Of a DNA stretch of 60,547 nt, positions 1 through 60,547 are shown one piece after another (within the stretch, counting starts at the first letter, position 1; each line of letters opens with the position of its first letter). The notes beneath the pieces were generated by a model that searched no databases, was not told the origin of the DNA, and worked only from the letters and a program-made list of their open reading frames with translations. Location of the stretch: contig DVIV01000003.1 of NCBI GenBank assembly GCA_018710985.1, forward strand, positions 1 through 60,547. The letters are read 5' to 3'. This DNA comes from Candidatus Limiplasma pullicola. Lineage in GTDB: Bacteria > Bacillota > Clostridia > Christensenellales > Aristaeellaceae. A program made the position numbers and the translations under genes.

Positions 1-933
1 GACGACCTGCACGAGGAGCTCAAGGCCACCAAGCGCCAGCGCATCCGCGACATCATGAAGCACCCCGATCAGGAGGCGCTGCTGGAGGAAACCTACGACG
101 AGATGGAAAGCGACCTCCAGCGCAGGATCGAGGGGCTGACCCACCAGATCGACCTTCTCTCGGACAGGCGCAACACCATCCTGCGGGTCAACCGCGTGGC
201 GAAAACCGCTATCGACGTCTTTGGGGACATCCTCGCCAAGGAAAAGCTCGACCGAAACGACCTGCGGCTCATCATCGACCGCATCAAAGTCTACGAGGAC
301 CACCTCGAAATTCAGCTTCAGGCCGACATCGACCAGCTTCTGCGCGCCTGCGAGCTGGAGGATACCGTAAATTTTAAGCCGGGCATCGAAAACGCCCTGG
401 GTTGCCAACTTGTCCAGTCTGCCAGAAACCAGCGAGACAAGGTTTTCGATGTCCATGTTGTCAGCAGCGGCGACCCCCTGGAGATCTACACCGACCGGGA
501 CGGCGAGGTCATCCTGAAGAAATACTCCCCCATCGGGGAAATGTCGGCCTTTGCCAAGGATTATACGGAATCCATCTTTCGCGCCATGGGGCACATCGCC
601 TGCATCGTAGACCGCGATCAGGTGGTGGCGGCCAGCGGCGTAAGCAAGAAGGAACTGGCCGACAAGCCCATCAGCCATGACCTGGAGACGGCCATCGCCA
701 ACCGCCAGACCGTGGCCATCAACCGCGCGGGCGGCGGCAAGATCGTGGCCGTGACCAACGAGGAGGACATCACCGGCTACACGGCGCAGGTGGTCTCCCC
801 CATCATCGCGGACGGCGAAGCCATCGGCGCGGTGCTGCTTCTCTCCAAGGAACAGGGCGCCAAGATGGGCGACGCGGAGCTCAAGGTGGCGGAAACCGCC
901 GCGGGCATCGTAGGCCGTCAGATGGAGCAGTAA
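1..933 (+). CDS. spoVT: Serine recombinase C-terminus fused in frame to SpoVT lacking its DNA-binding half (5' partial)
   Basis: The frame is open from base 1, so the gene is cut by the window edge. Translated residues 1 to about 155 look like the C-terminal coiled coil of a large serine recombinase (charged helices, then the IIDRIKVYEDHLEI segment and the NQRDKVF tail). From about base 469 the frame reads GDPLEIYTDRDGEVILKKY and continues to the end as SpoVT: the second part of its AbrB domain and the whole GAF domain (GHIACIVDRD, GVSKKE, final ETAAGIVGRQMEQ). The first ~31 residues of SpoVT, which make most of the DNA-binding swapped-hairpin, are missing. No stop separates the two parts. 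SpoVT is a forespore regulator in Bacillus. I infer that a mobile element lying to the left integrated within spoVT and that this is its right junction. The downstream genes are the usual spoVT neighbours, which shows the SpoVT half is in its native place. Confidence 0.9.
   Translation, partial: DDLHEELKATKRQRIRDIMKHPDQEALLEETYDEMESDLQRRIEGLTHQIDLLSDRRNTILRVNRVAKTAIDVFGDILAKEKLDRNDLRLIIDRIKVYEDHLEIQLQADIDQLLRACELEDTVNFKPGIENALGCQLVQSARNQRDKVFDVHVVSSGDPLEIYTDRDGEVILKKYSPIGEMSAFAKDYTESIFRAMGHIACIVDRDQVVAASGVSKKELADKPISHDLETAIANRQTVAINRAGGGKIVAVTNEEDITGYTAQVVSPIIADGEAIGAVLLLSKEQGAKMGDAELKVAETAAGIVGRQMEQ
464..486. other. Probable attachment-site junction (element/chromosome) inside spoVT
   Basis: Recombinase-like coding ends and SpoVT-like coding begins at the codons for S-S-G-D-P-L-E-I. 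The crossover most likely lies in or next to the GGCGACCCCCTGGAG stretch, because GDPLEI is conserved in SpoVT and would be shared by both attachment halves. The exact core cannot be set from one junction alone. The other junction, with the SpoVT N-terminus, should lie to the left of the window. Confidence 0.6.
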
Positions 934-960
934 CACTGGCCCCCAACGCACATCATTACC

Positions 961-1005
961 TTGCGAAACCGCGGCAATGCGCTTATAATAGGCTTGCCGC
1001 GGTTT
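961..1005 (+). promoter_or_regulatory. Promoter embedded in a 12-bp inverted repeat, spoVT to flippase gap
   Basis: TTGCGA (961-966), a 17-bp spacer and TATAAT (984-989) form a good vegetative-type promoter. Perfect 12-bp arms AAACCGCGGCAA (966-977) and TTGCCGCGGTTT (994-1005) flank the -10 box, so the -10 sits in the loop. The repeat is followed by a few T and could alternatively be the spoVT terminator. An operator role is also possible. Confidence 0.5.
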
Positions 1006-1050
1006 TGCCATATTCCGCCGACAAATTTCCTTTTTTTCGGAGGCCTTTTT

Positions 1051-2643
1051 TTGAGCAGCACGCAGAAATCCATTCTCAGCGGCATGACCGTTCTCAGCGT
1101 CGTGGGCCTGATCTGCAAGATCGTGGGCGCCCTGTACCGCATCCCCCTGGCCTGGCTCATCGGGGACGAGGGCATGGGCACCTATCAGCTGGTTTTTCCC
1201 ACCTATAACATGCTGCTGACCATCTCCTCGGCCGGCCTGCCGGTCGCTATCAGCCGCATGGTCAGCTTTACGCTGGCGCGCGACGATCCCCGCAACGCCC
1301 GGCGCGTCTTCCGCGTGGCGCTGTGCCTTCTGTCCAGCCTCGGCCTGATCGCCATGCTCCTGATGGTGGTCATGAGCCCCACGCTGGCCCTTCGTTCGGG
1401 CGATCCCTCCACCCAGCCGGGCTTTGTGGCCATCGCGCCCGCCCTTTTGCTGGTGTGCGCCATGTCCGCGCTGCGCGGGTTCATGCAGGGTCAGCAGAAC
1501 ATGGTGCCTACCGCCATTTCCCAGCTGATCGAGCAGGTGGGCAAGGTCTTTGTGGCCCTGCCGCTCGCGTATTTCGGCATGCGCGTCTCCGTGGCCTACG
1601 CGGCGGCCGGCGTGCTTCTGGGCACCTCCATCGCCGAGGGCGTGGCGCTTCTGTACATGGTGGTGATCTACCGGCGCAGGCGCGCATCCTTCGCCGCCCT
1701 GCCCCAGAATCCGGACGAGCCGCCCCTGGCCGTGCGTCCCCTGCTCAAGCGCCTCCTGTCCCTGAGCATTCCCATCACGCTGGGCGCGTGCATCGTGCCC
1801 ATCGCCTCCTTCATCGACAGCGGCCTCCTGCTCAACCGTCTGGTGGACGCGGGCATCGAGCACAGCGCCGCGCTGGGGCTCTACGGGCGCTATTCGGGCT
1901 ATGTGCTCACTTTGATCAACGTGCCCACCGCTCTGGCCGTGGCCATCTCCATGAGCCTGGTGCCCTCCATCTCCAGCGCCATGGCCCGCGGCGACGGCAA
2001 GGCCATGCGCCGTCAAAGCGCGCTGGGGCTTCGGCTGTCGTTTGTGGTAGGCCTGCCCTGCTCCATCGGCATGAGCCTTTTGTCCTCGCAGATTCTCAGC
2101 CTGATCTATCATTTTGATACGCCCGAATCCCTGCGCGTAACCACCGAGCTGCTGAGCCTTTCCAGCCTGACCATCGTGCTCTTTACCGTGGTTCAGTCCA
2201 CCAGCGGCATTCTGCAGGGCCTGCGCAAGCAGCGCATCCCCATGTACACGCTCATGGCGGGCGTGGCGGTCAAGGTGCTACTCAACTACACGCTCATCGG
2301 CACGCCCGGCATCAACATCTACGGCGCGCCCATCGCCTCGCTCTCCTGCTATACCATCAGCATGCTGCCCAACCTGTGGTACGTGCGCAAGTACACCGGC
2401 ATGAAGCTGGATCTGAAGGGCATTCTGCTCAAGCCCGCGCTGGCCACCGCGCTCATGGGCGCCGTGCTGGCGCTGGCGATCCGCTGGCTGCCCTCCGGAC
2501 GGCTGTGGACGGTGGCGCTGGTGCTGCTGGGCATTGGCGCCTATGCCGCCTTTGCGCTCATCACCGGGGCGATGACTCGCGATGACCTTGCTCCCCTGCT
2601 CAAACGCTTCAGCCGCGGCAGGGCGCCAAAGAAGGAGGACTGA
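1051..2643 (+). CDS. SpoVB/YabM-like polysaccharide flippase (MOP superfamily)
   Basis: A protein of 530 residues with about 14 hydrophobic segments, of the polysaccharide-transport (SpoVB/MurJ-like) branch of the MOP flippases. These move lipid-linked glycans across the membrane; SpoVB acts in spore cortex synthesis. The N-terminus carries the family pattern GLICKIVGALYRIPLAWLIG and GTYQLVFPTYN. The start is a TTG at 1051, chosen because GGAGG lies at 1039-1043; the upstream in-frame ATG-like starts have no ribosome site. Position between spoVT and yabN matches B. subtilis yabM, so it may be the YabM rather than the SpoVB orthologue. It is separated by 3 bp from the next gene and is probably cotranscribed with it. 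Confidence 0.88.
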   Translation: MSSTQKSILSGMTVLSVVGLICKIVGALYRIPLAWLIGDEGMGTYQLVFPTYNMLLTISSAGLPVAISRMVSFTLARDDPRNARRVFRVALCLLSSLGLIAMLLMVVMSPTLALRSGDPSTQPGFVAIAPALLLVCAMSALRGFMQGQQNMVPTAISQLIEQVGKVFVALPLAYFGMRVSVAYAAAGVLLGTSIAEGVALLYMVVIYRRRRASFAALPQNPDEPPLAVRPLLKRLLSLSIPITLGACIVPIASFIDSGLLLNRLVDAGIEHSAALGLYGRYSGYVLTLINVPTALAVAISMSLVPSISSAMARGDGKAMRRQSALGLRLSFVVGLPCSIGMSLLSSQILSLIYHFDTPESLRVTTELLSLSSLTIVLFTVVQSTSGILQGLRKQRIPMYTLMAGVAVKVLLNYTLIGTPGINIYGAPIASLSCYTISMLPNLWYVRKYTGMKLDLKGILLKPALATALMGAVLALAIRWLPSGRLWTVALVLLGIGAYAAFALITGAMTRDDLAPLLKRFSRGRAPKKED

Positions 2644-2646
2644 CTC

Positions 2647-4098
2647 ATGAACCGCCTGACCATTGTGACCCTGGGAACCGGCGGCGAGGCTTTTTTGACC
2701 CGCGGCGTGGAGCGCGCGCTGCGCGAGGCCCCGCGCGTGATGCTGCGCACGGGCCGTCACCCCATGGCGGATTTTCTCCGCCAGGAGGGCATCGCCTTTG
2801 AGACGCTCGACGCGCTCTATGACGAATGTGAGGACTTCGACACCTTCAATCGCGCAGCGGCGGTCAAAGTGCTCAGCCTGCTTGGCGAAAGCCCCGTTTG
2901 CTACGCCGTGAGCGATGCAGCTTTCGACGAAACCGTGGCCCAGATTCAGCGGCTCAAGCCGCGGGAGGCGGATGTGCGGGTTCTGCCCGGCGTCAGCCAT
3001 GCGGACCGCTGCCTGGCCATGATAGAGGATGCGCCGGCGGGCGTGAGGCTGTACGCGGCGGAGTCCTTCCTGCAGGCCCGCGTTTCGCCGGAAGAGCCGC
3101 TGCTGGTAACGGAGGTGCACAGCCGCGAATGTGCGGGCGAGGTGAAGCTGCGCCTGATGGACCTTTTGCCGGAGGAGACGCCCGTGTCCTTCTTCACCGG
3201 GGACGAGGCCACGGGCGAATTGTCCGTGCGCTCCGTACCGCTCTATGAGCTGGACCGCCAGAGCGCCTATGACCACCTCACCGCCGCCTACGTGCCCGCC
3301 GTGCCCATGGAGCGGCGCGCCCGCTATGACATGGACGACCTGGTGCACGTGATGCAGCGCCTGCGCGCGCCCGACGGCTGCCCCTGGGACCGCGAGCAGA
3401 CCCACGAAAGCCTGTTGCCCAGCCTTCTGGAGGAAAGCTATGAATACATCCAGGCCGTGCGCGACGGCGACATCGACCATATGTACGACGAGCTGGGCGA
3501 CGTGCTTTTGCAGGTGGTGTTCCACGCGGAGGTGGCGCGCCAGCACGGCGACTTTGACATCCACGATGTCACAACCGCCATCTGCCACAAGATGATCGAG
3601 CGGCACACCCACATCTTCGGCACGGAAAAGGCTGATACCGCCGGACAGGTGCTGGACAACTGGGAGGCCCTCAAACGCCGCCAGCGCGGCATCACCACCC
3701 ACGCGCAGGCCATGGAGGACGTCTCCACCGGGCTGTCGCCCCTGCTTCGCGCCAGCAAGGTGCAAAACAAGGCGCACAAGGTGGGCTTCGATTTTGCGGG
3801 CGCGGCCGAGGCGCTGGGCAAGGTCTACGAGGAGGCGGACGAGGTGGCCCAGAACCTCGGCGACGGCGTGGACCCCGAAATGGAGCTGGGTGACCTGCTG
3901 TTCTCTGTGGTCAATGTTTGCCGCCTGGCTGGCAAGAATCCCGATATTGCCCTTTTTGCTTCCACAAATAAGTTCATTTCCCGCTTCCGTGCCATGGAAA
4001 ACGCCATAAAAAAGTCGGGAAAATGCTTAGAGGACTTGACTTTATCGGAAATGGATGTATACTGGAACACAGGAAAGCGAGGCGGGCAAAGGGTTTGA
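2647..4098 (+). CDS. mazG: YabN-type fusion: tetrapyrrole methylase-like domain plus MazG nucleotide pyrophosphohydrolase
   Basis: 483 residues. The first ~210 form a tetrapyrrole (SAM-dependent) methylase-like fold (TIVTLGTGGEAFLTRG, VLPGVSHADR). The rest is MazG: RLRAPDGCPWDREQTHESL, then EESYEY and DELGDVLLQ, which carry the acidic Mg-binding residues, and a second MazG-like repeat near residues 370-450 (EEADEVAQN, ELGDLLFSVVN). MazG removes abnormal nucleoside triphosphates. This two-domain form and its place after the flippase and before rqcP match B. subtilis yabN. A promoter for the following hup gene lies inside its 3' end. Confidence 0.93.
   Translation: MNRLTIVTLGTGGEAFLTRGVERALREAPRVMLRTGRHPMADFLRQEGIAFETLDALYDECEDFDTFNRAAAVKVLSLLGESPVCYAVSDAAFDETVAQIQRLKPREADVRVLPGVSHADRCLAMIEDAPAGVRLYAAESFLQARVSPEEPLLVTEVHSRECAGEVKLRLMDLLPEETPVSFFTGDEATGELSVRSVPLYELDRQSAYDHLTAAYVPAVPMERRARYDMDDLVHVMQRLRAPDGCPWDREQTHESLLPSLLEESYEYIQAVRDGDIDHMYDELGDVLLQVVFHAEVARQHGDFDIHDVTTAICHKMIERHTHIFGTEKADTAGQVLDNWEALKRRQRGITTHAQAMEDVSTGLSPLLRASKVQNKAHKVGFDFAGAAEALGKVYEEADEVAQNLGDGVDPEMELGDLLFSVVNVCRLAGKNPDIALFASTNKFISRFRAMENAIKKSGKCLEDLTLSEMDVYWNTGKRGGQRV
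4036..4063 (+). promoter_or_regulatory. Probable hup promoter within the 3' end of yabN
   Basis: TTGACT (4036-4041), a 16-bp spacer and TATACT (4058-4063). It would give hup its own strong transcript of about 110 nt leader, in line with the abundance of HU proteins. Confidence 0.55.
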
Positions 4099-4185
4099 GC
4101 CAAAAACCCCGTGAGATCGCGCTTTCCATGAACGAAACCCCGTCTTCCATGCCATGCATGGGAAAATCAAAGGAGGTAATTCATT

Positions 4186-4461
4186 GTGAACAAAGCTGAA
4201 TTGACTGCCGCTATCGTTAAGAAGACCGGTTTCACCAAGAAGGACGCTGAAAAGGCGATCGCTGCCGTGACCGACGTCATCACCGAGACCCTGGCCGCTG
4301 GCGAGAAGGTCCAGATCGTTGGCTTCGGCGGCTTCGAAGTCCGCAGCCGCCCCGCGCGCGTGGCCCGCAACCCCCGCACCGGCGAGCAGATCAGCATCGA
4401 GGCCTCCAAGGCCCCCGTCTTCAAGGCCGGCAAGGCTCTGAAGGACAGCGTCAACAAGTAA
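4186..4461 (+). CDS. hup: HU-family DNA-binding protein
   Basis: 91 residues, the usual HU length. It starts MNKAELTAAIVKKTG, has the beta-arm GFGGFEVRSRPARVARNPRTG and ends in a conserved helix with FKAGKALKD. HU is an abundant histone-like protein that binds and bends DNA as a dimer. The start codon is GTG at 4186, with a near-perfect AAAGGAGGT ribosome site at 4169-4177. It has its own likely promoter and is followed by a strong terminator, so it is probably monocistronic. Codon use is visibly biased toward few codons, as expected for a highly expressed gene. In B. subtilis a comparable place near yabN-yabO is not occupied by hup. Confidence 0.97.
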   Translation: MNKAELTAAIVKKTGFTKKDAEKAIAAVTDVITETLAAGEKVQIVGFGGFEVRSRPARVARNPRTGEQISIEASKAPVFKAGKALKDSVNK

Positions 4462-4500
4462 TTCTTTTTGGCGAAGCCGCCGTCACCGATGGCGGTCCGC

Positions 4501-4545
4501 GCGTCGTCCGGCAGTCTGCAGCGGCTGTCTGGCGACGCTTTTTTT
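4501..4545 (+). terminator. Rho-independent terminator after hup
   Basis: A 14-bp stem with one mismatch (4501-4514 with 4525-4538), a 10-nt loop and seven T at 4539-4545. Confidence 0.85.
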
Positions 4546-4546
4546 C

Positions 4547-4575
4547 TTGCCTGCCTGAGTCAAATGAGGTATCAT
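4547..4575 (+). promoter_or_regulatory. Promoter for the M42 peptidase operon
   Basis: TTGCCT (4547-4552), a 17-bp spacer and TATCAT (4570-4575), immediately after the hup terminator and 33 bp before the next start codon. Confidence 0.5.
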
Positions 4576-4607
4576 AATAAAAAACCATGTTTTGGAGGAA
4601 ATGTCCC

Positions 4608-5636
4608 ATGCCGCTCGACGCACGCTATTCCCTTGACCAGACCCTTCGCCTCCTGTCCATCCCCAGTCCGACGGGCTATCCCGGCAAGGTGTGCAGCGCC
4701 CTTGTGGAAACGCTGGAGGGGCTTGGTTTTTCTCCCCGGCAGCTTCGAAAGGGCGGCGTGGTGTGTACGCTTGGCGGAGAAGGGCATCCCATTGCCCTCG
4801 CCTCGCACGTGGACACGCTGGGGCTGATGGTGCGCGCCATCAAACCGGACGGACGGCTGGCTTTCACCTGTCTGGGCGGGCCTTCCCTGCAGGCCGTGGA
4901 AACCGAGAACGTGACCGTCCTCACCCGCGGCGGGCAGTCCTATACCGGCGTGGTGGAGCTGCGCAACGCCTCCAAGCACGTCAACCGCGAGCTGGACACT
5001 GAAAAGCGCGACGATACCACGCTGGAGATCCTCCTGGATGAGGAGGTCGCTACCCGTGAGGACGTCGAACGGCTGGGCATTGCCACGGGCGATGTCGTCT
5101 GCCTGGACCCCCGCACCCGCGTAACCGAAAGCGGCTTTATCCGCAGCCGCTTCCTGGATGACAAGCTCAGCGCGGGCATGCTGCTGGCGCTGGCCAGGGG
5201 CGTGGCGGATGGCGCGGTCCAGCTCTCGCGCAAGGTCACGCTGTTTTTCTCCGTCTATGAGGAGGTCGGCCACGGCGCGTCCTGCGGCCTGCCGGAGGAC
5301 ACCGAGGACCTTTTGGTGGTGGATATGGGCTGCGTGGGCGAGGGGCTTGCCTGCCGGGAACAGCAGGTGTCCATCTGCGCCAAGGATTCCTCCGGCCCCT
5401 ATGACTACGAGATGACCGGCGAGCTCATCGCGCTGGCCAGGGCCAACGGCATCGACTATGCCGTGGACGTGTATCCCGCCTACGGCAGCGATGCGGGGGC
5501 GGCGCTGCGCGCGGGACACGACGTGCGCTTTGCGCTCATCGGCGCGGGCGTATACGCCTCGCACGGGTATGAGCGTAGCCACCGAAAAGGGGTGGAAAAC
5601 ACCCTGCGCCTGATCGAAGCGGTCGTAACCGCCTGA
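4608..5636 (+). CDS. M42-family metallopeptidase (glutamyl aminopeptidase-like)
   Basis: 342 residues, typical of the cobalt/zinc aminopeptidases of family M42. Metal and catalytic signatures appear in order: ASHVDTLG near residue 66, FLDDKLSAG near 182, YEEVGHGAS near 217, VVDMG near 240 and a C-terminal SHGYERSH. It should be a cytosolic, multimeric enzyme trimming short peptides. The start was placed at ATG 4608 because GGAGGA (4594-4599) precedes it; an in-frame ATG at 4587 lies upstream of that site. It probably begins an operon with rqcP and the isoprenoid genes (16-bp gap to rqcP). Confidence 0.9.
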   Translation: MPLDARYSLDQTLRLLSIPSPTGYPGKVCSALVETLEGLGFSPRQLRKGGVVCTLGGEGHPIALASHVDTLGLMVRAIKPDGRLAFTCLGGPSLQAVETENVTVLTRGGQSYTGVVELRNASKHVNRELDTEKRDDTTLEILLDEEVATREDVERLGIATGDVVCLDPRTRVTESGFIRSRFLDDKLSAGMLLALARGVADGAVQLSRKVTLFFSVYEEVGHGASCGLPEDTEDLLVVDMGCVGEGLACREQQVSICAKDSSGPYDYEMTGELIALARANGIDYAVDVYPAYGSDAGAALRAGHDVRFALIGAGVYASHGYERSHRKGVENTLRLIEAVVTA

Positions 5637-5652
5637 AAGGAGCAGCATTCCC

Positions 5653-5931
5653 ATGAGACTGGATAAATTTCTGAAGGTGTCGCGCATTATCAAGCGCCGC
5701 ACCGTAGCCAACGAGGCCTGCTCGGGCGGCCGTGTGTCGCTCAACGGCAAGGTGGCCAAGCCCGGCGCGGAGGTGCGCGAGGGCGACGTGCTGGAGATCC
5801 GCTTCGGCAGCCGCGTGGGCCGCTACCGCATCCAGAGCGTGAAGGAAACCGTGCGCAAGGAAGGCGCGCAGGATATGTACCAGGTGCTTGAGGAGGACGA
5901 GCAGACGCGCATGGAGCGCGGGGAGGCGTAA
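5653..5931 (+). CDS. rqcP: RqcP/YabO-type S4-domain RNA-binding protein
   Basis: 92 residues with an S4 fold: MRLDKFLKVSRIIKRRTVANEAC, then GGRVSLNGKVAKPG and EGDVLEIRFG. RqcP (YabO) works with RqcH in bacterial ribosome-associated quality control, helping to add alanine tails on stalled nascent chains. The same family contains Hsp15-like proteins. Its neighbourhood near yabN supports the YabO identity. The ribosome site AAAGGAG is at 5637-5643. The yabP and yabQ genes that usually follow in Bacillus are absent here; ispD follows instead. Confidence 0.9.
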   Translation: MRLDKFLKVSRIIKRRTVANEACSGGRVSLNGKVAKPGAEVREGDVLEIRFGSRVGRYRIQSVKETVRKEGAQDMYQVLEEDEQTRMERGEA

Positions 5932-5932
5932 G

Positions 5933-6634
5933 GTGAAAAGCTACGCCATTGTTTTGGGTGGAGGCAGCGGCCGCCGCATGGAGGCGGACCGCAACAAGGT
6001 CTTTCTGCCGCTTCGGGGCATACCCGCCATCGTGCGGGCCATCGCGCCGTTTTCCGGCCTGTGCGCGGGCGCGGTGGTCGTAGCTGCGGCTGCTGAGGTG
6101 GAGGAGATGCGCCAGATCATCGCCCGCTGCGGGCTGGACCGCTTTGTGCTGCGGGTGGTGCCCGGCGGTGCGGAGCGTCAGGACTCGGTGCGCTGCGGGC
6201 TGGACGCCCTGCCGGACGACGCCGAGTGCGTGCTCATCCACGATGGCGCCCGCGCGCTGGTCACCGAGGACGTCATCCGACGCGCCATCGAATCGGTGGA
6301 AGCGCGCGGTTCGGGCATCGCGTCGGTGCCCGTGAGCGACACCATCAAGCGCGCCGCACCCGACGGGCTGGTGCTGGACACCCCCGACCGGTCCGCGCTG
6401 CGCGCCATGCAGACCCCGCAGGCCTTCCGGGTGGAGCTGATCCGCAAGGCGCACGAGGTCGCGCGCCGCGACGGATTTCTCGGCACGGACGATGCCGCCC
6501 TGCTGGAACACGCCGGCATGCCGGTCTACCTGTGCGAGGGCAGCCGCGAAAACCTCAAGCTCACCACCCCCACCGACCTCATGCTCGCCGGGCTGATTCT
6601 GGCCGCGCGGGCGGAAAAGGAGCTGATCGGATGA
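5933..6634 (+). CDS. ispD: 2-C-methyl-D-erythritol 4-phosphate cytidylyltransferase
   Basis: 233 residues. IspD couples MEP and CTP to form CDP-ME in the non-mevalonate isoprenoid pathway. The nucleotide-binding start reads [10 protein letters not shown] followed by NKVFLPL, a variant of the usual AAGxGxRMxxxxPKQ signature with the lysine kept. Further signatures are [18 protein letters not shown] and the C-terminal LTTPTDL. The start is GTG at 5933, preceded by GGGGAGG at 5920-5926; an upstream in-frame ATG lies inside rqcP and has no ribosome site. ispF follows with a 4-bp overlap. Confidence 0.95.
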
Positions 6635-7122
6635 TGCGCATCGGACACGGCATGGACGTCCACCGCCTGGTGGAGGGTCGAAAGCTCATCCTCTGCGGGG
6701 TCGAAGTGCCGCACACGCTGGGGCTTCTGGGCCACAGCGACGCCGACGTGGCCACCCACGCCCTGATGGACGCGCTGCTGGGCGCGGCCGCGCTGGGCGA
6801 CATCGGCAAGCTCTTTCCCGATACGGACGAGCGTTACCGCGGCGCGGATTCCATCGGCCTGCTGAAGGAAGTGTGCGCGCTGCTTCGCCGCGAGGGCTAC
6901 GCCCTCGGCAACGCGGACGTGACCATCGTGGCGCAGCGCCCCAAGCTGCGCCCCTACATTGACCAGATGCGCGCCTGTCTGGCCCGGGCCATGGGTGTGG
7001 CGGAGGGGCGCATCAGCGTGAAAGCCACCACCACTGAACATCTGGGGTTTGAAGGCGAGGAGCTGGGCATCAGCGCGCACGCGGTATGCCTGCTGGAAGC
7101 GCCTCCCCCTGAAGCGAGGTAA
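6631..7122 (+). CDS. ispF: 2-C-methyl-D-erythritol 2,4-cyclodiphosphate synthase
   Basis: 163 residues. IspF makes MEcPP from CDP-ME 2-phosphate, two steps after IspD. Zinc and active-site residues are visible in GMDVHR and in [21 protein letters not shown], and the family end [18 protein letters not shown] is intact. The start is one of two adjacent ATG codons (6631, 6634); 6631 gives 8-9 bp to AAGGAG and a 4-bp overlap with ispD. ispD-ispF adjacency is a common arrangement and implies coupled translation. Confidence 0.96.
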
Positions 7123-7127
7123 GCGCG

Positions 7128-9497
7128 GTGTGCCGCGCCCGGGGCCGCCTGCTGATGATAGCGGTCCCGGAGCGCAACAGCATACTGCTTGTAGTCTCTC
7201 TTTCGTTTCTTGCAGGCTGTATGGCGGCTTTGCGGCTGACGGGCGGGCTCTGGCTGTGGATCATCGCGGGAGTGTCCCTGCTTCTGGGATGGATTCTGCG
7301 CAGGTTGGGCGCGGGCGCGGGCATTGCGCTCGCGCTCTGCTTTTTCGCCCTGGGCGCGCTGCGCTTCCAGTCCGCCTATGGGACGCCCCAGCCGGACCCC
7401 GGCACCTATGAGATCACCGGGTATGTCTACGGCGGCGCGAGCGAGCGCCCGGACCAGCGCGTCGCCTTCGTGCTGGGAGATATCGCGCTCGATGGCGCGC
7501 CCGCACACGGCACGGCCTATTGCACCCTGCATTATGACGATGTTCCGCCGGAGCTGTTCGACGGCGCGCAGGTCCGCCTCGAGGGCCGCGTGTATCTGCC
7601 GGATGGCAAATCGGGCGAGCCGCACCGGGATTTTGCCCTTTGGATGCGGCAGAGCGGGCAGTCCTTCGGCATCGCCGCCTATCAGGGCATCGAGGTGCTC
7701 AACAGCGAGGCGGATGCACCGGTCAAGGATGCGGCCTACCGTGTGCGCCAGGCTTTCATCCGCTCGCTGGAGCGCGTCATGGGCGAGGAAGCGCGCGTAG
7801 GCGTGGCACTGCTGCTGGGCGAGCGCGAGGGCCTGAGCCAGCAGGAGCGCGAGGCGTTTGAAACGCTGGGCGTGGCGCATGTGATGAGCGTGTCGGGACT
7901 GCACGTGGGGCTGCTGGGCGGCCTGCTGCTCCTCGTGCTGCGTCTGCTCCGCGTGCGCCGCACGCTTCGGCCGCCGGTGCTGGCGGTGTTTCTGGTGGGC
8001 TACTGCGCGCTCACGGGCTTTTCTGCCGCCTCGGTACGCGCGGCGGTGATGCTGATGCTCACGCAGCTGGCGCATCTGGCCTTGCGCAAGCCCGATCCGC
8101 TGACCACGCTGGCCGCTGCGATGCTGGCCGTACTGGCGCTGGACCCGCTGCAGGCATGGTCAGCGGGATTCGTGCTCAGCTTTTCGGCCATGCTGGGCAT
8201 CACGGTGCTTCTTCCGCCGTTCAGGCGTCTGTTTGCCCGCCTGTTCCCGCATTCTCCGGAGAGAATCCGGTCCCTGCGGCACGCGCTGGGCCGGCTGGAG
8301 CAGAGCGCGCTGTCGCTTCTGGCGGTTTCCCTCGCCGCGCAGGTGGGTGTGGCGCTTCCCACGGCGGCGTACTTCCACCAGCTTCCGCTCTACGGCGTCG
8401 CGATCAACCTGCTCATCGTGCCGCTGGCTGGCACGTTGCTCACGCCCCTGTGCGCCATCACGCTTCTTTTTTCCTCCGTTCCCCTCCTGGGGCAGGCGCT
8501 GGGATATACGGCTTCCCTGCTGGCGCGGCTGCTTCTGTGGCTGGTGAATCTGCTGTCCACATTGCCGGGCGCGGCAGTGCGCGTTCCCTCCCCGCCCGTG
8601 CTGGCAGGTCCGGCGCTGGCGCTCATCGGGCTGATGCTGTCGGGCCGTGTGGCCGGGTCCCTGCGCCGCCGCGCGCTGGCCTCGGCGCTGGTGCTGGCGG
8701 TGGCGCTCGGCGGCACGTATGCCTCGCGCTCGGCGGAACTGCGCTATATCCAGCTTGCTGTAGGCCAGGCGGATTGCGCTCTCCTGCTGGACGGCGACCA
8801 GACCCTGCTCATCGACGCGGGCAGCGACGGTGAAGCCGCGCTGGATTATCTGCTTGCGGAGGGGCGGGATGTGGACGTGCTGTTCATCACACATCTGCAT
8901 CTGGACCACATCGGCGGCGTCGCGGATCTTTTGGACGCGGAAATAGCCATCGATCAGGTCTATCTTCCCCTGAACGCCACCCGCCAGCAGGTGGACCCGG
9001 ACGCGCTGCTCCTGCTGGAGCGGCTGAAGGACGCCGGAGTGCCGGTCAGGGAGCTTGCGCGCGGCGACGAACTGCGCTACAATACCACCAGTGTATCCGT
9101 GCTGTGGCCCGTGCGGGAGCACATCCGTTCGGGGCAGGATGCCAACGAGCTGCCGCTGGTCCTGTCCATCGGCTTTGGTCCGTACACCATCCTCAGCGCG
9201 AGCGACCTTTCCGGCGCCTATGAGCGATACGCCGCCGCGCCCGCGGATGTGCTCAAGGTGGCGCATCACGGCAGCGGCTCGAGCACGGGCGAAGCGTTTC
9301 TCGACCAGGTGGGCGCGCGCGTGGCGCTGGTGAGCTGCTCCTCCGGCAGCCGTTACCTGCCCGGGACAGAGACGCTGCAGCGCCTTGCGCAAAGCGGTGC
9401 GCAGGTATTGCGCACCGACGCCTGCGGCGACATCACCCTCACCCTGCACGGCAGCCAGCTGTGCATCATACCCTACAAAGCGAGGTGGGCTCCGTGA
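7128..9497 (+). CDS. comEC: ComEC/Rec2 DNA-uptake channel protein
   Basis: 789 residues with the three expected parts: an N-terminal soluble DUF4131/OB-like region after two membrane segments, the Competence membrane domain from about residue 215 to 500 (GEREGLSQQEREAF, MSVSGLHVGLLGG), and a C-terminal metallo-beta-lactamase domain with THLHLDHIGG near residue 590 and KVAHHGS. ComEC forms the inner-membrane channel for single-stranded DNA in natural transformation; the beta-lactamase domain may degrade the non-transported strand. Start GTG 7128 has GAGGT 7 bp upstream. It overlaps holA by 4 bp. The partner comEA lies at 33909-34262 in another operon. Confidence 0.95.
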   Translation: MCRARGRLLMIAVPERNSILLVVSLSFLAGCMAALRLTGGLWLWIIAGVSLLLGWILRRLGAGAGIALALCFFALGALRFQSAYGTPQPDPGTYEITGYVYGGASERPDQRVAFVLGDIALDGAPAHGTAYCTLHYDDVPPELFDGAQVRLEGRVYLPDGKSGEPHRDFALWMRQSGQSFGIAAYQGIEVLNSEADAPVKDAAYRVRQAFIRSLERVMGEEARVGVALLLGEREGLSQQEREAFETLGVAHVMSVSGLHVGLLGGLLLLVLRLLRVRRTLRPPVLAVFLVGYCALTGFSAASVRAAVMLMLTQLAHLALRKPDPLTTLAAAMLAVLALDPLQAWSAGFVLSFSAMLGITVLLPPFRRLFARLFPHSPERIRSLRHALGRLEQSALSLLAVSLAAQVGVALPTAAYFHQLPLYGVAINLLIVPLAGTLLTPLCAITLLFSSVPLLGQALGYTASLLARLLLWLVNLLSTLPGAAVRVPSPPVLAGPALALIGLMLSGRVAGSLRRRALASALVLAVALGGTYASRSAELRYIQLAVGQADCALLLDGDQTLLIDAGSDGEAALDYLLAEGRDVDVLFITHLHLDHIGGVADLLDAEIAIDQVYLPLNATRQQVDPDALLLLERLKDAGVPVRELARGDELRYNTTSVSVLWPVREHIRSGQDANELPLVLSIGFGPYTILSASDLSGAYERYAAAPADVLKVAHHGSGSSTGEAFLDQVGARVALVSCSSGSRYLPGTETLQRLAQSGAQVLRTDACGDITLTLHGSQLCIIPYKARWAP

Positions 9498-10519
9498 ATC
9501 ACACCGCCTTTTTCGACGCCGTCAAGGCCGGACGCATCGCCGGCTGCTATCTCTTTGAGGGCGCGGAGGAATACATCAAGCAGCAGGCGCTCAAAAGCCT
9601 GTGTGCTCGCCTGTTGCCCGAAGGGCTGGAGCAGATGAATCTGACCGACCTGACCGACCCCGCCCCTGACGCACTCATCGCCGCTGCCGAAACCCTGCCT
9701 TTTCTGGCTGAAAAGCGCGTGGTGGTGGTGCGTGAATGCGCCCTGCTCACCGCGGGTCGAAAATCCGAGGACGAGGACCGCGCCGCTGCTTTTTCGGATT
9801 ATATTCCCCGCATTCCGCCCACGGCGTGCGTGGTGTTCTATGTCAAGGGCAAAGCCGACGGCCGCAAGAAGCTCTATACGCTGCTCAAAAAGCAAAATGC
9901 CATCGTGGACTTCTCCCCCATGAATGACGCCGAGTGCGCCGACTGGTGCGTGCGCGCTCTGCGCCGCATGGGCAAGCGGCTCAGCGGCGAAAACGCCGCG
10001 CGGCTGGTCTTTACCGTGGGGCATGACGCGGCGCTGCTGCGTCAGGAGATGGACAAGCTGTGCGCGTATCTCGGCGAGCGCGAGGAGATTGCCGCGGAGG
10101 ATATCGACCAGATCTGCACGCGCTCCACGGAGTGCACGGTGTTCCAGATGGTGGATGCGCAGGTCGCGGGCAACAACAACACGGCCTTTGCCCTGCTGCG
10201 TGACATGCTCCGCTCCGGCGAGGATCGCGTGGGCATTCTGGCCATGCTGCTCAGGCAGTACCGCATCCTCTACCATATGCGCTGCCTGATGGACGAGCGC
10301 ACCCCGCAGGCGTCCCAGGCGCAGCTGCTGGGCATCCCACCCTTCGCGGTGGGGCGCACGCAGCAGCAGGCCCGGCGCTTTGACAAGGCGCGGCTGCGTG
10401 CGGCCTATGACTTCCTGCTCGATTATGAATACCGGCTCAAGCAGGGCCGCTTGCCGCAGGAGGGCTGCGCCGAAAACGCGCTGCTGTATCTGGAGGGCAT
10501 TCTGAAAACGCATGCATGA
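9494..10519 (+). CDS. holA: DNA polymerase III delta subunit
   Basis: 341 residues. HolA is the clamp-loader subunit that opens the sliding clamp. The family start (YLFEGAEEYIKQQALK), the central LRQEMDKLCAYL and the domain III region with QYRILYHMR, then GIPPFAVGRTQQQARRF are visible. The start is GTG at 9494, overlapping the comEC stop as GTGA. The comEC-holA order is common in Firmicutes (often followed by rpsT, which is not seen here). Confidence 0.93.
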   Translation: MNHTAFFDAVKAGRIAGCYLFEGAEEYIKQQALKSLCARLLPEGLEQMNLTDLTDPAPDALIAAAETLPFLAEKRVVVVRECALLTAGRKSEDEDRAAAFSDYIPRIPPTACVVFYVKGKADGRKKLYTLLKKQNAIVDFSPMNDAECADWCVRALRRMGKRLSGENAARLVFTVGHDAALLRQEMDKLCAYLGEREEIAAEDIDQICTRSTECTVFQMVDAQVAGNNNTAFALLRDMLRSGEDRVGILAMLLRQYRILYHMRCLMDERTPQASQAQLLGIPPFAVGRTQQQARRFDKARLRAAYDFLLDYEYRLKQGRLPQEGCAENALLYLEGILKTHA

Positions 10520-11048
10520 ACCTTTGACCGCCCGATTCCTGGCCACGGAGCATCCGGACCTCGCCCGCGTGAAAAGGCTCTATGAAAGTGCCTTTCCCGC
10601 CAATGAGCGCCGTCCCTTTGACGTGCTGCTGCCCAGCCCCGACGGGGCGTGCGAGCTGACCGCCTTCTATCATGAGGGCGCCTTTGCGGGCTTCGTCAGC
10701 CTTCTCACACATGCCGACATCACCCATATTCTCTATTTCGCCATCGAGGAGCCGCTGCGCAATCAGGGGCTGGGTTCCGCGGCGCTGGAAACCCTCAAGG
10801 CCCTCAAGCCGGGCCAGCGGCTCATTGCCGATCTGGAAGCGCTCCTTCCCGACGCGCCCAACCATGCGCAGCGCGTGCGCCGCCGCGCGTTTTACCAGCG
10901 CGCCGGCTTCACCCCTTCGGGCGTAAGCTACCGATGGCAGGGGGAAACCTACGAGCTGATGGTCTTTGGCGGCGGGCTCGATGAAGCCGCATATCTGGCA
11001 TTCTGGCGGCATTTTGGCATAACGCCCAGGACCGGCGGCTCCTTTTGA
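10512..11048 (+). CDS. GNAT-family N-acetyltransferase
   Basis: 178 residues with the GNAT fold. The acetyl-CoA pyrophosphate-binding motif is seen as RNQGLGSAALE near residue 83, and YQRAGF occurs in the C-terminal part. The substrate cannot be told. It overlaps the holA end by 8 bp and is probably translated from the same transcript. Confidence 0.85.
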   Translation: MHEPLTARFLATEHPDLARVKRLYESAFPANERRPFDVLLPSPDGACELTAFYHEGAFAGFVSLLTHADITHILYFAIEEPLRNQGLGSAALETLKALKPGQRLIADLEALLPDAPNHAQRVRRRAFYQRAGFTPSGVSYRWQGETYELMVFGGGLDEAAYLAFWRHFGITPRTGGSF

Positions 11049-11087
11049 TCCCTCTCCCCACCAACTCACACGCAAAGGAGGCATATC

Positions 11088-12176
11088 ATGCCCATCGTAT
11101 CCGTACAGGCTGCCGGCCGCTATGCCCCGGAGATTCTGGACCGCGCCGTGGCCGCTCATTTTGAGACCCTCGACGTGGCGCGCGATCTAAGGCCCGGCAT
11201 GCATGTGCTCCTCAAGCCCAACCTGCTGGCCGCGCGTGAACCCGCGCTGGCCGTGACCACGCATCCGGAGGTGTTGGCCGCGGTGGCGCGCTGGCTGCGC
11301 GCGCACGGCATATCGCAGATCACCCTTGCGGACAGCCCCGGCGGCGTCTACAGCGCGGCCATGCTCAAAAAGCTCTATGCGGCCTGCGGCCTCTCGCCGC
11401 TTGAGGGGCTGCTTACGCTCAATCTGGACGTTTCCAGCGGCCGGCGCGACGGCTTCACGCTGATCACGCCCGTGCTCAAGGCTGATTACATCATCAACTG
11501 CGCCAAGCTCAAAACCCACGGCCTGACGGTAATGACCGCCGGGGTGAAGAACCTTTTCGGCTGCATTCCCGGGCTGAAAAAACCGGAATGGCACTGTCTC
11601 AAGCCCACCATCGGCGCCTTCAGCGACCTGCTCATCGACCTGTCCCAGGCCGTGGCCCCGCAGATCACGCTGCTGGACGCCGTTGACTGCATTGAGGGCA
11701 ACGGGCCCGGCGGCGGTGAGGTGCGCTACATGGGCATGACGCTGTGCTCCCGCTCGCCCTATGCGCTGGATGAGCAGGCCGCTCTGCTCATGGGACTGCG
11801 GGGCGATATGCCGCCCACCGTGCAGGCCGCCCGTCGCCGCGGGCTGATGCAGGAGCCCACCGTGCTTGCAGGGGATGCCCTCATCCCGGCCGACCCGCCC
11901 TTCCGCCTGCCGGACGCCGTCCTGGGGAAGGAACGTTTTCTCTCGCGCAAGGGGCTGTTCCATCGCTTCTTTGGCCGGGGCCGCGCCCTGCCCCACGTGG
12001 ATGCCGCCAGGTGCGTCGGCTGCGGCCGCTGCGCCGAATCCTGCCCCATGCATCTGATCCGCATCGAGAACCGCAAGGCGGTCATGACCTCCAGGGGCTG
12101 CATCTCCTGCTTCTGCTGTCAGGAGATGTGCCCCGCGCACGCCATCGAAGCCCGCCCCCGGCGGCTGTTTTCCTGA
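11088..12176 (+). CDS. DUF362 protein with C-terminal 2x[4Fe-4S] ferredoxin domain
   Basis: 362 residues. The first ~290 form a DUF362 domain (LLKPNLLA, LADSPGG, INCAKLKTHGLTVMTAGVKNLFG). The last ~60 hold two clusters: CVGCGRCAESCP and CISCFCCQEMCP. Such proteins are thought to be iron-sulfur electron carriers or assembly factors; no reaction is firmly known. The ribosome site AAAGGAGG at 11073-11080 fits the ATG at 11088. It ends the leftmost rightward block and faces the TetR gene across 10 bp. Confidence 0.92.
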   Translation: MPIVSVQAAGRYAPEILDRAVAAHFETLDVARDLRPGMHVLLKPNLLAAREPALAVTTHPEVLAAVARWLRAHGISQITLADSPGGVYSAAMLKKLYAACGLSPLEGLLTLNLDVSSGRRDGFTLITPVLKADYIINCAKLKTHGLTVMTAGVKNLFGCIPGLKKPEWHCLKPTIGAFSDLLIDLSQAVAPQITLLDAVDCIEGNGPGGGEVRYMGMTLCSRSPYALDEQAALLMGLRGDMPPTVQAARRRGLMQEPTVLAGDALIPADPPFRLPDAVLGKERFLSRKGLFHRFFGRGRALPHVDAARCVGCGRCAESCPMHLIRIENRKAVMTSRGCISCFCCQEMCPAHAIEARPRRLFS

Positions 12177-12186
12177 CGGGCGCGCC

Positions 12187-12783
12187 TTACGGCTGCCTGC
12201 TTTTCTGCTTTTCACTCAAAAATGCCATACCCTGGCCGATCAGCTGCTCGGCAATGCCCGCGACCTCGCTCGCGGGCGTTTCCATGTCCTCCCACAGCCA
12301 GCGGCGCAAAAGCCCGATGCAGCCCCAGCTGGCATAGGCATAGAACCAGGAAATATCCCTGGGCGATACGCCCTCGAACATGCGCTGATAGCTCTCCTGG
12401 CATACCATACGGCCCAGGTCCAGCATCTTCCACATGAAGGTCCGGTCCCCGTACTCCCCCAGAATCACCTCGCACATGTCGCGGTTTTCACGCATCCACT
12501 GGAATACCGCCGCGGTGATGTCCCGATAGGTGACACTTCCCTCGCTGTCCAGCAGCGGCCTGAGCTCGCCCAGCACAGCCTGGTACATCTCGCTTTCAAT
12601 CTTCTCGCGCAGATCGTAGATATCGCGGTAATGCGCGTAAAACGTCCCCCGGTTGATGCCCGCCTTTTCGCACAGTTCCTTGATGGAGATGCTCTGGATG
12701 GGCTTTTGCTTGAGCAGGTCGGTAAAGGCCTCCCGAATCAGCCGCTGCGTCACCCGCACGCGATGGTCCTTGGTTCCCGGCAT
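12187..12783 (-). CDS. TetR/AcrR-family transcriptional regulator
   Basis: 198 residues. The N-terminal helix-turn-helix is clear: RLIREAFTDLLKQK, then IKELCEKAGINRGTFYAHY near residues 30-50. The C-terminal ligand domain resembles the TetR_C_8 type (DMCEVILGEYGD). It is divergent from the SDR gene at 12939 with overlapping promoters, so it probably represses that gene and itself. GGAGGAGAT lies just upstream of the ATG. Confidence 0.92.
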   Translation of the reverse strand: MPGTKDHRVRVTQRLIREAFTDLLKQKPIQSISIKELCEKAGINRGTFYAHYRDIYDLREKIESEMYQAVLGELRPLLDSEGSVTYRDITAAVFQWMRENRDMCEVILGEYGDRTFMWKMLDLGRMVCQESYQRMFEGVSPRDISWFYAYASWGCIGLLRRWLWEDMETPASEVAGIAEQLIGQGMAFLSEKQKSRQP

Positions 12784-12843
12784 TTGTTACATCTCCTCCA
12801 TACATTTGGGCCATTCTGTGTTCAAAAACCGATCAGATGCCAT

Positions 12844-12895
12844 TTTTCTGACGGTTGTTTCCATCCGCCATTCGCATTATAATCCAGTCAGAAAA
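12844..12895. promoter_or_regulatory. Divergent promoters sharing one -10 region, flanked by a 9-bp inverted repeat
   Basis: Plus strand: TTGTTT (12855-12860), 17 bp, TATAAT (12878-12883). Minus strand: TTGATT, 17 bp, TATAAT, using the same ATTATAAT block. Perfect 9-bp arms TTTTCTGAC (12844-12852) and GTCAGAAAA (12887-12895) flank the shared core, with 34 bp between them. They are good candidates for paired TetR operator sites controlling both directions. Confidence 0.6.
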
Positions 12896-12938
12896 GATAA
12901 TCAACAGTCCTGTATGATTTCGGGAGGGAGTGTATGAT

Positions 12939-14003
12939 ATGTTTGCCTGGATTGTAACCGGGGCGGCCGGGCATTTGGGCGGCGCCATCATCCGCCTGCT
13001 TGAGGATCGCAAGGCCGAGGTACGGGGGCTGGTGCTGCCGCACGAAAGCGTCGCCGACGATGGGCGGACGCGCTATTTTGCCGGCGACGTGACCCGCCCG
13101 GAGACGCTTCTCCCGCTTCTGGAGGGGACGGACCCCGCAAAAACCGTGCTCATCCACACCGCCGGGCTCATCGACATCGGCGACCGTCCCTATGAGGAAC
13201 TGCGGCGCGTCAACGTGGAGGGTACGCGCAACGTGCTGGCGCTGTGCCGGCAATACGGCGTGCGCCGGATGGTCTATGTCAGTTCCGTACATGCCATCGC
13301 GCAGGACCCAAACGGTGGTGTACTGCGGGAAACCACGTTCTTTTCGCCGAATGCGGTGGTGGGCAGCTACGCCAAAACCAAGGCTGAGGCCACCCGCGAC
13401 GTGCTGGACGCCGCCGCGGCCGGGCTGGATGCGGTGGTGGTGCACCCCTCCGGCATTCTGGGCCCCTATGACAAGAGTGGGGGCAATCATCTGGTACAGG
13501 TGATCCGGGATTTCATGACAGGCAAGCTGCCCGCCTGCGTGCGCGGCGGATATGACATGGTGGACGTGCGCGATGTGGCATGGGGCTGCATCGCAGCGGC
13601 GCTCAACGGCAGAAAGGGCGAATGCTACATCCTCAGCAACCGCCGCTGTGACATCAGCGACATGCTCGAAATGGTACGGCAGGCCTGCGGCGGGCGCCGG
13701 CTTCCGGTGCTACCGCTGTGGCTGGCGCGTGCTGCCGCTCCGCTGCTGGCCGCAGCCGCCAGGATGCGCGGGCGCAGACCGCTCTACACCGCCTATTCCC
13801 TCCAGGCGCTTGCCAGCAACGACCGTTTTTCGCATGACAAGGCCACTGCGGAGCTGGGCTACCACCCGCGCGACCTGTGCCTGACCGTGCAGGATACCGT
13901 GCGCTGGCTGCAATGCCACGGCGTGCAGCCCTGCAGCGCCACCCGCGTGCGGCGCCGGGCGAAGGGTGCCTCCCGCCGGGCCGTATCGGCGGACCAGGGC
14001 TGA
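12939..14003 (+). CDS. NAD(P)-dependent epimerase/dehydratase (extended SDR)
   Basis: 354 residues. The dinucleotide-binding TGAAGHLGG is at the start and the catalytic pattern VYVSSVHAI with SYAKTK (YxxxK) lies near residue 145. It resembles dihydroflavonol-reductase or 3-beta-HSD-like SDRs; the substrate is unknown. I chose ATG 12939 because GGAGG lies at 12923-12927; the in-frame GTG at 12930 is too close to it. The last ~30 residues are Arg/Ala-rich and probably disordered. Divergent from TetR. Confidence 0.88.
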   Translation: MFAWIVTGAAGHLGGAIIRLLEDRKAEVRGLVLPHESVADDGRTRYFAGDVTRPETLLPLLEGTDPAKTVLIHTAGLIDIGDRPYEELRRVNVEGTRNVLALCRQYGVRRMVYVSSVHAIAQDPNGGVLRETTFFSPNAVVGSYAKTKAEATRDVLDAAAAGLDAVVVHPSGILGPYDKSGGNHLVQVIRDFMTGKLPACVRGGYDMVDVRDVAWGCIAAALNGRKGECYILSNRRCDISDMLEMVRQACGGRRLPVLPLWLARAAAPLLAAAARMRGRRPLYTAYSLQALASNDRFSHDKATAELGYHPRDLCLTVQDTVRWLQCHGVQPCSATRVRRRAKGASRRAVSADQG

Positions 14004-14040
14004 AACGGATGGAAAAGCCTGTTCAGCCTTTCCAAAAACA

Positions 14041-14079
14041 AGAGGTTGCCGCAGCTTGATGCGGCAACCTCTTTCCTTC
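14041..14079. terminator. Bidirectional terminator between convergent genes
   Basis: A perfect 13-bp stem (14041-14053 with 14060-14072) and a 6-nt loop, followed by a T/C-rich tract on the plus strand. It sits between the SDR gene (+) and the hydrolase pseudogene (-). Confidence 0.8.
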
Positions 14080-14110
14080 TCCGGCTTCCTTTCACGGACG
14101 CCGGATGGGT

Positions 14111-16216
14111 TCAGATATGGAAGAATACGCTGAACCAGCTCGGGGCGTGGTAGATGATGTAGCCGGCAGGGCCGACGAAGGACCAGCCCAGGATCAGGCC
14201 GGTGACAAACGCGCCCAGCCATACGCTCCGGGTCACCTTGTAGAGCCTGCGGCACAGGTAGACCGTAGCGGGAACGGCCAGCAGGAACTGGTAGGTGAAC
14301 TGCCAGTTGCTGAACATGGCCCCGCCGGAATGCAGCACCAGAATGTTGATCAGTGCGACCAGCCAGATGCCGACAGAGCTGAACAGCACGGTCAGCAGCT
14401 CATCCAGCCATTCCGGCATATCGGTGCGGCGGTGGTAGTTCATCATCGCGCTGCCAATCACCAGCTGGACAAACGTGAACGCCATGGTCAGCAGCACATA
14501 CCACCAGTGCTCGACCTTGAGCTCGTCAAAGGCGAACATCCACATCCTGTAATCCTGATTGAAGAGGTACTTGATCAGGGCCAGCGAGGCATAGCCCGCC
14601 AGCACCAGGATGAACGCCATCAGCAGCGATTTGAGCACGCCCTTGAAGCCCAGGGCGATGTTGAGCTGCGGCAGGTTCGTGTTTCCGTAGCGCTTCTTGT
14701 CGATTGCGCAGCATATCGCCAGCTCGATCAGCGAAACCGCAGCAAACAGGCCCAGGAAGATCGGCGCGAGCCAGAAGGCGGGCCACAGCGGGAAGAAATC
14801 GCTGCTGTAAAGCGTGGGCGCCATGATGTTGTCGTTGATCCACAGGATGATCAGGAAGCTGACCACCAGCGAGATCACGCTGATGATCCAGTACCGCTTC
14901 TTGGAGAACACGCGGCCATTGGGCTCATTCTTGCCCACGCAGTCGGCAAAGAACGAGGTCTTGCAAAGGATCGCCGCCAGCGGCACCAGCATGGCCAGCA
15001 TCGCGCACATCGCCAGGAAGTTGAAGATTTCGCGCAGCACAAACACGGAGTTTTCCGGATCAAGGGGCTGGGTCTCCGGGTCGCTCAGGTCGCCGCAGTT
15101 GTACTGCAGCGTCTGGGTCATGAACACGACGGCATCGGACGTCGTGGCGACCGAGAAGAAATTCTTGCTGTGCGTTTCGGGGTTGTAGGTGACGAAGCGG
15201 GCCTGGCGGTTGTCCATGGCCGCCTTCATCTCGGCGTTGTCGGCCACGGAATCGTCGATCGTGCCGACGATCGTGCTCTTCTGCGCCAGATCATCCGTCG
15301 CGTACCAGGTGTCGGTAGCGATTTCGCCGGTCATGTACAGCCCGTCGAGGCCGTAATCGCTGGTCACATACGCCATCGAGTCGTATGTACCGCTCATGGT
15401 GCCGGCATTCACCTGACAGTTGCGCTTCACGGTATAGCCCGCGACGCTGACCTCCTTGCGCGGCATGAGACGGCTGCCGGGCGTTCCGATGATCAGCACG
15501 GAGCGGATGCGGGTGTCAAACCATTCCTTCTTCTCCACCCGGAGGTATTCGTAATACGCCAGCTGATCCCCGGTCAGACGGGCCTTGGCCAGCTCATCCG
15601 CGTCCATGACGATCTCTTCCTCGGTGAAGGTCTGTCCGAAGGTATCGTAGAGGACGTTGATCATCAGGTCGTTGAAGGTCAGTTAGCTGTCGTCCAGCAT
15701 GGCGGCGAATTCCGCCTTCATGGAGCCCATCGAATGACCCGCAATGCCGATCCTCGTCTGGTCAACAAACTGGAACGTCCGGAGGAACTCCACCACGTCC
15801 AGCACGCCGCAGGAGGAACCGAAGGAGTTGTATCCGTCCACACCCTGGTCGTATTCGTCGTAGGGCGGCATCTCGCTGCCGCTCGTGCCGTAGGCGTTGA
15901 TGTTGAACACCACAAATTCACGGCGGGCGAGCTCCTCGGCAATGCTCTTGTAATTGCCCTTGTTCACGCCGCCTCCGTGAACCACGATGACTGCCGGCAG
16001 CTTGTCCTCGTCGCTTACGCCGGCGGGATAGTACAGGTCGCCTTCCAGCTTTGCCCCACGGGCATCAATGGTCATCTTCTGCACCTTGATGTGCCCGCCG
16101 GATGTGGTGATCAGCTGCGCGCAGCAGCTGAAAACCAGGATCGCCGCTACCAGAATCAGAAACAGATGCCAGCAGCCGGCTTTCGTTTTGAGGGTCAGCC
16201 AATTCTTCTTTTCCAT
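14111..16216 (-). pseudogene. Alpha/beta hydrolase with multi-pass membrane C-terminus, split by one in-frame TAA
   Basis: One continuous frame of about 700 codons is broken only by TAA at 15683-15685 (codon 178). Before it: an N-terminal membrane anchor (residues ~12-35), VIVVHGGGVNKGNY (oxyanion region) and the nucleophile elbow GIAGHSMGSM. After it: LTFNDLMINVLYDTFG, the rest of the hydrolase domain, then about eight hydrophobic helices to the end. A restart at ATG 15664 could make a 517-residue protein, but without the catalytic serine. The start is ATG 16216, preceded by GGAAGG. The gene is divergent from a MarR regulator. It may be a true pseudogene, a sequencing error or a read-through case; nothing else in the frame is damaged, which suggests a recent change. 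Confidence 0.8.
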
Positions 16217-16276
16217 TTTTAACCCTTCCCTTTTGCTTGCTCTCCGGATGCGCGATTCATGCATCCTTTTGTATCT

Positions 16277-16353
16277 ATTATACATTCTTCAGAATATATC
16301 ATCAATATATCTGGAATAGAAAGATTGACAATTTTCACGCAAACCGTTATAAT
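16277..16353. promoter_or_regulatory. Divergent promoters of the hydrolase and MarR genes with a palindromic operator candidate
   Basis: Plus strand: consensus TTGACA (16325-16330), 17 bp, TATAAT (16348-16353). Minus strand: TTGATG (16300-16305 complement), 17 bp, TATAAT (16277-16282 complement). Between the minus -35 and -10 lies ATTCTTCAGAAT (16284-16295), an inverted repeat of TTCT/AGAA, a likely MarR site blocking the hydrolase promoter. The region is much more AT-rich than its surroundings. Confidence 0.65.
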
Positions 16354-16425
16354 AGCTACGTTAGGCTGTGTTTCTCAACGGAATGCTTCCATTTTGATAC
16401 TTTCATGCCAAAGAAGGGAATATGC

Positions 16426-16938
16426 ATGGATAATGAATGGATGGGAAGATATCGCCCGCTGGTCGCCGCCCTTGTGCGGCATGTCAACGTGATCAGCAAG
16501 CTCAATGAGGAATTCTGCATTCAAATCGGCGACGGCGTATTTATCGACCGGCCTTCATGGCAGATCATAGAATACTTTGTGGAGCATTCCGACAACACCT
16601 ACAACATGATCGACATTTCGACAAAGCTGGGAATTCCGCAGAGCTCCTTTTCCAAAAAAGTCAAGCAGCTCAAGGAATACGGCTTTCTTGACCGCTTCAT
16701 TGCGGAAGGCAACAAAAAAGAGATCTTCATCCGGCCTACGGAAAAGGCGATTCACTTTTACAGGCAGAATACGTCAGATCATGTCAGCAAGCATTTTTTA
16801 CCGTTTTTTGAAAAGCTGGACCGCTTTTCAGATGAGGAAATCGCCGTGATGACCGAGGCTATCGAAAATCTGACGGACAATTGCAAAGCAAAGGAACAAC
16901 CGAAGCCCCCCAAAATGAAATACATCAAATTGGATTGA
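16426..16938 (+). CDS. MarR-family transcriptional regulator
   Basis: 170 residues with a winged helix: the helix-turn-helix MIDISTKLGIPQSSFSKKVKQL near residues 60-83, then the wing IAEGNKKEIFIRPTEKA. MarR proteins usually repress neighbouring genes and respond to small phenolic or lipophilic ligands. ATG 16426 was chosen over a long upstream extension because that extension runs through the promoter. The gene is lower in GC than its neighbours. It is divergent from the disrupted hydrolase gene. Confidence 0.9.
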   Translation: MDNEWMGRYRPLVAALVRHVNVISKLNEEFCIQIGDGVFIDRPSWQIIEYFVEHSDNTYNMIDISTKLGIPQSSFSKKVKQLKEYGFLDRFIAEGNKKEIFIRPTEKAIHFYRQNTSDHVSKHFLPFFEKLDRFSDEEIAVMTEAIENLTDNCKAKEQPKPPKMKYIKLD

Positions 16939-17017
16939 GCCGCTCCGCAAGGGTGGTCTTTCCCGATTTGTTTGTCATGCAAAAAAGAAGCTTCCCGCTT
17001 TTACCGACGTGCCGTTC

Positions 17018-20000
17018 TCAGGTGAAGAACAGGGCGCGGATATCCTCCTCCGTCAGGCTGCGCAGCTCGGTTTCGCCCGCCATGACCACGCGGTCGAACA
17101 CGGCGCGCTTGCGCTTGCTCAGTTCGGTCACCTTTTCCTCAATCGTACCCTGGGCGATCAGCTTGACCACGTCTACATCGTGCGTCTGGCCGATGCGGTG
17201 CGCGCGGTCGGTCGCCTGGTCCTCGGCGGCGGGATTCCACCACGGGTCGTAATGAATCACCAGATCCGCGCCGGTCAGATTCAGCCCCGTGCCTCCCGCC
17301 TTCAGCGAAATCAGGAACACGCGCCCCTCTCCTCCGTTGAAGCGGTCGCACAGCTCCTGGCGCTTGTCGGGACGGGTCTCGCCGTCCAGATAAAGGGTCT
17401 GTATCCCCTCGCGCCCCAGACGCCTGCGGATCATCTGCAGCATGCCCACAAACTGGGAGAAAATCAGCATGCGGCGCTTGGTGGCGATGGCGTTGTGCAC
17501 GATCTGCACCAGCAGCTCCAGCTTGCCGCTGGTGCCCTCATAATCGGGCAGGAACAGCTTGGGATGGCAGCACACCTGCCGCAGCTTGAGGAGGATGCTG
17601 AGCACCTGCATGCGCGCGCGGGGCAGCGAGCCCTCCGCCAGCGCCTGCCCCACGTGCTCGCGCAGGGTGAGCATCAGGCTGTCGTAGACGCGCGTCTGTT
17701 CGGGGGGCATGGCGGCGTAGACGTATTCCTCGCGCTTCCCGGGCAGGTCTGTCAGCACCTCGCTCTTGAGGCGGCGCATCAGGAAGGGACGGATGCGCTC
17801 GCGCAGCTCGTCGGCGCGCTCGCCCCCGCCGTAGCGGCGCAGAAACGCCGCCTGCGTGCCCAGGTAGCCCGGCAGCACAAAATCAAAGATGCTCCACAAT
17901 TCGCCGGTGTGGTTTTCCATGGGGGTGCCGGTCAGGGCCACGCGCACCTGCGCGTCCAGCTCCTTGGCAGCCACCGCCCCCTGGCTCTGCGCGTTTTTTA
18001 CGCTTTGCGCTTCGTCCAGGATGGCAAAGCGCAGGGGGATGTCCCGAAGCAGCTCGATATCGCGCCTGAGCAGCGGGTAGCTGGTCAGCACCACATCCAC
18101 CGAAGCGTCACGCTTGATCTCTTCGATGGCGCGGCGGCGCTCCTCCCGCGGGCCGCTGACCACGCGCACCACCATCGCATCGTCGAAGCGCTTGAACTCG
18201 GCCAGCCAGTGATAGGTCAGCGACGTGGGGGTGACGATCATGCTTTTCATCACGCCGTCCCTGCGCCGGGCCGCCGACAGCGCCGCGATGATCTGCACCG
18301 TTTTGCCCAGGCCCATCTCGTCAGCCAAAATGCCGCCCATGCGCGCCTCATAGAGCGACAGCACCCAGGCACAGCCGCGCTGCTGATAGGGCGTGAGCTT
18401 GCGCCGCAGGCGTCCGGGCACATAGCTCAGATCCGCCTGCGCATCTCCGCCCAGTGCCTCAATCACATTCTCCACACTGCCGTCCGCCTCAACATCCGCG
18501 CCGGCCATGCGCAGCATGCTCACCATATAGGCCGAGCGGTAGGCGCCAAAGCGCAGCTCGCGCGACTCGTCGCTCGCGGTAGGATCGTCCAGGGCGGCCG
18601 CGTCCAGCAATTCCTGCACCACGGGCGCCAGGGCGCTCATATCGCGCACATCCAGAAATTCTCCGGTTTTCAGCCGCACATACTGCTGCCGCTGCGCGAT
18701 GGCGCGCATCACCGGCAGCAGCTCGGGTACGGGTTTGCCCTCCTCCAGCAGTTCAAGCACCAGCCGGCCGCCGCGCATATGAAACGAAGCGCGCGCCGCG
18801 AACCGCCGGGGCTTGACCTTTTCAAACGCCGTGGAGGCATAGACCTCGCACAGCTTGCCCAGCTCTGTCACGCCCTGGGTGCAGAATTGCAGGATCTCCT
18901 TGGAGCGCTTGAGCACGATGTGCCCGCCGCGCACCACAAAGCCCGCGTCCGAAAAAAAGTCCAGCAGCGCGCTTTCCGCCCGCCCGTCCCGCAAAAGCAT
19001 GCGGCCGCTCTCCGCAGGCGCGTCCTCCTCCCCGCGGGAGGCGGCAAAGGGATCAATGACGGCGCTGCCGTAGTGAAATTCCACCCGTGCCTCCACATTG
19101 CCGCCCACCAGGTCCAGATAGGCAGCGGCCTTGAGCGGCGCAGTCTCCAGCCGCTTGGCCAGCTCCGGTGAGGGTACGACCGTGCCCACGGCGGACAGGG
19201 CAGGCAACAGCGTGGCCAGGGTATCCTCCGCCTGGCGCGCCGGATAACGGAACTGCCGCCCCTCCTGGCACAGCAGCCTGCACACCCGCGCCTGCGCGCT
19301 GTGCAGGTGCGCCACGCGCCCCTCCCACAGCACATAGCGCGCATCGGGGCTGACCAGGCGCAGGCTTTCCACGCCCTCGGCGCGCACGGTCAGCTCCGTG
19401 GGCGTAAGGGAGATGGCGAAGCAAAGAGGCAGCTCCACCGTGTGGATGGCACTGTGCGTGACCTTATCCTCGTCCTTGAGAAACACGAAGGGATGATTTT
19501 CAAAATACCGCAGCACGCCATGCAGCAGCGCGCCGTTCATCAGTACGAAGCGACCGTCCGTCTGCGGGCCCTGCGGCTTTCCGTCGGTGGGGGCGCCGCC
19601 TTCCTCCCACTGGCGCAGCGTCTCCGCCTTGAGCGGGATGTGGTTCATCAGCAGCGTAAGCAGGCGCTCGTCCTCACGGGAGAAGCGCATCACGTCGGGC
19701 CGGTAGATGAACTTGGCCGAGAGCCTCAGTGGCGCGCCCAAAGAGAAGCAGGTGAGCAGGTCTGCCACGCTGCGAACCGCATAGAGCCGCTCCTGCCCCG
19801 CGTTCAGCCCCAGCCCCACGCGCCCGTCCGCGTACAGCCGCAATGCGGGCACCAGGCGGACCGTTTCGCCTCCCGGCATGGCACGCCCCAGCACCCCCAG
19901 CATTTTTTCGCCCAGTCGCAGTTCGCTCTCCTGCCGGAAGCGCCGCAGCCGCCCGTCTCCATGCGCGGCCAGCGCGGCGGCCGCCACGTGACAGCACGGC

Positions 20001-20191
20001 TCCCCTTCCTGGCCGCAGGTACACTGTGCGGCGCCGGAGGCCAGCAGGCAGACCCTTTGCGGCGGTGTGGAGCCGACGTCATAGCACAGCGCGTCCTCCC
20101 GGTCCGCAGCGGGATGCACGCTTCCCCTGCGAAACAGTTCCTCCCCCTGCCGGTAGCTTTCGCTGTCCGCCCGCATATTCTCCCAAATCAT
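17018..20191 (-). CDS. SWIM zinc-finger SNF2-family DNA helicase/ATPase
   Basis: 1057 residues. The SWIM finger (CTCGQEGEPCCHVA, CxCx(n)CxH) lies near residues 57-70, and a long SNF2-associated region follows. The helicase core has LTPYQQRGCAWVL and GGILADEMGLGKT (Walker A, ~residue 620), LDEAQSVKN (motif II, ~725), ALTGTPMENH (III), LIFSQFVGML and YDPWWNPAAEDQATDRAHRIGQ (VI, split here only for description). Start ATG 20191 was taken because GGAGGG lies 6 bp upstream; ATG 20209 has none. Bacterial SNF2 ATPases of this kind translocate on duplex DNA and may remodel nucleoprotein; the exact role is unknown. It stands alone, with no methylase or nuclease neighbour. Confidence 0.94.
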   Translation of the reverse strand: MIWENMRADSESYRQGEELFRRGSVHPAADREDALCYDVGSTPPQRVCLLASGAAQCTCGQEGEPCCHVAAAALAAHGDGRLRRFRQESELRLGEKMLGVLGRAMPGGETVRLVPALRLYADGRVGLGLNAGQERLYAVRSVADLLTCFSLGAPLRLSAKFIYRPDVMRFSREDERLLTLLMNHIPLKAETLRQWEEGGAPTDGKPQGPQTDGRFVLMNGALLHGVLRYFENHPFVFLKDEDKVTHSAIHTVELPLCFAISLTPTELTVRAEGVESLRLVSPDARYVLWEGRVAHLHSAQARVCRLLCQEGRQFRYPARQAEDTLATLLPALSAVGTVVPSPELAKRLETAPLKAAAYLDLVGGNVEARVEFHYGSAVIDPFAASRGEEDAPAESGRMLLRDGRAESALLDFFSDAGFVVRGGHIVLKRSKEILQFCTQGVTELGKLCEVYASTAFEKVKPRRFAARASFHMRGGRLVLELLEEGKPVPELLPVMRAIAQRQQYVRLKTGEFLDVRDMSALAPVVQELLDAAALDDPTASDESRELRFGAYRSAYMVSMLRMAGADVEADGSVENVIEALGGDAQADLSYVPGRLRRKLTPYQQRGCAWVLSLYEARMGGILADEMGLGKTVQIIAALSAARRRDGVMKSMIVTPTSLTYHWLAEFKRFDDAMVVRVVSGPREERRRAIEEIKRDASVDVVLTSYPLLRRDIELLRDIPLRFAILDEAQSVKNAQSQGAVAAKELDAQVRVALTGTPMENHTGELWSIFDFVLPGYLGTQAAFLRRYGGGERADELRERIRPFLMRRLKSEVLTDLPGKREEYVYAAMPPEQTRVYDSLMLTLREHVGQALAEGSLPRARMQVLSILLKLRQVCCHPKLFLPDYEGTSGKLELLVQIVHNAIATKRRMLIFSQFVGMLQMIRRRLGREGIQTLYLDGETRPDKRQELCDRFNGGEGRVFLISLKAGGTGLNLTGADLVIHYDPWWNPAAEDQATDRAHRIGQTHDVDVVKLIAQGTIEEKVTELSKRKRAVFDRVVMAGETELRSLTEEDIRALFFT

Positions 20192-20274
20192 CTGCTGCCC
20201 TCCATGCAAAGCCTAGTCTGATAAACTTCTGGATCGGCATGTTTTTTTCCTGCCTTTGGAAGCCCTGCGAAATC

Positions 20275-20301
20275 AAAAAAAGCGGAATATTTTCATTCCG
20301 C
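20275..20301 (-). terminator. Terminator upstream of the SNF2 gene, minus strand
   Basis: GCGGAAT/ATTCCGC stem (20282-20288 with 20295-20301), followed on the minus strand by seven T (20275-20281). It insulates the SNF2 gene from the ABC operon upstream. The rest of 20192-20510 holds no gene I can support. Confidence 0.7.
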
Positions 20302-20510
20302 CGGGGCAATTCTATGGGTGAAACGCAGACCAGGCAAACGGCCGGGAAACGCGCAGCAGGCGCTTTTGATTGAAAAGTGCCGGCCGTGTGCGGGGCGCAT
20401 CACGGTGAAGATGTGAGATGGATTGAAGAAGATGTTGAGCATTGCGCGGTTTCTCCTCAAGCGCAGACGCTGCCGCGAAGCTGCATGCTTTCGATGATCT
20501 GCGTTTCAAA

Positions 20511-20534
20511 GCCCGGACGGGAAACCGTCCGGGC
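20511..20534 (-). terminator. Hairpin at the end of the ABC/TetR operon
   Basis: A perfect 10-bp stem GCCCGGACGG/CCGTCCGGGC with a 4-nt loop, 5 bp after the TetR stop codon. The minus-strand T tract is short (TTT), so termination may be weak; a second terminator follows at 20275-20301. Confidence 0.6.
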
Positions 20535-20539
20535 TCTCT

Positions 20540-21124
20540 TCATGCCAGCACGCGGTCGCACGCGCCCTCCACCATCAGGCGCAGGGCCTCCTCAAATCCC
20601 GCGCCCACGTCCTGGCGGAAGGAGATGGACATCATCAGCATGCGCACCGTGATGCAGGCGGTTTCCATGCTGGTGGTCAGCCGGGCCCCGGCCTTGAGAA
20701 TCAGGCGCTTGATGCGCTCGTCATCCGTGACGTAATGCGCGTTGACCACCTCGTCCGGCAGGCGGCGCAAAAGCAGGGGCACCTCCTCGCGGATGAAGGG
20801 AATCAGGTTGTAGGTTTCCGCCACGCGGAACACCTCCAGAATGGCCCGCATGGTGCGTTCGCGCAGGGGAAGGTCGGTGCGCTCGGCCAGCACCCTTTCC
20901 GCGCTGCCGTACATCTCCTCATGGGTGCGTTCCAGCATGCTCAAAAACAGGTGCTCCTTGCTTGGATAGAAGCGGTAGAACGCGCCCTTGCTGATGCCCG
21001 CCTCACGCGCCAGTTCATCCACCGTGGCATGGCGCATGCCCAGGGACGCCGCGCTTTTGAGCGCCGCATCCAGCAGGCTGTCGCGGATGCGCTCGCGCTC
21101 CTGCGGGGAAAAAGCCGTTGCCAT
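20540..21124 (-). CDS. TetR/AcrR-family regulator of the ABC efflux operon
   Basis: 194 residues. Helix-turn-helix: RIRDSLLDAALKSAA, then VDELAREAGISKGAFYRFYPSKEHLF near residues 35-60. It is the last gene of a four-gene operon (ABC ATPase, permease, adaptor, TetR) with only 13 bp to the adaptor gene. That position, and a palindrome at the operon promoter (25291-25312), suggest it is a local autorepressor that responds to the transported compound. Confidence 0.92.
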   Translation of the reverse strand: MATAFSPQERERIRDSLLDAALKSAASLGMRHATVDELAREAGISKGAFYRFYPSKEHLFLSMLERTHEEMYGSAERVLAERTDLPLRERTMRAILEVFRVAETYNLIPFIREEVPLLLRRLPDEVVNAHYVTDDERIKRLILKAGARLTTSMETACITVRMLMMSISFRQDVGAGFEEALRLMVEGACDRVLA

Positions 21125-21137
21125 CGCCGCGCCTCCG

Positions 21138-22220
21138 TCACTGGCCGGCAGGCAGGCGCACCGTGGCGTTCATGCCGGGCAGCACCTGCCAGCTCGTGCT
21201 GATGGAAATGGTCACATCATAGTAGGTGGCGTTTTGCTTGGCGTTGCCGATGAGGGAAATGCTCTTGACCGTGCCGGAAACCTCCTCCTGCGGGTAGCAG
21301 TCGAACACCACGGTGAGCGTATCGCCCACATGCACGCGTTCCAGGTCGATCTCGTCCACCTCGGCCACCACGTTCATGGCGCTCAGGTCATGGATGCTGG
21401 CCAGAAGCTGTCCCTTATAGACCTGCTGGCCGGAGGACGCGCCCGCCGCCAGCTCCACCGCTCCGGCATGGGAAGCCGTCACCGCCGCTTCCGTCACATT
21501 CGCCTCCGCATCCTGGCCGGACAGCTCAAAGAGCAGCTGACCCTTGCGCACGCTCTGGCCCGGCTGCACCGCGCAGCTGAGCACCCGTCCTGTGCCGTTT
21601 ACGGCCACATCCGCGGCCCGCTCGATGGTGCCGGAGCCGATGCAGCTCTTGGTGCCCATCTTTTCGTCACGGTAGATCTTGATGCTGTCGCCGTTTTCAA
21701 AGTCGCCCGCGGTCAGCTCCACGGTGTAGTCGGAGCCGTTGACAGCAGTCACGCGGCCCTCGCCCTCGTTGTCCTTGTCGCTGGTCTGGTAGAAATAGAC
21801 CGTTTCGCCCACATGGATGAGGCGGTTCTCCTCGTCGTTGTAGGCGCCGGAGGTGCTCGCGTCGGCCACCTGCGGAAGCGTGCGCTCGATGCAGGCGATC
21901 ATCCCGTAGAGGGCGGTCACGTCCTCGCACAGGTCGCCGGGATCGGCAAACACCGCCTGCACGGTGCCGTCCACCGGGGCGTAGACCTTGACCGTATCCA
22001 GCGAGAACAGCACAGTGCCCGCCGTTACCTGATCGCCGCTTTCCAGGTCAAAGGGCAGCAGCACGCCGGAATAGGGCGCGGTGATCTTATAGACGTTTTC
22101 GCTTTCCGCCACCGCGTTGGCGGTGACGTTGCTCACGGCCGCCGTCTGAGCGTCCTCCGCCAGAGCGCACAGGGGGGTGAGCAAAAGGACGGTCAGCAGC
22201 AAAGCGACGTTTTTTTTCAT
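21138..22220 (-). CDS. HlyD/MacA-like efflux adaptor with signal peptide
   Basis: 360 residues. A signal peptide (MKKNVALLLTVLLLTPLCALA) is followed by a biotinyl-lipoyl-like half (KITAPYSGVLLPFDLESGD), an insert, and a second lipoyl and beta-barrel part (SVRKGQLLFEL, DLSAMNVVAEVDEIDLERVHVG). Such adaptors act outside the membrane with MacB-like permeases. ATG 22220 was chosen: it follows GGGAGG and begins the signal peptide; the longer frame runs back into the permease gene. The order permease-adaptor-regulator supports an export role for a drug or peptide. Confidence 0.88.
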   Translation of the reverse strand: MKKNVALLLTVLLLTPLCALAEDAQTAAVSNVTANAVAESENVYKITAPYSGVLLPFDLESGDQVTAGTVLFSLDTVKVYAPVDGTVQAVFADPGDLCEDVTALYGMIACIERTLPQVADASTSGAYNDEENRLIHVGETVYFYQTSDKDNEGEGRVTAVNGSDYTVELTAGDFENGDSIKIYRDEKMGTKSCIGSGTIERAADVAVNGTGRVLSCAVQPGQSVRKGQLLFELSGQDAEANVTEAAVTASHAGAVELAAGASSGQQVYKGQLLASIHDLSAMNVVAEVDEIDLERVHVGDTLTVVFDCYPQEEVSGTVKSISLIGNAKQNATYYDVTISISTSWQVLPGMNATVRLPAGQ

Positions 22221-22240
22221 GGTTGATTCCCTCCCGAAGA

Positions 22241-24547
22241 TTATTCGACGCTCTTGAGCGCCTCCACCATGTCGATGGACCGGACCTTGCGCGTCAAAAG
22301 GCCGGCGATGAGGCAGGAAAAGGCAAAGGTGACCGCGCAGGCCAGAAGGACCGAGGGCGGCTGGACCGTGGAGATGAACACCATCGTGTCCGTTTCGCAG
22401 GAGCGGAACACCACGCCGGTGAGCCACCAGCCCGGCAGGATGCCCAGAAGCACCCCCAGGCCGCTGACCAGCGCGCTTTCGCTTAGAATCAGGCGGCGGA
22501 TCTCCCGCTGGTGGTAGCCCAGCACCTTGAGCGTGGCGTATTCGCGGCAGCGCTCCACAAAGTTGAGGATGCCCATGTTGTACAGCACCACGAAGGCCAG
22601 CCCCAGCGCCGCGCCCGCCATCAGCCGGAACACGCCCTGCAGGCTTTCCAGGACCTTGAGGGTGTCGGCCATTTCACTGACAGGGTACTGAAATTCCTCG
22701 AACTCCTCCAGGCCGCTCAGGTACGTCAGCCCGGTCTGCGTGGGCGAAAGCACGTTGAGCGCCGTGGGCACGAAAGCGCCCTTTTTGCACGCATCCCACA
22801 CGGCGCGGCCCATAAACACGGTCTGTCCGATGGTGATCTCAGCCACGCCGCCGACCTTGACCGTGATGGGGTCCGGGTCGCCGGACAGCCAGATGCTCAC
22901 CCGGTCGCCCGGCTGCGCGTCCAGCGCCTCCGCCAGCTTGCGTGACAGCAGCACCCCGTCCGTGGGCAGCGGAATCCACGTTTCGTCCGGGCCCAGGTTC
23001 ATCAGGCGCTGACCGTCCTCCAGCACGGTCAGCGTGGTGGCGCGGAATGCATCGTCCAGGCGGATGCTCACGCTTTTGTCCATCACGCCCTCCACAAGCT
23101 CCGCGTCCACGCGCTTGCGGTAGCCCTCCACGGCTCCCGCACCGGCATCCAGCTTCGCGCGGACGCTGTAGCGAATCGTGCCCTCATAGTACTTGCCCAC
23201 GAAGTACCTGACGCTGTCGTTGAGGCTGAGGGAGGTGATGATGAGCATGGTGCAGCAAAGGACCCCGATCAGCGACATCAGCGTGCGCGCCTTGTTGCGC
23301 AGCATGTTGCGGCACACCATTTTCGCATTGAAGCCAAAGCGGCTCCACAGGCTGCCCACCCGCTCCAGAAACAGCTTCTGTCCCGCGCGGGGCGGACGGG
23401 GCCGAAGCAGCGCGGCGGTGACCTCCCTGGCGCCGCGGCGGTAGGTGCGCAGGCAGATCAGGCAGCTGAGCAGCACACCCAGCCCGCCCACCAGCCATTG
23501 CTCCCAGGAAACGGGCGCCTGCAGGCAGCGGGGAAAGGTATAGCGCGCGCTTTCCATGTTCCACAGGATATAGGGAAGCGTCTGCCGCCCCACGACCAGT
23601 CCCAGCGCCGATCCCACCAGGGACGGATAGAACGCATAGCACAGATAATGCCGTTCGATCTGCCCGTCTCGGTAGCCAAGCGCCTTGAGACAACCCATCT
23701 GCGTGCGCTGGTTTTCCAGCATGCGCGTGATGGTGGTCAGCACGATCATCGCCGCCACGGCGTAGGCCAAAAGCGGAAAGACATAGCTCAGGCTGCGGTA
23801 CATGCCCGCGTCCGATGCGATGCCGTGCACGCTGCTCTGGGTGCGGCTGTCCAGCATCAGGGCATCGGGATAGTACGCGCTGACAGCGTCCTCCACCCCG
23901 GCGGCCTCCGTCCCGTCCGCCAAGGTGACCACCAGGCTGTTGAGCGAAAGCGCGCCGATCGCCCCGTTGTTGATGAGGATAAAGCCGTAGTTGAGCGGAT
24001 CGCGCACGCTGTTTTTGGTCAGGGACACAAATTCCGGGCTCAGGCAGGTGCCGCGGATGGTGAAGTCGTACACCTGTCCGCCCACCTTCAGGCCGATGCG
24101 GTCGCCCACGGCCAGCCCGTTTTCCCGGGCGAAGAGCTCATCCAGCAGGCAGCCGCGCAGGTCGCTGCTTTCCAGATTGCTCCCCTCCCGCACCAGCGGA
24201 CGGTTGATGCGGATGCTGCCGTCATAGGCCTCCACCACCAGGCTGGGCTCATGGGGCAGGTCCACGGTCAGCTCGGCCGTGGCGCGAGCCTGCACATCCT
24301 CAACGCCCGCAATGCCGCGCACCCGTTCCACGGCCTCCCGGTCGGCGCTGGAGAGGGTGATCCATATATCCGCCACATTCTGCTCGTCAAAATAGGTCTG
24401 GGACGACAAATCCAGCATGCGCCAGGCCGCGTCCAGCCCGCTGAACACCCATGTGCCCAGCGCGCAGAGCAGAATCACCGCCAGAAACTGCATCCGGTTG
24501 TGCCACATATCGCGCACAAGCTTACGGCGCAGCACGTTTTTTACCAT
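22241..24547 (-). CDS. ABC transporter permease, FtsX/MacB type with two FtsX domains
   Basis: 768 residues. It begins with a membrane helix (FLAVILLCALGTWVF), then a large extracellular MacB_PCD-like domain, three membrane helices forming a first FtsX domain (residues ~240-370), a second extracellular domain and a C-terminal FtsX domain (MAGAALGLAFVVLYNMGI, then YATLKVLGYHQREIRRLILSE). Such permeases use the ATPase to drive extracellular movements rather than to carry substrate through a channel. It overlaps the ATPase gene by 7 bp. Confidence 0.93.
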   Translation of the reverse strand: MVKNVLRRKLVRDMWHNRMQFLAVILLCALGTWVFSGLDAAWRMLDLSSQTYFDEQNVADIWITLSSADREAVERVRGIAGVEDVQARATAELTVDLPHEPSLVVEAYDGSIRINRPLVREGSNLESSDLRGCLLDELFARENGLAVGDRIGLKVGGQVYDFTIRGTCLSPEFVSLTKNSVRDPLNYGFILINNGAIGALSLNSLVVTLADGTEAAGVEDAVSAYYPDALMLDSRTQSSVHGIASDAGMYRSLSYVFPLLAYAVAAMIVLTTITRMLENQRTQMGCLKALGYRDGQIERHYLCYAFYPSLVGSALGLVVGRQTLPYILWNMESARYTFPRCLQAPVSWEQWLVGGLGVLLSCLICLRTYRRGAREVTAALLRPRPPRAGQKLFLERVGSLWSRFGFNAKMVCRNMLRNKARTLMSLIGVLCCTMLIITSLSLNDSVRYFVGKYYEGTIRYSVRAKLDAGAGAVEGYRKRVDAELVEGVMDKSVSIRLDDAFRATTLTVLEDGQRLMNLGPDETWIPLPTDGVLLSRKLAEALDAQPGDRVSIWLSGDPDPITVKVGGVAEITIGQTVFMGRAVWDACKKGAFVPTALNVLSPTQTGLTYLSGLEEFEEFQYPVSEMADTLKVLESLQGVFRLMAGAALGLAFVVLYNMGILNFVERCREYATLKVLGYHQREIRRLILSESALVSGLGVLLGILPGWWLTGVVFRSCETDTMVFISTVQPPSVLLACAVTFAFSCLIAGLLTRKVRSIDMVEALKSVE

Positions 24548-25242
24548 GCGATCTCCTCCACAGAGGCCGGATGGTCGTTCATTTCCACGCTCTCGATCTG
24601 ACCGTTGCGCACGCGGATAACCCTGCGTGCCAGCGGCGCAATGGCTGCGTTATGCGTGATGATGGCCACGGTGGTCTGGTATTTTTCGCTCACGTCCTTG
24701 AGCAGCGCCAGCACCTGCAGGCCGGTCTTGGAATCCAGCGCGCCGGTGGGCTCGTCGCACAGGAGCAGCGCGGGATTTTTGCACAGTGCGCGCGCGATGG
24801 ACACGCGCTGCTGCTCGCCGCCGGAGAGCTGGGCCGGGAAGTTGTTCATCCGCTCGCCCAAGCCCACCTGCCTGAGTACCTCCACCGGGTCCAGCGCCCT
24901 GGGGCACACCTGGCGCGCCAGCTCCACGTTTTCCAGGGCGGTCAGGTTGGGCATGAGGTTATAGAACTGGAACACAAAGCCCACGTCCAGCCGGCGGTAT
25001 TCGGTCAGCTCCCGCCCGCTGAGGCTGGTGATTTCCTTGCCGTCCACGGTAATCTTCCCGGAGGTGACCCGGTCCATGCCGCCCAGGAGGTTGAGGATGG
25101 TCGTCTTGCCCGCGCCGCTGGGGCCCAGCACCACGCTCAGCTCCCCCTTTTCCATCTCAAAGCAGACGTTGTTGGCGGCGAGCACCGTTTCGCCGCCGGT
25201 GTGGTATTCCTTGGTCACATTTTCAAAGGTGATGTAACTCAC
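24541..25242 (-). CDS. ABC transporter ATP-binding protein (LolD/MacB class)
   Basis: 233 residues. Walker [11 protein letters not shown]-loop [20 protein letters not shown], signature [15 protein letters not shown], Walker [13 protein letters not shown] and the H-loop TH are all intact, and the first residues match the macrolide-exporter class. The start is GTG at 25242 behind GGAAAGGA; the longer frame to 25332 would run through the promoter and operator. It begins the efflux operon. Confidence 0.95.
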
Positions 25243-25290
25243 AGCTTTTCCTTTCCGAACGGCCGGTTGGAAAATGATGCTAAACGCTGG

Positions 25291-25343
25291 GACCAAAACC
25301 GTTCTTTTGGTCATAGGGTAGCATTCCGCCATGCGCTTGTCAA
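25291..25343 (-). promoter_or_regulatory. Promoter and TetR-operator candidate of the ABC efflux operon
   Basis: Minus strand: TTGACA (complement of 25338-25343), 17-bp spacer, TACCCT (complement of 25315-25320). Just past the -10, over the expected start of transcription, is a perfect 8-bp inverted repeat GACCAAAA/TTTTGGTC with a 6-bp gap (25291-25312). This is the usual geometry of an autorepressing TetR operator. Confidence 0.7.
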
Positions 25344-25400
25344 GGGTTGGAGGCCTCCGTGGCAGAAGGTTTACAGAAGGTTCACAACCTGCTGCGGCGG

Positions 25401-25433
25401 AAAATAAAAACCGGAGGGGCTTTCCCCCTCCGG
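25401..25433 (-). terminator. Terminator of the exopolysaccharide superoperon
   Basis: A 9-bp GC stem CCGGAGGGG/CCCCTCCGG (25411-25419 with 25425-25433), followed on the minus strand by TTTTTATTTT (25401-25410). It lies just after the last small secreted-protein frame and 58 bp from the ABC operon promoter. Confidence 0.85.
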
Positions 25434-25440
25434 CGCTGAT

Positions 25441-25973
25441 TCAGACGGTGATTCCGGAGCCCAGCAGAAGCATCATTTTCTTTGCCGGTGTCTCTGGCCG
25501 GCCGGGTTTCTGCTCCGGCAACGGTTCGGCGACGTCCCCGTCCTGCCGTCCCGGGTATTCATGCGCATACGGGCAGCCGGAGCAATGCGGCCGCCTTCTT
25601 TCCGGCTCGCACCTGCGGCAGTGCGGAGCCGCGTGCCACGGCCGCTCATCCTCACGGGGACCGCGCGGCCCCCTTTCCTCCGGACGGGCATGCAGCCCTT
25701 CTTCCCCATGATGCCGGTGAGCCGCGCCGGGACGCTCATGACGATGCGGGATTTCGGGTGCTTCAAAGCCGTCGGGCTTTTCCGCCGCCTTGGGCTCGCG
25801 CGTCGCTTTGGGTGCTTCGGGCTCGGTGGCGGGATCTTCTTCGGACGCCTTTTCCGTCACCGCGGCGCAGCTACGGTATCAGGGGAAACCGGGTTCGCTT
25901 CCGCCAGCGCCGGCAGCAGGGCTCCGGCCAGCAGGCAGGTCAATACCACGAGGACTATCGCCAACTTCTTCAT
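25441..25973 (-). pseudogene. Small secreted Glu/Pro/His-rich protein with CxxC pairs, frameshifted
   Basis: ATG 25973 (ribosome site GAGGAGG) begins a clear signal peptide, MKKLAIVLVVLTCLLAGALL ending ALAEA, but the frame stops with TGA at 25857-25859 after 38 residues. A second frame overlaps this stop (GTG at 25860) and runs 139 residues: acidic, Pro- and Lys-rich (EDPATEPEAPKATREPKAAE), then His-rich (HRHERPGAAHRHH), then CRRC and CSGC nine residues apart. Joined, they make a plausible exported ~175-residue protein, so I see a one-base frameshift or a sequence error; coupled translation of two products is an alternative. The family is unknown. It is the last gene of the exopolysaccharide run, 31 bp behind a glycosyltransferase. 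Confidence 0.55.
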
Positions 25974-26004
25974 ACGCAACCTCCTCACGCTTTATCAGAT
26001 GCGC

Positions 26005-27318
26005 TCAGCGCTCCATCCAGCCTTCCAGCCGGGCCGCCAGCGCCGGGTAGGCATATTGTTCCACCTCGTCTGCGTTTTTCGACGACAGCAGGGGCTTTCC
26101 CTGCTTCCAGCGGCACGCCAGTTCCGTCATATAGGCGTCCAGCGCCGCCTCGTCCGCGGCTCCGGCCGCCTGCTCCACGCACAGGCCCATACCGGTTTCA
26201 GCCAGCACCTGCTTGACGCCGCTTCCCGGCAGGTCACCCGACATGCAGCAGACGATGGGTTTCTCCATCATCATATATTCAAACAGCTTGCCCGTCAGAA
26301 TCCCGCGCTGGGCAGCCATGTGCCACGAAGCCATCAGCAGGATATCCGCACTCCGCTGCAGGGCGATGGATTGCTCGCGCGAAACCAGGCCATGGTCCTC
26401 CACCAGGTCCCCCATGCCGCACGCGGCGGCCTGACGGCGCATCAGGGCGCTTTCGCCTCCTGCGTACACCAGCGTCACCTGGCTGCGCGCCAGCTGACCA
26501 CGTTTGATCAGCGCGGCCAGCGCGCGAAACATCGGGGTCAGGTCGCGGTCGCCCACGCCCTTGCGCCCCATGCTGAGCATGCCGCAATAGACCACGCGCA
26601 GCTTGCCCGTGCGCACGGGCGCCTCCGCCGCGGGCGGCAGGTCCTCGCGGTCGAAGCCGTTGGACAAGACGCGGCCGATGTCGTCAAAGCCCATCATTTC
26701 CAGAAAGCCCTGCGACGCGGCGCACAGCACGTCGGCCTCACGCCGGAGCATGCGCAGATAACGGGCCTTTTTCCCCTTCTGCCAGGCAAAGGCCGTACCC
26801 ACCTCGTCGCGGAAATCCGCAATCCACCGGCGAGCCAGCCCGCGTCGCTTGGCCGCTCGGGCGATTTCATGCACGCTCCAGGGCGCATAGGTCGAAAACA
26901 CCACGTCATATGTGCCGGTCAGCTCGTCCAGGGCAGCGATGGCACGGCGGCGGAAGCTCCGGTCCGCCTGCCAGCGCAGCCAGCGGTAGACCGCATCCTT
27001 GACGGCGTGCAGCGCACCCCCGCGTGAGGCGGCTGCGGACGGCTGCGCAGCGGGCGGACGTGTTGCCGCAAACGCTGCGGCCGAGCGGGCGCGCCGGTCC
27101 CGGAGGGGGTTCCACTCCCGGATGACATGCACCTGCTTGAGAGCCATCAGGTCGCGTGCGAGGGTGGGGTCCCGGCGGTCGTTCATGCCGGGTCCACACA
27201 AAACGGTGACCTCATGGCCCATACGGCTCAGGTATTTGGCCAGCTTGGTGGGCCGGACCGCCCCCATGGCGTTCTGCGGGGCGAAGAAATAGCTGATCAT
27301 CAGGATACGCTTACCCAC
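26005..27318 (-). CDS. Glycosyltransferase, family 4-like
   Basis: 437 residues. N-terminal Rossmann part: RILMISYFFAPQNAMGAVRPTKLAKYL. C-terminal donor-binding part: LRVVYCGMLSMGRKG, LLMASWHMAAQRGILTGKLFEYMMMEKPIV, the usual GT-B nucleotide-sugar pocket. GTG 27318 was chosen behind GGAGG; the longer frame runs into the next gene. Position in the exopolysaccharide cassette points to addition of one sugar to a lipid-linked repeat. The sugar cannot be told. Confidence 0.87.
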   Translation of the reverse strand: MGKRILMISYFFAPQNAMGAVRPTKLAKYLSRMGHEVTVLCGPGMNDRRDPTLARDLMALKQVHVIREWNPLRDRRARSAAAFAATRPPAAQPSAAASRGGALHAVKDAVYRWLRWQADRSFRRRAIAALDELTGTYDVVFSTYAPWSVHEIARAAKRRGLARRWIADFRDEVGTAFAWQKGKKARYLRMLRREADVLCAASQGFLEMMGFDDIGRVLSNGFDREDLPPAAEAPVRTGKLRVVYCGMLSMGRKGVGDRDLTPMFRALAALIKRGQLARSQVTLVYAGGESALMRRQAAACGMGDLVEDHGLVSREQSIALQRSADILLMASWHMAAQRGILTGKLFEYMMMEKPIVCCMSGDLPGSGVKQVLAETGMGLCVEQAAGAADEAALDAYMTELACRWKQGKPLLSSKNADEVEQYAYPALAARLEGWMER

Positions 27319-27343
27319 GAGGCGCGTCCTCCTTTCCGTGCGT

Positions 27344-28588
27344 TCAGGCCTGTTTGGGAAACAGCTTGGGTAGCAGCGAGGCGCTGCAGTAGCCCTCGTC
27401 CCAGCGGCGCTTGGCCGCCCGGCGCATGGCCTCGGCTTCCTCGCGGGGCAGGGCCGCAAAGCGGTTAAGCGCCTCCAACACGCCCTCCTCGCCCTTCTCA
27501 GGGGCATAGAGGAAGCCCACGTCCGGCGTGACCAGTTCGGGAATGCCGCCCACGCGCGGCGCGATGACCGGGATACCATGACGCATGGCTTCCATGATGG
27601 ACACGGGCACGCCTTCCTTTTTGCTGGTGTTGATGAACACGTCAAAGGGGCGCGTATCGTAGAGGCGCTGCACATGCGCGCCGTCCAGCTCGCCCAGCAG
27701 CTCGCAGATCACGTTTTCCTTGGGGTCCAGCAGCTCGGAGGCCAGGGTCCGCACCTTCGCCTCCTCCGCTCCCGCGCCGATGTGCGTCCAGCACAGCGGC
27801 CCGCCCTGCCAGCGCGAAAGCGCCCGTACCAGCACGTCCACCTGCTTGATGGGATTGAACATGGCGCAGCTGACCACGCGCAGCACGCCCTGCGTATACA
27901 GCGGCGGCTCTCGCAGGCGGTCCACCGGCATGCCGGCAGAGCCCATGGCCAGCACATGAACCTTTCGCTCGTCCACATGGCCGCGCATGTAGCTCATGAA
28001 CTGGGCGCGGGCGGTGCGGCTGATCAGGTACAGGCCGTCCGCCTCGGCGGCGATGCGCCGCTTCATCATGTAGGGATTCTTGGCAAAGCGCTCCGTATCC
28101 ACGTCGTAGGCGTGGCCGCGAACCACGCAGCGCACGCGCGGATGCTTCCGTTTCGAGAGCGCGGCGGCATAGCCGTCAAAGCTCATCCAGCAGGAATACA
28201 GCGTGGTGTGCGTCTCCACCGCGCCGTGCAGGAGCCGCTCCGTCCAGTAGTGCATCTTCAGGCCCCGCTGCGTAAACGCCAGCAGCCGCAGCGCGTTGCC
28301 CACCGTCAGCACCCCGTCCCTGCGCATATGCGCCAGCTCGCGCCACACATCCACCGTGAACGGCGTTTTCAACAGGGCCCGTAAACCCGCCAGCCCCGGC
28401 CTGACCGCGGTGAAGGGCCGCTCGCCCCGCTCATCGCCCGGCATGAGGGTGCGCACGCCATAATAGCTGACCATCATCACCCGGTCAAAATGGGACATCA
28501 GCCAGGGCAATTCCTGCATCATGAAGGGATTCTGCCGGCCATCCGCAGAAATGGCGCAGTTGCTCAGATAAATCAGCGTTCCGGACAC
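27344..28588 (-). CDS. Glycosyltransferase, GT4 family
   Basis: 414 residues, GT-B fold. The C-terminal half has VLRVVSCAMFNPIKQVDVLVRAL and the EX7E pattern of family GT4 in KEGVPVSIMEAMRHGIPV. The N-terminal acceptor half is unusual and opens LIYLSNCAISADGRQNPF. GTG 28588 overlaps the preceding gene's end by 16 bp. One of four consecutive glycosyltransferases in the operon. Confidence 0.9.
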   Translation of the reverse strand: MSGTLIYLSNCAISADGRQNPFMMQELPWLMSHFDRVMMVSYYGVRTLMPGDERGERPFTAVRPGLAGLRALLKTPFTVDVWRELAHMRRDGVLTVGNALRLLAFTQRGLKMHYWTERLLHGAVETHTTLYSCWMSFDGYAAALSKRKHPRVRCVVRGHAYDVDTERFAKNPYMMKRRIAAEADGLYLISRTARAQFMSYMRGHVDERKVHVLAMGSAGMPVDRLREPPLYTQGVLRVVSCAMFNPIKQVDVLVRALSRWQGGPLCWTHIGAGAEEAKVRTLASELLDPKENVICELLGELDGAHVQRLYDTRPFDVFINTSKKEGVPVSIMEAMRHGIPVIAPRVGGIPELVTPDVGFLYAPEKGEEGVLEALNRFAALPREEAEAMRRAAKRRWDEGYCSASLLPKLFPKQA

Positions 28589-29724
28589 TTGATTCCCACC
28601 CTTTCCAGCACCTGGGCCAGCACGCCCTGCCAGGACATGTGGCTTTCCGCATAGGCGCGCATCTGCGCGGGCGTTTCTTCATCGGCTTGCGCGCGCCGGG
28701 CAAAGGCCACAAGCGCCGCAAGGTCGATGGGGCTTTCGTCATTGGGGAGCCGCAGGCAGAAGGCGGGGTTCTCCGGCAGGGAGGGGTCGTCCACCGCATA
28801 GGCGAAGGGCAGGCCCCGCGCCATGTATTCCCGCAGCTTGAGCGTCATGCTGCGGTACTGTCCCTTGCGGTGCAGCCCCAGCCCGCCGATACCGATATCG
28901 CACTGTGCCGCCACCCGGTCCAGCGCCTCGCCGTGCAGCTCGCCATGAAAGACGACGCGGTCCGCCACGCCCCGCTCCTGCGCCAGCCGTTTCCACGCCG
29001 CCAGCGAGCCGTCGCCCTCGCCTCCAACCATGTGCACCGTGACCGGCTCGCCGCCCCTGTAGCGCGCCAGCGCCTCGATCAGCCGGTCATAGCCCTGCCA
29101 CACCGACATGCTGGCCAGCGCGAGCATGCCGACGTCCCGCGCTCCCTTGCGCGGGACGTGCAGCGGCAGGCGGCTCACGTCCACGCCGTTCAAGATGTTC
29201 ATGGCGGGACGACCGTTGAGCGTTCCCTCGCAGGGGTCCCCGATGAGGGCGTAGAGGTCGATCATGGGCTCCAGGCGGCGGAACACGCGCGCGTTGTAGG
29301 CAAAGACCGGCATGCGCAGAAGCGAGGAGCGCTTGCCGTTTTCAAACGGATAGGTCGGATGCTCCACCACCAGCCGCGCCCCCCGCGCCTTCACGGCGGC
29401 CAGCGCCCCCGGCGCGTTATGGAACACCCGCATGAAGCGCATGTACACCACGTCAAAGCGCCTGAGGGCCGCCGCCTTTTGGAGCGCGGCCATCAGATCC
29501 ACGTACAGCAGCGTCTTTTCATACCCCGGCAGGCCCGTCAGCCGGGCGGGACGGAGCAGCGTACGCTCGCCCTCCCCCACCAGCCACAAGCCCTCATGGT
29601 TCCAGCCGATCAGCCGCGCCTCATGCCCCATGGCCCGCACGGCGGCCATCTGCCCGTCGAACTTGATCTTGAGGTTATCGCCCTTCTCCAGCGGGTAACG
29701 CATCAGAAACAGCACCGACGCCAC
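28573..29724 (-). CDS. Glycosyltransferase, GT-B/GT4-like
   Basis: 383 residues. The start SVLFLMRYPLEKGDNLKIKF, the central MNILNGVDVSRLPL and the C-terminal GLGLHRKGQYRSMTLKLREYMARGLPF fit a GT4-like enzyme, although the second Glu of the EX7E motif is not obvious. It lies in the exopolysaccharide operon, 18 bp after the preceding gene. The sugar is unknown. Confidence 0.82.
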   Translation of the reverse strand: MASVLFLMRYPLEKGDNLKIKFDGQMAAVRAMGHEARLIGWNHEGLWLVGEGERTLLRPARLTGLPGYEKTLLYVDLMAALQKAAALRRFDVVYMRFMRVFHNAPGALAAVKARGARLVVEHPTYPFENGKRSSLLRMPVFAYNARVFRRLEPMIDLYALIGDPCEGTLNGRPAMNILNGVDVSRLPLHVPRKGARDVGMLALASMSVWQGYDRLIEALARYRGGEPVTVHMVGGEGDGSLAAWKRLAQERGVADRVVFHGELHGEALDRVAAQCDIGIGGLGLHRKGQYRSMTLKLREYMARGLPFAYAVDDPSLPENPAFCLRLPNDESPIDLAALVAFARRAQADEETPAQMRAYAESHMSWQGVLAQVLERVGIKCPER

Positions 29725-29742
29725 GGCCGCATCCCCCTTCCG

Positions 29743-30870
29743 TCATGGCTCGCGCCCATCCAGCAGATCGCGGTAGAGCGCGGTCATCTGGCAAAGCACC
29801 GCCTCCAAGCTGTAGCGGCGCATCTCCCGGCGGTTGCGCTCGCCCATGCGCGCGCGCAGGGCCGGGTCCGCCAGAAGGCGCATGATATCCTGCGTAAAGC
29901 CGGCCACGTCGCGCGGCGGGCGCAGAAAGCCGCCCTCGCCGGGGGCGATCAGGTCGTTGTTGCCGCGCACGTCGCTGACCACGCAGGGAAGCCCCGCGGC
30001 CATGGCCTCCATCTGCGCCACGGGCAGTCCCTCCTGCAGGGAGGGAAACACAAACACGTCCGAAGCCGCCAGCAGCGCCGGGATGTCCTTGCGAAAGCCC
30101 AGAAAATGCACGCGTTTCTCCATGCCCAGCGCGCGGGCCTGCTTTTCCAGCGCGGGTTGCCGGTCCCCCACGCCACAGAACACCACATGCGCCCCCTCGA
30201 TGGGCCCGGCGGCGGCGATCACGGTTTCATGGTTCTTGCGCTCGCTGTGCTCGCCCACGGTGATGAGCACGCTCTCCTCCGGCCCGATGCCCAGCCCGGC
30301 GCGCACCGCGGCGCGGTCCACCGGCCCGCGGAAGCGCGCAAGGTCCACGCCCACGCCGCTGACCAGCGCCACGCGGCCGGCGGCAAAGCGTTTCGCGCGG
30401 GCGTAATCCTCGCCGTTGATGGTGATGAGCAGGTCCGTCCAGCGGCTGAGCAGGCGCTCGGCGGGATAAAACAGCAGCCAGTTTTTCAGCGGTGCGCCGG
30501 TGAAAAAGTGAAACCCGTGCGCCGTATAGGCCACGCGCGTGCCGCGCTTGCGCGCCGCGCGCGCCGCCAGGCGGCCCACCAGCCCGCCCACGGGCGTGTT
30601 GCAGTGGATGAGCGCGTAGTCCTCCGCGTCGATCAGCTGTTTCAGGCGGCGACAGACCTCGCGGTTGGCCGCGGAAAAGGGCGAGCGGGAAAAGGGCAGC
30701 TCCACCCAACGGTCGCAGTAGGGCACCTGCGGATGGGGATCGGGCGTATCATTGGCGCAGCACAGGTGCACCTCGTAGCCCTGCTCCTGGAACCAGCGCA
30801 TATAGGGCAGGTGAAACACCAGCACGTGCATGCGCAGCACCGTGGCCACAAACAGCACCTTTTTGCTCAT
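29743..30870 (-). CDS. Glycosyltransferase, GT4 family (EpsD-like)
   Basis: 375 residues. It starts KKVLFVATVLRMHVLVFHLPY, has IHCNTPVGGLVGRLAAR and YTAHGFHFF in the acceptor half, and SVLITVGEHSERKNHETVI and FPSLQEGLPVAQMEAMAAG (EX7E) in the donor half. This pattern matches EpsD/CapM-type enzymes that add an early sugar in capsule or biofilm matrix repeats. It overlaps the epimerase gene by 4 bp. Confidence 0.9.
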   Translation of the reverse strand: MSKKVLFVATVLRMHVLVFHLPYMRWFQEQGYEVHLCCANDTPDPHPQVPYCDRWVELPFSRSPFSAANREVCRRLKQLIDAEDYALIHCNTPVGGLVGRLAARAARKRGTRVAYTAHGFHFFTGAPLKNWLLFYPAERLLSRWTDLLITINGEDYARAKRFAAGRVALVSGVGVDLARFRGPVDRAAVRAGLGIGPEESVLITVGEHSERKNHETVIAAAGPIEGAHVVFCGVGDRQPALEKQARALGMEKRVHFLGFRKDIPALLAASDVFVFPSLQEGLPVAQMEAMAAGLPCVVSDVRGNNDLIAPGEGGFLRPPRDVAGFTQDIMRLLADPALRARMGERNRREMRRYSLEAVLCQMTALYRDLLDGREP

Positions 30871-31718
30871 GCGCCCACCTCGGTCCGGCGGATGGTCTCG
30901 GCAAAGGAGAGCTCCTCCTCCGGCCGGAACGCTTCGCTCATGCTCTGGTCATAGGTCAGCGTGCCAAACACCTTGCCCACCAGCCCCACGCGCGGGGCCA
31001 GCGCCCCCAGCAGTGCGGCCATGCCGGGTACCATCCGCACCCGCCGGCCATAACAGGCGGCGATTTCCCGCACCATGGCGCAGGTGGACACATAGTCGCG
31101 GTTCTGCGGGAAGTACAGCCCGCCCTCGCCACTGTCCACCAGCCGCTCCACAAAGGCGCAGAGGGTGTCGATATAGAGCATGCTGCGCTCGTTTTGGACG
31201 CGGGGGAACAGCAGCAGGCTCTGCGCCAGCGCCGATAGCCGGGGATAGTTGCCCCGGCAGCCGCGGCCGTAGATCATGGGCGGCCGGAGCACGGCCACGC
31301 GAAAGGCATCGTCCGCCATCCCGGCAAGCGCCTGTTCCGCCTTCCATTTGCTCGCGCCATAGCAGGTATTGGGCGCGGGCCGCGTCTGCGCAGTGATGCG
31401 CCCGCAGCTCAGGCCGTAGACGCTCATGCTGCTGAAGAATATGAACTGCCTCACGCCCTGCGCCTTGGCCGCCTCGGCCACCTCCAGCGCCAGCGCATGG
31501 TTGACCCGGTCGTAGAGCGCCTCGTCGCCGGGCTGCTCCCTTCTGTGCGCCAGCCCCGCCACGTGGATGACGCAGCCGCAACCCAAAAAGGCGCTTGCAT
31601 CCCAAGCGCCGTGCAGGTTCAGCTCCTCCACCTCAAACCGCTCCGGCCGGCGGCTGAGCCAGGCCCCCAGGTGCGTGCCGATGTAGCTGCCCGCCCCGGT
31701 AATGATTACCCGCGTCAT
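30867..31718 (-). CDS. NAD-dependent epimerase/dehydratase of the exopolysaccharide cluster
   Basis: 283 residues, extended SDR. The cofactor site is ITGAGSYIGTHLGAW; the catalytic part is FFSSMSVYG and CYGASKWKAE (YxxxK). It resembles UDP-sugar 4-epimerases or dTDP-rhamnose-type reductases placed beside initiating transferases. The start is ATG 31718, overlapping the upstream sugar-transferase stop by 4 bp. Confidence 0.9.
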   Translation of the reverse strand: MTRVIITGAGSYIGTHLGAWLSRRPERFEVEELNLHGAWDASAFLGCGCVIHVAGLAHRREQPGDEALYDRVNHALALEVAEAAKAQGVRQFIFFSSMSVYGLSCGRITAQTRPAPNTCYGASKWKAEQALAGMADDAFRVAVLRPPMIYGRGCRGNYPRLSALAQSLLLFPRVQNERSMLYIDTLCAFVERLVDSGEGGLYFPQNRDYVSTCAMVREIAACYGRRVRMVPGMAALLGALAPRVGLVGKVFGTLTYDQSMSEAFRPEEELSFAETIRRTEVGA

Positions 31719-32347
31719 GGCTTGTCCTCCCTGCCGCCGATGGGATAGCTTTTTCCCTCGCGTCCCTCGGCGATGCCCTGACGGTTGACGACCTTGACCA
31801 GCGTGAACAGGAAGCACTTGAGGTCGAAGGCAAAGCTGATGTTATGGGCATATTCGCCGTCGCGCCGCGCCTTCTTCTCCAGGTCGCGGCTGAGGTAATC
31901 CCGGCCGTTGACCTGCGCCCAGCCGCTCAGGCCGGGCCGGATCTGGCTGGCCCCGAAGCGGTCGCGCCAGGCCATCAGGTCCTCCTGATTCCAAAGCGCA
32001 GGCCGGGGACCGATGAGCGACATATCGCCCTTAAGGATGTTCCACAGCTGGGGCAGCTCATCCAGGCTGCTCATGCGCAGAATGCGCCCCACGCGGGTAA
32101 TGTAGCCTTTGGAGCCGCGCAGGTCATTGGTGGGCACGTCGCGGGGCGCGTCCACGCGCATGGTGCGGAACTTGTAGATTTCAAACAGCTTGCGGTCCTT
32201 GCCGAAGCGCTTCTGCTTAAAGACCACGGGGCCGGGGCTGTCCAGGCGGATGGCCAGGGCGATCAGCGCCAGCAGCGGGCTGAGCACCACCAGCCCGACG
32301 GCCGAAAGAACCACGTCCAGGGCGCGCTTGATATATCGTTCGTACAT
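31715..32347 (-). CDS. Initiating undecaprenyl-phosphate sugar-1-phosphate transferase
   Basis: 210 residues. One membrane helix (ALDVVLSAVGLVVLSPLLAL) precedes the bacterial sugar transferase domain: SPGPVVFKQKRFGKDRKLF, YKFRTMR, LDELPQLWNILKGDMSLIGPRP and GLSGWAQVNGR. Such enzymes start a polysaccharide repeat by moving a sugar-phosphate from a UDP-sugar to undecaprenyl phosphate. It opens the exopolysaccharide part of the operon, 4 bp behind leuA. No polymerase or chain-length regulator is seen nearby; a flippase lies in the other cassette at 45104. Confidence 0.95.
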   Translation of the reverse strand: MYERYIKRALDVVLSAVGLVVLSPLLALIALAIRLDSPGPVVFKQKRFGKDRKLFEIYKFRTMRVDAPRDVPTNDLRGSKGYITRVGRILRMSSLDELPQLWNILKGDMSLIGPRPALWNQEDLMAWRDRFGASQIRPGLSGWAQVNGRDYLSRDLEKKARRDGEYAHNISFAFDLKCFLFTLVKVVNRQGIAEGREGKSYPIGGREDKP

Positions 32348-32351
32348 CGGC

Positions 32352-33896
32352 TCAAACTCCCGTCTCTTGCTGATGGGTCCTCTCCCGCTCCTGGCGCGCC
32401 TCGATGATGCGGTTGGCGGCGTTGAGGTAGGCCAGGCAGCTGGCCTCGATGATATCGGTGGATACGCCCTTGCCCAGCATGGTCACGCCCTCGTTGCTCA
32501 CACGCACGGTGACCTCGCCCAGCGCGTCCTCGCCCTCGGTGACGGCGCGCAGCTGGTAGCTCTCCAGCTTGCATTTGAAGCCCGTGATCTGGTCCACGGC
32601 ATGGAAGCACGCCTCGACCGGGCCGTCGCCGCAGTCCGCGCGGGTGATGATATCCGCGCCCCGCTGCAGGCTGACGGTGGCGGTCGCGGTCATGCGGTTG
32701 CCGCTGAAAATCTGGAAGGAATGGATGCGATACATGCCGTGCGAGCCATGCATCTGCTCGCGGCAGATGGCCATGACATCGCGCTCGGTGATGTCCTTCT
32801 TGCGGTCGGCCAGCTCCTTGAACTTTTCAAAGGCGCGGTCCAGCTCGTGCTCGGTCAGCTCAAAGCCCAGCTCCTGCGCGTGCTCACGCAGGGCATGCCG
32901 GCCGCTGAGCTTGCCCAGCACCACCCCGCCCTGCGGGATGCCCAGCTCCTCGGGCTTCATGATTTCGTAGGTGGCGCGCTCGCGCAGCACGCCGTGCTGG
33001 TGGATGCCGCTCTGGTGCACGAAGGCGTTGGCGCCCACGACGGCCTTGTTGGGCGGAATCTCCATGCCGCTGAGGTTCGCAGCCAGGCGGCTTAGGCGGT
33101 AGAGCTCGCGGATGTTGAGGTTGTCCCGTAGGCCGTAGATGTCCCTGCGGGTGCGCAGGCCCATCACAATCTCGTCCAGCGAGGCGTTGCCCGCGCGTTC
33201 ACCCAGACCGTTGATGGTGCATTCCACCTGCCTTGCACCCCGGCGGATGGCCTCCAGCGTGGTGGCGGCGGCCAGGCCCAGGTCGTTGTGGCAGTGGGTG
33301 GAGATCACGATGTCGCGCTCCCCCGCCACCTCGCGGCAGATGGAGGCGATCAGCTCCCCGTATTCGCCCACGGTCGCGTAGCCCACGGTATCGGGGATGT
33401 TGATGGTGGTCGCGCCCGCCTCCACCGCCGCCCTGCATACCTGATAGAGAAAGTCCGGCTCGGTGCGGGTGGCGTCCTCACAGCTGAACTCCACGTCCGC
33501 GCACAGCGAGCGCGCCAGGCGCACGCCGCGCACGGCCGCGTCCAGCACCTGCTCGCGGTTCATGTTCAGCTTGGCGGCGCGGTGCAGGGGGCTGGTGGCA
33601 ATAAAGACGTGGATGCGCGGCCTCGCGGCCTCCCGAAGCGCGTCGGCGGCGGCACGGATGTCGCCCTCCACGCAGCGCGCCAGCGAGCACACGCCGGTTT
33701 TGACCGTGCGGGCCACGGCACGCACGGCCTCAAAATCCCCCGGACTCGCCCCGGCGAAACCGGCCTCGATCATGTCCACGCCCAGCGCTTCCAGTGCGCG
33801 GGCAAATTCCACCTTGTCGTTGAGATGAAAGCTCACGCCGGGGGTCTGTTCTCCGTCCCGGAGCGTGGTGTCCAGAAACAGTACCGTATCGCGCAT
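32352..33896 (-). CDS. leuA: 2-isopropylmalate synthase
   Basis: 514 residues. LeuA condenses acetyl-CoA and 2-ketoisovalerate, the first committed step to leucine. The catalytic TIM-barrel motifs are FLDTTLRDGEQTPGVSF and STHCHNDLGLA, with the zinc-binding HQSGIHQHGVL. The C-terminal regulatory domain (residues ~390-500, SYQLRAVTEGEDALGEVTV) is complete. ATG 33896 follows GGAGG. No leader peptide, T-box or leucine attenuator is visible; it lies 12 bp after comEA and is far from any leuBCD or ilv gene in this window. Confidence 0.96.
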   Translation of the reverse strand: MRDTVLFLDTTLRDGEQTPGVSFHLNDKVEFARALEALGVDMIEAGFAGASPGDFEAVRAVARTVKTGVCSLARCVEGDIRAAADALREAARPRIHVFIATSPLHRAAKLNMNREQVLDAAVRGVRLARSLCADVEFSCEDATRTEPDFLYQVCRAAVEAGATTINIPDTVGYATVGEYGELIASICREVAGERDIVISTHCHNDLGLAAATTLEAIRRGARQVECTINGLGERAGNASLDEIVMGLRTRRDIYGLRDNLNIRELYRLSRLAANLSGMEIPPNKAVVGANAFVHQSGIHQHGVLRERATYEIMKPEELGIPQGGVVLGKLSGRHALREHAQELGFELTEHELDRAFEKFKELADRKKDITERDVMAICREQMHGSHGMYRIHSFQIFSGNRMTATATVSLQRGADIITRADCGDGPVEACFHAVDQITGFKCKLESYQLRAVTEGEDALGEVTVRVSNEGVTMLGKGVSTDIIEASCLAYLNAANRIIEARQERERTHQQETGV

Positions 33897-33908
33897 GCGT
33901 TTCCTCCG

Positions 33909-34262
33909 TTATGGCAGGCGGATGTGCGGAAGCAGCTTTTCCAGCGTCTTTTCGCCAATGCCTTTTACGTTCATCAGGTCTTCCGGATAGGAAAAAGGTC
34001 CGTTTGTCTCGCGTTCCTCGATGATGCGCTGTGCGATGACCTCGCCCACACCCGGCAGGGTGTCCAGTTCGTCCGCATCCGCGGTGTTGACGGCCACCGG
34101 CCCTTCCGGCAGGGACGGTGCGAAAGCGGCGGCCTGCACCCCGCCTGGAGCGGCCAGCATAAACGCACCGCTTCCGGGCCCGGGCGTCACATGCGCCGCC
34201 GTCAGCCCCAGCGCCAGCGCAATCAGCGCGCAGGCCGCGCACCAGCTCAGGACCCGGCGCAT
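33909..34262 (-). CDS. comEA: ComEA-like helix-hairpin-helix DNA-binding protein
   Basis: 117 residues. An N-terminal membrane anchor (LSWCAACALIALALGLTAA) is followed by a short linker and a double helix-hairpin-helix: VNTADADELDTLPGVGEVIAQRI and LMNVKGIGEKTLEKLLPHI. ComEA is the membrane-bound receptor that pulls transforming DNA through the wall toward ComEC (7128-9497). It lacks the SLBB domain seen in longer ComEA proteins. It sits 4 bp after cysS. Confidence 0.9.
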   Translation of the reverse strand: MRRVLSWCAACALIALALGLTAAHVTPGPGSGAFMLAAPGGVQAAAFAPSLPEGPVAVNTADADELDTLPGVGEVIAQRIIEERETNGPFSYPEDLMNVKGIGEKTLEKLLPHIRLP

Positions 34263-34266
34263 GGCC

Positions 34267-35667
34267 TCAGGCGCCTCCCTTGCGCACCTTCTGGCCTGCC
34301 TTGGTGTCCTCCAGAATATAGCCCATGGCCTTGATCTGGTCGCGCAGCTCGTCGGAACGCTTCCAGTCCTTGTTTTTGCGTGCCTCGGCGCGCTCGTCCA
34401 CCAGCGCCTGTACCTCGGCGGGGATGGCGCCCTCCTCCTTCATCAGAAGGCCCAGCACGCCGCAGATGGCTTTCATCTTGTCAAGCCCAAGCTGCGCCGC
34501 CTCGCGGCTCACGCCGCCCTGCGGCAGCCTGTAGACGGCGCGCACCAGCTCAAACAGCGCGGCCAGCGCGTCGGCGGTGTTGAGGTCGTCGTCCATGGCG
34601 GCGACGAACTTCTCCTCCGCGCGCGCGCACTCGTCCATAAAGGCGCGCTCGCCCTCGTCGGGCGTGCGGTCCTGCGCGCCGGCAAGGAGGAAGGCGAGCT
34701 GGTCGCGGGCGGTGTAGAGCCTTTCCAGGCTGCTGGCCGCCGCCTCGATGAGCTCGCGGCTGAAGTTGATGGGGCTGCGGTAATGCGCCGAGAGCATGAA
34801 CAGGCGCACGGCCTCCAGGTCAAACTCCTTGGAGATGTCGCGCACGGTGAAGAAGTTGCCCTTGGATTTGGACATCTTCTCGTTGTCGATGTTGATGAAG
34901 CCGTTGTGCATCCAGTAGCGCACGTAGGGCTTGCCGGTGGCGCCGGAGGTCTGGGCGATCTCGTTTTCATGGTGCGGGAAGAGCAGGTCCTTGCCGCCGC
35001 CGTGGATGTCGAACGTCTCGCCCAGGTAGGTGGTGCTCATGGCCGAGCACTCGATGTGCCAGCCGGGACGGCCCATGCCCCAGGGGCTTTCCCAGGCGGG
35101 CTCGCCGGGCTTCTGCGCCTTCCAGAGGGCGAAGTCCAGCGGGTCCTCCTTGACCTCGTCCACGCTCACGCGCGCGCCGCTTTCCAGGTCCTCCAGATTC
35201 TGGCCGCACAGGCAGCCGTAGCTGGGGAAGGCGCGTACGCGGTAGTATACGTCGCCCTGGGATTCATAGGCCAGGCCCTTGTCGATGAGCCGCTGGATGA
35301 GCGCGATGATCTGCGGGATGTGCTCGGTGGCGCGGGGATGCACCGTCGCCGGACGGATGCCCAGCGCCTTGGCGTCGGTGAAGTACTCGGCGATGTAGCG
35401 CTCGGCGATCTCCCCGACGGTCACGCCCTCCTCGTTGGCGCGGCGGATCATCTTGTCGTCGATATCGGTGAAGTTCTGCACGAAGGTCACTTCGTAGCCG
35501 CGGTATTCCAGGTAGCGGCGGAGCACGTCAAAGACGATGAAGGGCCGTGCGTTGCCGATGTGAAAGAAATTGTAGACCGTGGGGCCGCAGGCGTAGATGC
35601 CCACCTTGCCCTCGTGCAGGGGCACGAAGGGTTCCTTTTTCCGGGTCATGCTGTTGTAAATCTGCAT
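34267..35667 (-). CDS. cysS: Cysteinyl-tRNA synthetase
   Basis: 466 residues. Class I signatures are present: [19 protein letters not shown] (zinc ligand Cys and the HIGH-type site), WHIECS and HHENEIAQ (remaining zinc ligands), and EKMSKSKGN. The C-terminal DALR helical domain is complete ([19 protein letters not shown]-like region). ATG 35667 was chosen behind AAAGGAG; the longer frame runs into cysE. Pairing with cysE, 14 bp upstream, is common in Firmicutes and links cysteine supply to its charging. Confidence 0.97.
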
Positions 35668-35681
35668 GGGTGTTCGCTCCT

Positions 35682-36431
35682 TTATTGCGCTGTGTCGGGC
35701 GGTTCGCAGGGGTTGTCGCAGGTACATCGCCCGTGGCAGGGCGCGTCCTCCGGGGATGCGTCGCAGCCCTCGCAGCCCAGCCGCCGCGCATGCTGCGCCA
35801 GGCAGCTCTCCAGCACGGTCAGGCGCTTGACCAGCGCCTCCATGCGGTCCAGCATGGGGTCGGGGAGGTTGACCTGGTCCAGGTCCACCTCGCCGGCGGG
35901 CTGGGGATGCTGCTTTTTGACGATGCGGCCGGGGTTGCCCACGACGGTGCAGTTGTCCGGCACGTCCTTTAGGACGATGGCGCCCGCGCCCACCTTGCTG
36001 TTGTTGCCGATGGTAATCGGCCCCAGCACCTTGGCCCCCGCGCCGATGGTCACGCCGTTGAGGATCGTGGGGTGGCGCTTGCCCGTGTCCTTGCCCGTGC
36101 CGCCCAGCGTGACGCCCTGATAGATGGTCACGTCGTCGCCGATGATGGTGGTTTCGCCGATCACCACGCCGTCGCCGTGGTCGATGAACACCCGCCGGCC
36201 AATCGTCGCGCCGGGGTGGATCTCGATACCCGTGCGGTGCCGGGCGCGCTGGCTGATCCACCGGGCCAGCAGCACATGTCCCTTTTCATAAAGCGCGTGC
36301 GCCCGCCGGTGAGATTTCAGCGCCACCAGCCCGGGGTAGCACAGGCGCACCTCCGCCATGGACTTGGCGGCGGGGTCGCGGGCCAAAACCGCCTCGCGAT
36401 CCTCGCGCACCAGCGTTTTCCAGTCATTCAT
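35682..36431 (-). CDS. cysE: Serine O-acetyltransferase with a cysteine-rich C-terminal tail
   Basis: 249 residues. CysE makes O-acetylserine, the direct precursor of cysteine. The left-handed beta-helix is clear: [60 protein letters not shown] 36431 overlaps the ppk1 end by 8 bp. Odd feature: after the catalytic domain, a ~40-residue tail holds seven cysteines and three histidines ([20 protein letters not shown]), which is unlike ordinary CysE proteins that end near residue 210-220. A metal-binding or redox-sensing role is possible but is inference. Confidence 0.95.
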
Positions 36432-38532
36432 CCGATTTGTCCTCCCCGGCGCATCCATGCGCCTGCGCCCCCGGCGCCCTTTCCACATAGCGGCCCGCAA
36501 AAACGCCTTCCACATCCCTGAGCAGGGTTTCCTGGGCGTTGAAGCCCCCGGCGTGGCGGGGCGAGAGCAGATAGGCGCCGTCCGCCAGCCGCCTGCGGGC
36601 CTTTTCGGTATCGTTCCATTGCAGGAAAAGCACGTTTTCCACCGCGCGGGCCAGCGCCGCGTCCTTGACCGGGAACATCAATTCCACCCGGCGGTAGAGG
36701 TTGCGGGGCATCCAGTCCGCCGAGGACAGGTAGACCTCGCGCTGCCCGCCGTTTTCAAACACGAAGGCCCTGGCGTGCTCCAGGTGGCGGCCCACGATGG
36801 AGCGCACATGGATGTTGTCGCTCACGCCCTCGATTTCGGGAATCACGCAGCAGATGCCGCGCACGATCAGGTCGATCTCCACGCCCGCGCGCCCGGCGCT
36901 AAGCAGCGCCTTGATGATCGCCTTATCCGAGAGGGAGTTCATCTTCGCCACGATGCGTGCGCTGCGTCCGGCCAGAGCATGCTCGCGCTCGCGCTCGATC
37001 AGGTCCAGCAGCGTGGGGGCGAGCAGGTCGGGCGCGGTGACCAGCTCATCCAGCGCCTCCGCCCCGCCTGTCTCCAGTCCCTTGAAAAAGGCAACCGCGT
37101 CGGAGGTGAGCACCGGGTCGGCGGTGAGCAGACCGAAGTCGGTATAGAGCCGGGCGGTGCCGTCGTGGTAGTTGCCGGTGCCCAGATGCACCTCGCGGCG
37201 CGTCTGTCCGTCCACCTCGCGTTCAAACAGCGTGATCTTGCTGTGGGTTTTCATGTTCGGCAGGCCGTACATCACATGGCAGCCCGCGCGCGCGAGGCGC
37301 TCGCCCCAGTAGAGGTTGTTTTCCTCGTCAAAGCGCGCGTGCGCCTCGAAGAGCACCTGCACCTCCTTGCCGTTTTCGGCGGCCTGGGCCAGCGCCGCCA
37401 CGATGGGGCTGTTGCCGCTGACGCGGTAGAGCGTCTGGCGGATGGCGCGGACCGTCGGGTCCTGCGCGGCCAGCTTCATCAGATGTACCACTGGCGCGAA
37501 GCTGTGGTAGGGATGGTAGAGCAGCCAGTCACGCCGGTCGATCTGCTCAAACGCGTCCCGGCCCATCAGCTCGTTGCGCTCTACGGGCTGGGCGGGCGGA
37601 TATTTCAGCTCCGGCCGCTTGACCTGCGCGTAGAGGTTCATCAGCATTCTATTCAGATCCAGCGGACCCGTGACCCGGTAACGCCGTTCGCGCTCCAGGC
37701 CGAAGCGCTGCATCAAAAGCGTGAGCATCTCCTCGCTCATGCGCTCCTCGGCCTCCAGGCGCATCACCTCGCCCCCCAGGCGGTGGGCGAGCATCTCGCG
37801 TACAGCGGGCACGATATCGTCCCCCGTGCGTTCCTCGACGGGGAAGTTCTGGTTGCGGATGATGCGGAACACCGCCGCGTGCTCCACCTGATCCTTGGGA
37901 AACAGCCGGTGCAGGTAATGCTTGACCACGTCCTCCACCCGGATGAGGCATTGCTCCCCCTTGGTCTTGGACAGGTCGAACAGCCTGGGCAGCGCCGTGG
38001 GCAGTCCCACCAGATAAAACGGACCCGCCTTGTGCCGGGGGCGCGTAAGCTTCACCAGCAGGTAGAGCTGCTTTTGCCGGGGACGGCTGTCCCGGAGCGG
38101 CTCCACCTTCAGAAAGGGGCGTATTTCCTTTTCAAACAGCGCCTTTTCGCGCCGGATATGGTCCTCGTCCAGCGAGAAGGTGGGATAGAGCCTCACGCCC
38201 TGCAGATACAGTTCGCTGCGGATGCCCTCGTAGAGCAGGTACTGGGCGTTGTTCTGGCGCAGGAGCTCGCGGTTGACACGGCGGTAGAGGGTGTGCCCGG
38301 CGACGCCCCCGAACTTCTTTCCCTCCTTGGCGGCCTGGTAGATGCGCTGATAGCGCACCTGTACAAACTCGTCCAGGTTGGAGGTGACGATGGCGAGAAA
38401 CTTGGCGCGCTCCAGAAGCGGGTTGTCGGGATTGTCCGCCTCCTGCTGTACTCTCCGGTTAAACGCAAGCCAACTCAATTCGCGGTTCTGGATGGCGTGC
38501 CGCTCCGCTTTGCGTTTGTGCGCCGTACCCAT
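36424..38532 (-). CDS. ppk1: Polyphosphate kinase 1
   Basis: 702 residues. Ppk1 builds polyphosphate from ATP. The N-terminal domain starts [17 protein letters not shown], and catalytic segments are [10 protein letters not shown] and [19 protein letters not shown] (phosphohistidine region); the C-terminal part has [16 protein letters not shown] and [18 protein letters not shown] placed the start at ATG 38532, which has GGACGGGGG upstream; the first ATG (38577) lies only 5 nt from a -10 box. It is the first gene of a run reaching 25441. Confidence 0.94.
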
Positions 38533-38575
38533 ATTCCCCCGTCCTTCCATGCCCCTTGCAAATCGGTCATCTCTC

Positions 38576-38605
38576 ATTATAGCACATCAAAGAAGCGGCT
38601 GTCTA
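38576..38605 (-). promoter_or_regulatory. Promoter of the ppk1-cys-leu-exopolysaccharide run
   Basis: Minus strand: TAGACA (complement of 38600-38605), 18-bp spacer, TATAAT (complement of 38576-38581). This is the only good promoter I see before the 13-kb run of closely packed leftward genes. It overlaps the stop codon of the TetR gene. Confidence 0.55.
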
Positions 38606-39172
38606 CGCTTGCCGCCCATCGTAGAGCTTTCTCAGCGCCGTGTACTCATCGCTGAGCATTGCGCTGCAGTAGGACTCGTCGTAGGCCACGCAGCCTGTGG
38701 CGATCAGGGACGCCATGCCCTGCGTGAAGATAAACATGTGCCGGTGAAAGTCGCGGGCGATTTCCAGCGGATAGCCCGTGACGGCTATGACGGCCTCATG
38801 GGCGCGGCCCGCCGTTTCTTCCAGGCAGGCTCTGGCATTGGCCACGCGCGCAAAGTCGCTTAAAAACAGCAGCCGGTAGAGGGCGCGCTCCTCGTTGGCA
38901 AAGCGCAGCACCGTCAGCCCGCAGGCCTTGTAGAGCGGCACGCCCTCGATGCCGCAGTCGGCCATCTGCCTGTTGAACAGCGCCGCCGCACGCGCGTATA
39001 CCTGCGCCCGAAGCTCATCCATGCCGCCCAGCCCGCTGTAGAGCGGCTGGGTGGAGCTGCCCAGCCGAGCAGCCACAGCGCGCGCATTAAGCGCCTCCGG
39101 TCCCCTCTCGCGCACAATATCCAGCGCGGCGCGAATGATGCTCTCCCTGTCGAATTTTACCCTGCGCGCCAC
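38603..39172 (-). CDS. TetR/AcrR-family transcriptional regulator
   Basis: 189 residues. Helix-turn-helix: ESIIRAALDIVRERG and NARAVAARLGSSTQPLYSGLGGMDEL near residues 10-50, with a slightly atypical recognition helix. The C-terminal domain resembles WHG-type TetR proteins (RALYRLLFLSDFARVA). Start GTG 39172 follows GGGAGG. Divergent from the MATE pump gene, which is the likely target. Confidence 0.88.
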   Translation of the reverse strand: MARRVKFDRESIIRAALDIVRERGPEALNARAVAARLGSSTQPLYSGLGGMDELRAQVYARAAALFNRQMADCGIEGVPLYKACGLTVLRFANEERALYRLLFLSDFARVANARACLEETAGRAHEAVIAVTGYPLEIARDFHRHMFIFTQGMASLIATGCVAYDESYCSAMLSDEYTALRKLYDGRQA

Positions 39173-39195
39173 AGTCACCCCTCCCTTATTCCCTG

Positions 39196-39225
39196 ATTTT
39201 AACAAGGGTTACGCCGCGTTGTCAA
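39196..39225 (-). promoter_or_regulatory. Promoter of the TetR gene
   Basis: Minus strand: TTGACA (complement of 39220-39225), 18 bp, TAAAAT (complement of 39196-39201). It is back to back with the MATE promoter, 40 bp apart. Confidence 0.6.
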
Positions 39226-39265
39226 CCGTGCCGTGCGCCTTTTGCTTTGCCAAGGCAAAAAGCCC

Positions 39266-39322
39266 TTGACGGCTTCGCGCTTTTCCGCTATCATATTAGA
39301 TTGGCGGTCCTGCATCAGGACC
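39266..39322 (+). promoter_or_regulatory. MATE promoter and 5'-UTR hairpin
   Basis: TTGACG (39266-39271), 17-bp spacer, TATCAT (39289-39294). The transcript would begin next to a perfect 7-bp hairpin GGTCCTG/CAGGACC (39306-39322). It does not match a guanidine or other drug-pump riboswitch that I recognise. A TTTGCC/GGCAAA repeat at 39246-39259 just upstream of the -35 may be an operator. Confidence 0.55.
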
Positions 39323-39378
39323 CTCTTTCACTGCTCGTTAACTTTTCAAAAAACCGAAGCACACAAGGAGAAGCGTTT

Positions 39379-40755
39379 ATGGAACAGCAGGAACGTTCAA
39401 AAATGCTGGGCACCATGCCCATGGGGCGGCTGGTGACCAAGGTATCTGTCCCCATCATGGTGAGCATGCTGGTGCAGGCCCTCTACAACGTGGTGGACGG
39501 CATCTTCGTGGCGCGCTACAGCCCGGATGCCCTCACGGCCGTATCGCTGGCCTTCCCCATCCAACTTCTCATGATCGCGGTGGCGACGGGCCTAGGTGTG
39601 GGCATCAACAGCCTGATCAGCCGCAAGCTGGGGCAGAAGCGGCCCGATGAAGCGCGCGACGCGGCCCGCTGCGGCATGCTGCTGGAGCTGGGCGGTTTCG
39701 TGCTGTTTCTGCTCTTCGGCCTGTTTGGCTCGCGCAGTTTCTTCCATCTGTTCACGCCGGATGCGGAACTGCAGCGCATGGCGGGCGACTATCTGAGCAT
39801 CGTGACGATCTTCAGCTTCGGCCTGTTTCTGTCCATCTCCTTTGAGCGCATGATGCAGGCCACGGGCAACACCATGCTGTCCATGACCACGCAGCTTACA
39901 GGCGCGGTGATCAACATCATCCTGGACCCCATCATGATCTTCGGCCTGCTGGGCACGCCGCAGATGGGCGTTGCGGGCGCGGCGGCGGCCACGGTGATCG
40001 GCCAGATCGGCGGCATGCTGCTGGGATTTGTGCTCAACCAGCTCAAAAACCACGAGCTCAAGGTGGTCTGGCGCGGCTTTCATCCGGAAGCCTCCGTGTT
40101 CAAAAGCATCCTGGCGGTGGGCTTCCCCAGCATCATCATGCAGTCCATCAGCTCGTTCATGAACGTGTTGATGAATCTCATTCTCATCGGCTTCGGCAAT
40201 ACCGCCGTCAGCGTGCTGGGCGTGTATTTCAAGCTCCAGTCCTTCGTGTTCATGCCGGTGTTCGGCCTGAGCAACGGGCTGGTGGCCATCGTGGGCTACA
40301 ACTACGGCGCGCGCCTGCGCCAGCGCGTGTATGACGCCATCCGCGTGGCGGTCAAGCTGGCCGTGGCGATCATGGCGGTGGGCACGCTGGCGTTCCTGCT
40401 GATTCCCGAAACGCTGCTGGGCCTGTTTGAGGCGGAGGGCGCGAGCGACCTGACCGCCATCGGCGTGGTGGCGCTGCGCACCATCAGCAGCCATTTCATC
40501 CTGGCCGCGGTGGGGATCACGCTGAGCACCGTGTTCCAGGCCATCGGCAAGGGCTTCTACAGCCTGCTGATGAGCATGTGCCGCCAGCTGATCGTGCTTC
40601 TGCCGGCGGCGTGGATTCTCAGCCGGCTCGGCGGGCTGAACGCCGTGTGGTGGTGCTTCCCCGTGGCGGAGGCGGTGTCGCTGGCGCTGTGCCTGGTGCT
40701 GTTCCGCAAGGTGGATGTCCGGATGCTCAGGCCTCTGGGGCAGGAGGAAGCGTAA
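39379..40755 (+). CDS. MATE-family multidrug/toxin efflux transporter
   Basis: 458 residues with twelve hydrophobic segments in two homologous halves. Family marks are LVTKVSVPIMVSMLVQALYNVVDGIFVARY, read in two parts, and QATGNTMLSM, MQSISSFMNVLMNLIL in the second half. It is a sodium- or proton-driven exporter of organic cations or related compounds. ATG 39379 follows AAGGAG (39365-39370). Its last 29 bp overlap the 3' end of the opposite AraC gene. Confidence 0.93.
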   Translation: MEQQERSKMLGTMPMGRLVTKVSVPIMVSMLVQALYNVVDGIFVARYSPDALTAVSLAFPIQLLMIAVATGLGVGINSLISRKLGQKRPDEARDAARCGMLLELGGFVLFLLFGLFGSRSFFHLFTPDAELQRMAGDYLSIVTIFSFGLFLSISFERMMQATGNTMLSMTTQLTGAVINIILDPIMIFGLLGTPQMGVAGAAAATVIGQIGGMLLGFVLNQLKNHELKVVWRGFHPEASVFKSILAVGFPSIIMQSISSFMNVLMNLILIGFGNTAVSVLGVYFKLQSFVFMPVFGLSNGLVAIVGYNYGARLRQRVYDAIRVAVKLAVAIMAVGTLAFLLIPETLLGLFEAEGASDLTAIGVVALRTISSHFILAAVGITLSTVFQAIGKGFYSLLMSMCRQLIVLLPAAWILSRLGGLNAVWWCFPVAEAVSLALCLVLFRKVDVRMLRPLGQEEA

Positions 40756-41653
40756 GCGCGTCATCCCGCCGCGCGTTTGCGCGGCGGTACTCCCTTGGCG
40801 TACAGTGATAAAACCGTTTGAATATTCTGGCGAAATTACTGGGGCTGTCAAAGCCACAGCGCGACGCCGCCTCCGAAACGCTGCTGGCCGGATCGGTCAG
40901 CAGCGTTTCTGCTCCCCGCATCACGCGGTATTTCAGCAGGTACTGAAAGGGCGAAAGCCGGATGGTTCTCTGAAAGCAGCGCAGGCATTCCCGCTCGCTG
41001 ATGCCCGCCGCGCCCGCCACATCCCGCAGCGACAGATTGTCGGAAAAGTTTTCATGGATGCAGCCGAGCATTTTTTTCACGCGCAGGTCATCCCGATCCA
41101 TGGCGGGAGCCCTTTTGTCCATCTGCCCCGCAAAGCGCTCGCACAGGCGCAGGCAGATGCGGGAAAGGTTTTCGCGAACGGTAAATTCAAACCCCGGCAC
41201 GTCCTGCGCCAGTGCGTTGTGGGCGGCTGCGAACCAGCGGGATACGCATTCCTCCTCCAGCAAAACACCTGAAAAGGCCTTGCACGCGGCCAGCGGTCGC
41301 ATATACTTTCTGGCAAAAACAGAATCGTCGCTTCCGCAGATCAGGGCCGGGCTGAACACCAGAGAGCGCAGGCTGCATTCCCCCACCGCCGAGGCGGCGT
41401 GCGGAACGCCGGAGTTGATGGCGGCCAGCCTGCCCTTTTCCAGCAGAAAGGACGCCGACGGCGTGCTGATGTTCATTTGCCCCTCCGCAAGCGAGATGAG
41501 CTCAATCTCGTCGTGCCAGTGCCACGGAATGTCATCCTCCTGCCGCTGCGTATGGCGCGAGGCGTATCCCGCGCAGGGAAACTCGGTGCTTCCGTGCGGC
41601 TGGAGCTCCCTTGACGTGCCGCTCAGGTTCAGTCCGCATTGTTGAAGGGCCAT
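40727..41653 (-). CDS. AraC-family transcriptional regulator
   Basis: 308 residues. N-terminal cupin-like sensor (PWHWHDEIELISLAEG, near residue 43) and C-terminal double helix-turn-helix: NLSLRDVAGAAGISERECLRCF and SVSEAASRCGFDSPSNFARIFK with RFYHCTPREYRR. It is divergent from the MFS transporter at 41778 with overlapping promoters and probably activates it when a small sugar-like ligand is present. GGAGGAGG lies 13 bp upstream of the ATG, a rather long spacing. Confidence 0.92.
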   Translation of the reverse strand: MALQQCGLNLSGTSRELQPHGSTEFPCAGYASRHTQRQEDDIPWHWHDEIELISLAEGQMNISTPSASFLLEKGRLAAINSGVPHAASAVGECSLRSLVFSPALICGSDDSVFARKYMRPLAACKAFSGVLLEEECVSRWFAAAHNALAQDVPGFEFTVRENLSRICLRLCERFAGQMDKRAPAMDRDDLRVKKMLGCIHENFSDNLSLRDVAGAAGISERECLRCFQRTIRLSPFQYLLKYRVMRGAETLLTDPASSVSEAASRCGFDSPSNFARIFKRFYHCTPREYRRANARRDDALTLPPAPEA

Positions 41654-41696
41654 ATTGGTTGGTATACCTCCTCCGCCGTTTGGCGGTTTTCTGCTA

Positions 41697-41744
41697 TTAT
41701 ACGGCCAGATATGCGTTGAATCAAGCGGCGTTTGGCTGTATTCT
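41697..41744. promoter_or_regulatory. Divergent AraC/MFS promoters with overlapping -35 boxes
   Basis: Plus strand: TTGAAT (41716-41721), 17 bp, TATTCT (41739-41744). Minus strand: TTGATT (complement of 41719-41724), 17 bp, TATAAT (complement of 41697-41702). The two -35 boxes share the bases AAT, so the two polymerases compete. A CCGCC/GGCGG hairpin at 41671-41685 lies in the AraC leader. Confidence 0.6.
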
Positions 41745-41777
41745 TACACATGACAATCCACATGGGAGGATGAGCGC

Positions 41778-42938
41778 ATGCTTCATCTGCTGCTTGGCAT
41801 CATCTATCTGGCGTTTATCAGTCTGGGGCTCCCCGATTCTCTGCTGGGATCGGCGTGGCCGGCGATGTATCGTGAGTTCGCCGTCCCCGTTTCCTACGCG
41901 GGCGGCATTTCCGCCATCATCTCCATCGGCACGGTGATCTCCAGCCTGCAAAGCGACCGGCTCACCAAGCGGCTGGGCACGGGCAGGGTGACGGCGCTCA
42001 GCGTGCTGACCACAGCCGTGGCCCTGTTTGGTTTTTCCGTCAGCCACTCCTTCGCGGCGCTGTGCCTGTGGGCCATCCCCTACGGCCTCGGCGCCGGGAG
42101 CGTGGACGCCTCGCTGAACAATTACGTGGCGCTACACTACGCCAGCCGCCACATGAGCTGGCTGCACTGCATGTGGGGGCTGGGTGCTTCTCTGGGACCG
42201 TACATCATGGGCTACGCCCTGACGGGCGGCGGCTGGAGCACAGGCTATCGCATCATCTCCCTCCTTCAGTTCGCGCTGGCCGCCGCGCTGCTTCTCACCC
42301 TGCCCCTGTGGAAGACAAAAGCGACGGGCACCGCCGGCGCGGAGCGTCCGCAGCCGCTCCCGCTGAAAAAGGTCATCCGCATTCCGGGCGCAAAGGAGGT
42401 CATGGCGATGTTCTTCTGCTATTGCGCCGTAGAGCAGACCGCCATTCTGTGGGCGAGCAGCTATCTGGCCCTTCGCTGGGGGCTGTCCGCGCAGGAGGCG
42501 GCGAGCCATGCCAGCCTGTTTTTCGTGGGCATTACCGCCGGGCGGGCGCTGTCAGGCTTTCTGACGCTGAAATTCAGCGATACGCAGATGATCCGTCTGG
42601 GGCAGGCCGTCTTGCTGGTGGGCGTGCTGTGCCTTCTGCTTCCCTTTGGCACGTCCTCGGCGCTGACGGGCCTTGTGCTGGTTGGCCTTGGCTGCGCGCC
42701 GGTCTACCCGTCCATCATTCATTCCACGCCGGACCGTTTCGGCGCGGATCAGTCGCAGGCCATTATCGGCATACAGATGGCCTCCGCCTATGTGGGCACC
42801 TGCCTCATGCCGCCTCTGTTTGGCCTGATTGCCAACCATATCAGCGTTTCGCTGCTGCCGCCGTATCTGCTTGTGCTTCTTGCAATGATGGCGCTGATGC
42901 ATGAGCGGCTGCTGAAGGTGACGGGAAAGAAAGCGTGA
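41778..42938 (+). CDS. MFS transporter
   Basis: 386 residues, twelve membrane helices. It has SLGLPDSLLGSAWPAMYREF in helix 1, LTKRLGTGRV in the 2-3 loop, and PYGLGAGSVDASLNNYVALHY, the pattern of the fucose-permease-like FHS branch. It probably imports or exports a sugar or similar compound. GGGAGG at 41764-41769 fits the ATG. Likely controlled by the divergent AraC regulator. Confidence 0.88.
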   Translation: MLHLLLGIIYLAFISLGLPDSLLGSAWPAMYREFAVPVSYAGGISAIISIGTVISSLQSDRLTKRLGTGRVTALSVLTTAVALFGFSVSHSFAALCLWAIPYGLGAGSVDASLNNYVALHYASRHMSWLHCMWGLGASLGPYIMGYALTGGGWSTGYRIISLLQFALAAALLLTLPLWKTKATGTAGAERPQPLPLKKVIRIPGAKEVMAMFFCYCAVEQTAILWASSYLALRWGLSAQEAASHASLFFVGITAGRALSGFLTLKFSDTQMIRLGQAVLLVGVLCLLLPFGTSSALTGLVLVGLGCAPVYPSIIHSTPDRFGADQSQAIIGIQMASAYVGTCLMPPLFGLIANHISVSLLPPYLLVLLAMMALMHERLLKVTGKKA

Positions 42939-42965
42939 TGGACGGTTTCAGCGGCCCGCTTTCGC

Positions 42966-42994
42966 TTGACATGCCCCGCGGCATTGGGTACAAT
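42966..42994 (+). promoter_or_regulatory. Promoter of the second glycan cassette
   Basis: TTGACA (42966-42971), 17-bp spacer, TACAAT (42989-42994), 32 bp before the glycosyltransferase start. Confidence 0.7.
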
Positions 42995-43026
42995 CGGCAT
43001 AGCAAAACGGAGGGGAGGCGCGCTAG

Positions 43027-43980
43027 ATGGAGCCCATGGTGAGCGTCTGCTGCGCGGCGTACAACCACGCGCCCTACATCGCCCAGGCGCTGGAGAGCTT
43101 TCTGGCGCAGGATGTGCCGGTGGAGATTCTGGTGCACGACGACGCCTCCACCGACGGCACGCAGGAGATCCTGCGCGACTACGCGCGCCGGTATCCCGAC
43201 GTGGTCAGGCCCCTGTTTGAAACCGAGAACCAGTATTCCAAAGGCGTGGCCATCGACCCCACGTTCAACTACCCCCGCGCGCGGGGCAAGTACATCGCCC
43301 TGTGCGAGGGGGACGACCTGTGGAGCGACCCCCGCAAGCTGCGCCGCCAGGTGGACTACATGGAGGCCCATCCGGACTGCACCTTCTGCTTCACCAACGG
43401 CCTGATCCGCGACGCGGACGGCCGCGCGCCGGACCGGCCCTTCCTCCCCTACAGCGAGAAGGACACCCCGGGTTACTTTGCCGCCGACCACGTCTACACG
43501 CTGGGCGACTTCTGCGCGCTCAACTTCGTGCCCACGGCCACGTTCCTTTTTCCGCGATCGGCGCTGGACCGGCTGCCGCCGGCCTTCTGGGACAAGCCCT
43601 GCCCCCACGGCGACCTCAAGCTGCGCATGTACCTGACCGCGGCGGGCTACGCCGCCTACCTGCACGCCTTTACCTGCGTGTACCGCGAAAACGTGCGCAC
43701 CGGAGCCATGAGCCAGTGGTCGCGCGAGACGGGCCGGAAGGTATACGAGCGCAGCCGCAGCGTGGCCGATATGCTCGGGGATGTGGACGAATTTTCCCAA
43801 AAGCGGTATACTGAACAGGTGAGCCGCTTCCGCGACTGGTATCTCTACGTGATGCTGTGGAACGCGCCCAGCGCGCGCGTGCTCAGGGAGCCGGACGCGC
43901 GGCGCGTCTATCGCGCCCTGCCGCCCGCCCGCCGGCTGAAATACCGCCTCAAGCGCCTGCTGGCCCCCCTGCGGGGCTGA
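43027..43980 (+). CDS. Glycosyltransferase family 2
   Basis: 317 residues, GT-A fold. Signatures: VSVCCAAYNHAPYIAQALES, VEILVHDDASTDGT (first Asp motif) and CEGDDLWSDPRKL (second metal-binding acidic motif). It should add one sugar to an acceptor at the inner face of the membrane. First gene of a four-gene cassette (glycosyltransferase, aminotransferase, flippase, ATP-grasp), all with small gaps or overlaps. Confidence 0.93.
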   Translation: MEPMVSVCCAAYNHAPYIAQALESFLAQDVPVEILVHDDASTDGTQEILRDYARRYPDVVRPLFETENQYSKGVAIDPTFNYPRARGKYIALCEGDDLWSDPRKLRRQVDYMEAHPDCTFCFTNGLIRDADGRAPDRPFLPYSEKDTPGYFAADHVYTLGDFCALNFVPTATFLFPRSALDRLPPAFWDKPCPHGDLKLRMYLTAAGYAAYLHAFTCVYRENVRTGAMSQWSRETGRKVYERSRSVADMLGDVDEFSQKRYTEQVSRFRDWYLYVMLWNAPSARVLREPDARRVYRALPPARRLKYRLKRLLAPLRG

Positions 43981-44001
43981 CCCAAGAAAGGGACTGCTGC
44001 T

Positions 44002-45111
44002 ATGCGCATCAACGTCACCCGCTCCTCCATGCCTGATTTTGAGGAATTCTGCCGGGAAATCCGCCCCCTGTGGGATTCGCACTGGCTGACCAATAACGGC
44101 GAGAAGCTGCTGGATTTGCAAAGCCGCCTGGAAGCGTATCTGGACGTATCGCATGTCTCGCCGTTCACCAATGGCCACCTGGCGCTGGAGGCGCTTTTGG
44201 AGGCGCTGGACCTTGAGGGCGAGGTCATCACCACGCCCTTCACCTTTGCCTCCACCACGCACGCCCTCGTGCGCAAGGGGCTGACCCCCGTGTTCTGCGA
44301 CATCCGCGAGAGCGACTACACGCTGGACCCGGCGCTGCTGGAGGGGCTGATCACCGAAAAAACCTGCGCCATTCTGCCCGTGCACGTCTACGGCTGCCTG
44401 TGCGACGCGGACGCCATCCAGGCCGTCGCGGACCGACACGGTCTCAAGGTGATCTACGACGCGGCGCACGCCTTCGGCGTCAGCCGGAACGGCGTGTCCG
44501 CGGCGCGGCTGGGGCTGGCGTCCATGTTCAGCTTTCACGCCACGAAGGTGTATCACACCATCGAGGGCGGGGCGGTTGCCACGGAGAGCGCGGAGCTGAC
44601 ACAGAAGCTGGCGCTTGTGCGCAACTTCGGCATCACCGGGCCCGACGACGTGGTATCCGTGGGCGGAAACGCCAAGATGAACGAGTTCCAGGCCGCGATG
44701 GGCCTGTGCAACCTGCGCCATGTGGATGGTGAAATTGCCGCCCGCCGCCATGTTCACGAGCGCTACATGGACCGGCTGGACGGCGTGGGCGGTTTGCGCC
44801 TGCCGCCCGTGCAGCCGGGCGTCAAGGGCAACTATGCCTATTTCCCGGTGGTGTTTGCGGGCGGGCGGGCCGTGCGCGACGCGGTGTGCGAGGCGCTGGA
44901 CCGCGAGGGCGTCTACGCGCGCAAATACTTCTACCCCCTCGTGACCGACTTTGAATGCTACCGCGGCCGCGACGGCTTCGACACCTCGCGCTTGCCCGTG
45001 GCTCGCCGCGTCTCCGACGGCGTGGCGACGCTGCCGCTCTATCCGGGGCTTGCCGACGCGGAGGTGGACCTCATCTGCCGCGTGGTCAGGGAGGCGGTCC
45101 GAAATGCGTGA
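44002..45111 (+). CDS. DegT/DnrJ/EryC1 PLP-dependent sugar aminotransferase
   Basis: 369 residues. The cofactor lysine is in SFHATKVYHTIEGGA, with the expected VHVYGCLCD and VIYDAAHAFGV before it and KMNEFQAAMG after it. Such enzymes transfer an amino group to a nucleotide keto-sugar, for example to make dTDP- or UDP-amino sugars. The presence beside a GT2 and flippase points to an amino sugar in a surface glycan. It overlaps the flippase gene by 8 bp. Confidence 0.95.
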   Translation: MRINVTRSSMPDFEEFCREIRPLWDSHWLTNNGEKLLDLQSRLEAYLDVSHVSPFTNGHLALEALLEALDLEGEVITTPFTFASTTHALVRKGLTPVFCDIRESDYTLDPALLEGLITEKTCAILPVHVYGCLCDADAIQAVADRHGLKVIYDAAHAFGVSRNGVSAARLGLASMFSFHATKVYHTIEGGAVATESAELTQKLALVRNFGITGPDDVVSVGGNAKMNEFQAAMGLCNLRHVDGEIAARRHVHERYMDRLDGVGGLRLPPVQPGVKGNYAYFPVVFAGGRAVRDAVCEALDREGVYARKYFYPLVTDFECYRGRDGFDTSRLPVARRVSDGVATLPLYPGLADAEVDLICRVVREAVRNA

Positions 45112-46573
45112 GCAGCGCGGCAAGCGGGCCGCCGCTTCCTTTTTGTTCAAGCTGACCGAAAGCGTGGGCACGCAGGGCATCTCCTTCGTGGTCAGCGTGG
45201 TGCTGGCGCGCCTGTTGGACCCGTCGGATTACGGCGTTCTGACGATGCTGACGGTGTTCATCGCGGTATCGCAGGTCTTTGTGCAGAGCGGCCTCAATAC
45301 CGCCCTGATCCAGAAAAAGGACGTGGACGAAACCGACCTGTCCTCGGTGTTCTACGTGAGCCTGGGCATCGCGGCGGCGCTGTACGGGCTGCTGTTTGCG
45401 CTGGCGCCGACCATCGGGGCGTTTTTTGCCATGGAGGCGCTGGCGCCGGTGCTCCGCGTGCTGGCGCTGATTCTGTTGCCCGGCGCGCTCGTCTCGGTGC
45501 AGAACGCCGTGATTGCCCGCGAAATGGCCTTCCGCAAGCTGATGACCGCGAGTCTCATCTGCACGGCGCTTTCCGGTGCGGTGGGCATTGCCATGGCGGC
45601 CGCAGGCGCGGGCTACTGGGCGCTGGTGGCGCAGCAGCTGACCAACCAGATCAGCCTGGCGCTGGTGCTGCTGTGGCTGGTGAAATGGCGGCCGCGGGCG
45701 CTGTTTTCCTGGGCGCGGGTGAAGGTGCTGATTCGCTTCGGCTGGAAGCTGCTGGCCTCCAGCCTGCTGGAAACCGGCTACAACAACCTGCGCACCGCCG
45801 TGATCGGCAAAAAATACGCGCAGGAAACCTTGGGCTTCTACAACCGCGGCAAGCAGTTCCCCGAGCTGGTGATGAACGCCGTCAACGGCTCCATCCAGAG
45901 CGTGATGCTGCCCGTGCTGGCCGACGAGCAGGACGACGTGCCCCGCATGAAGCAGATGATGCGGCGCTCGGTGATGGTTTCCAGCTTTCTGGTGCTGCCG
46001 ATGATGGCAGGTCTGGCGGCGGTGGCCGAGCCGCTGGTGCGCCTGCTGCTGACGGACAAGTGGCTGCCATGCGTGCCTTTTTTGCAGATCTGCTGCATCG
46101 ACTTCGCGTTTTACCCCATTCACACGGCGAATTTGCAGGCCATCAACGCCATGGGCCGCAGCGACGTGTTCCTCAGGCTGGAGTTGATCAAAAAAAGCTA
46201 CGGCCTGATTATCCTGGCGGCCACGGTCTTTCTGTTCGACAGCGTGTACGCCATCGCCTGGGGAGCGGTCGCCAGCACGCTGCTGGCCGCCGTGGTCAAC
46301 GCCTCGCCCAACCGCCGCCTGCTGGGCTACGGGTATCTGGAGCAGATGCGCGACGTGCTGCCCGCGATGGGCCTTGCGGCGGTGATGTTCGCAGCGGTAT
46401 GGGGGCTGGGGCGATTGCCGCTTGCGCCGCTTCCGCTGCTGGTTTTGCAGGTTTTGGCGGGCGCGGTGATCTACGGCGGGCTTGCGCTTGTGCTGCGGCT
46501 GGAGAGCATGCGGTATCTCATGGACATGCTGCGTGGGCTGAGCGCCCGGCGGCGCGGGGAGGCGAAGGCATGA
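45104..46573 (+). CDS. Lipopolysaccharide/polysaccharide flippase (MOP superfamily, Wzx-like)
   Basis: 489 residues with about fourteen membrane helices. It opens with KLTESVGTQGISFVVSVVLARLLDPSDYGVL and has QSGLNTALIQKKDVDE, both hallmarks of the WzxC/TuaB-like group (described here in pieces). It should flip the lipid-linked repeat made by the neighbouring enzymes. ATG 45104 was chosen behind GGGAGG; the frame extends further upstream, but inside the DegT gene and in another frame from it. ATGA overlap with the next gene. Confidence 0.93.
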   Translation: MREQRGKRAAASFLFKLTESVGTQGISFVVSVVLARLLDPSDYGVLTMLTVFIAVSQVFVQSGLNTALIQKKDVDETDLSSVFYVSLGIAAALYGLLFALAPTIGAFFAMEALAPVLRVLALILLPGALVSVQNAVIAREMAFRKLMTASLICTALSGAVGIAMAAAGAGYWALVAQQLTNQISLALVLLWLVKWRPRALFSWARVKVLIRFGWKLLASSLLETGYNNLRTAVIGKKYAQETLGFYNRGKQFPELVMNAVNGSIQSVMLPVLADEQDDVPRMKQMMRRSVMVSSFLVLPMMAGLAAVAEPLVRLLLTDKWLPCVPFLQICCIDFAFYPIHTANLQAINAMGRSDVFLRLELIKKSYGLIILAATVFLFDSVYAIAWGAVASTLLAAVVNASPNRRLLGYGYLEQMRDVLPAMGLAAVMFAAVWGLGRLPLAPLPLLVLQVLAGAVIYGGLALVLRLESMRYLMDMLRGLSARRRGEAKA

Positions 46574-47520
46574 AAACGGCGCTGTTGACGGCTGTGGGCT
46601 CGGCCTCTGCCGGCATCGTGATTGAGCGGCTGCACGCGCTGGGCATCCGCGTGGTGGGCTGCGACATCTACCCGCAGGCATGGAACGTTGCCTCCGGCGA
46701 GGTGGATGTCTTTTTCCAGGCGGTGCGCGCCTCGGAGGCGGATGCCTATGTGCGCCAGATGGAGGAAGCCGTGCGGCGTGAGCGCGCGGATGTTCTCATT
46801 CCCCTGACGGATGTGGAGGTGGACGCGCTGTGCGCCCACAAGGCGCGCTTCGCGGCGCTGGGATGCACCCTCTGCGTGCCAGACGAGCCCTGCGCCCGCC
46901 TGTGCCGGGACAAGCAGGCCATGGCCGCGCTGCTGGCCCGTGAGGGCGCCTGCCGGGTGATTCCCACCCGCTCCCCCTACGGCTGGGAACCGGCGGCGGC
47001 GGACTATCCCCTGATGCTCAAGCCCCTGCACGGTCGCAGCAGCCAGGGGCAGGTGATTGCCCGCACGCCGCAGGCCTATCACACGGCGTTGGACGCGCGC
47101 GGGGACTACATCACCCAGCCCTATCTGCCGGGCGATATCTACACCGTGGATGTGGCCCGCGACCGTTTCGGCCATGTGCAGGCGTTGGCCCGGCACGAGC
47201 TTTTGCGCACCTCAAACGGGCTGGGCACCGCCGTGCGCGTGCTGCCCGGCCACCCGCTGGAGGCCGTATGCGCGCGGGTGGCGGCATGCGCGGGCGTGGT
47301 GGGCGTTGTGAACATGGAATTCATCGTGGACGGCGACGCCTCGTGGTTTTTGGAGGTCAATCCCCGCTTTTCCGGCGGCGTGGGCTTCAGCGTGCTGGCG
47401 GGCGTGGACTTTCCCGCGCTCAACCTGCTCTGCCACGCCGGCGAGCCCATCGGCCCACGCGCCGAGGTGCGGGAAATGACGCTGGCGCGCAGGGCCTGCC
47501 CCGTCATCACAGAAAAATAA
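46570..47520 (+). CDS. ATP-grasp protein, carbamoyl-phosphate-synthase-like
   Basis: 316 residues. A pre-ATP-grasp Rossmann part (TALLTAVGSASAGIVIERLHA) is followed by an ATP-grasp domain: DKQAMAALLAREGA, LMLKPLHGRSSQG (phosphate loop) and FLEVNPRFSGGVGF (metal-binding Glu/Asn). Family members form C-N or C-O bonds with an acyl-phosphate intermediate. In glycan cassettes they often attach an amino acid to a sugar, which would fit the amino sugar expected from the DegT enzyme. That role is inference. Confidence 0.88.
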   Translation: MKTALLTAVGSASAGIVIERLHALGIRVVGCDIYPQAWNVASGEVDVFFQAVRASEADAYVRQMEEAVRRERADVLIPLTDVEVDALCAHKARFAALGCTLCVPDEPCARLCRDKQAMAALLAREGACRVIPTRSPYGWEPAAADYPLMLKPLHGRSSQGQVIARTPQAYHTALDARGDYITQPYLPGDIYTVDVARDRFGHVQALARHELLRTSNGLGTAVRVLPGHPLEAVCARVAACAGVVGVVNMEFIVDGDASWFLEVNPRFSGGVGFSVLAGVDFPALNLLCHAGEPIGPRAEVREMTLARRACPVITEK

Positions 47521-47539
47521 ATTTTTCGTCCTGACGGCG

Positions 47540-47568
47540 TTGACAACCCGGGAGAAATATGGTATAGT
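47540..47568 (+). promoter_or_regulatory. tRNA-Val promoter
   Basis: TTGACA (47540-47545), 17-bp spacer, TATAGT (47563-47568), 20 bp before the mature 5' end of the tRNA. Confidence 0.8.
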
Positions 47569-47588
47569 AATTGGCGTCGTCAAGACAC

Positions 47589-47664
47589 GGTCGCATGGCT
47601 CAGTTGGTAGAGCACATCGTTCACATCGATGGGGTCACAGGTTCGAGTCCTGTTGCGACCACCA
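47589..47664 (+). tRNA. tRNA-Val (anticodon CAC), with encoded CCA
   Basis: A full cloverleaf of 76 nt: acceptor GGTCGCA/TGCGACC, D stem GCTC/GAGC, anticodon stem CATCG/CGATG with loop TTCACAT (anticodon CAC, reads GUG), variable loop GGGTC, T arm ACAGG-TTCGAGT-CCTGT, discriminator A and CCA in the DNA. Its 3' part is repeated exactly at 58258-58320, marking it as the integration site of an island. Confidence 0.96.
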
Positions 47665-47671
47665 CCAAAGG
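47609..47671 (+). repeat. Left 63-bp direct repeat (attL-like), inside tRNA-Val
   Basis: Bases 47609-47671 (from the D arm through CCA and 7 bp beyond) are identical to 58258-58320. Both copies are followed by a related but not identical terminator. This is the typical mark of an element integrated at a tRNA 3' end. Confidence 0.9.
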
Positions 47672-47673
47672 GT

Positions 47674-47710
47674 CTCCGATATTGATACAGTGTCGGAGTT
47701 CTTTCTTTTT
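47674..47710 (+). terminator. tRNA-Val terminator
   Basis: An 8-bp stem (47674-47681 with 47691-47698, one G-U pair) followed by TTCTTTCTTTTT. Confidence 0.75.
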
Positions 47711-47719
47711 GCGGTTTTT

Positions 47720-48080
47720 TGGTGTTGGAGATGCAAACAGAGGATGTATGGAAAAATCCAGGACTTGAAGCTGTGCGCAAAGGCGTTTAATTTCTTGCAA
47801 AGCAGAAACATCACTACCCTTGTACAGTTGCAGGAAGTTGTTGCAGATATGAAAAAACGGTACTGGGCTGCCAATGGGGAAATCAAACAGACATACTCCA
47901 TGCGCGTAAAGAACTGATAGACCAAGCCGAGAAATATGACGCTTTTTTTAAGGGCCACCGAGCCGCATTGATTTTGTACCAGAGTGCCGAGCGTTATCGA
48001 GCATTTAGGACAGGACAATGTGCTGAAGCTGAAAGTATGGAAAGCCGAGATTGCCGACCTTACCCAAAATTATCTATATC
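47720..48080 (+). pseudogene. Relaxase C-terminal remnant, twice frameshifted
   Basis: Three frames placed end to end give a relaxase-type C-terminal helical region as found in Firmicutes ICEs: YGKIQDLKLCAKAFNFLQ with DMKKRYWAANGEIKQT (47744-47915), then KELIDQAEKYDAFFKGHRAA with LYQSAERY (about 47907-48000), then EHLGQDNVLKLKVWKAEIAD (about 48000-48070). The N-terminal nickase domain is absent. The family call rests on my memory of these sequences and has no visible catalytic motif. It shows the island once belonged to a mobilisable element. 48081-48234 holds no gene I can support. Confidence 0.6.
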
Positions 48081-48234
48081 GGTTACCACCAACATAGGAT
48101 TTTTCATTTTCTCTGCCTTCACAAATAGAAAAATTTTCTTGATTTCGTTAGTGCCATTATATCATTTCTTCGGCGCAATCACAATTCCATATCACGCCGT
48201 TTACTCTGCGCCCGCGGTTTTCGCGCCGGGAAAA

Positions 48235-50370
48235 TCAGGAGAACAGGCGCATGTCGTTGATGCGTCCGGCGGCCTGCGAGGGGCTAAGCTCCCCCGCGAC
48301 GGCCAGCGCGCACACCCGCGCGATCTCCTTTTCCACCGCCATGTTGTCAAAGGGCCGGCCCATGCTGGCGAAGATATGGCGGCGCACGCCCGATCGCAGC
48401 CCCTCGCGCACGGCGCCCAGCCACGGATAGATGCCGAGCAGCTCCTCGTTGTCGTAGGCCTCCGCCCAGGGGGAGCATCCGCTGAGCAGCGCGACCAGGC
48501 CGCTGTTTTCACGGCTGAGCAGCCAGTCCAGAAACACCGCCGCCTCCTCGCGCCGCCGGCTGGCGGCCAGCACGCCGATCACACCCCCGCCAAGGAAGCC
48601 CCTGCCGCCGGGCGCGCGCGCAAAGCTCACCCGCCCGGAAACGCGCGAGAGCGGCTCGTCGGCCAGATGCCGCGCATAGTTGCTGTGGGCGATGAGCAGC
48701 GCGCTTTCGCCCTGGGCAAAGCGCGAAACGGCGCTGTTCCAGCTTCCGTCCCGCACCACGGCGGCGCATTTTTCCAGCGTGCGCCTGCGCCGGACATACC
48801 CCTCCAGATCCTCCTCCGTCAGCCGCGGCCACGCCCCGTCGGCGGAGAGCGAGATCAGATCGGAAATGCATTCGCTGGCGCGGCGCGTGATGATCGCGCC
48901 GCGGCGCGCGCTCCCCGCCTTTGCGCTGGCGGCGTCCATAAACTGCGCCGTGCGCACGAACGCATCCGCGTCGCGCGGGATGCGCAGCGGCTCGCGGAAG
49001 ATTTCGTAGTACTCCCGCTGGAATCGCTGGTCCTGAAACAGATCCTCGCGGAAGAAAAGCAGGTGGCACCCCGGATCGAACGGCAGGGCATAGTAGCGCC
49101 CCTCCACCGACGCATATTCGTCCGCAATGCCGGGGAGCATCTGTCCGAGCATGCGCTCAACGTCGATGCGCAGGGCGTCCAGCGGGGCAAAAAGCTCGGC
49201 GGCCCATGCGTTCATCAGCCCCAGATCCATGCGCGCCATGTCAAAACGGGCGATCAGCTCCGGCCGCGAAAACGCGCGGCTGACCTCCTGCGTGGGCAGC
49301 GTCGTGACGGAAAGCTCAAGGCCCGTATCCCGCTTCAGCCTGGGCGCAAGGCTCGTCAGCGCGCTGACCACGGGCGTATCCGCCGTCAGCAGCGAAAGGC
49401 GGCGGCGCCTGACCGCGCCGCTGCGCGGGAACGGTTCTGGCGCAAAGCCCGACATATCGCCGATGAGCGGGCGTTTTTCCTCGCCCTCGCAGGTCAGCAT
49501 GCGTCCGATCGCGTATCCCAGCCGGCGGTAGTTGAGCTGATAGGCCGCGTACTGCGTGGGCCGCATCAGGCGCTTCGGGGCGAGCGTATAGATGCGGGGC
49601 CGGCAGCCCAGCAGCGCGCCCGCGCGCACCGCCGCCATGGCCATTTCCTCACAGGTGGTCACAATCACCTCGGGCGCGCGTCCCCTGAAAAGGGAGAACG
49701 CCTGCCGGCCATACTGCGAGGAAATGCTCTGCACGCACGTAATGGTCCGGCCCCCCGGCTGCACCGAGACCAGAAACGCCGTGCGGAAAGCCGCCTCCGC
49801 CGGATAGTGGACCATGTTGGTCATTACGGCGATGCTTTCGGCAGGGCCGTCCCGCAGCACTCTGGCGGCGATGGCCTGCGCGGCGGCGTCCATATCGAAC
49901 CCCGCCGTCAGGCAGCCCTCAAAGCCTCCGCGCAGGGCAAAGACCACCTCCACCCCCGCCTGAAGGAGCGGCGCGTAGCTGGTTTTCGGATCGGGCAGGC
50001 TGGTGACGACCACCACACACGCCGCGCGCGCGGACAGCACGTCCTGTATGGCCCGGTACTCCGCGCCGGGCAGGTTGGCCGTCAGGCGCAGGAGGGTGGC
50101 ATAGCCGTTTTCCGAAGCGGCCCTGCTCAGCGATGCGTACAGGTCGTCATACAGGCCGTCCGACGTGTCCGGCAAAATGACCGCCAGCAGGCGCGCGCTT
50201 CCGCTGCGAAGCGTGGACGCCGCCTCGTTGACGCGATAGCCCATGGCCTTGGCCGCGTCCAGCACCAGCTTGACCTTTTGCGCGCTGACGTTTCCCTTAT
50301 GGTTGAGCACGTTTGAAACCGTGGCGTGCGAAACCCCTGCCGCGCGGGCGATATCCTTTATGGTGGGCAT
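48235..50370 (-). CDS. LacI-type regulator fused to an ABC extracellular-solute-binding-like domain
   Basis: 711 residues, about twice the length of a normal LacI protein. Residues 1-50 are the LacI helix-turn-helix (TIKDIARAAGVSHATVSNVL, then hinge LRSGSARLLAVILPD). Residues ~55-330 form a periplasmic-binding-protein type 1 sensor. From ~345 a second sensor begins (RRLSLLTADTPVVSALTSLA) that resembles family 1 solute-binding proteins such as MalE: YYALPFDPGCHLLFFREDLF, FAQGESALLIAHSNY, then FLDWLLSRENSGLVALLSG. There is no signal peptide, so both sensors are cytosolic. ATG 50370 was chosen; the frame extends upstream, but into the operator region. It is divergent from the HAD/Tct operon and probably controls it. 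Confidence 0.88.
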   Translation of the reverse strand: MPTIKDIARAAGVSHATVSNVLNHKGNVSAQKVKLVLDAAKAMGYRVNEAASTLRSGSARLLAVILPDTSDGLYDDLYASLSRAASENGYATLLRLTANLPGAEYRAIQDVLSARAACVVVVTSLPDPKTSYAPLLQAGVEVVFALRGGFEGCLTAGFDMDAAAQAIAARVLRDGPAESIAVMTNMVHYPAEAAFRTAFLVSVQPGGRTITCVQSISSQYGRQAFSLFRGRAPEVIVTTCEEMAMAAVRAGALLGCRPRIYTLAPKRLMRPTQYAAYQLNYRRLGYAIGRMLTCEGEEKRPLIGDMSGFAPEPFPRSGAVRRRRLSLLTADTPVVSALTSLAPRLKRDTGLELSVTTLPTQEVSRAFSRPELIARFDMARMDLGLMNAWAAELFAPLDALRIDVERMLGQMLPGIADEYASVEGRYYALPFDPGCHLLFFREDLFQDQRFQREYYEIFREPLRIPRDADAFVRTAQFMDAASAKAGSARRGAIITRRASECISDLISLSADGAWPRLTEEDLEGYVRRRRTLEKCAAVVRDGSWNSAVSRFAQGESALLIAHSNYARHLADEPLSRVSGRVSFARAPGGRGFLGGGVIGVLAASRRREEAAVFLDWLLSRENSGLVALLSGCSPWAEAYDNEELLGIYPWLGAVREGLRSGVRRHIFASMGRPFDNMAVEKEIARVCALAVAGELSPSQAAGRINDMRLFS

Positions 50371-50441
50371 GTTGGCACCGGCCTTTCCGCTTTGATGAAG
50401 ATCTGTTTTTTCCGATCGCACACTTTTCATTTGACAAAACA

Positions 50442-50576
50442 AAAGTAACACAATCGATAAAACGTGTCAATAGAATCCTTGAAAATGCGCCCCTTTCATG
50501 CGTTTTTGCCGCCCAAAAAACGGGAACATATCCGCGATAAAAAGAAATTGACACGTGTAAATTTCTGATGTATAAT
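50442..50576. promoter_or_regulatory. Divergent promoters, each with a TTGACACG operator-like element
   Basis: Plus strand: TTGACA (50548-50553), 17 bp, TATAAT (50571-50576), a full consensus. Minus strand: TTGACA (complement of 50465-50470), 17 bp, TACTTT (complement of 50442-50447). In each case the -35 is part of TTGACACG. On the plus side it belongs to the near-palindrome TTGACACGTGTAAA with the CG centre typical of LacI-family operators; on the minus side it is TTGACACGTTTTAT. The two sites are 84 bp apart, centre to centre, close to eight helical turns. Confidence 0.7.
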
Positions 50577-50610
50577 GATGCTGAAAAACGACCGAAGGGG
50601 ACATGAGCAT

Positions 50611-51441
50611 ATGAAAATACGCGCGGTTCTGCTCGACATGGACGGCACGCTGCTGGGAAGGAGCCAGGTGGCGGTTTCCGTAAAAAACATGCGCGCCATT
50701 CAGCGCGCGCTCAAAAAGGGCCTTATCGTCATCCCCTGCACGGGGCGCGTCATGGATATGCTGCCTCCGCAGCTTCTTACGCAGGAGGGGCTGCGCTACT
50801 TCATCACCTCGCACGGAGCGCGCGTCTTTGACCGCGAAACGGGCGAGACCATCTATCAGGATCTGATTCCGCCGCAGCAGGCCGCCGGGCTGATGACGCT
50901 TCTGCAGGGCCGGGGCCTCTACAACGAGATCGCCGCGAACGCCACGATCTATCTGGAGCGGGACATCGCGGCCTCGCTGGATACCCAGCCCGTTCCGGAG
51001 CATCACGTCTGGTACATGCGCGACCGCTGCTATTCCGTGCTCGACGACCCTGCCGCCTTCTTTGCCGGCGAGGGCGTGGGGATTGAGAAGATGAACCTGT
51101 ACGACATCCCGGCCGGGGAGCAGCAATCCATCTACGACGCGATCACGGCCACGGGCTGCATCCGCCATACGCGGGAGGGCGCGGGGCCGAACCTGGAGTT
51201 CTCCCACCGGACGCTTGACAAGCTGTGCGCGGTGGACGCCGTGCTGGCCCGGCTGGGCGTAAGCTATGCGGAAACGCTGGCCATCGGCGACAGCAGCAGC
51301 GATCTGGATATCATCCGCGCATGCGGCGTGGGCGTGGCGATGGGCAACGCGCCGGACGACATCAAGGCCGCCGCGGACAGCGTAACGTCCCTCAACACGG
51401 AGGACGGAGTCGCCGCCGCGTTTGAAGAATACCTGCTGTGA
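50611..51441 (+). CDS. HAD-superfamily phosphatase, Cof type
   Basis: 276 residues. Motif I LLDMDGTLL at residues 7-15, motif II PCTGR, motif IV AIGDSSSDLDII near residue 230, with the large C2 cap of Cof-like enzymes in between. These hydrolyse phosphorylated sugars or cofactors in the cytosol. ATG 50611 follows GAAGGGG. It begins the operon facing the LacI-like regulator; the next start lies 8 bp after its end. Confidence 0.92.
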   Translation: MKIRAVLLDMDGTLLGRSQVAVSVKNMRAIQRALKKGLIVIPCTGRVMDMLPPQLLTQEGLRYFITSHGARVFDRETGETIYQDLIPPQQAAGLMTLLQGRGLYNEIAANATIYLERDIAASLDTQPVPEHHVWYMRDRCYSVLDDPAAFFAGEGVGIEKMNLYDIPAGEQQSIYDAITATGCIRHTREGAGPNLEFSHRTLDKLCAVDAVLARLGVSYAETLAIGDSSSDLDIIRACGVGVAMGNAPDDIKAAADSVTSLNTEDGVAAAFEEYLL

Positions 51442-51449
51442 GGTGCTCC

Positions 51450-52358
51450 ATGAATAAGGAACCCTTTGCCGCCGCCCATCCCTTTCTGATCTGCATCGAT
51501 TCGGACGGATGCGCTTTCGACACCATGGAGATCAAGCACAAGGAGTGCTTCTGTCCGGCCGCCATCGAGCATTTCCATCTGCAGCCCGTATCGCGCTATG
51601 CGCGCGACGCATGGGATTTCGTCAACCTCTATTCCTGCTTCCGCGGCATTCACCGGCTGCTCGCCCTGCTCAAGGCGCTGGACCTGCTGGCCTGCCGCCG
51701 CGAGGTGCAGGAGCGCGGCTTTGTGCCGCCCGCGCTGCCCGCGCTGCGCCGCTATGTGCAGGAGGGCCGCCCCCTGAGCAACGACGGCCTTCAGGCATAT
51801 CTGGAGGAGCATCCGCAGGCGGAGGATATCCGCACCACGCTCGAATGGTCCGTGGACGTGAACGAACGCATCGGCCGGATGGTGCACGGGATCCCGCCCT
51901 TTCCGCATGTGCGGGAAAGCCTGCAGGCGGCCCGGCGGCACGCCGATATCGTGATCGTATCCGCCACCCAGCAGCTTGCGCTCAGCCGGGAATGGGGCGA
52001 ACATGGCCTGCTGGAGCTGGTCTCCGGCGTCATGGGGCAGGAGAGCGGCAGCAAGAAGCAGATCATCGCCGCCCTGAAGGGACGCTACGGTCCCGGCCGC
52101 GTGCTGATGATCGGCGACGCGCCGGGGGACCGCGATGCGGCCCACGAAAACGGCGCGCTGTTCTACCCCATCCGCCCGGACCACGAGGCGCATTCGTGGG
52201 CGGAGTTTGAAGACGCGCTTCAGGCTTTCCTGGAGCAGCGGTATGCCGGCGAGCCGGAGCAGTCGCGCATCCGGGCGTTTGAGAAGCTGCTTCCGTGCAG
52301 CCCGGCGTGGGAAAGCGCATGTCAGGAGCGGGAAGATGAACGGCGAGATCCTTCATGA
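51450..52358 (+). CDS. HAD-superfamily hydrolase-like protein
   Basis: 302 residues. Motif I is ICIDSDGCAFDTM, with DSDG in place of the usual DxDGT; motif II is IVSATQQ; a lysine follows in SGSKKQII; motif IV is MIGDAPGDRDAA. A helical C1-type cap lies between motifs I and II. It is paired with the Cof-type enzyme and may dephosphorylate a product of the imported compound. ATG 51450 was preferred over GTG 51438, which overlaps the previous stop, because GAGGT lies at 51440-51444. Confidence 0.8.
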   Translation: MNKEPFAAAHPFLICIDSDGCAFDTMEIKHKECFCPAAIEHFHLQPVSRYARDAWDFVNLYSCFRGIHRLLALLKALDLLACRREVQERGFVPPALPALRRYVQEGRPLSNDGLQAYLEEHPQAEDIRTTLEWSVDVNERIGRMVHGIPPFPHVRESLQAARRHADIVIVSATQQLALSREWGEHGLLELVSGVMGQESGSKKQIIAALKGRYGPGRVLMIGDAPGDRDAAHENGALFYPIRPDHEAHSWAEFEDALQAFLEQRYAGEPEQSRIRAFEKLLPCSPAWESACQEREDERRDPS

Positions 52359-52905
52359 GGCGAAAACCGTCTACGATCAGGAGGCGTACAGCGCGCTTGC
52401 CGGCCTGATGATCTGCAAGCTGCGCAAATGGCCCCGCCTCGTGCTGATCTTCACGGGCTTTGTGTCGGTGGCGGGGGCCGCGGCCATCATGATCGCGCAG
52501 GGGCGGGTCTCCGCCGTGGGGGTCATCGTGCTCCTCACCGGCAACCTGCTGTGCATGTTCGGCCTGTATGCCCGGCGGTTTGCCGTCAGGATGATGATGG
52601 CATCGTCCGGCAAGGGCGATCCCCCGGTCAACCGCTACCTTTTTGGCCCCGACGGCATGCGCGTATGCGCCGGGGGCGGCGAACGGGACTATCCCTACGC
52701 GGCCATCCGCCGGGTGCTGGAAATGTCGGGCTTTCTGTTCTTCTTTTGCAGCGATGGTCAGGTCTACATGATGCGCTGCACGGATGTCCGGGGCAGCGCG
52801 GGTGCGTTCCGGCGCTTTCTGGAGGCGCGCCTTACGGAAAGCCGTGCAGGGAAGGGAGGCGACGCGGATGACGCTTTACGGCGAACAGATCGGCAAAAAG
52901 TTTGA
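52336..52905 (+). CDS. YcxB-like membrane protein
   Basis: 189 residues. Two membrane helices (LVLIFTGFVSVAGAAAIMIA and VIVLLTGNLLCMFGLYA) are followed by a small soluble domain, NRYLFGPDGMRV, YPYAAIRRVLEMSGFLFFFC and FRRFLEARL, which resembles the YcxB-like C-terminal domain. The function is unknown. It overlaps the preceding HAD gene by 23 bp and the next gene by 38 bp, so all are translated from one message. Confidence 0.72.
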   Translation: MNGEILHEAKTVYDQEAYSALAGLMICKLRKWPRLVLIFTGFVSVAGAAAIMIAQGRVSAVGVIVLLTGNLLCMFGLYARRFAVRMMMASSGKGDPPVNRYLFGPDGMRVCAGGGERDYPYAAIRRVLEMSGFLFFFCSDGQVYMMRCTDVRGSAGAFRRFLEARLTESRAGKGGDADDALRRTDRQKV

Positions 52906-53560
52906 ACCCGACGGCTCGCCAAGATGGTATCCCGGCAACACGGTGATTGCGGATGTGACGGCGGGCAGCTCAGGCTATGTGGCCATGACGCGCGTGCGCG
53001 AAATGGCGCTGGCGTCCGGCATCGGGGACACCCTGATCCTTCTGCCCGAGGACAGCTATCACATGACCGTCCTGCGGGGGCTGAACGATCAGGTGCGTAC
53101 CGACGCCTTCTGGCCCGCCGCCCTGCCCAAGGACGCGCCGATGTCCGCGGTGGATGATTACGTTTCCCGCGCGGTGGCCCGGGTGCCCATGCCGGGGCCC
53201 GCGCGCATGCGCTTTGCCGGCGTGCGGGTGGACGCGGCGGATTTCCGCGTGCTGCTCGCGCCGGCGGACGAGGCGCAGGCGCAGGAGCTCCAGCGTTTCC
53301 GCGACCTTGGGGCGGCCTCCATCGGCCTGTTTTTGCCCGGGCACGCCGAATACGGCTATCATATCACGCTGGCGTATATACGCACGATTGCGCAGGGCGA
53401 TCAGGCGCGGCGTCTGGAGGCGCTGCTGTCCGATATGGAAGGCTTTCTCCTCTCGCAGCCGCCGTTTGAAACCTCTGCTCCGTACATGGCTTATTACAAC
53501 GATATGCTGGCGTTTTCAGCCCAGCGAATCTCGCGTCGGGAAAGGAAGTGGGACCCATGA
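52868..53560 (+). CDS. 2H-phosphoesterase-like protein (DUF1868-like)
   Basis: 230 residues with two HxT motifs, SYHMTVLRG near residue 65 and YHITLAYI near residue 164, about 100 residues apart. This is the signature of the 2H phosphoesterase fold, which covers 2',5' RNA ligase-like and cyclic-phosphodiesterase enzymes. The N-terminus (EQIGKKFEPDGSPRWYPGNTVI) matches DUF1868. It may open a cyclic phosphate or 2',3'-type ester of the imported compound or of nucleotides. ATG 52868 lies behind GGGAGG. It overlaps tctB by 4 bp. Confidence 0.75.
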   Translation: MTLYGEQIGKKFEPDGSPRWYPGNTVIADVTAGSSGYVAMTRVREMALASGIGDTLILLPEDSYHMTVLRGLNDQVRTDAFWPAALPKDAPMSAVDDYVSRAVARVPMPGPARMRFAGVRVDAADFRVLLAPADEAQAQELQRFRDLGAASIGLFLPGHAEYGYHITLAYIRTIAQGDQARRLEALLSDMEGFLLSQPPFETSAPYMAYYNDMLAFSAQRISRRERKWDP

Positions 53561-54021
53561 AAGGCATCAAATGGACCGGGGAATGCGCGGTCAACCTGTT
53601 TCTCCTGCTCATCAGCACGTTTTATCTGTCCTATTCGCTGGCCAACTACGATATCGGCTCGCTTCGCATGCCTGAGGAGGGCTTCATGCCCATGCTGGTG
53701 GGCGCGGGCTCGGTGCTCATCTCCGCCGTGCTGACCGTTCAGGCCTTCCGCGGTAAGGGCGACGCGCAGAATGTGAAGTTCAACATCTCCTGGCCGCGTT
53801 TCTTCCTGCTGCTGGGCATTTCGCTCGCCTATGCGCTGCTCCTCAACACGCTGGGCTACATGCTGGCCTCGTTCCTGTTCCTGCTGGCGGTGCTCAGGAT
53901 CGCCGGGGTGGAGGGATGCATCAAGCCGCTGTGCATTTCGCTGGGCTGCTCGGTCGCATTTTACATCATTTTCAAGGTGGCGCTGGGTGTCATGCTCCCA
54001 TCCGGCTTCCTTGGGCTGTAA
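53557..54021 (+). CDS. tctB: Tripartite tricarboxylate-type transporter, small membrane subunit
   Basis: 154 residues with four membrane helices and the pattern SLRMPEEGFMPMLVGAGSVLIS between helices 1 and 2, typical of TctB. It is the small subunit paired with TctA. ATG 53557 overlaps the preceding stop as ATGA. The order tctB-tctA-tctC with spacings of 12 and 41 bp completes the transporter. Confidence 0.92.
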   Translation: MKGIKWTGECAVNLFLLLISTFYLSYSLANYDIGSLRMPEEGFMPMLVGAGSVLISAVLTVQAFRGKGDAQNVKFNISWPRFFLLLGISLAYALLLNTLGYMLASFLFLLAVLRIAGVEGCIKPLCISLGCSVAFYIIFKVALGVMLPSGFLGL

Positions 54022-54033
54022 GGAGGGGTGAGC

Positions 54034-55539
54034 ATGGATACGTTGGCGCTTCTTCTTGACGGATTCGTTCAGTGCTTTACCCTTGAAAGGCTGCTTTCCT
54101 GCGTCGCGGGCGTGGTGGTAGGCACGCTCACGGGCGTGCTGCCCGGCATCGGCGTAACGGGCGCCATGGCGCTGCTTTTGCCCATCAGCTTCGGCATGGA
54201 CGCCACCACCGCGCTGATTCTGTTCGCGGGCATCTACTACGGCGCCATGTACGGCGGATCGACCACCTCCATCCTGGTCAACCTGCCCGGCGAGGCCGCC
54301 AGCGTCATCACCTGCCTGGACGGAAACCAGATGGCCAAGAAGGGCCGCGCGGGCGCGGCGCTGGCCATCAGCGCATGGGGTTCCTTCATCGCCGGCACGC
54401 TGGGCATCGTCGCGCTGACCTTCACGGCGGAGAAGATCGCCTCGCTGGCGCTGAGCTTCCGCTCGCCGGAATACTTCTCGGTGTGCCTGCTGGGATTGAT
54501 CATCCTGACCAACCTGACGGGAAAGAACCCGCTGAAATCGCTTCTGATGGTGCTGATGGGCCTCGCGCTGGGCACCATCGGCATGGACGACGTGTTCGGC
54601 ACTTCCCGCTTCGATTTCGGCAACATGTTCCTCATGCGCGGAATCGAGTTCGGCATCGTGGCCATGGCGGTATTCGGCATCAACGAGCTGCTGGGCACCC
54701 TGCTTGAGCCGCAGGAGGAGAACATCCACATCGAAAAGGTGAAGCTGCGCGAGCTCTACCCCAACAAGCAGGAATGGAAACGCTCCTTCACGCCGATCCT
54801 GCGCGGTTCGGTGCTCGGCTTCCTCATCGGCCTGATCCCCGGCCCGGCAGGGACGCTGGCCTCCTTTTCGTCCTATGCTCTGGAGAAGAAAATCTCCAAG
54901 CACCCCGAGGAGTTCGGCCACGGCGCGATCGAAGGCGTAGCCGGCCCGGAATCCGCCAACAACGCGGCATCGTCCGCCGCCTTTGTTCCGCTGCTCTCGC
55001 TGGGCCTGCCCTTCGCCCCGCCCTCGGCGCTGCTGCTGACCGCCTTCATCACCCACGGCATCCAGCCCGGCCCCACGCTGTTCACCCAGCATCCGGACGT
55101 ATTCTGGAGCCTGATTGCCAGCATGTACATCGGCAACGTGCTGCTGCTGATTATCAACCTGCCCATGGTGGGCGCGTTCGCCTCGCTGCTGCGCTGCCCG
55201 GCAAAGATCCTGATGCCCGTGGTGATGGTCATCACCTTTACGGGGGCCTTCGCCACCAACGGCACGTACTTTGACATCCTGATCCTGATCGTGCTGGGCG
55301 CGCTGGCTTACATCATCTCCAAATTCGGCTACTCCATGGCGCCGCTGGCCGTGGGCATCTGCATGTCCTCCACGCTGGAGCAGCGTTTCCAGCAAACCAT
55401 GATCATGCTTCGCGGAGATTTCAGCAACATCGTGCGCTTCCCCATCTCCTGCGTCATTCTGGGCGCGGCGCTGGTGCTGCTGCTCCTGCCCCTGCTAAAG
55501 CCGGTCAGGCGCTATCTGAAGCACAGCAAAGAGGACTGA
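54034..55539 (+). CDS. tctA: Tripartite tricarboxylate-type transporter, large membrane subunit
   Basis: 501 residues, about twelve membrane helices. The family's strongest motif is intact near residues 20-45 and 65-90: GVLPGIGVTGAMALLLPISF and YGGSTTSILVNLPGEAASVI. The second repeat has LIGLIPGPAGTLASFSSYALE. TctA is the ion-driven channel of TTT importers. The ATG at 54034 is 6 bp behind AGGAGGGG. The substrate of TTT systems ranges from citrate to other carboxylates and cannot be told here. Confidence 0.97.
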   Translation: MDTLALLLDGFVQCFTLERLLSCVAGVVVGTLTGVLPGIGVTGAMALLLPISFGMDATTALILFAGIYYGAMYGGSTTSILVNLPGEAASVITCLDGNQMAKKGRAGAALAISAWGSFIAGTLGIVALTFTAEKIASLALSFRSPEYFSVCLLGLIILTNLTGKNPLKSLLMVLMGLALGTIGMDDVFGTSRFDFGNMFLMRGIEFGIVAMAVFGINELLGTLLEPQEENIHIEKVKLRELYPNKQEWKRSFTPILRGSVLGFLIGLIPGPAGTLASFSSYALEKKISKHPEEFGHGAIEGVAGPESANNAASSAAFVPLLSLGLPFAPPSALLLTAFITHGIQPGPTLFTQHPDVFWSLIASMYIGNVLLLIINLPMVGAFASLLRCPAKILMPVVMVITFTGAFATNGTYFDILILIVLGALAYIISKFGYSMAPLAVGICMSSTLEQRFQQTMIMLRGDFSNIVRFPISCVILGAALVLLLLPLLKPVRRYLKHSKED

Positions 55540-55580
55540 TTAAGGCATAACGCCTTCAGTAATAGAAAGGAGAAATCATC

Positions 55581-56558
55581 ATGAAGAAGCGACTGGTATC
55601 CCTGATGGCCCTGGCGCTGTGCCTTGCCCTGTGCGGCGGCGCGGTTGCCCAGACCGACTTCCCCACGAAGGAGATCACCTATCTGTGCGGCTACGGCGCG
55701 GGCGGAAGCTCCGATATTCAGGCAAGGCTGATGCAGCCCTATGCCGAGGAATACTTCGGGCAGCCCATGGTCGTGGAAAACCTGGGCGGCGCCGGCGGCT
55801 GCACCGCGCTGACGGACTTCAACACCCGCGCGGCGGACGGCTACACCATCTCCTCCTTCAACACCACGCCCCTGCTGAAGTACGTGATGGGCCAGACCGA
55901 TTTTGACTACTTCGAAGCCTTCGACTTCCTGGCCTGCGTCATCACCACGCCCATCGTGGTGGTCGTCACCGCGGATTCCCCCTATCAGACCATCGAAGAG
56001 CTCAACGCCGCCGCGCAGGAAAACCCCGAAATGCTCCTGTACGCCTCCGCGGGCGCCGGCTCCATCACCCACCTTGCGGCCGAGCTGTGGCAGTCCCAGA
56101 GCGGCCTGAAGTTCACGCACGTGCCCTTCAATGGCGGCACGGAGGCTCTGACCGGCCTGCTCAACGGCTCCGTGGACTTTGAGGTGGCCAGCCTGAGCGA
56201 AGTGCTCACCAAGCACGAGGAAGGCTCGCTGCGCATCCTCGCCTCCTGCACCAACACGACCATCCTCAGCACTGACGGGGAAACCGACCTGAACATCCCC
56301 GTGCTGGAAGGCTGCGACGTGAAGGTGATTCAGGGCGTGTGCGTACAGAAGTCCGTTCCCGAGGAGATCAAGGCCAAGCTGGCCGAGGCCCTCAAGGGCA
56401 TCTGCACCGACGAGCGTTACCTGGCGGATATGAAGCAGGCGGGCTACGACGTGGACTACATGGACCGCGAGACCTTCACCACCTATCTGACCGAATCCGC
56501 CGCCGACTTCAAGGCCATCGTGGATGAAGCGGGCCTTGCGGACGAGATCGGCGCCTGA
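55581..56558 (+). CDS. tctC: Tripartite tricarboxylate-type transporter, solute-binding protein
   Basis: 325 residues. Signal peptide MKKRLVSLMALALCLALC with probable cleavage after AVA; no clear lipobox, which is odd for a Gram-positive binding protein unless the Cys in ALCGG is used. Family marks: ITYLCGYGAGGSSDIQARL, VVENLGGAGGCTAL, ASAGAGSITHLAAELW and HVPFNGGTEAL. It captures the substrate outside and gives it to TctAB. Ribosome site AAAGGAG at 55566-55572. Confidence 0.95.
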   Translation: MKKRLVSLMALALCLALCGGAVAQTDFPTKEITYLCGYGAGGSSDIQARLMQPYAEEYFGQPMVVENLGGAGGCTALTDFNTRAADGYTISSFNTTPLLKYVMGQTDFDYFEAFDFLACVITTPIVVVVTADSPYQTIEELNAAAQENPEMLLYASAGAGSITHLAAELWQSQSGLKFTHVPFNGGTEALTGLLNGSVDFEVASLSEVLTKHEEGSLRILASCTNTTILSTDGETDLNIPVLEGCDVKVIQGVCVQKSVPEEIKAKLAEALKGICTDERYLADMKQAGYDVDYMDRETFTTYLTESAADFKAIVDEAGLADEIGA

Positions 56559-56573
56559 CGTTTTCCCATCCCA

Positions 56574-56601
56574 CCCGCCGCGCGCCGCGGCGGGTTTTTT
56601 T
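56574..56601 (+). terminator. Terminator of the HAD/Tct operon
   Basis: A perfect 9-bp stem CCCGCCGCG/CGCGGCGGG (56574-56582 with 56586-56594), a 3-nt loop and seven T. Confidence 0.92.
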
Positions 56602-56665
56602 GTGCCCGCCGCCGGCCCCTCCCGCGTGCCGGACGGCCCACCGCGCAACAAGCCCCGCCTTCCTC

Positions 56666-57757
56666 TGAAGTGCCCCCGAAAGTTAGACAATATTTTCGAG
56701 CAGGAATTGTTCAAGCAGCCGAAAGGGCTTGTTGCCTGTAAATGGCAGGCGGCAAGCCCTTCAGCTTTGCCTTAATACGTTTGTTGTTGTAGTAGACCAG
56801 GTAGTCAATGAGCTCTTGTTTGAACTGCTCCAAGGACTGGAATTTTTGCAGATAGAGCAACTCGCTCTTGAGTAGGCCGAAGAAGTTTTCTGCCACCGCA
56901 TTGTCCAGACAGTTGCCTTTTCGGCTCATACTTTACCGGACACCCTTTTTCTTTGGCATCTGTTGGTACTGCTTGTGCTGGTATTGCCAGCCCTGGTCAG
57001 AGTGAAGGATCAGTCCTGTTCCATCTGGTACTGTTTGAAAGGCTCTGGTGAGCATGGTTGTCACCATGTTCAATACCGGTCGGTCAGAGATGGTGTAGCT
57101 GACCAGATATCCATTGTGCAGATCCACAATGGGAGAGAGATACAGCTTTTGCCCAAACAATCTGAACTCCGTCACATCGGCAACCCATTTCTGGTTTGGT
57201 TTTTCAGCATGAAAGTTTCTGTTCAGCAGGTTAGGCGCAATTTTGCCCACTTCTCCTTTGTACGAGCGATACTTCTTCACTCTGACACGGCAGACCAGCC
57301 CCAAGTTCTTCATGAGCCGCTGCACCGTTTTGTGGTTCAGCACAAACCCTCTGCGGTGAAGTTGTGCTGTGATGCGGCGGTAACCATATCGGCCCTTGTT
57401 TTCGTGGTAGATAGAAGCAATTTCGGCTTTGGCTATCGCGTATTTGTCTGGTTGCTGTGCTCTGTTTGCATGGTAGTAGAATGTTGCACGGGAAAGCTGA
57501 GCAATTTCAGGCAGAAGAGCCAACGAAAATTCTTGCCTCAGTTTCTTAACTGCCAGTGTTTTTTGTGCTGGCGTCGCTCTTCTTCCAAAACCAAGGCTTG
57601 CAAGTTTTTTAAGTTGGCATTCTCCGCGCGCAGCCGCTGCACCTCAGCGAGCAAATCCTCCTCTTTCTTCGGCAGTTGCTTATTGGGCTTACCTTTTGGC
57701 ATAATTAAGCACCCTTATCCAGTATATCATACTGCCTAACAAATGCGGTGAAGTTCA
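56666..57757 (-). mobile_element. IS3-family insertion sequence, 1.09 kb, inactivated
   Basis: Imperfect terminal inverted repeats start TGAA at both ends (56666 inward on the plus strand; 57757 inward on the minus strand) and share GTTAG and CA..TAT at matching places. The element encodes orfA and orfB in the usual overlapping arrangement. I see no 3-bp target duplication (CTC against GGT at the flanks), so it is old or rearranged. It sits between the Tct terminator and the recombinase remnant. Confidence 0.75.
56711..57702 (-). pseudogene. IS3-family transposase orfA/orfB, orfB with an in-frame stop
   Basis: OrfA (57538-57702) is a 54-residue leucine-zipper piece (EEDLLAEVQRLRAENANLKN), without the helix-turn-helix of full IS3 OrfA proteins. 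A slippery A-AAA-AAC at 57558-57564 (complement) would allow -1 frameshifting into orfB. OrfB has the HTH_21-like start (IYHENKGRYGYRRITAQL), then the rve integrase core: WVADVTEF (first Asp), LHSDQGWQY (second Asp) and [17 protein letters not shown] (Glu). Between the last two, codon TAA at 56933-56935 replaces an expected CAA (KKGVR-stop-SMSRKGN). The transposase is therefore probably dead. Confidence 0.88.
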
Positions 57758-57778
57758 GGTCCCGAAACGGGGCCATTT

Positions 57779-58054
57779 TTTCTTTATCAGAGAAAAAAAG
57801 CCCATCTGGAGGGAGCCCAAAACGAAGTGGAGCGCATCCGCAGCGGAATCGCAGACTTGGAAAAGGCAGACCGCTCGGCAAATCACGAACTGGGAATGAT
57901 ACTGTCCCGGGCCGAAACATTTGATACCTCTTCCCGTGATACCCGGCGTTCCGTCATTGCCATGCTGATTGACAGGATTGTAGTCCATGCAAATTACCAT
58001 CTGGATATCCACTTCCGCATAACGGCACAGCAGTATTTGGGGAAGGCGTCGTAA
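57779..58054 (+). pseudogene. Serine recombinase C-terminal remnant
   Basis: About 91 codons open from the IS edge to TAA at 58052: a coiled coil (HLEGAQNEVERIRSGIADLE), then DTRRSVIAMLIDRIVVHANY and HLDIHFRI. The core IDRI-V-x-H-L-x-I has the same layout as IIDRIKVYEDHLEI in the recombinase at the window start, so this is the end of a large serine recombinase. The catalytic and zinc-ribbon parts are lost. It marks the decayed right end of the island. Confidence 0.65.
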
Positions 58055-58130
58055 GGTTTCTCTCTGTTCGTTCGGTATATTCACAACATATTTGCCCGCT
58101 GCTTTTTCTTGAAAAGCGTTTGAGTATAAG

Positions 58131-58170
58131 ATATCATGGAGTTAAAGAAATATTTCTTTCTCCATGATAT
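58131..58170. repeat. 40-bp hairpin-forming palindrome near the right end of the island
   Basis: ATATCATGGAG (58131-58141) pairs with CTCCATGATAT (58160-58170), and AAAGAAA (58144-58150) pairs with TTTCTTT (58153-58159). The result is an 18-bp stem with a 2-nt bulge and a 2-nt loop. No T run follows, so it is not a standard terminator. 58055-58257 is AT-rich and has no gene. Confidence 0.7.
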
Positions 58171-58257
58171 TCTTGTATATCCATCATTGATCTATGCTCG
58201 TTGTTTTCATTGGAATTGGTGGGGCTTTTGATGGTTGGTTAATCTAATCACATGGGC

Positions 58258-58320
58258 AGAGCACATCGTTCACATCGATGGGGTCACAGGTTCGAGTCCT
58301 GTTGCGACCACCACCAAAGG
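58258..58320 (+). repeat. Right 63-bp direct repeat (attR-like): 3' part of tRNA-Val
   Basis: Identical to 47609-47671. It begins at the D-arm GAGC and holds the anticodon arm, T arm and CCA, but the 5' acceptor strand and most of the D arm are absent, so it cannot be a working tRNA gene. Confidence 0.9.
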
Positions 58321-58357
58321 ACACCGATATTGATACAATGTCGGTGTCCTTTCTCTT
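58318..58357 (+). terminator. Terminator after the tRNA-Val fragment
   Basis: A 12-bp stem (58318-58329 with 58339-58350, one G-U pair) followed by TTCTCTTTCT. It matches the terminator at 47674 in position and loop, but with paired changes in the stem. Confidence 0.75.
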
Positions 58358-58713
58358 TCTGTTTATTCAGGCACATTGCTGATTTAGGTGATATTTTGCG
58401 CAAAGCGGGCGAGATCACCATTGCAAAGCCCGCCCTCCTCAAAATCCAGAAGCGGCACATCCCCGGCGAGCTTTTCTGCCCGGCCAGGGGATGCGCCGCA
58501 AAGCCATATCCATCCTCGTTTCCCTGTACGAAATGCAGCATTGTGACGCCTTCCTGTCGACGCATGATATCCAGACCCTCGTCGAAGATGCAAAGGTATG
58601 CTCCGCATCGGTTGCGATCGGGCGTTTTCGCATGACCAGCTGTCCGCAGAAGCTGTAGCCACCCGGATCACGGGCATGTTTTCTTTTCTATTGCCCGTTG
58701 AATTGATATGATG
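58358..58713. other. Region without a recognisable gene
   Basis: Several short frames exist on both strands. On the plus strand one reads DILRKAGEITIAKPALLKIQKRH and another, from ATG 58490, reads MRRKAISILVSLYEMQHCDA for 55 codons. Neither has a good ribosome site or a family I recognise. Decayed coding sequence is the most likely content. Confidence 0.4.
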
Positions 58714-59739
58714 CTATTGGGCATACACATCGCCGCTGAATGCATCGATGAAAACCCGATTTGTTTGCGCATCATCAAAGCCGACTTCGTAAACAATTCT
58801 GTCTTTCGAGTCCTTGTACAAAGTAATATATGCCTTTTGTTCAGAGGAAGGATCGAGTTGGCTCCGTGCAATTTCCATCGCAACATCCGGTTCAATCATC
58901 TGATCGGTGGGCATCACATGCTGATGCTCAAGAATCTGCGTTGCAAAGGGAGGAAGCTCGCCATACTTTTCCATCTGCCGCTGTTGAAGCGAAACGACCA
59001 ACGCATAGAACTCATACTGTTCGTCCAGCTCCCACCAGCGGAAGGTCTTGAAATTATGCAGCGCGCAATAAGATTGATATAGGGCCTGCAAGTCGTTTTT
59101 GTCATGAATCTCTATGGAAATGTTGCCAGTATCCTGATATAAGGTTCCCGTGTACTCCGGCGCTTTTTCACCTTCGCCATAGTATTCAAAAACCCAGGCG
59201 CCACCATCATCGGGATACCTCCAGAAATGTACGCTTTCATGATAGTTGCCAAGGTCAATGAGGGATGCATCCCTTTCTTCTGCAAGCTCTGTATAAAGCT
59301 TCTCCTGGACAAGCCTTCTTGCCTCATCAACCGAAAGATCTTCTGCCGTAGGGAGCGCAGCAACGGTTTGGTCGCTGAGTCCAATCTCTGTTTCATAACG
59401 GGCGTATTCGTATTGTTGCTCCAGAGACCATGTTGTTTGATCTCCCCATACCTGTTCAAACACATCCTGAAGTGCATGATAGGCTGTTAGCCATGCTTCA
59501 TACTTGTCAGGGTTAATGTCCTCCCTGTCAATGCCACTCTCTTTGGCGATGCTCGCAAAGAGATCCATGCTCTCATCATTCCATTCGTCCAAAAAACCTG
59601 ATCTTTCCTGCTCCTGCTTTAGCCGTGCCTTGAATTGGGACAAACTTTCACTTTGATTCTTTTGTGACTGTGCAAAGGCAACAACCGGCAGCATGGCAAC
59701 CACCAGCAGCCAGCATATGACCGTGCCGGGTTTCTTCAT
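58714..59739 (-). CDS. Secreted protein with PepSY-like repeats
   Basis: 341 residues. A signal peptide (VICWLLVVAMLPVVAFA, cleavage about residue 23) is followed by a polar, acidic, helix-rich part. Two stretches look PepSY-like: residues ~130-215 (SVDEARRLVQEKLY to YTGTLYQDTGNISIEI) and the C-terminus (DVAMEIARSQL to RVFIDAFSGDVYAQ). Such domains occur in exported or wall-associated proteins and may inhibit peptidases. ATG 59739 follows AAGGAGGA. The gene is clearly lower in GC than the chromosome-like genes to the left, which suggests transfer. No named family can be given. Confidence 0.75.
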   Translation of the reverse strand: MKKPGTVICWLLVVAMLPVVAFAQSQKNQSESLSQFKARLKQEQERSGFLDEWNDESMDLFASIAKESGIDREDINPDKYEAWLTAYHALQDVFEQVWGDQTTWSLEQQYEYARYETEIGLSDQTVAALPTAEDLSVDEARRLVQEKLYTELAEERDASLIDLGNYHESVHFWRYPDDGGAWVFEYYGEGEKAPEYTGTLYQDTGNISIEIHDKNDLQALYQSYCALHNFKTFRWWELDEQYEFYALVVSLQQRQMEKYGELPPFATQILEHQHVMPTDQMIEPDVAMEIARSQLDPSSEQKAYITLYKDSKDRIVYEVGFDDAQTNRVFIDAFSGDVYAQ

Positions 59740-60272
59740 GTGAGGTCCTCCTTTTCGATGCGGCAGCAGGTTACGCTTGAACCCAAGATGTCATAGGAGC
59801 GCAAGACACTTTAAAATGCTTTTTTCTTCCACCTACTAAACGAAATACCCAATCGTTCCAATCCCGTTCTTTGTTTTTCATTGTTTCGCTGCATTAGCAG
59901 CATGCACCAGCCGTCGTTCTCCAACTTCTTGGCCTGTAAGCGCGCAGCCTTTCATCTCTGCATTTGCAAACACAGCGCAATCGGGACCATATTCAAAGCC
60001 ATGGCTTTTCCGGAAACGGATGCTTTGGGCAGCGACAGAATATACAGCACACAAACCGAATCATCCAGGCCCTCGAATCGCAAGGTTCGAGGGCTTTTCG
60101 GGGATATATGCTGCCCATGGGCTGATTCATTTCCCGAAACTACGAGACCTGTTCCTTTCTCCCGGCTCAAAGAAAACAGGAAGCGCCGCAGGAAAAGCGC
60201 CCATGGCTGGAAAGAGGATTCCAGCATGGACGCTTTTCCTGTTTTATTGTTTTCGGATTGACCGCCTGCGGC
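59740..60272. other. Intergenic region with two hairpins and no supported gene
   Basis: No convincing coding frame. 60069-60098 is a 9-bp stem GCCCTCGAA/TTCGAGGGC followed by TTTT, a plus-strand terminator shape. 60190-60240 is a long imperfect inverted repeat (about 20 bp per arm, starting AGGAAAAGCG and ending CGCTTTTCCT), close behind the surface-protein stop codon and a likely terminator for that gene. Confidence 0.6.
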
Positions 60273-60547
60273 TCAGCGGGCCGCGCGGCGGCGGGCGGTG
60301 CGGGTGAGGGCATAGAGCCCGCCCAGGCTGAGCAGCAGCAGCGAAAGCCACAGGCCTGCATGGCTGCCGTCGCCGGTTTGGGGCGGCTCGGTAGAGACGG
60401 GCGTGCCGCCGGGAACCGGGTCCCACTTGGCCCAGTACGCCTTGTCGCCCGTTTCGGTGGCGCCGATGGCCGTGACGGGGCTGCCGGTGAGGGCGGCATT
60501 GTCATACCAGCCGGCGAAGGTGTAGCCCTCGCGGGTCATGTCGGCGG
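60273..60547 (-). CDS. Sortase-anchored surface protein, C-terminal part (5' end beyond the window)
   Basis: The frame is open to the window edge, so only the last 90 or so residues are seen. They contain one InlB-type beta-grasp repeat (GYTFAGWYDNAALTGSP, AYWAKWDP), a Pro/Thr linker, and a sorting signal: PPQTGD, a hydrophobic helix (LWLSLLLLSLGGLYALT) and the charged tail RRRAAR. The sorting box is PQTGD rather than a full LPxTG. A sortase should link it to the cell wall. The protein is probably a large multi-repeat adhesin. Confidence 0.88.
   Translation of the reverse strand, partial: ADMTREGYTFAGWYDNAALTGSPVTAIGATETGDKAYWAKWDPVPGGTPVSTEPPQTGDGSHAGLWLSLLLLSLGGLYALTRTARRRAAR

Follow-up and report, generated by a model that had tools for sequence, protein, structure and literature searches.

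Recombinase-bearing elements that split sporulation genes are of a known kind. In the available portions of the papers that describe them, skin carries its own recombinase and its excision from sigK rebuilds a sporulation regulator (PMC10747680, PMC4191935), while SPbeta, which splits spsM of B. subtilis and has SprA as recombinase and SprB as directionality factor, is a serine recombinase element whose attachment sites combine a short shared core with inverted repeats (PMC4191935); in each of these respects the locus described here has its likeness. Excision of SPbeta is confined to the mother cell, and the prophage is thereby kept in the spore (PMC4191935, available text). In the portions of the sources available, gin in gerE of Bacillus cereus and yin in yabG of Clostridium botulinum also split a sporulation gene and have one or more serine recombinases, gin being without phage-related genes and with restriction-modification genes (PMC5595907, PMC10747680).

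In the cases that we found described, the split sporulation gene is one of the mother cell, in which an element can be lost without harm to its inheritance. SpoVT, where studied, acts in the forespore; according to the available parts of two sources, it is made there under sigmaF/sigmaG in C. difficile (PMC3789822) and under sigmaG in B. subtilis (PMC5061766). A terminal excision of the skin type would therefore lose the element, and a family of elements using spoVT must solve or dodge that loss of inheritance. The original prediction, which placed an element inside spoVT, raised this objection to the skin model, and on the available text of these sources we judge it sound and important.

The recombinase-SpoVT frame and its locus

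The window, by which we mean the whole stretch of 60,547 nucleotides analysed, begins with a single open frame of 310 amino acids (positions 1-933) in which the C-terminus of a serine recombinase is joined at SpoVT residue D32 to the GAF domain. Judged from sequence, this frame forms the right-hand end, attR, of an integrative element inserted in spoVT at codon D32. The original prediction had described a recombinase joined without a stop to SpoVT at about residue 32, and the single frame with its junction at D32 bears this out. The features of the locus are as follows.

1..471, forward strand: 3' part of a large serine recombinase gene, its 5' side cut by the contig end (from the open frame and from relatives)
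453..464, forward strand: left arm of attP, CCATGTTGTCAG, within the recombinase frame (by comparison with the joined attP of 26 other genomes)
469..476, forward strand: attR core, GGCGACCC, with the crossover GA at 472-473
472..933, forward strand: 3' part of spoVT, from D32 to the end including the stop codon, with the GAF domain; PF15714 at 538-927
1027..2643, forward strand: host flank, SpoVB/YabM-like flippase, the next gene of the spoVT locus (Pfam Polysacc_synt/MurJ)
2647..4098, forward strand: host flank, YabN-like TP_methylase-MazG protein (Pfam)
4186..4461, forward strand: host flank, HU-type DNA-binding protein (Pfam)
5653..5931, forward strand: host flank, S4-domain (YabO-like) protein (Pfam)

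The crossover GA, placed by comparison with the 26 other genomes, supplies the first two bases of codon D32. Residues 180-309 of the window protein match PF15714 (SpoVT_C) with an E value of 1.3e-43, which represents a complete SpoVT C-terminal domain, and the SpoVT part is identical to SpoVT of genome G015 at 152 of 153 residues. An M42 peptidase is also found downstream by Pfam, between the HU and S4 proteins in the listed order, and the genes 3' of the chimera look like the usual spoVT neighbourhood, as in the gene order of Bacillus.

The window carries only the last part of the recombinase, whose identity rests on relatives; recombinase-SpoVT frames of 731-747 amino acids in G001, G008, G014 and G016 have ends that share 84-85% identity with the window protein. 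In full-length relatives (721 amino acids in G001, 708 in G057) Pfam recognises Resolvase, Recombinase, Zn_ribbon_recom and SpoVT_C, and the relatives thus have the Resolvase and Recombinase domains and zinc ribbon of large serine recombinases. The RIS motif is invariant in all nine aligned recombinases, and among solved structures the closest in sequence is that of YokA (9dxh, E 6.4e-20), also known as SprA. An AlphaFold model of the relative L101, of modest quality overall (pLDDT 66, pTM 0.33), has long helices at residues 362-432 and 434-491, in keeping with the long coiled coil of large serine recombinases, block pLDDT of 76-88 in the appended domain over residues 591-650 and 671-720, and a joint before the GAF domain (residues 568-586) with pLDDT below 50. 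Only the domain order is supported by this model: a joint of low confidence, then a GAF domain that is predicted to be folded.

The window starts where contig C2 of its genome (G000) starts, and the left junction is for this reason unassembled there. A SpoVT N-half was not found in the window genome, and a search with the left flank of the sister genome G007 matched only in its last ~400 bases, mostly a repeat. The AbrB-type matches that do occur (on C13 and C44) were rejected as the N-half by eye, being an AbrB paralogue and an HTH protein. With the left element end missing, no attP can be put together for the window itself, and we infer the left end of this copy from its relatives. PF15714 has a single match in the window genome, so no spare SpoVT is seen; the case of an intact spoVT elsewhere with no AbrB half, which the original prediction named as its refutation, did not occur.

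The left end, attachment sites and cargo

In the chimeric genomes the AbrB half is located elsewhere, and its match to SpoVT ends between residues 33 and 44. The N-half is complete, from start codon to core, in 25 of the 33 split genomes, and in each of these the codon of the join to an element-encoded tail is the same. In G427 the start of the N-half is replaced by other sequence, while G437 has two copies, one cut by a contig end and one broken; no N-half was found in five of the 33 (G000, G194, G429, G434 and G444). The expectation that the AbrB half would lie at the other element end thus holds in relatives, whereas in the window genome that end is unassembled. Both halves occur on a single contig, on the same strand and with the N-half first, in 13 genomes (G001, G008, G070, G273, G422, G423, G426, G430, G435, G436, G440, G441 and G442). 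The order in each is SpoVT 1-31, element, chimera, and the presence of both junctions in this arrangement upholds the claim of an element inside spoVT. Eleven of the 13 elements were cut out and measure 11.6-34.2 kb; that of G435 is ~81 kb by its coordinates.

Several loci depart from this arrangement. In G188 (L100, G188:C8) a decayed N-half lies near position 1857 on the reverse strand, reading DERGRGVIP for DELGRVVIP before passing into unrelated sequence, with the chimera intact. In G443 (L219-L220, G443:C23) the two halves share a contig, where their order is wrong, and a typA-like GTPase (identified by eye) and other host genes adjoin the chimera; this scrambled order reflects either rearrangement or misassembly. 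G423 (L212, G423:C1) has N-half copies at contig positions 29622 and 30259, there being a second match to the SpoVT N-terminus, with an internal stop, ~640 bases before the complete N-half. A second break in spoVT occurs just before codon 11 in G427 (L224, G427:C220, near 1910), G431 (L181, G431:C56) and G437 (L222, G437:C80), where other sequence with a TTGACA-like motif is found near the break; in G427 two ORFs that resemble serine recombinases by eye lie just upstream. These codon-11 breaks may represent a second element type using spoVT.

Attachment sites were built by joining element ends and host ends in 26 genomes with both ends, i.e., the 25 with a complete N-half and G427. In all 26 the joined attP is a dyad centred on GA, as expected of a large serine recombinase, matching on average at 17.9 of 25 positions (range 14-21), against a mean of 6.2 in shuffles (sd 2.2, maximum 14); the means for attB, attL and attR are 10.1, 9.4 and 7.4. 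The GA and the next two bases are identical at both junctions in every one of the 26. The attP lies within the 3' end of the recombinase gene and in the reading frame of the target, and integration therefore swaps tails: the recombinase gains the SpoVT GAF domain in place of what would be its native last residues (~24 beyond GDP), while the AbrB half of SpoVT loses the GAF domain and gains what would be the recombinase tail. The junctions in relatives agree with the earlier claim that integration builds a recombinase-GAF chimera and separates the AbrB half. Reverse recombination at GA would restore both genes exactly, as joining the ends shows; in all six genomes of the tested set, outside which the window genome lies, the rejoined SpoVT has 184 amino acids without stops, and 174-182 of its residues are identical to an intact relative.

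The N-half continues into a conserved element-encoded tail, e.g., DPLLMTWGARERGLVAMMALGERRGW in G009, giving an AbrB half plus tail product of 57-61 amino acids in 23 of 25 relatives, 69 in G007 and 83 in G057. In the circular form this tail should serve as the recombinase's own C-terminal end. Over tail codons 12-24, beyond the att arm, pN/pS is 0.44 (pS 0.83, 27 sequences), compared with 1.3 and 1.1 in the other two frames, which suggests that in one state or another the tail is translated and subject to selection. No joined attP was found in 36 assemblies (the 33 split genomes and three others) by a pattern with 3 mismatches that would catch 24 of the 26 known forms, nor in viral_contigs by exact match, which catches 14 of the 26.

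The recombinase alone is common to all 11 cut-out elements, the next families being found in six. Ten proteins picked from three elements (G008, G441 and G426), likely relaxases among them, were scanned against Pfam. They include relaxases (Mob_Pre in G008 and G441, MobA/VirD2 in G426), a DNA methylase with a ResIII-type partner, a type ISP restriction enzyme, and DUF5906, AAA_25 and RhuM-family proteins; one small ORF of the ten had no Pfam match. Relaxase and restriction cargo fits mobilizable islands with defence genes, and the element is probably an integrative mobilizable island.

Upstream of the recombinase, sigmaA-like sites occur at 14 of 77 loci, compared with a mean of 3.0 and a maximum of 7 in shuffles that preserve single-base content only, the loci themselves being related; sporulation-sigma consensus sequences show no excess over shuffles in the same region. 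In 20 of 80 loci, L151 among them, a conserved ORF of ~94 amino acids precedes the recombinase and ends ~340 bases short of it, at least 2.7 kb of upstream sequence being available at 58 of the 80. Its G426 member had no Pfam match, and it is a candidate accessory or directionality factor. The commonest upstream family, of ~142 amino acids on the opposite strand at 34 loci, was taken as a putative shadow ORF.

Distribution, movement and constraint

Among 60 relatives searched, the same join is found in six further genomes of the genus (G001, G007, G008, G009, G014 and G016) and in one genome of another family, G057; where contigs permit, the chimeric frames are full-length, at 731-748 amino acids. 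G007, a 99% identical sister, has the same join. The original prediction had proposed a comparison with related genomes. Within the genus, seven of 17 genomes carry the chimera, nine have SpoVT but no recombinase joined to it, and one gave no match at all; in four of the nine the N-terminus of SpoVT was directly matched as a continuous stretch. G002, which combines SpoVT without the recombinase and an extra N-half, was read as contamination from a related species, because the two differ strongly in DNA, and we draw no conclusion from it. Across 396 genomes of the order PF15714 matched in 245, once in each. Frames longer than 700 amino acids occur in at least eight of the matches listed (G001, G008, G014, G057, G070, G188, G194 and G273), a lower bound to which the window genome, cut by its contig end, is additional. 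The chimera is also found in other genera and in one other family of the order.

The recombinase part alone, as an alignment (A1) that stops ahead of the core, served to scan genome_contigs (84,980 species genomes). Among the best 80 of 291 relatives, 78 continue in frame into SpoVT, in accord with the suggestion that the recombinase gene borrows the 3' end of spoVT. In L167 the recombinase stops at a contig end, and in L138 it continues into other sequence, the genome concerned (G431) having SpoVT only from about codon 11. Record titles among the relatives include Oscillospiraceae, Butyricicoccus, Agathobaculum, Flavonifractor, Pseudoflavonifractor, Oscillibacter and others, isolates among them. 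Commensal carriers in culture include Flavonifractor sp. An100, Oscillibacter valericigenes An411, Pseudoflavonifractor sp. An85, Agathobaculum butyriciproducens DSM 100391 and Butyricicoccus pullicaecorum DSM 23266. The recombinase had no relatives in viral_contigs, and all 318 plasmid records were distant (below 60% identity). Of 307 records in the phage collection, the closest two come from human faeces; the first, at 74.6% identity, ends ahead of the core and has no terminal repeats. The second (L238, MT836658.1) has a recombinase 52.6% identical, fused to SpoVT-C, and likewise lacks terminal repeats. It was deposited as a 'bacteriophage' clone from human faeces and, since it reads into SpoVT-C, it is probably host-integrated element DNA.

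Two explanations would dispense with integration altogether. A contig end is only 471 bases away from the join, as might be expected of an assembly chimera, a doubt that the original prediction itself had entertained; the identical join recurs inside long contigs of many independent assemblies, isolates included, which contradicts such an artefact and rules it out, and with the closely similar sister and the full-length frames sharing the join, we dismiss an explanation that is scarcely conceivable. It is also highly improbable that the chimera is an old, vertically inherited gene fusion and no mobile element. In its favour, the chimera is conserved in one frame, and recombinase and SpoVT-C identities are correlated across 83 chimeras, weakly (rank correlation 0.21) yet above 500 permutations (maximum 0.15). 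Synonymous divergence between G000 and G007 is equal in the recombinase (pS 0.075), SpoVT-C (0.082) and the next gene (0.079), and these two genomes therefore share the element, and with it the chimera, by descent from a common ancestor. Vertical fusion is already contradicted, however, by recombinases 93-94% identical that are fused to SpoVT-C sequences only 39-43% identical (L116 versus L111, L118 and L120), which imply horizontal movement in which each host's own half is captured and the fusion is made afresh; moreover, the N-half is separated from the chimera by an element that brings cargo genes of its own. In G001, G009, G014 and G016 the recombinase (pS 0.20-0.24) is less diverged than SpoVT-C (pS 0.44-0.58), and these insertions or transfers are therefore younger than the species.

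Within the genus, neither half of spoVT appears from its sequence to be under relaxed constraint. The pN/pS of SpoVT-C is 0.072 in seven split genomes and 0.063 in nine intact ones. That of the N-half is 0.031 in 12 split sequences from the window's wider clade (which include the extra copy of G002, G438 and G439), 0.066 in 15 others and 0.030 in intact genomes of the genus. Between G000 and G007, SpoVT-C has nine synonymous and no non-synonymous changes; in a wider set of 12 chimeras, with no intact control, its pN/pS is 0.165. Conservation in G001, G009, G014 and G016 need not reflect constraint after insertion, since a young insertion may give a false signal of constraint in some hosts; alternatively, the chimera and the short AbrB protein may have functions of their own that keep the sequences conserved. 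With spoIVA found in 31 of the 33 split genomes, the hosts resemble spore-forming bacteria, while the damaged N-halves of G188, G427 and G437 and the scrambled order of G443 indicate that some lineages may have lost SpoVT.

Possible consequences for sporulation and comparison with known elements

In explaining what the element does to its host, we favour reversible integration over a lasting block of sporulation, and consider it fairly probable, because both spoVT halves are retained, which suggests that SpoVT is sometimes rebuilt. The element would excise in at least some sporulating cells, restoring SpoVT, and would afterwards re-integrate or stay in the remaining cells; the recombinase would probably be made in growing cells, and excision would probably be timed by a separate factor, like SprA/SprB of SPbeta. 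Against reversible integration, neither the assemblies nor viral_contigs yielded an attP, we identified no excision-directing factor, the N-half is damaged in a few hosts and some insertions are young; excision in the forespore would also drop the element from the spore unless it re-integrated. We think it doubtful, though possible, that the integrated element instead keeps spoVT off, so that no mature spores form and excision serves transfer only, the element profiting from a cell kept vegetative and transferable. Relaxase and restriction-modification cargo suits such a transfer element, no circle was seen in assemblies and some N-halves are decayed or broken; in the available text of the sources, moreover, SpoVT is required for heat-resistant spores of C. 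difficile (PMC3789822) and to complete sporulation of B. cereus (PMC5061766). Yet B. subtilis lacking SpoVT continues to form spores, although defective ones (PMC5061766, available text), and any block might thus be partial; lasting loss of SpoVT should allow decay, whereas both halves and spoIVA are kept. Reversible integration and a block can be mixed across lineages.

Compatible with either is the idea that the chimera is itself a switch, in which the gained GAF domain might alter oligomerisation or confer a response to the SpoVT ligand, so that the integrated enzyme and that of the circle would differ in direction. The fusion is in frame in 78 of 80 relatives despite differing hosts and recombinases, and the appended GAF domain is predicted to fold in the modest L101 model. 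However, rejoining explains the conservation of the GAF domain equally well, and the frames match because attP and attB lie in coding sequence at one fixed phase; we regard a switch as unlikely. Similarly speculative is a scheme in which a single recombination event, building both an integrase-GAF chimera that reads the SpoVT signal and a short SpoVT without GAF, would tie the element's mobility to spore development in a reversible way, the spore line keeping the element.

The sporulation of gut Clostridia is often uncertain, and this element, frequent among them and present in cultured strains, provides a possible genetic cause that is open to testing by PCR. The design of the integrase is also unusual, the tail swap being reciprocal and a host gene completing the enzyme. 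SSV-type integrases of archaeal viruses have attP inside the integrase gene, and integration splits the integrase; here, in contrast, the catalytic part stays whole and a host domain replaces the tail.

What the locus shares with the intervening elements of sporulation genes (skin, SPbeta, vfbin, gin and yin) is a split gene, an adjoining recombinase and restoration in silico. The differences, in the available portions of the sources, are these: spsM is rebuilt in the mother cell only, whereas spoVT is a forespore gene in C. difficile and B. subtilis, and the SPbeta recombinase is not described as running into its target gene (PMC4191935); sigK, the target of skin, is a mother-cell sigma factor gene (PMC10747680, PMC4191935); and gerE (PMC10747680) and yabG (PMC10681294), split by gin and yin, are mother-cell targets too. 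The word spoVT is absent from the available text of the gin and yin papers (PMC5595907, PMC10747680), and among the matches listed from the open-licence literature we found neither a split spoVT nor a recombinase-SpoVT fusion. As far as our literature searches show, therefore, the novelty of this family lies in its use of spoVT, a forespore gene where studied, as target and in an integrase that is completed by the gene it enters.
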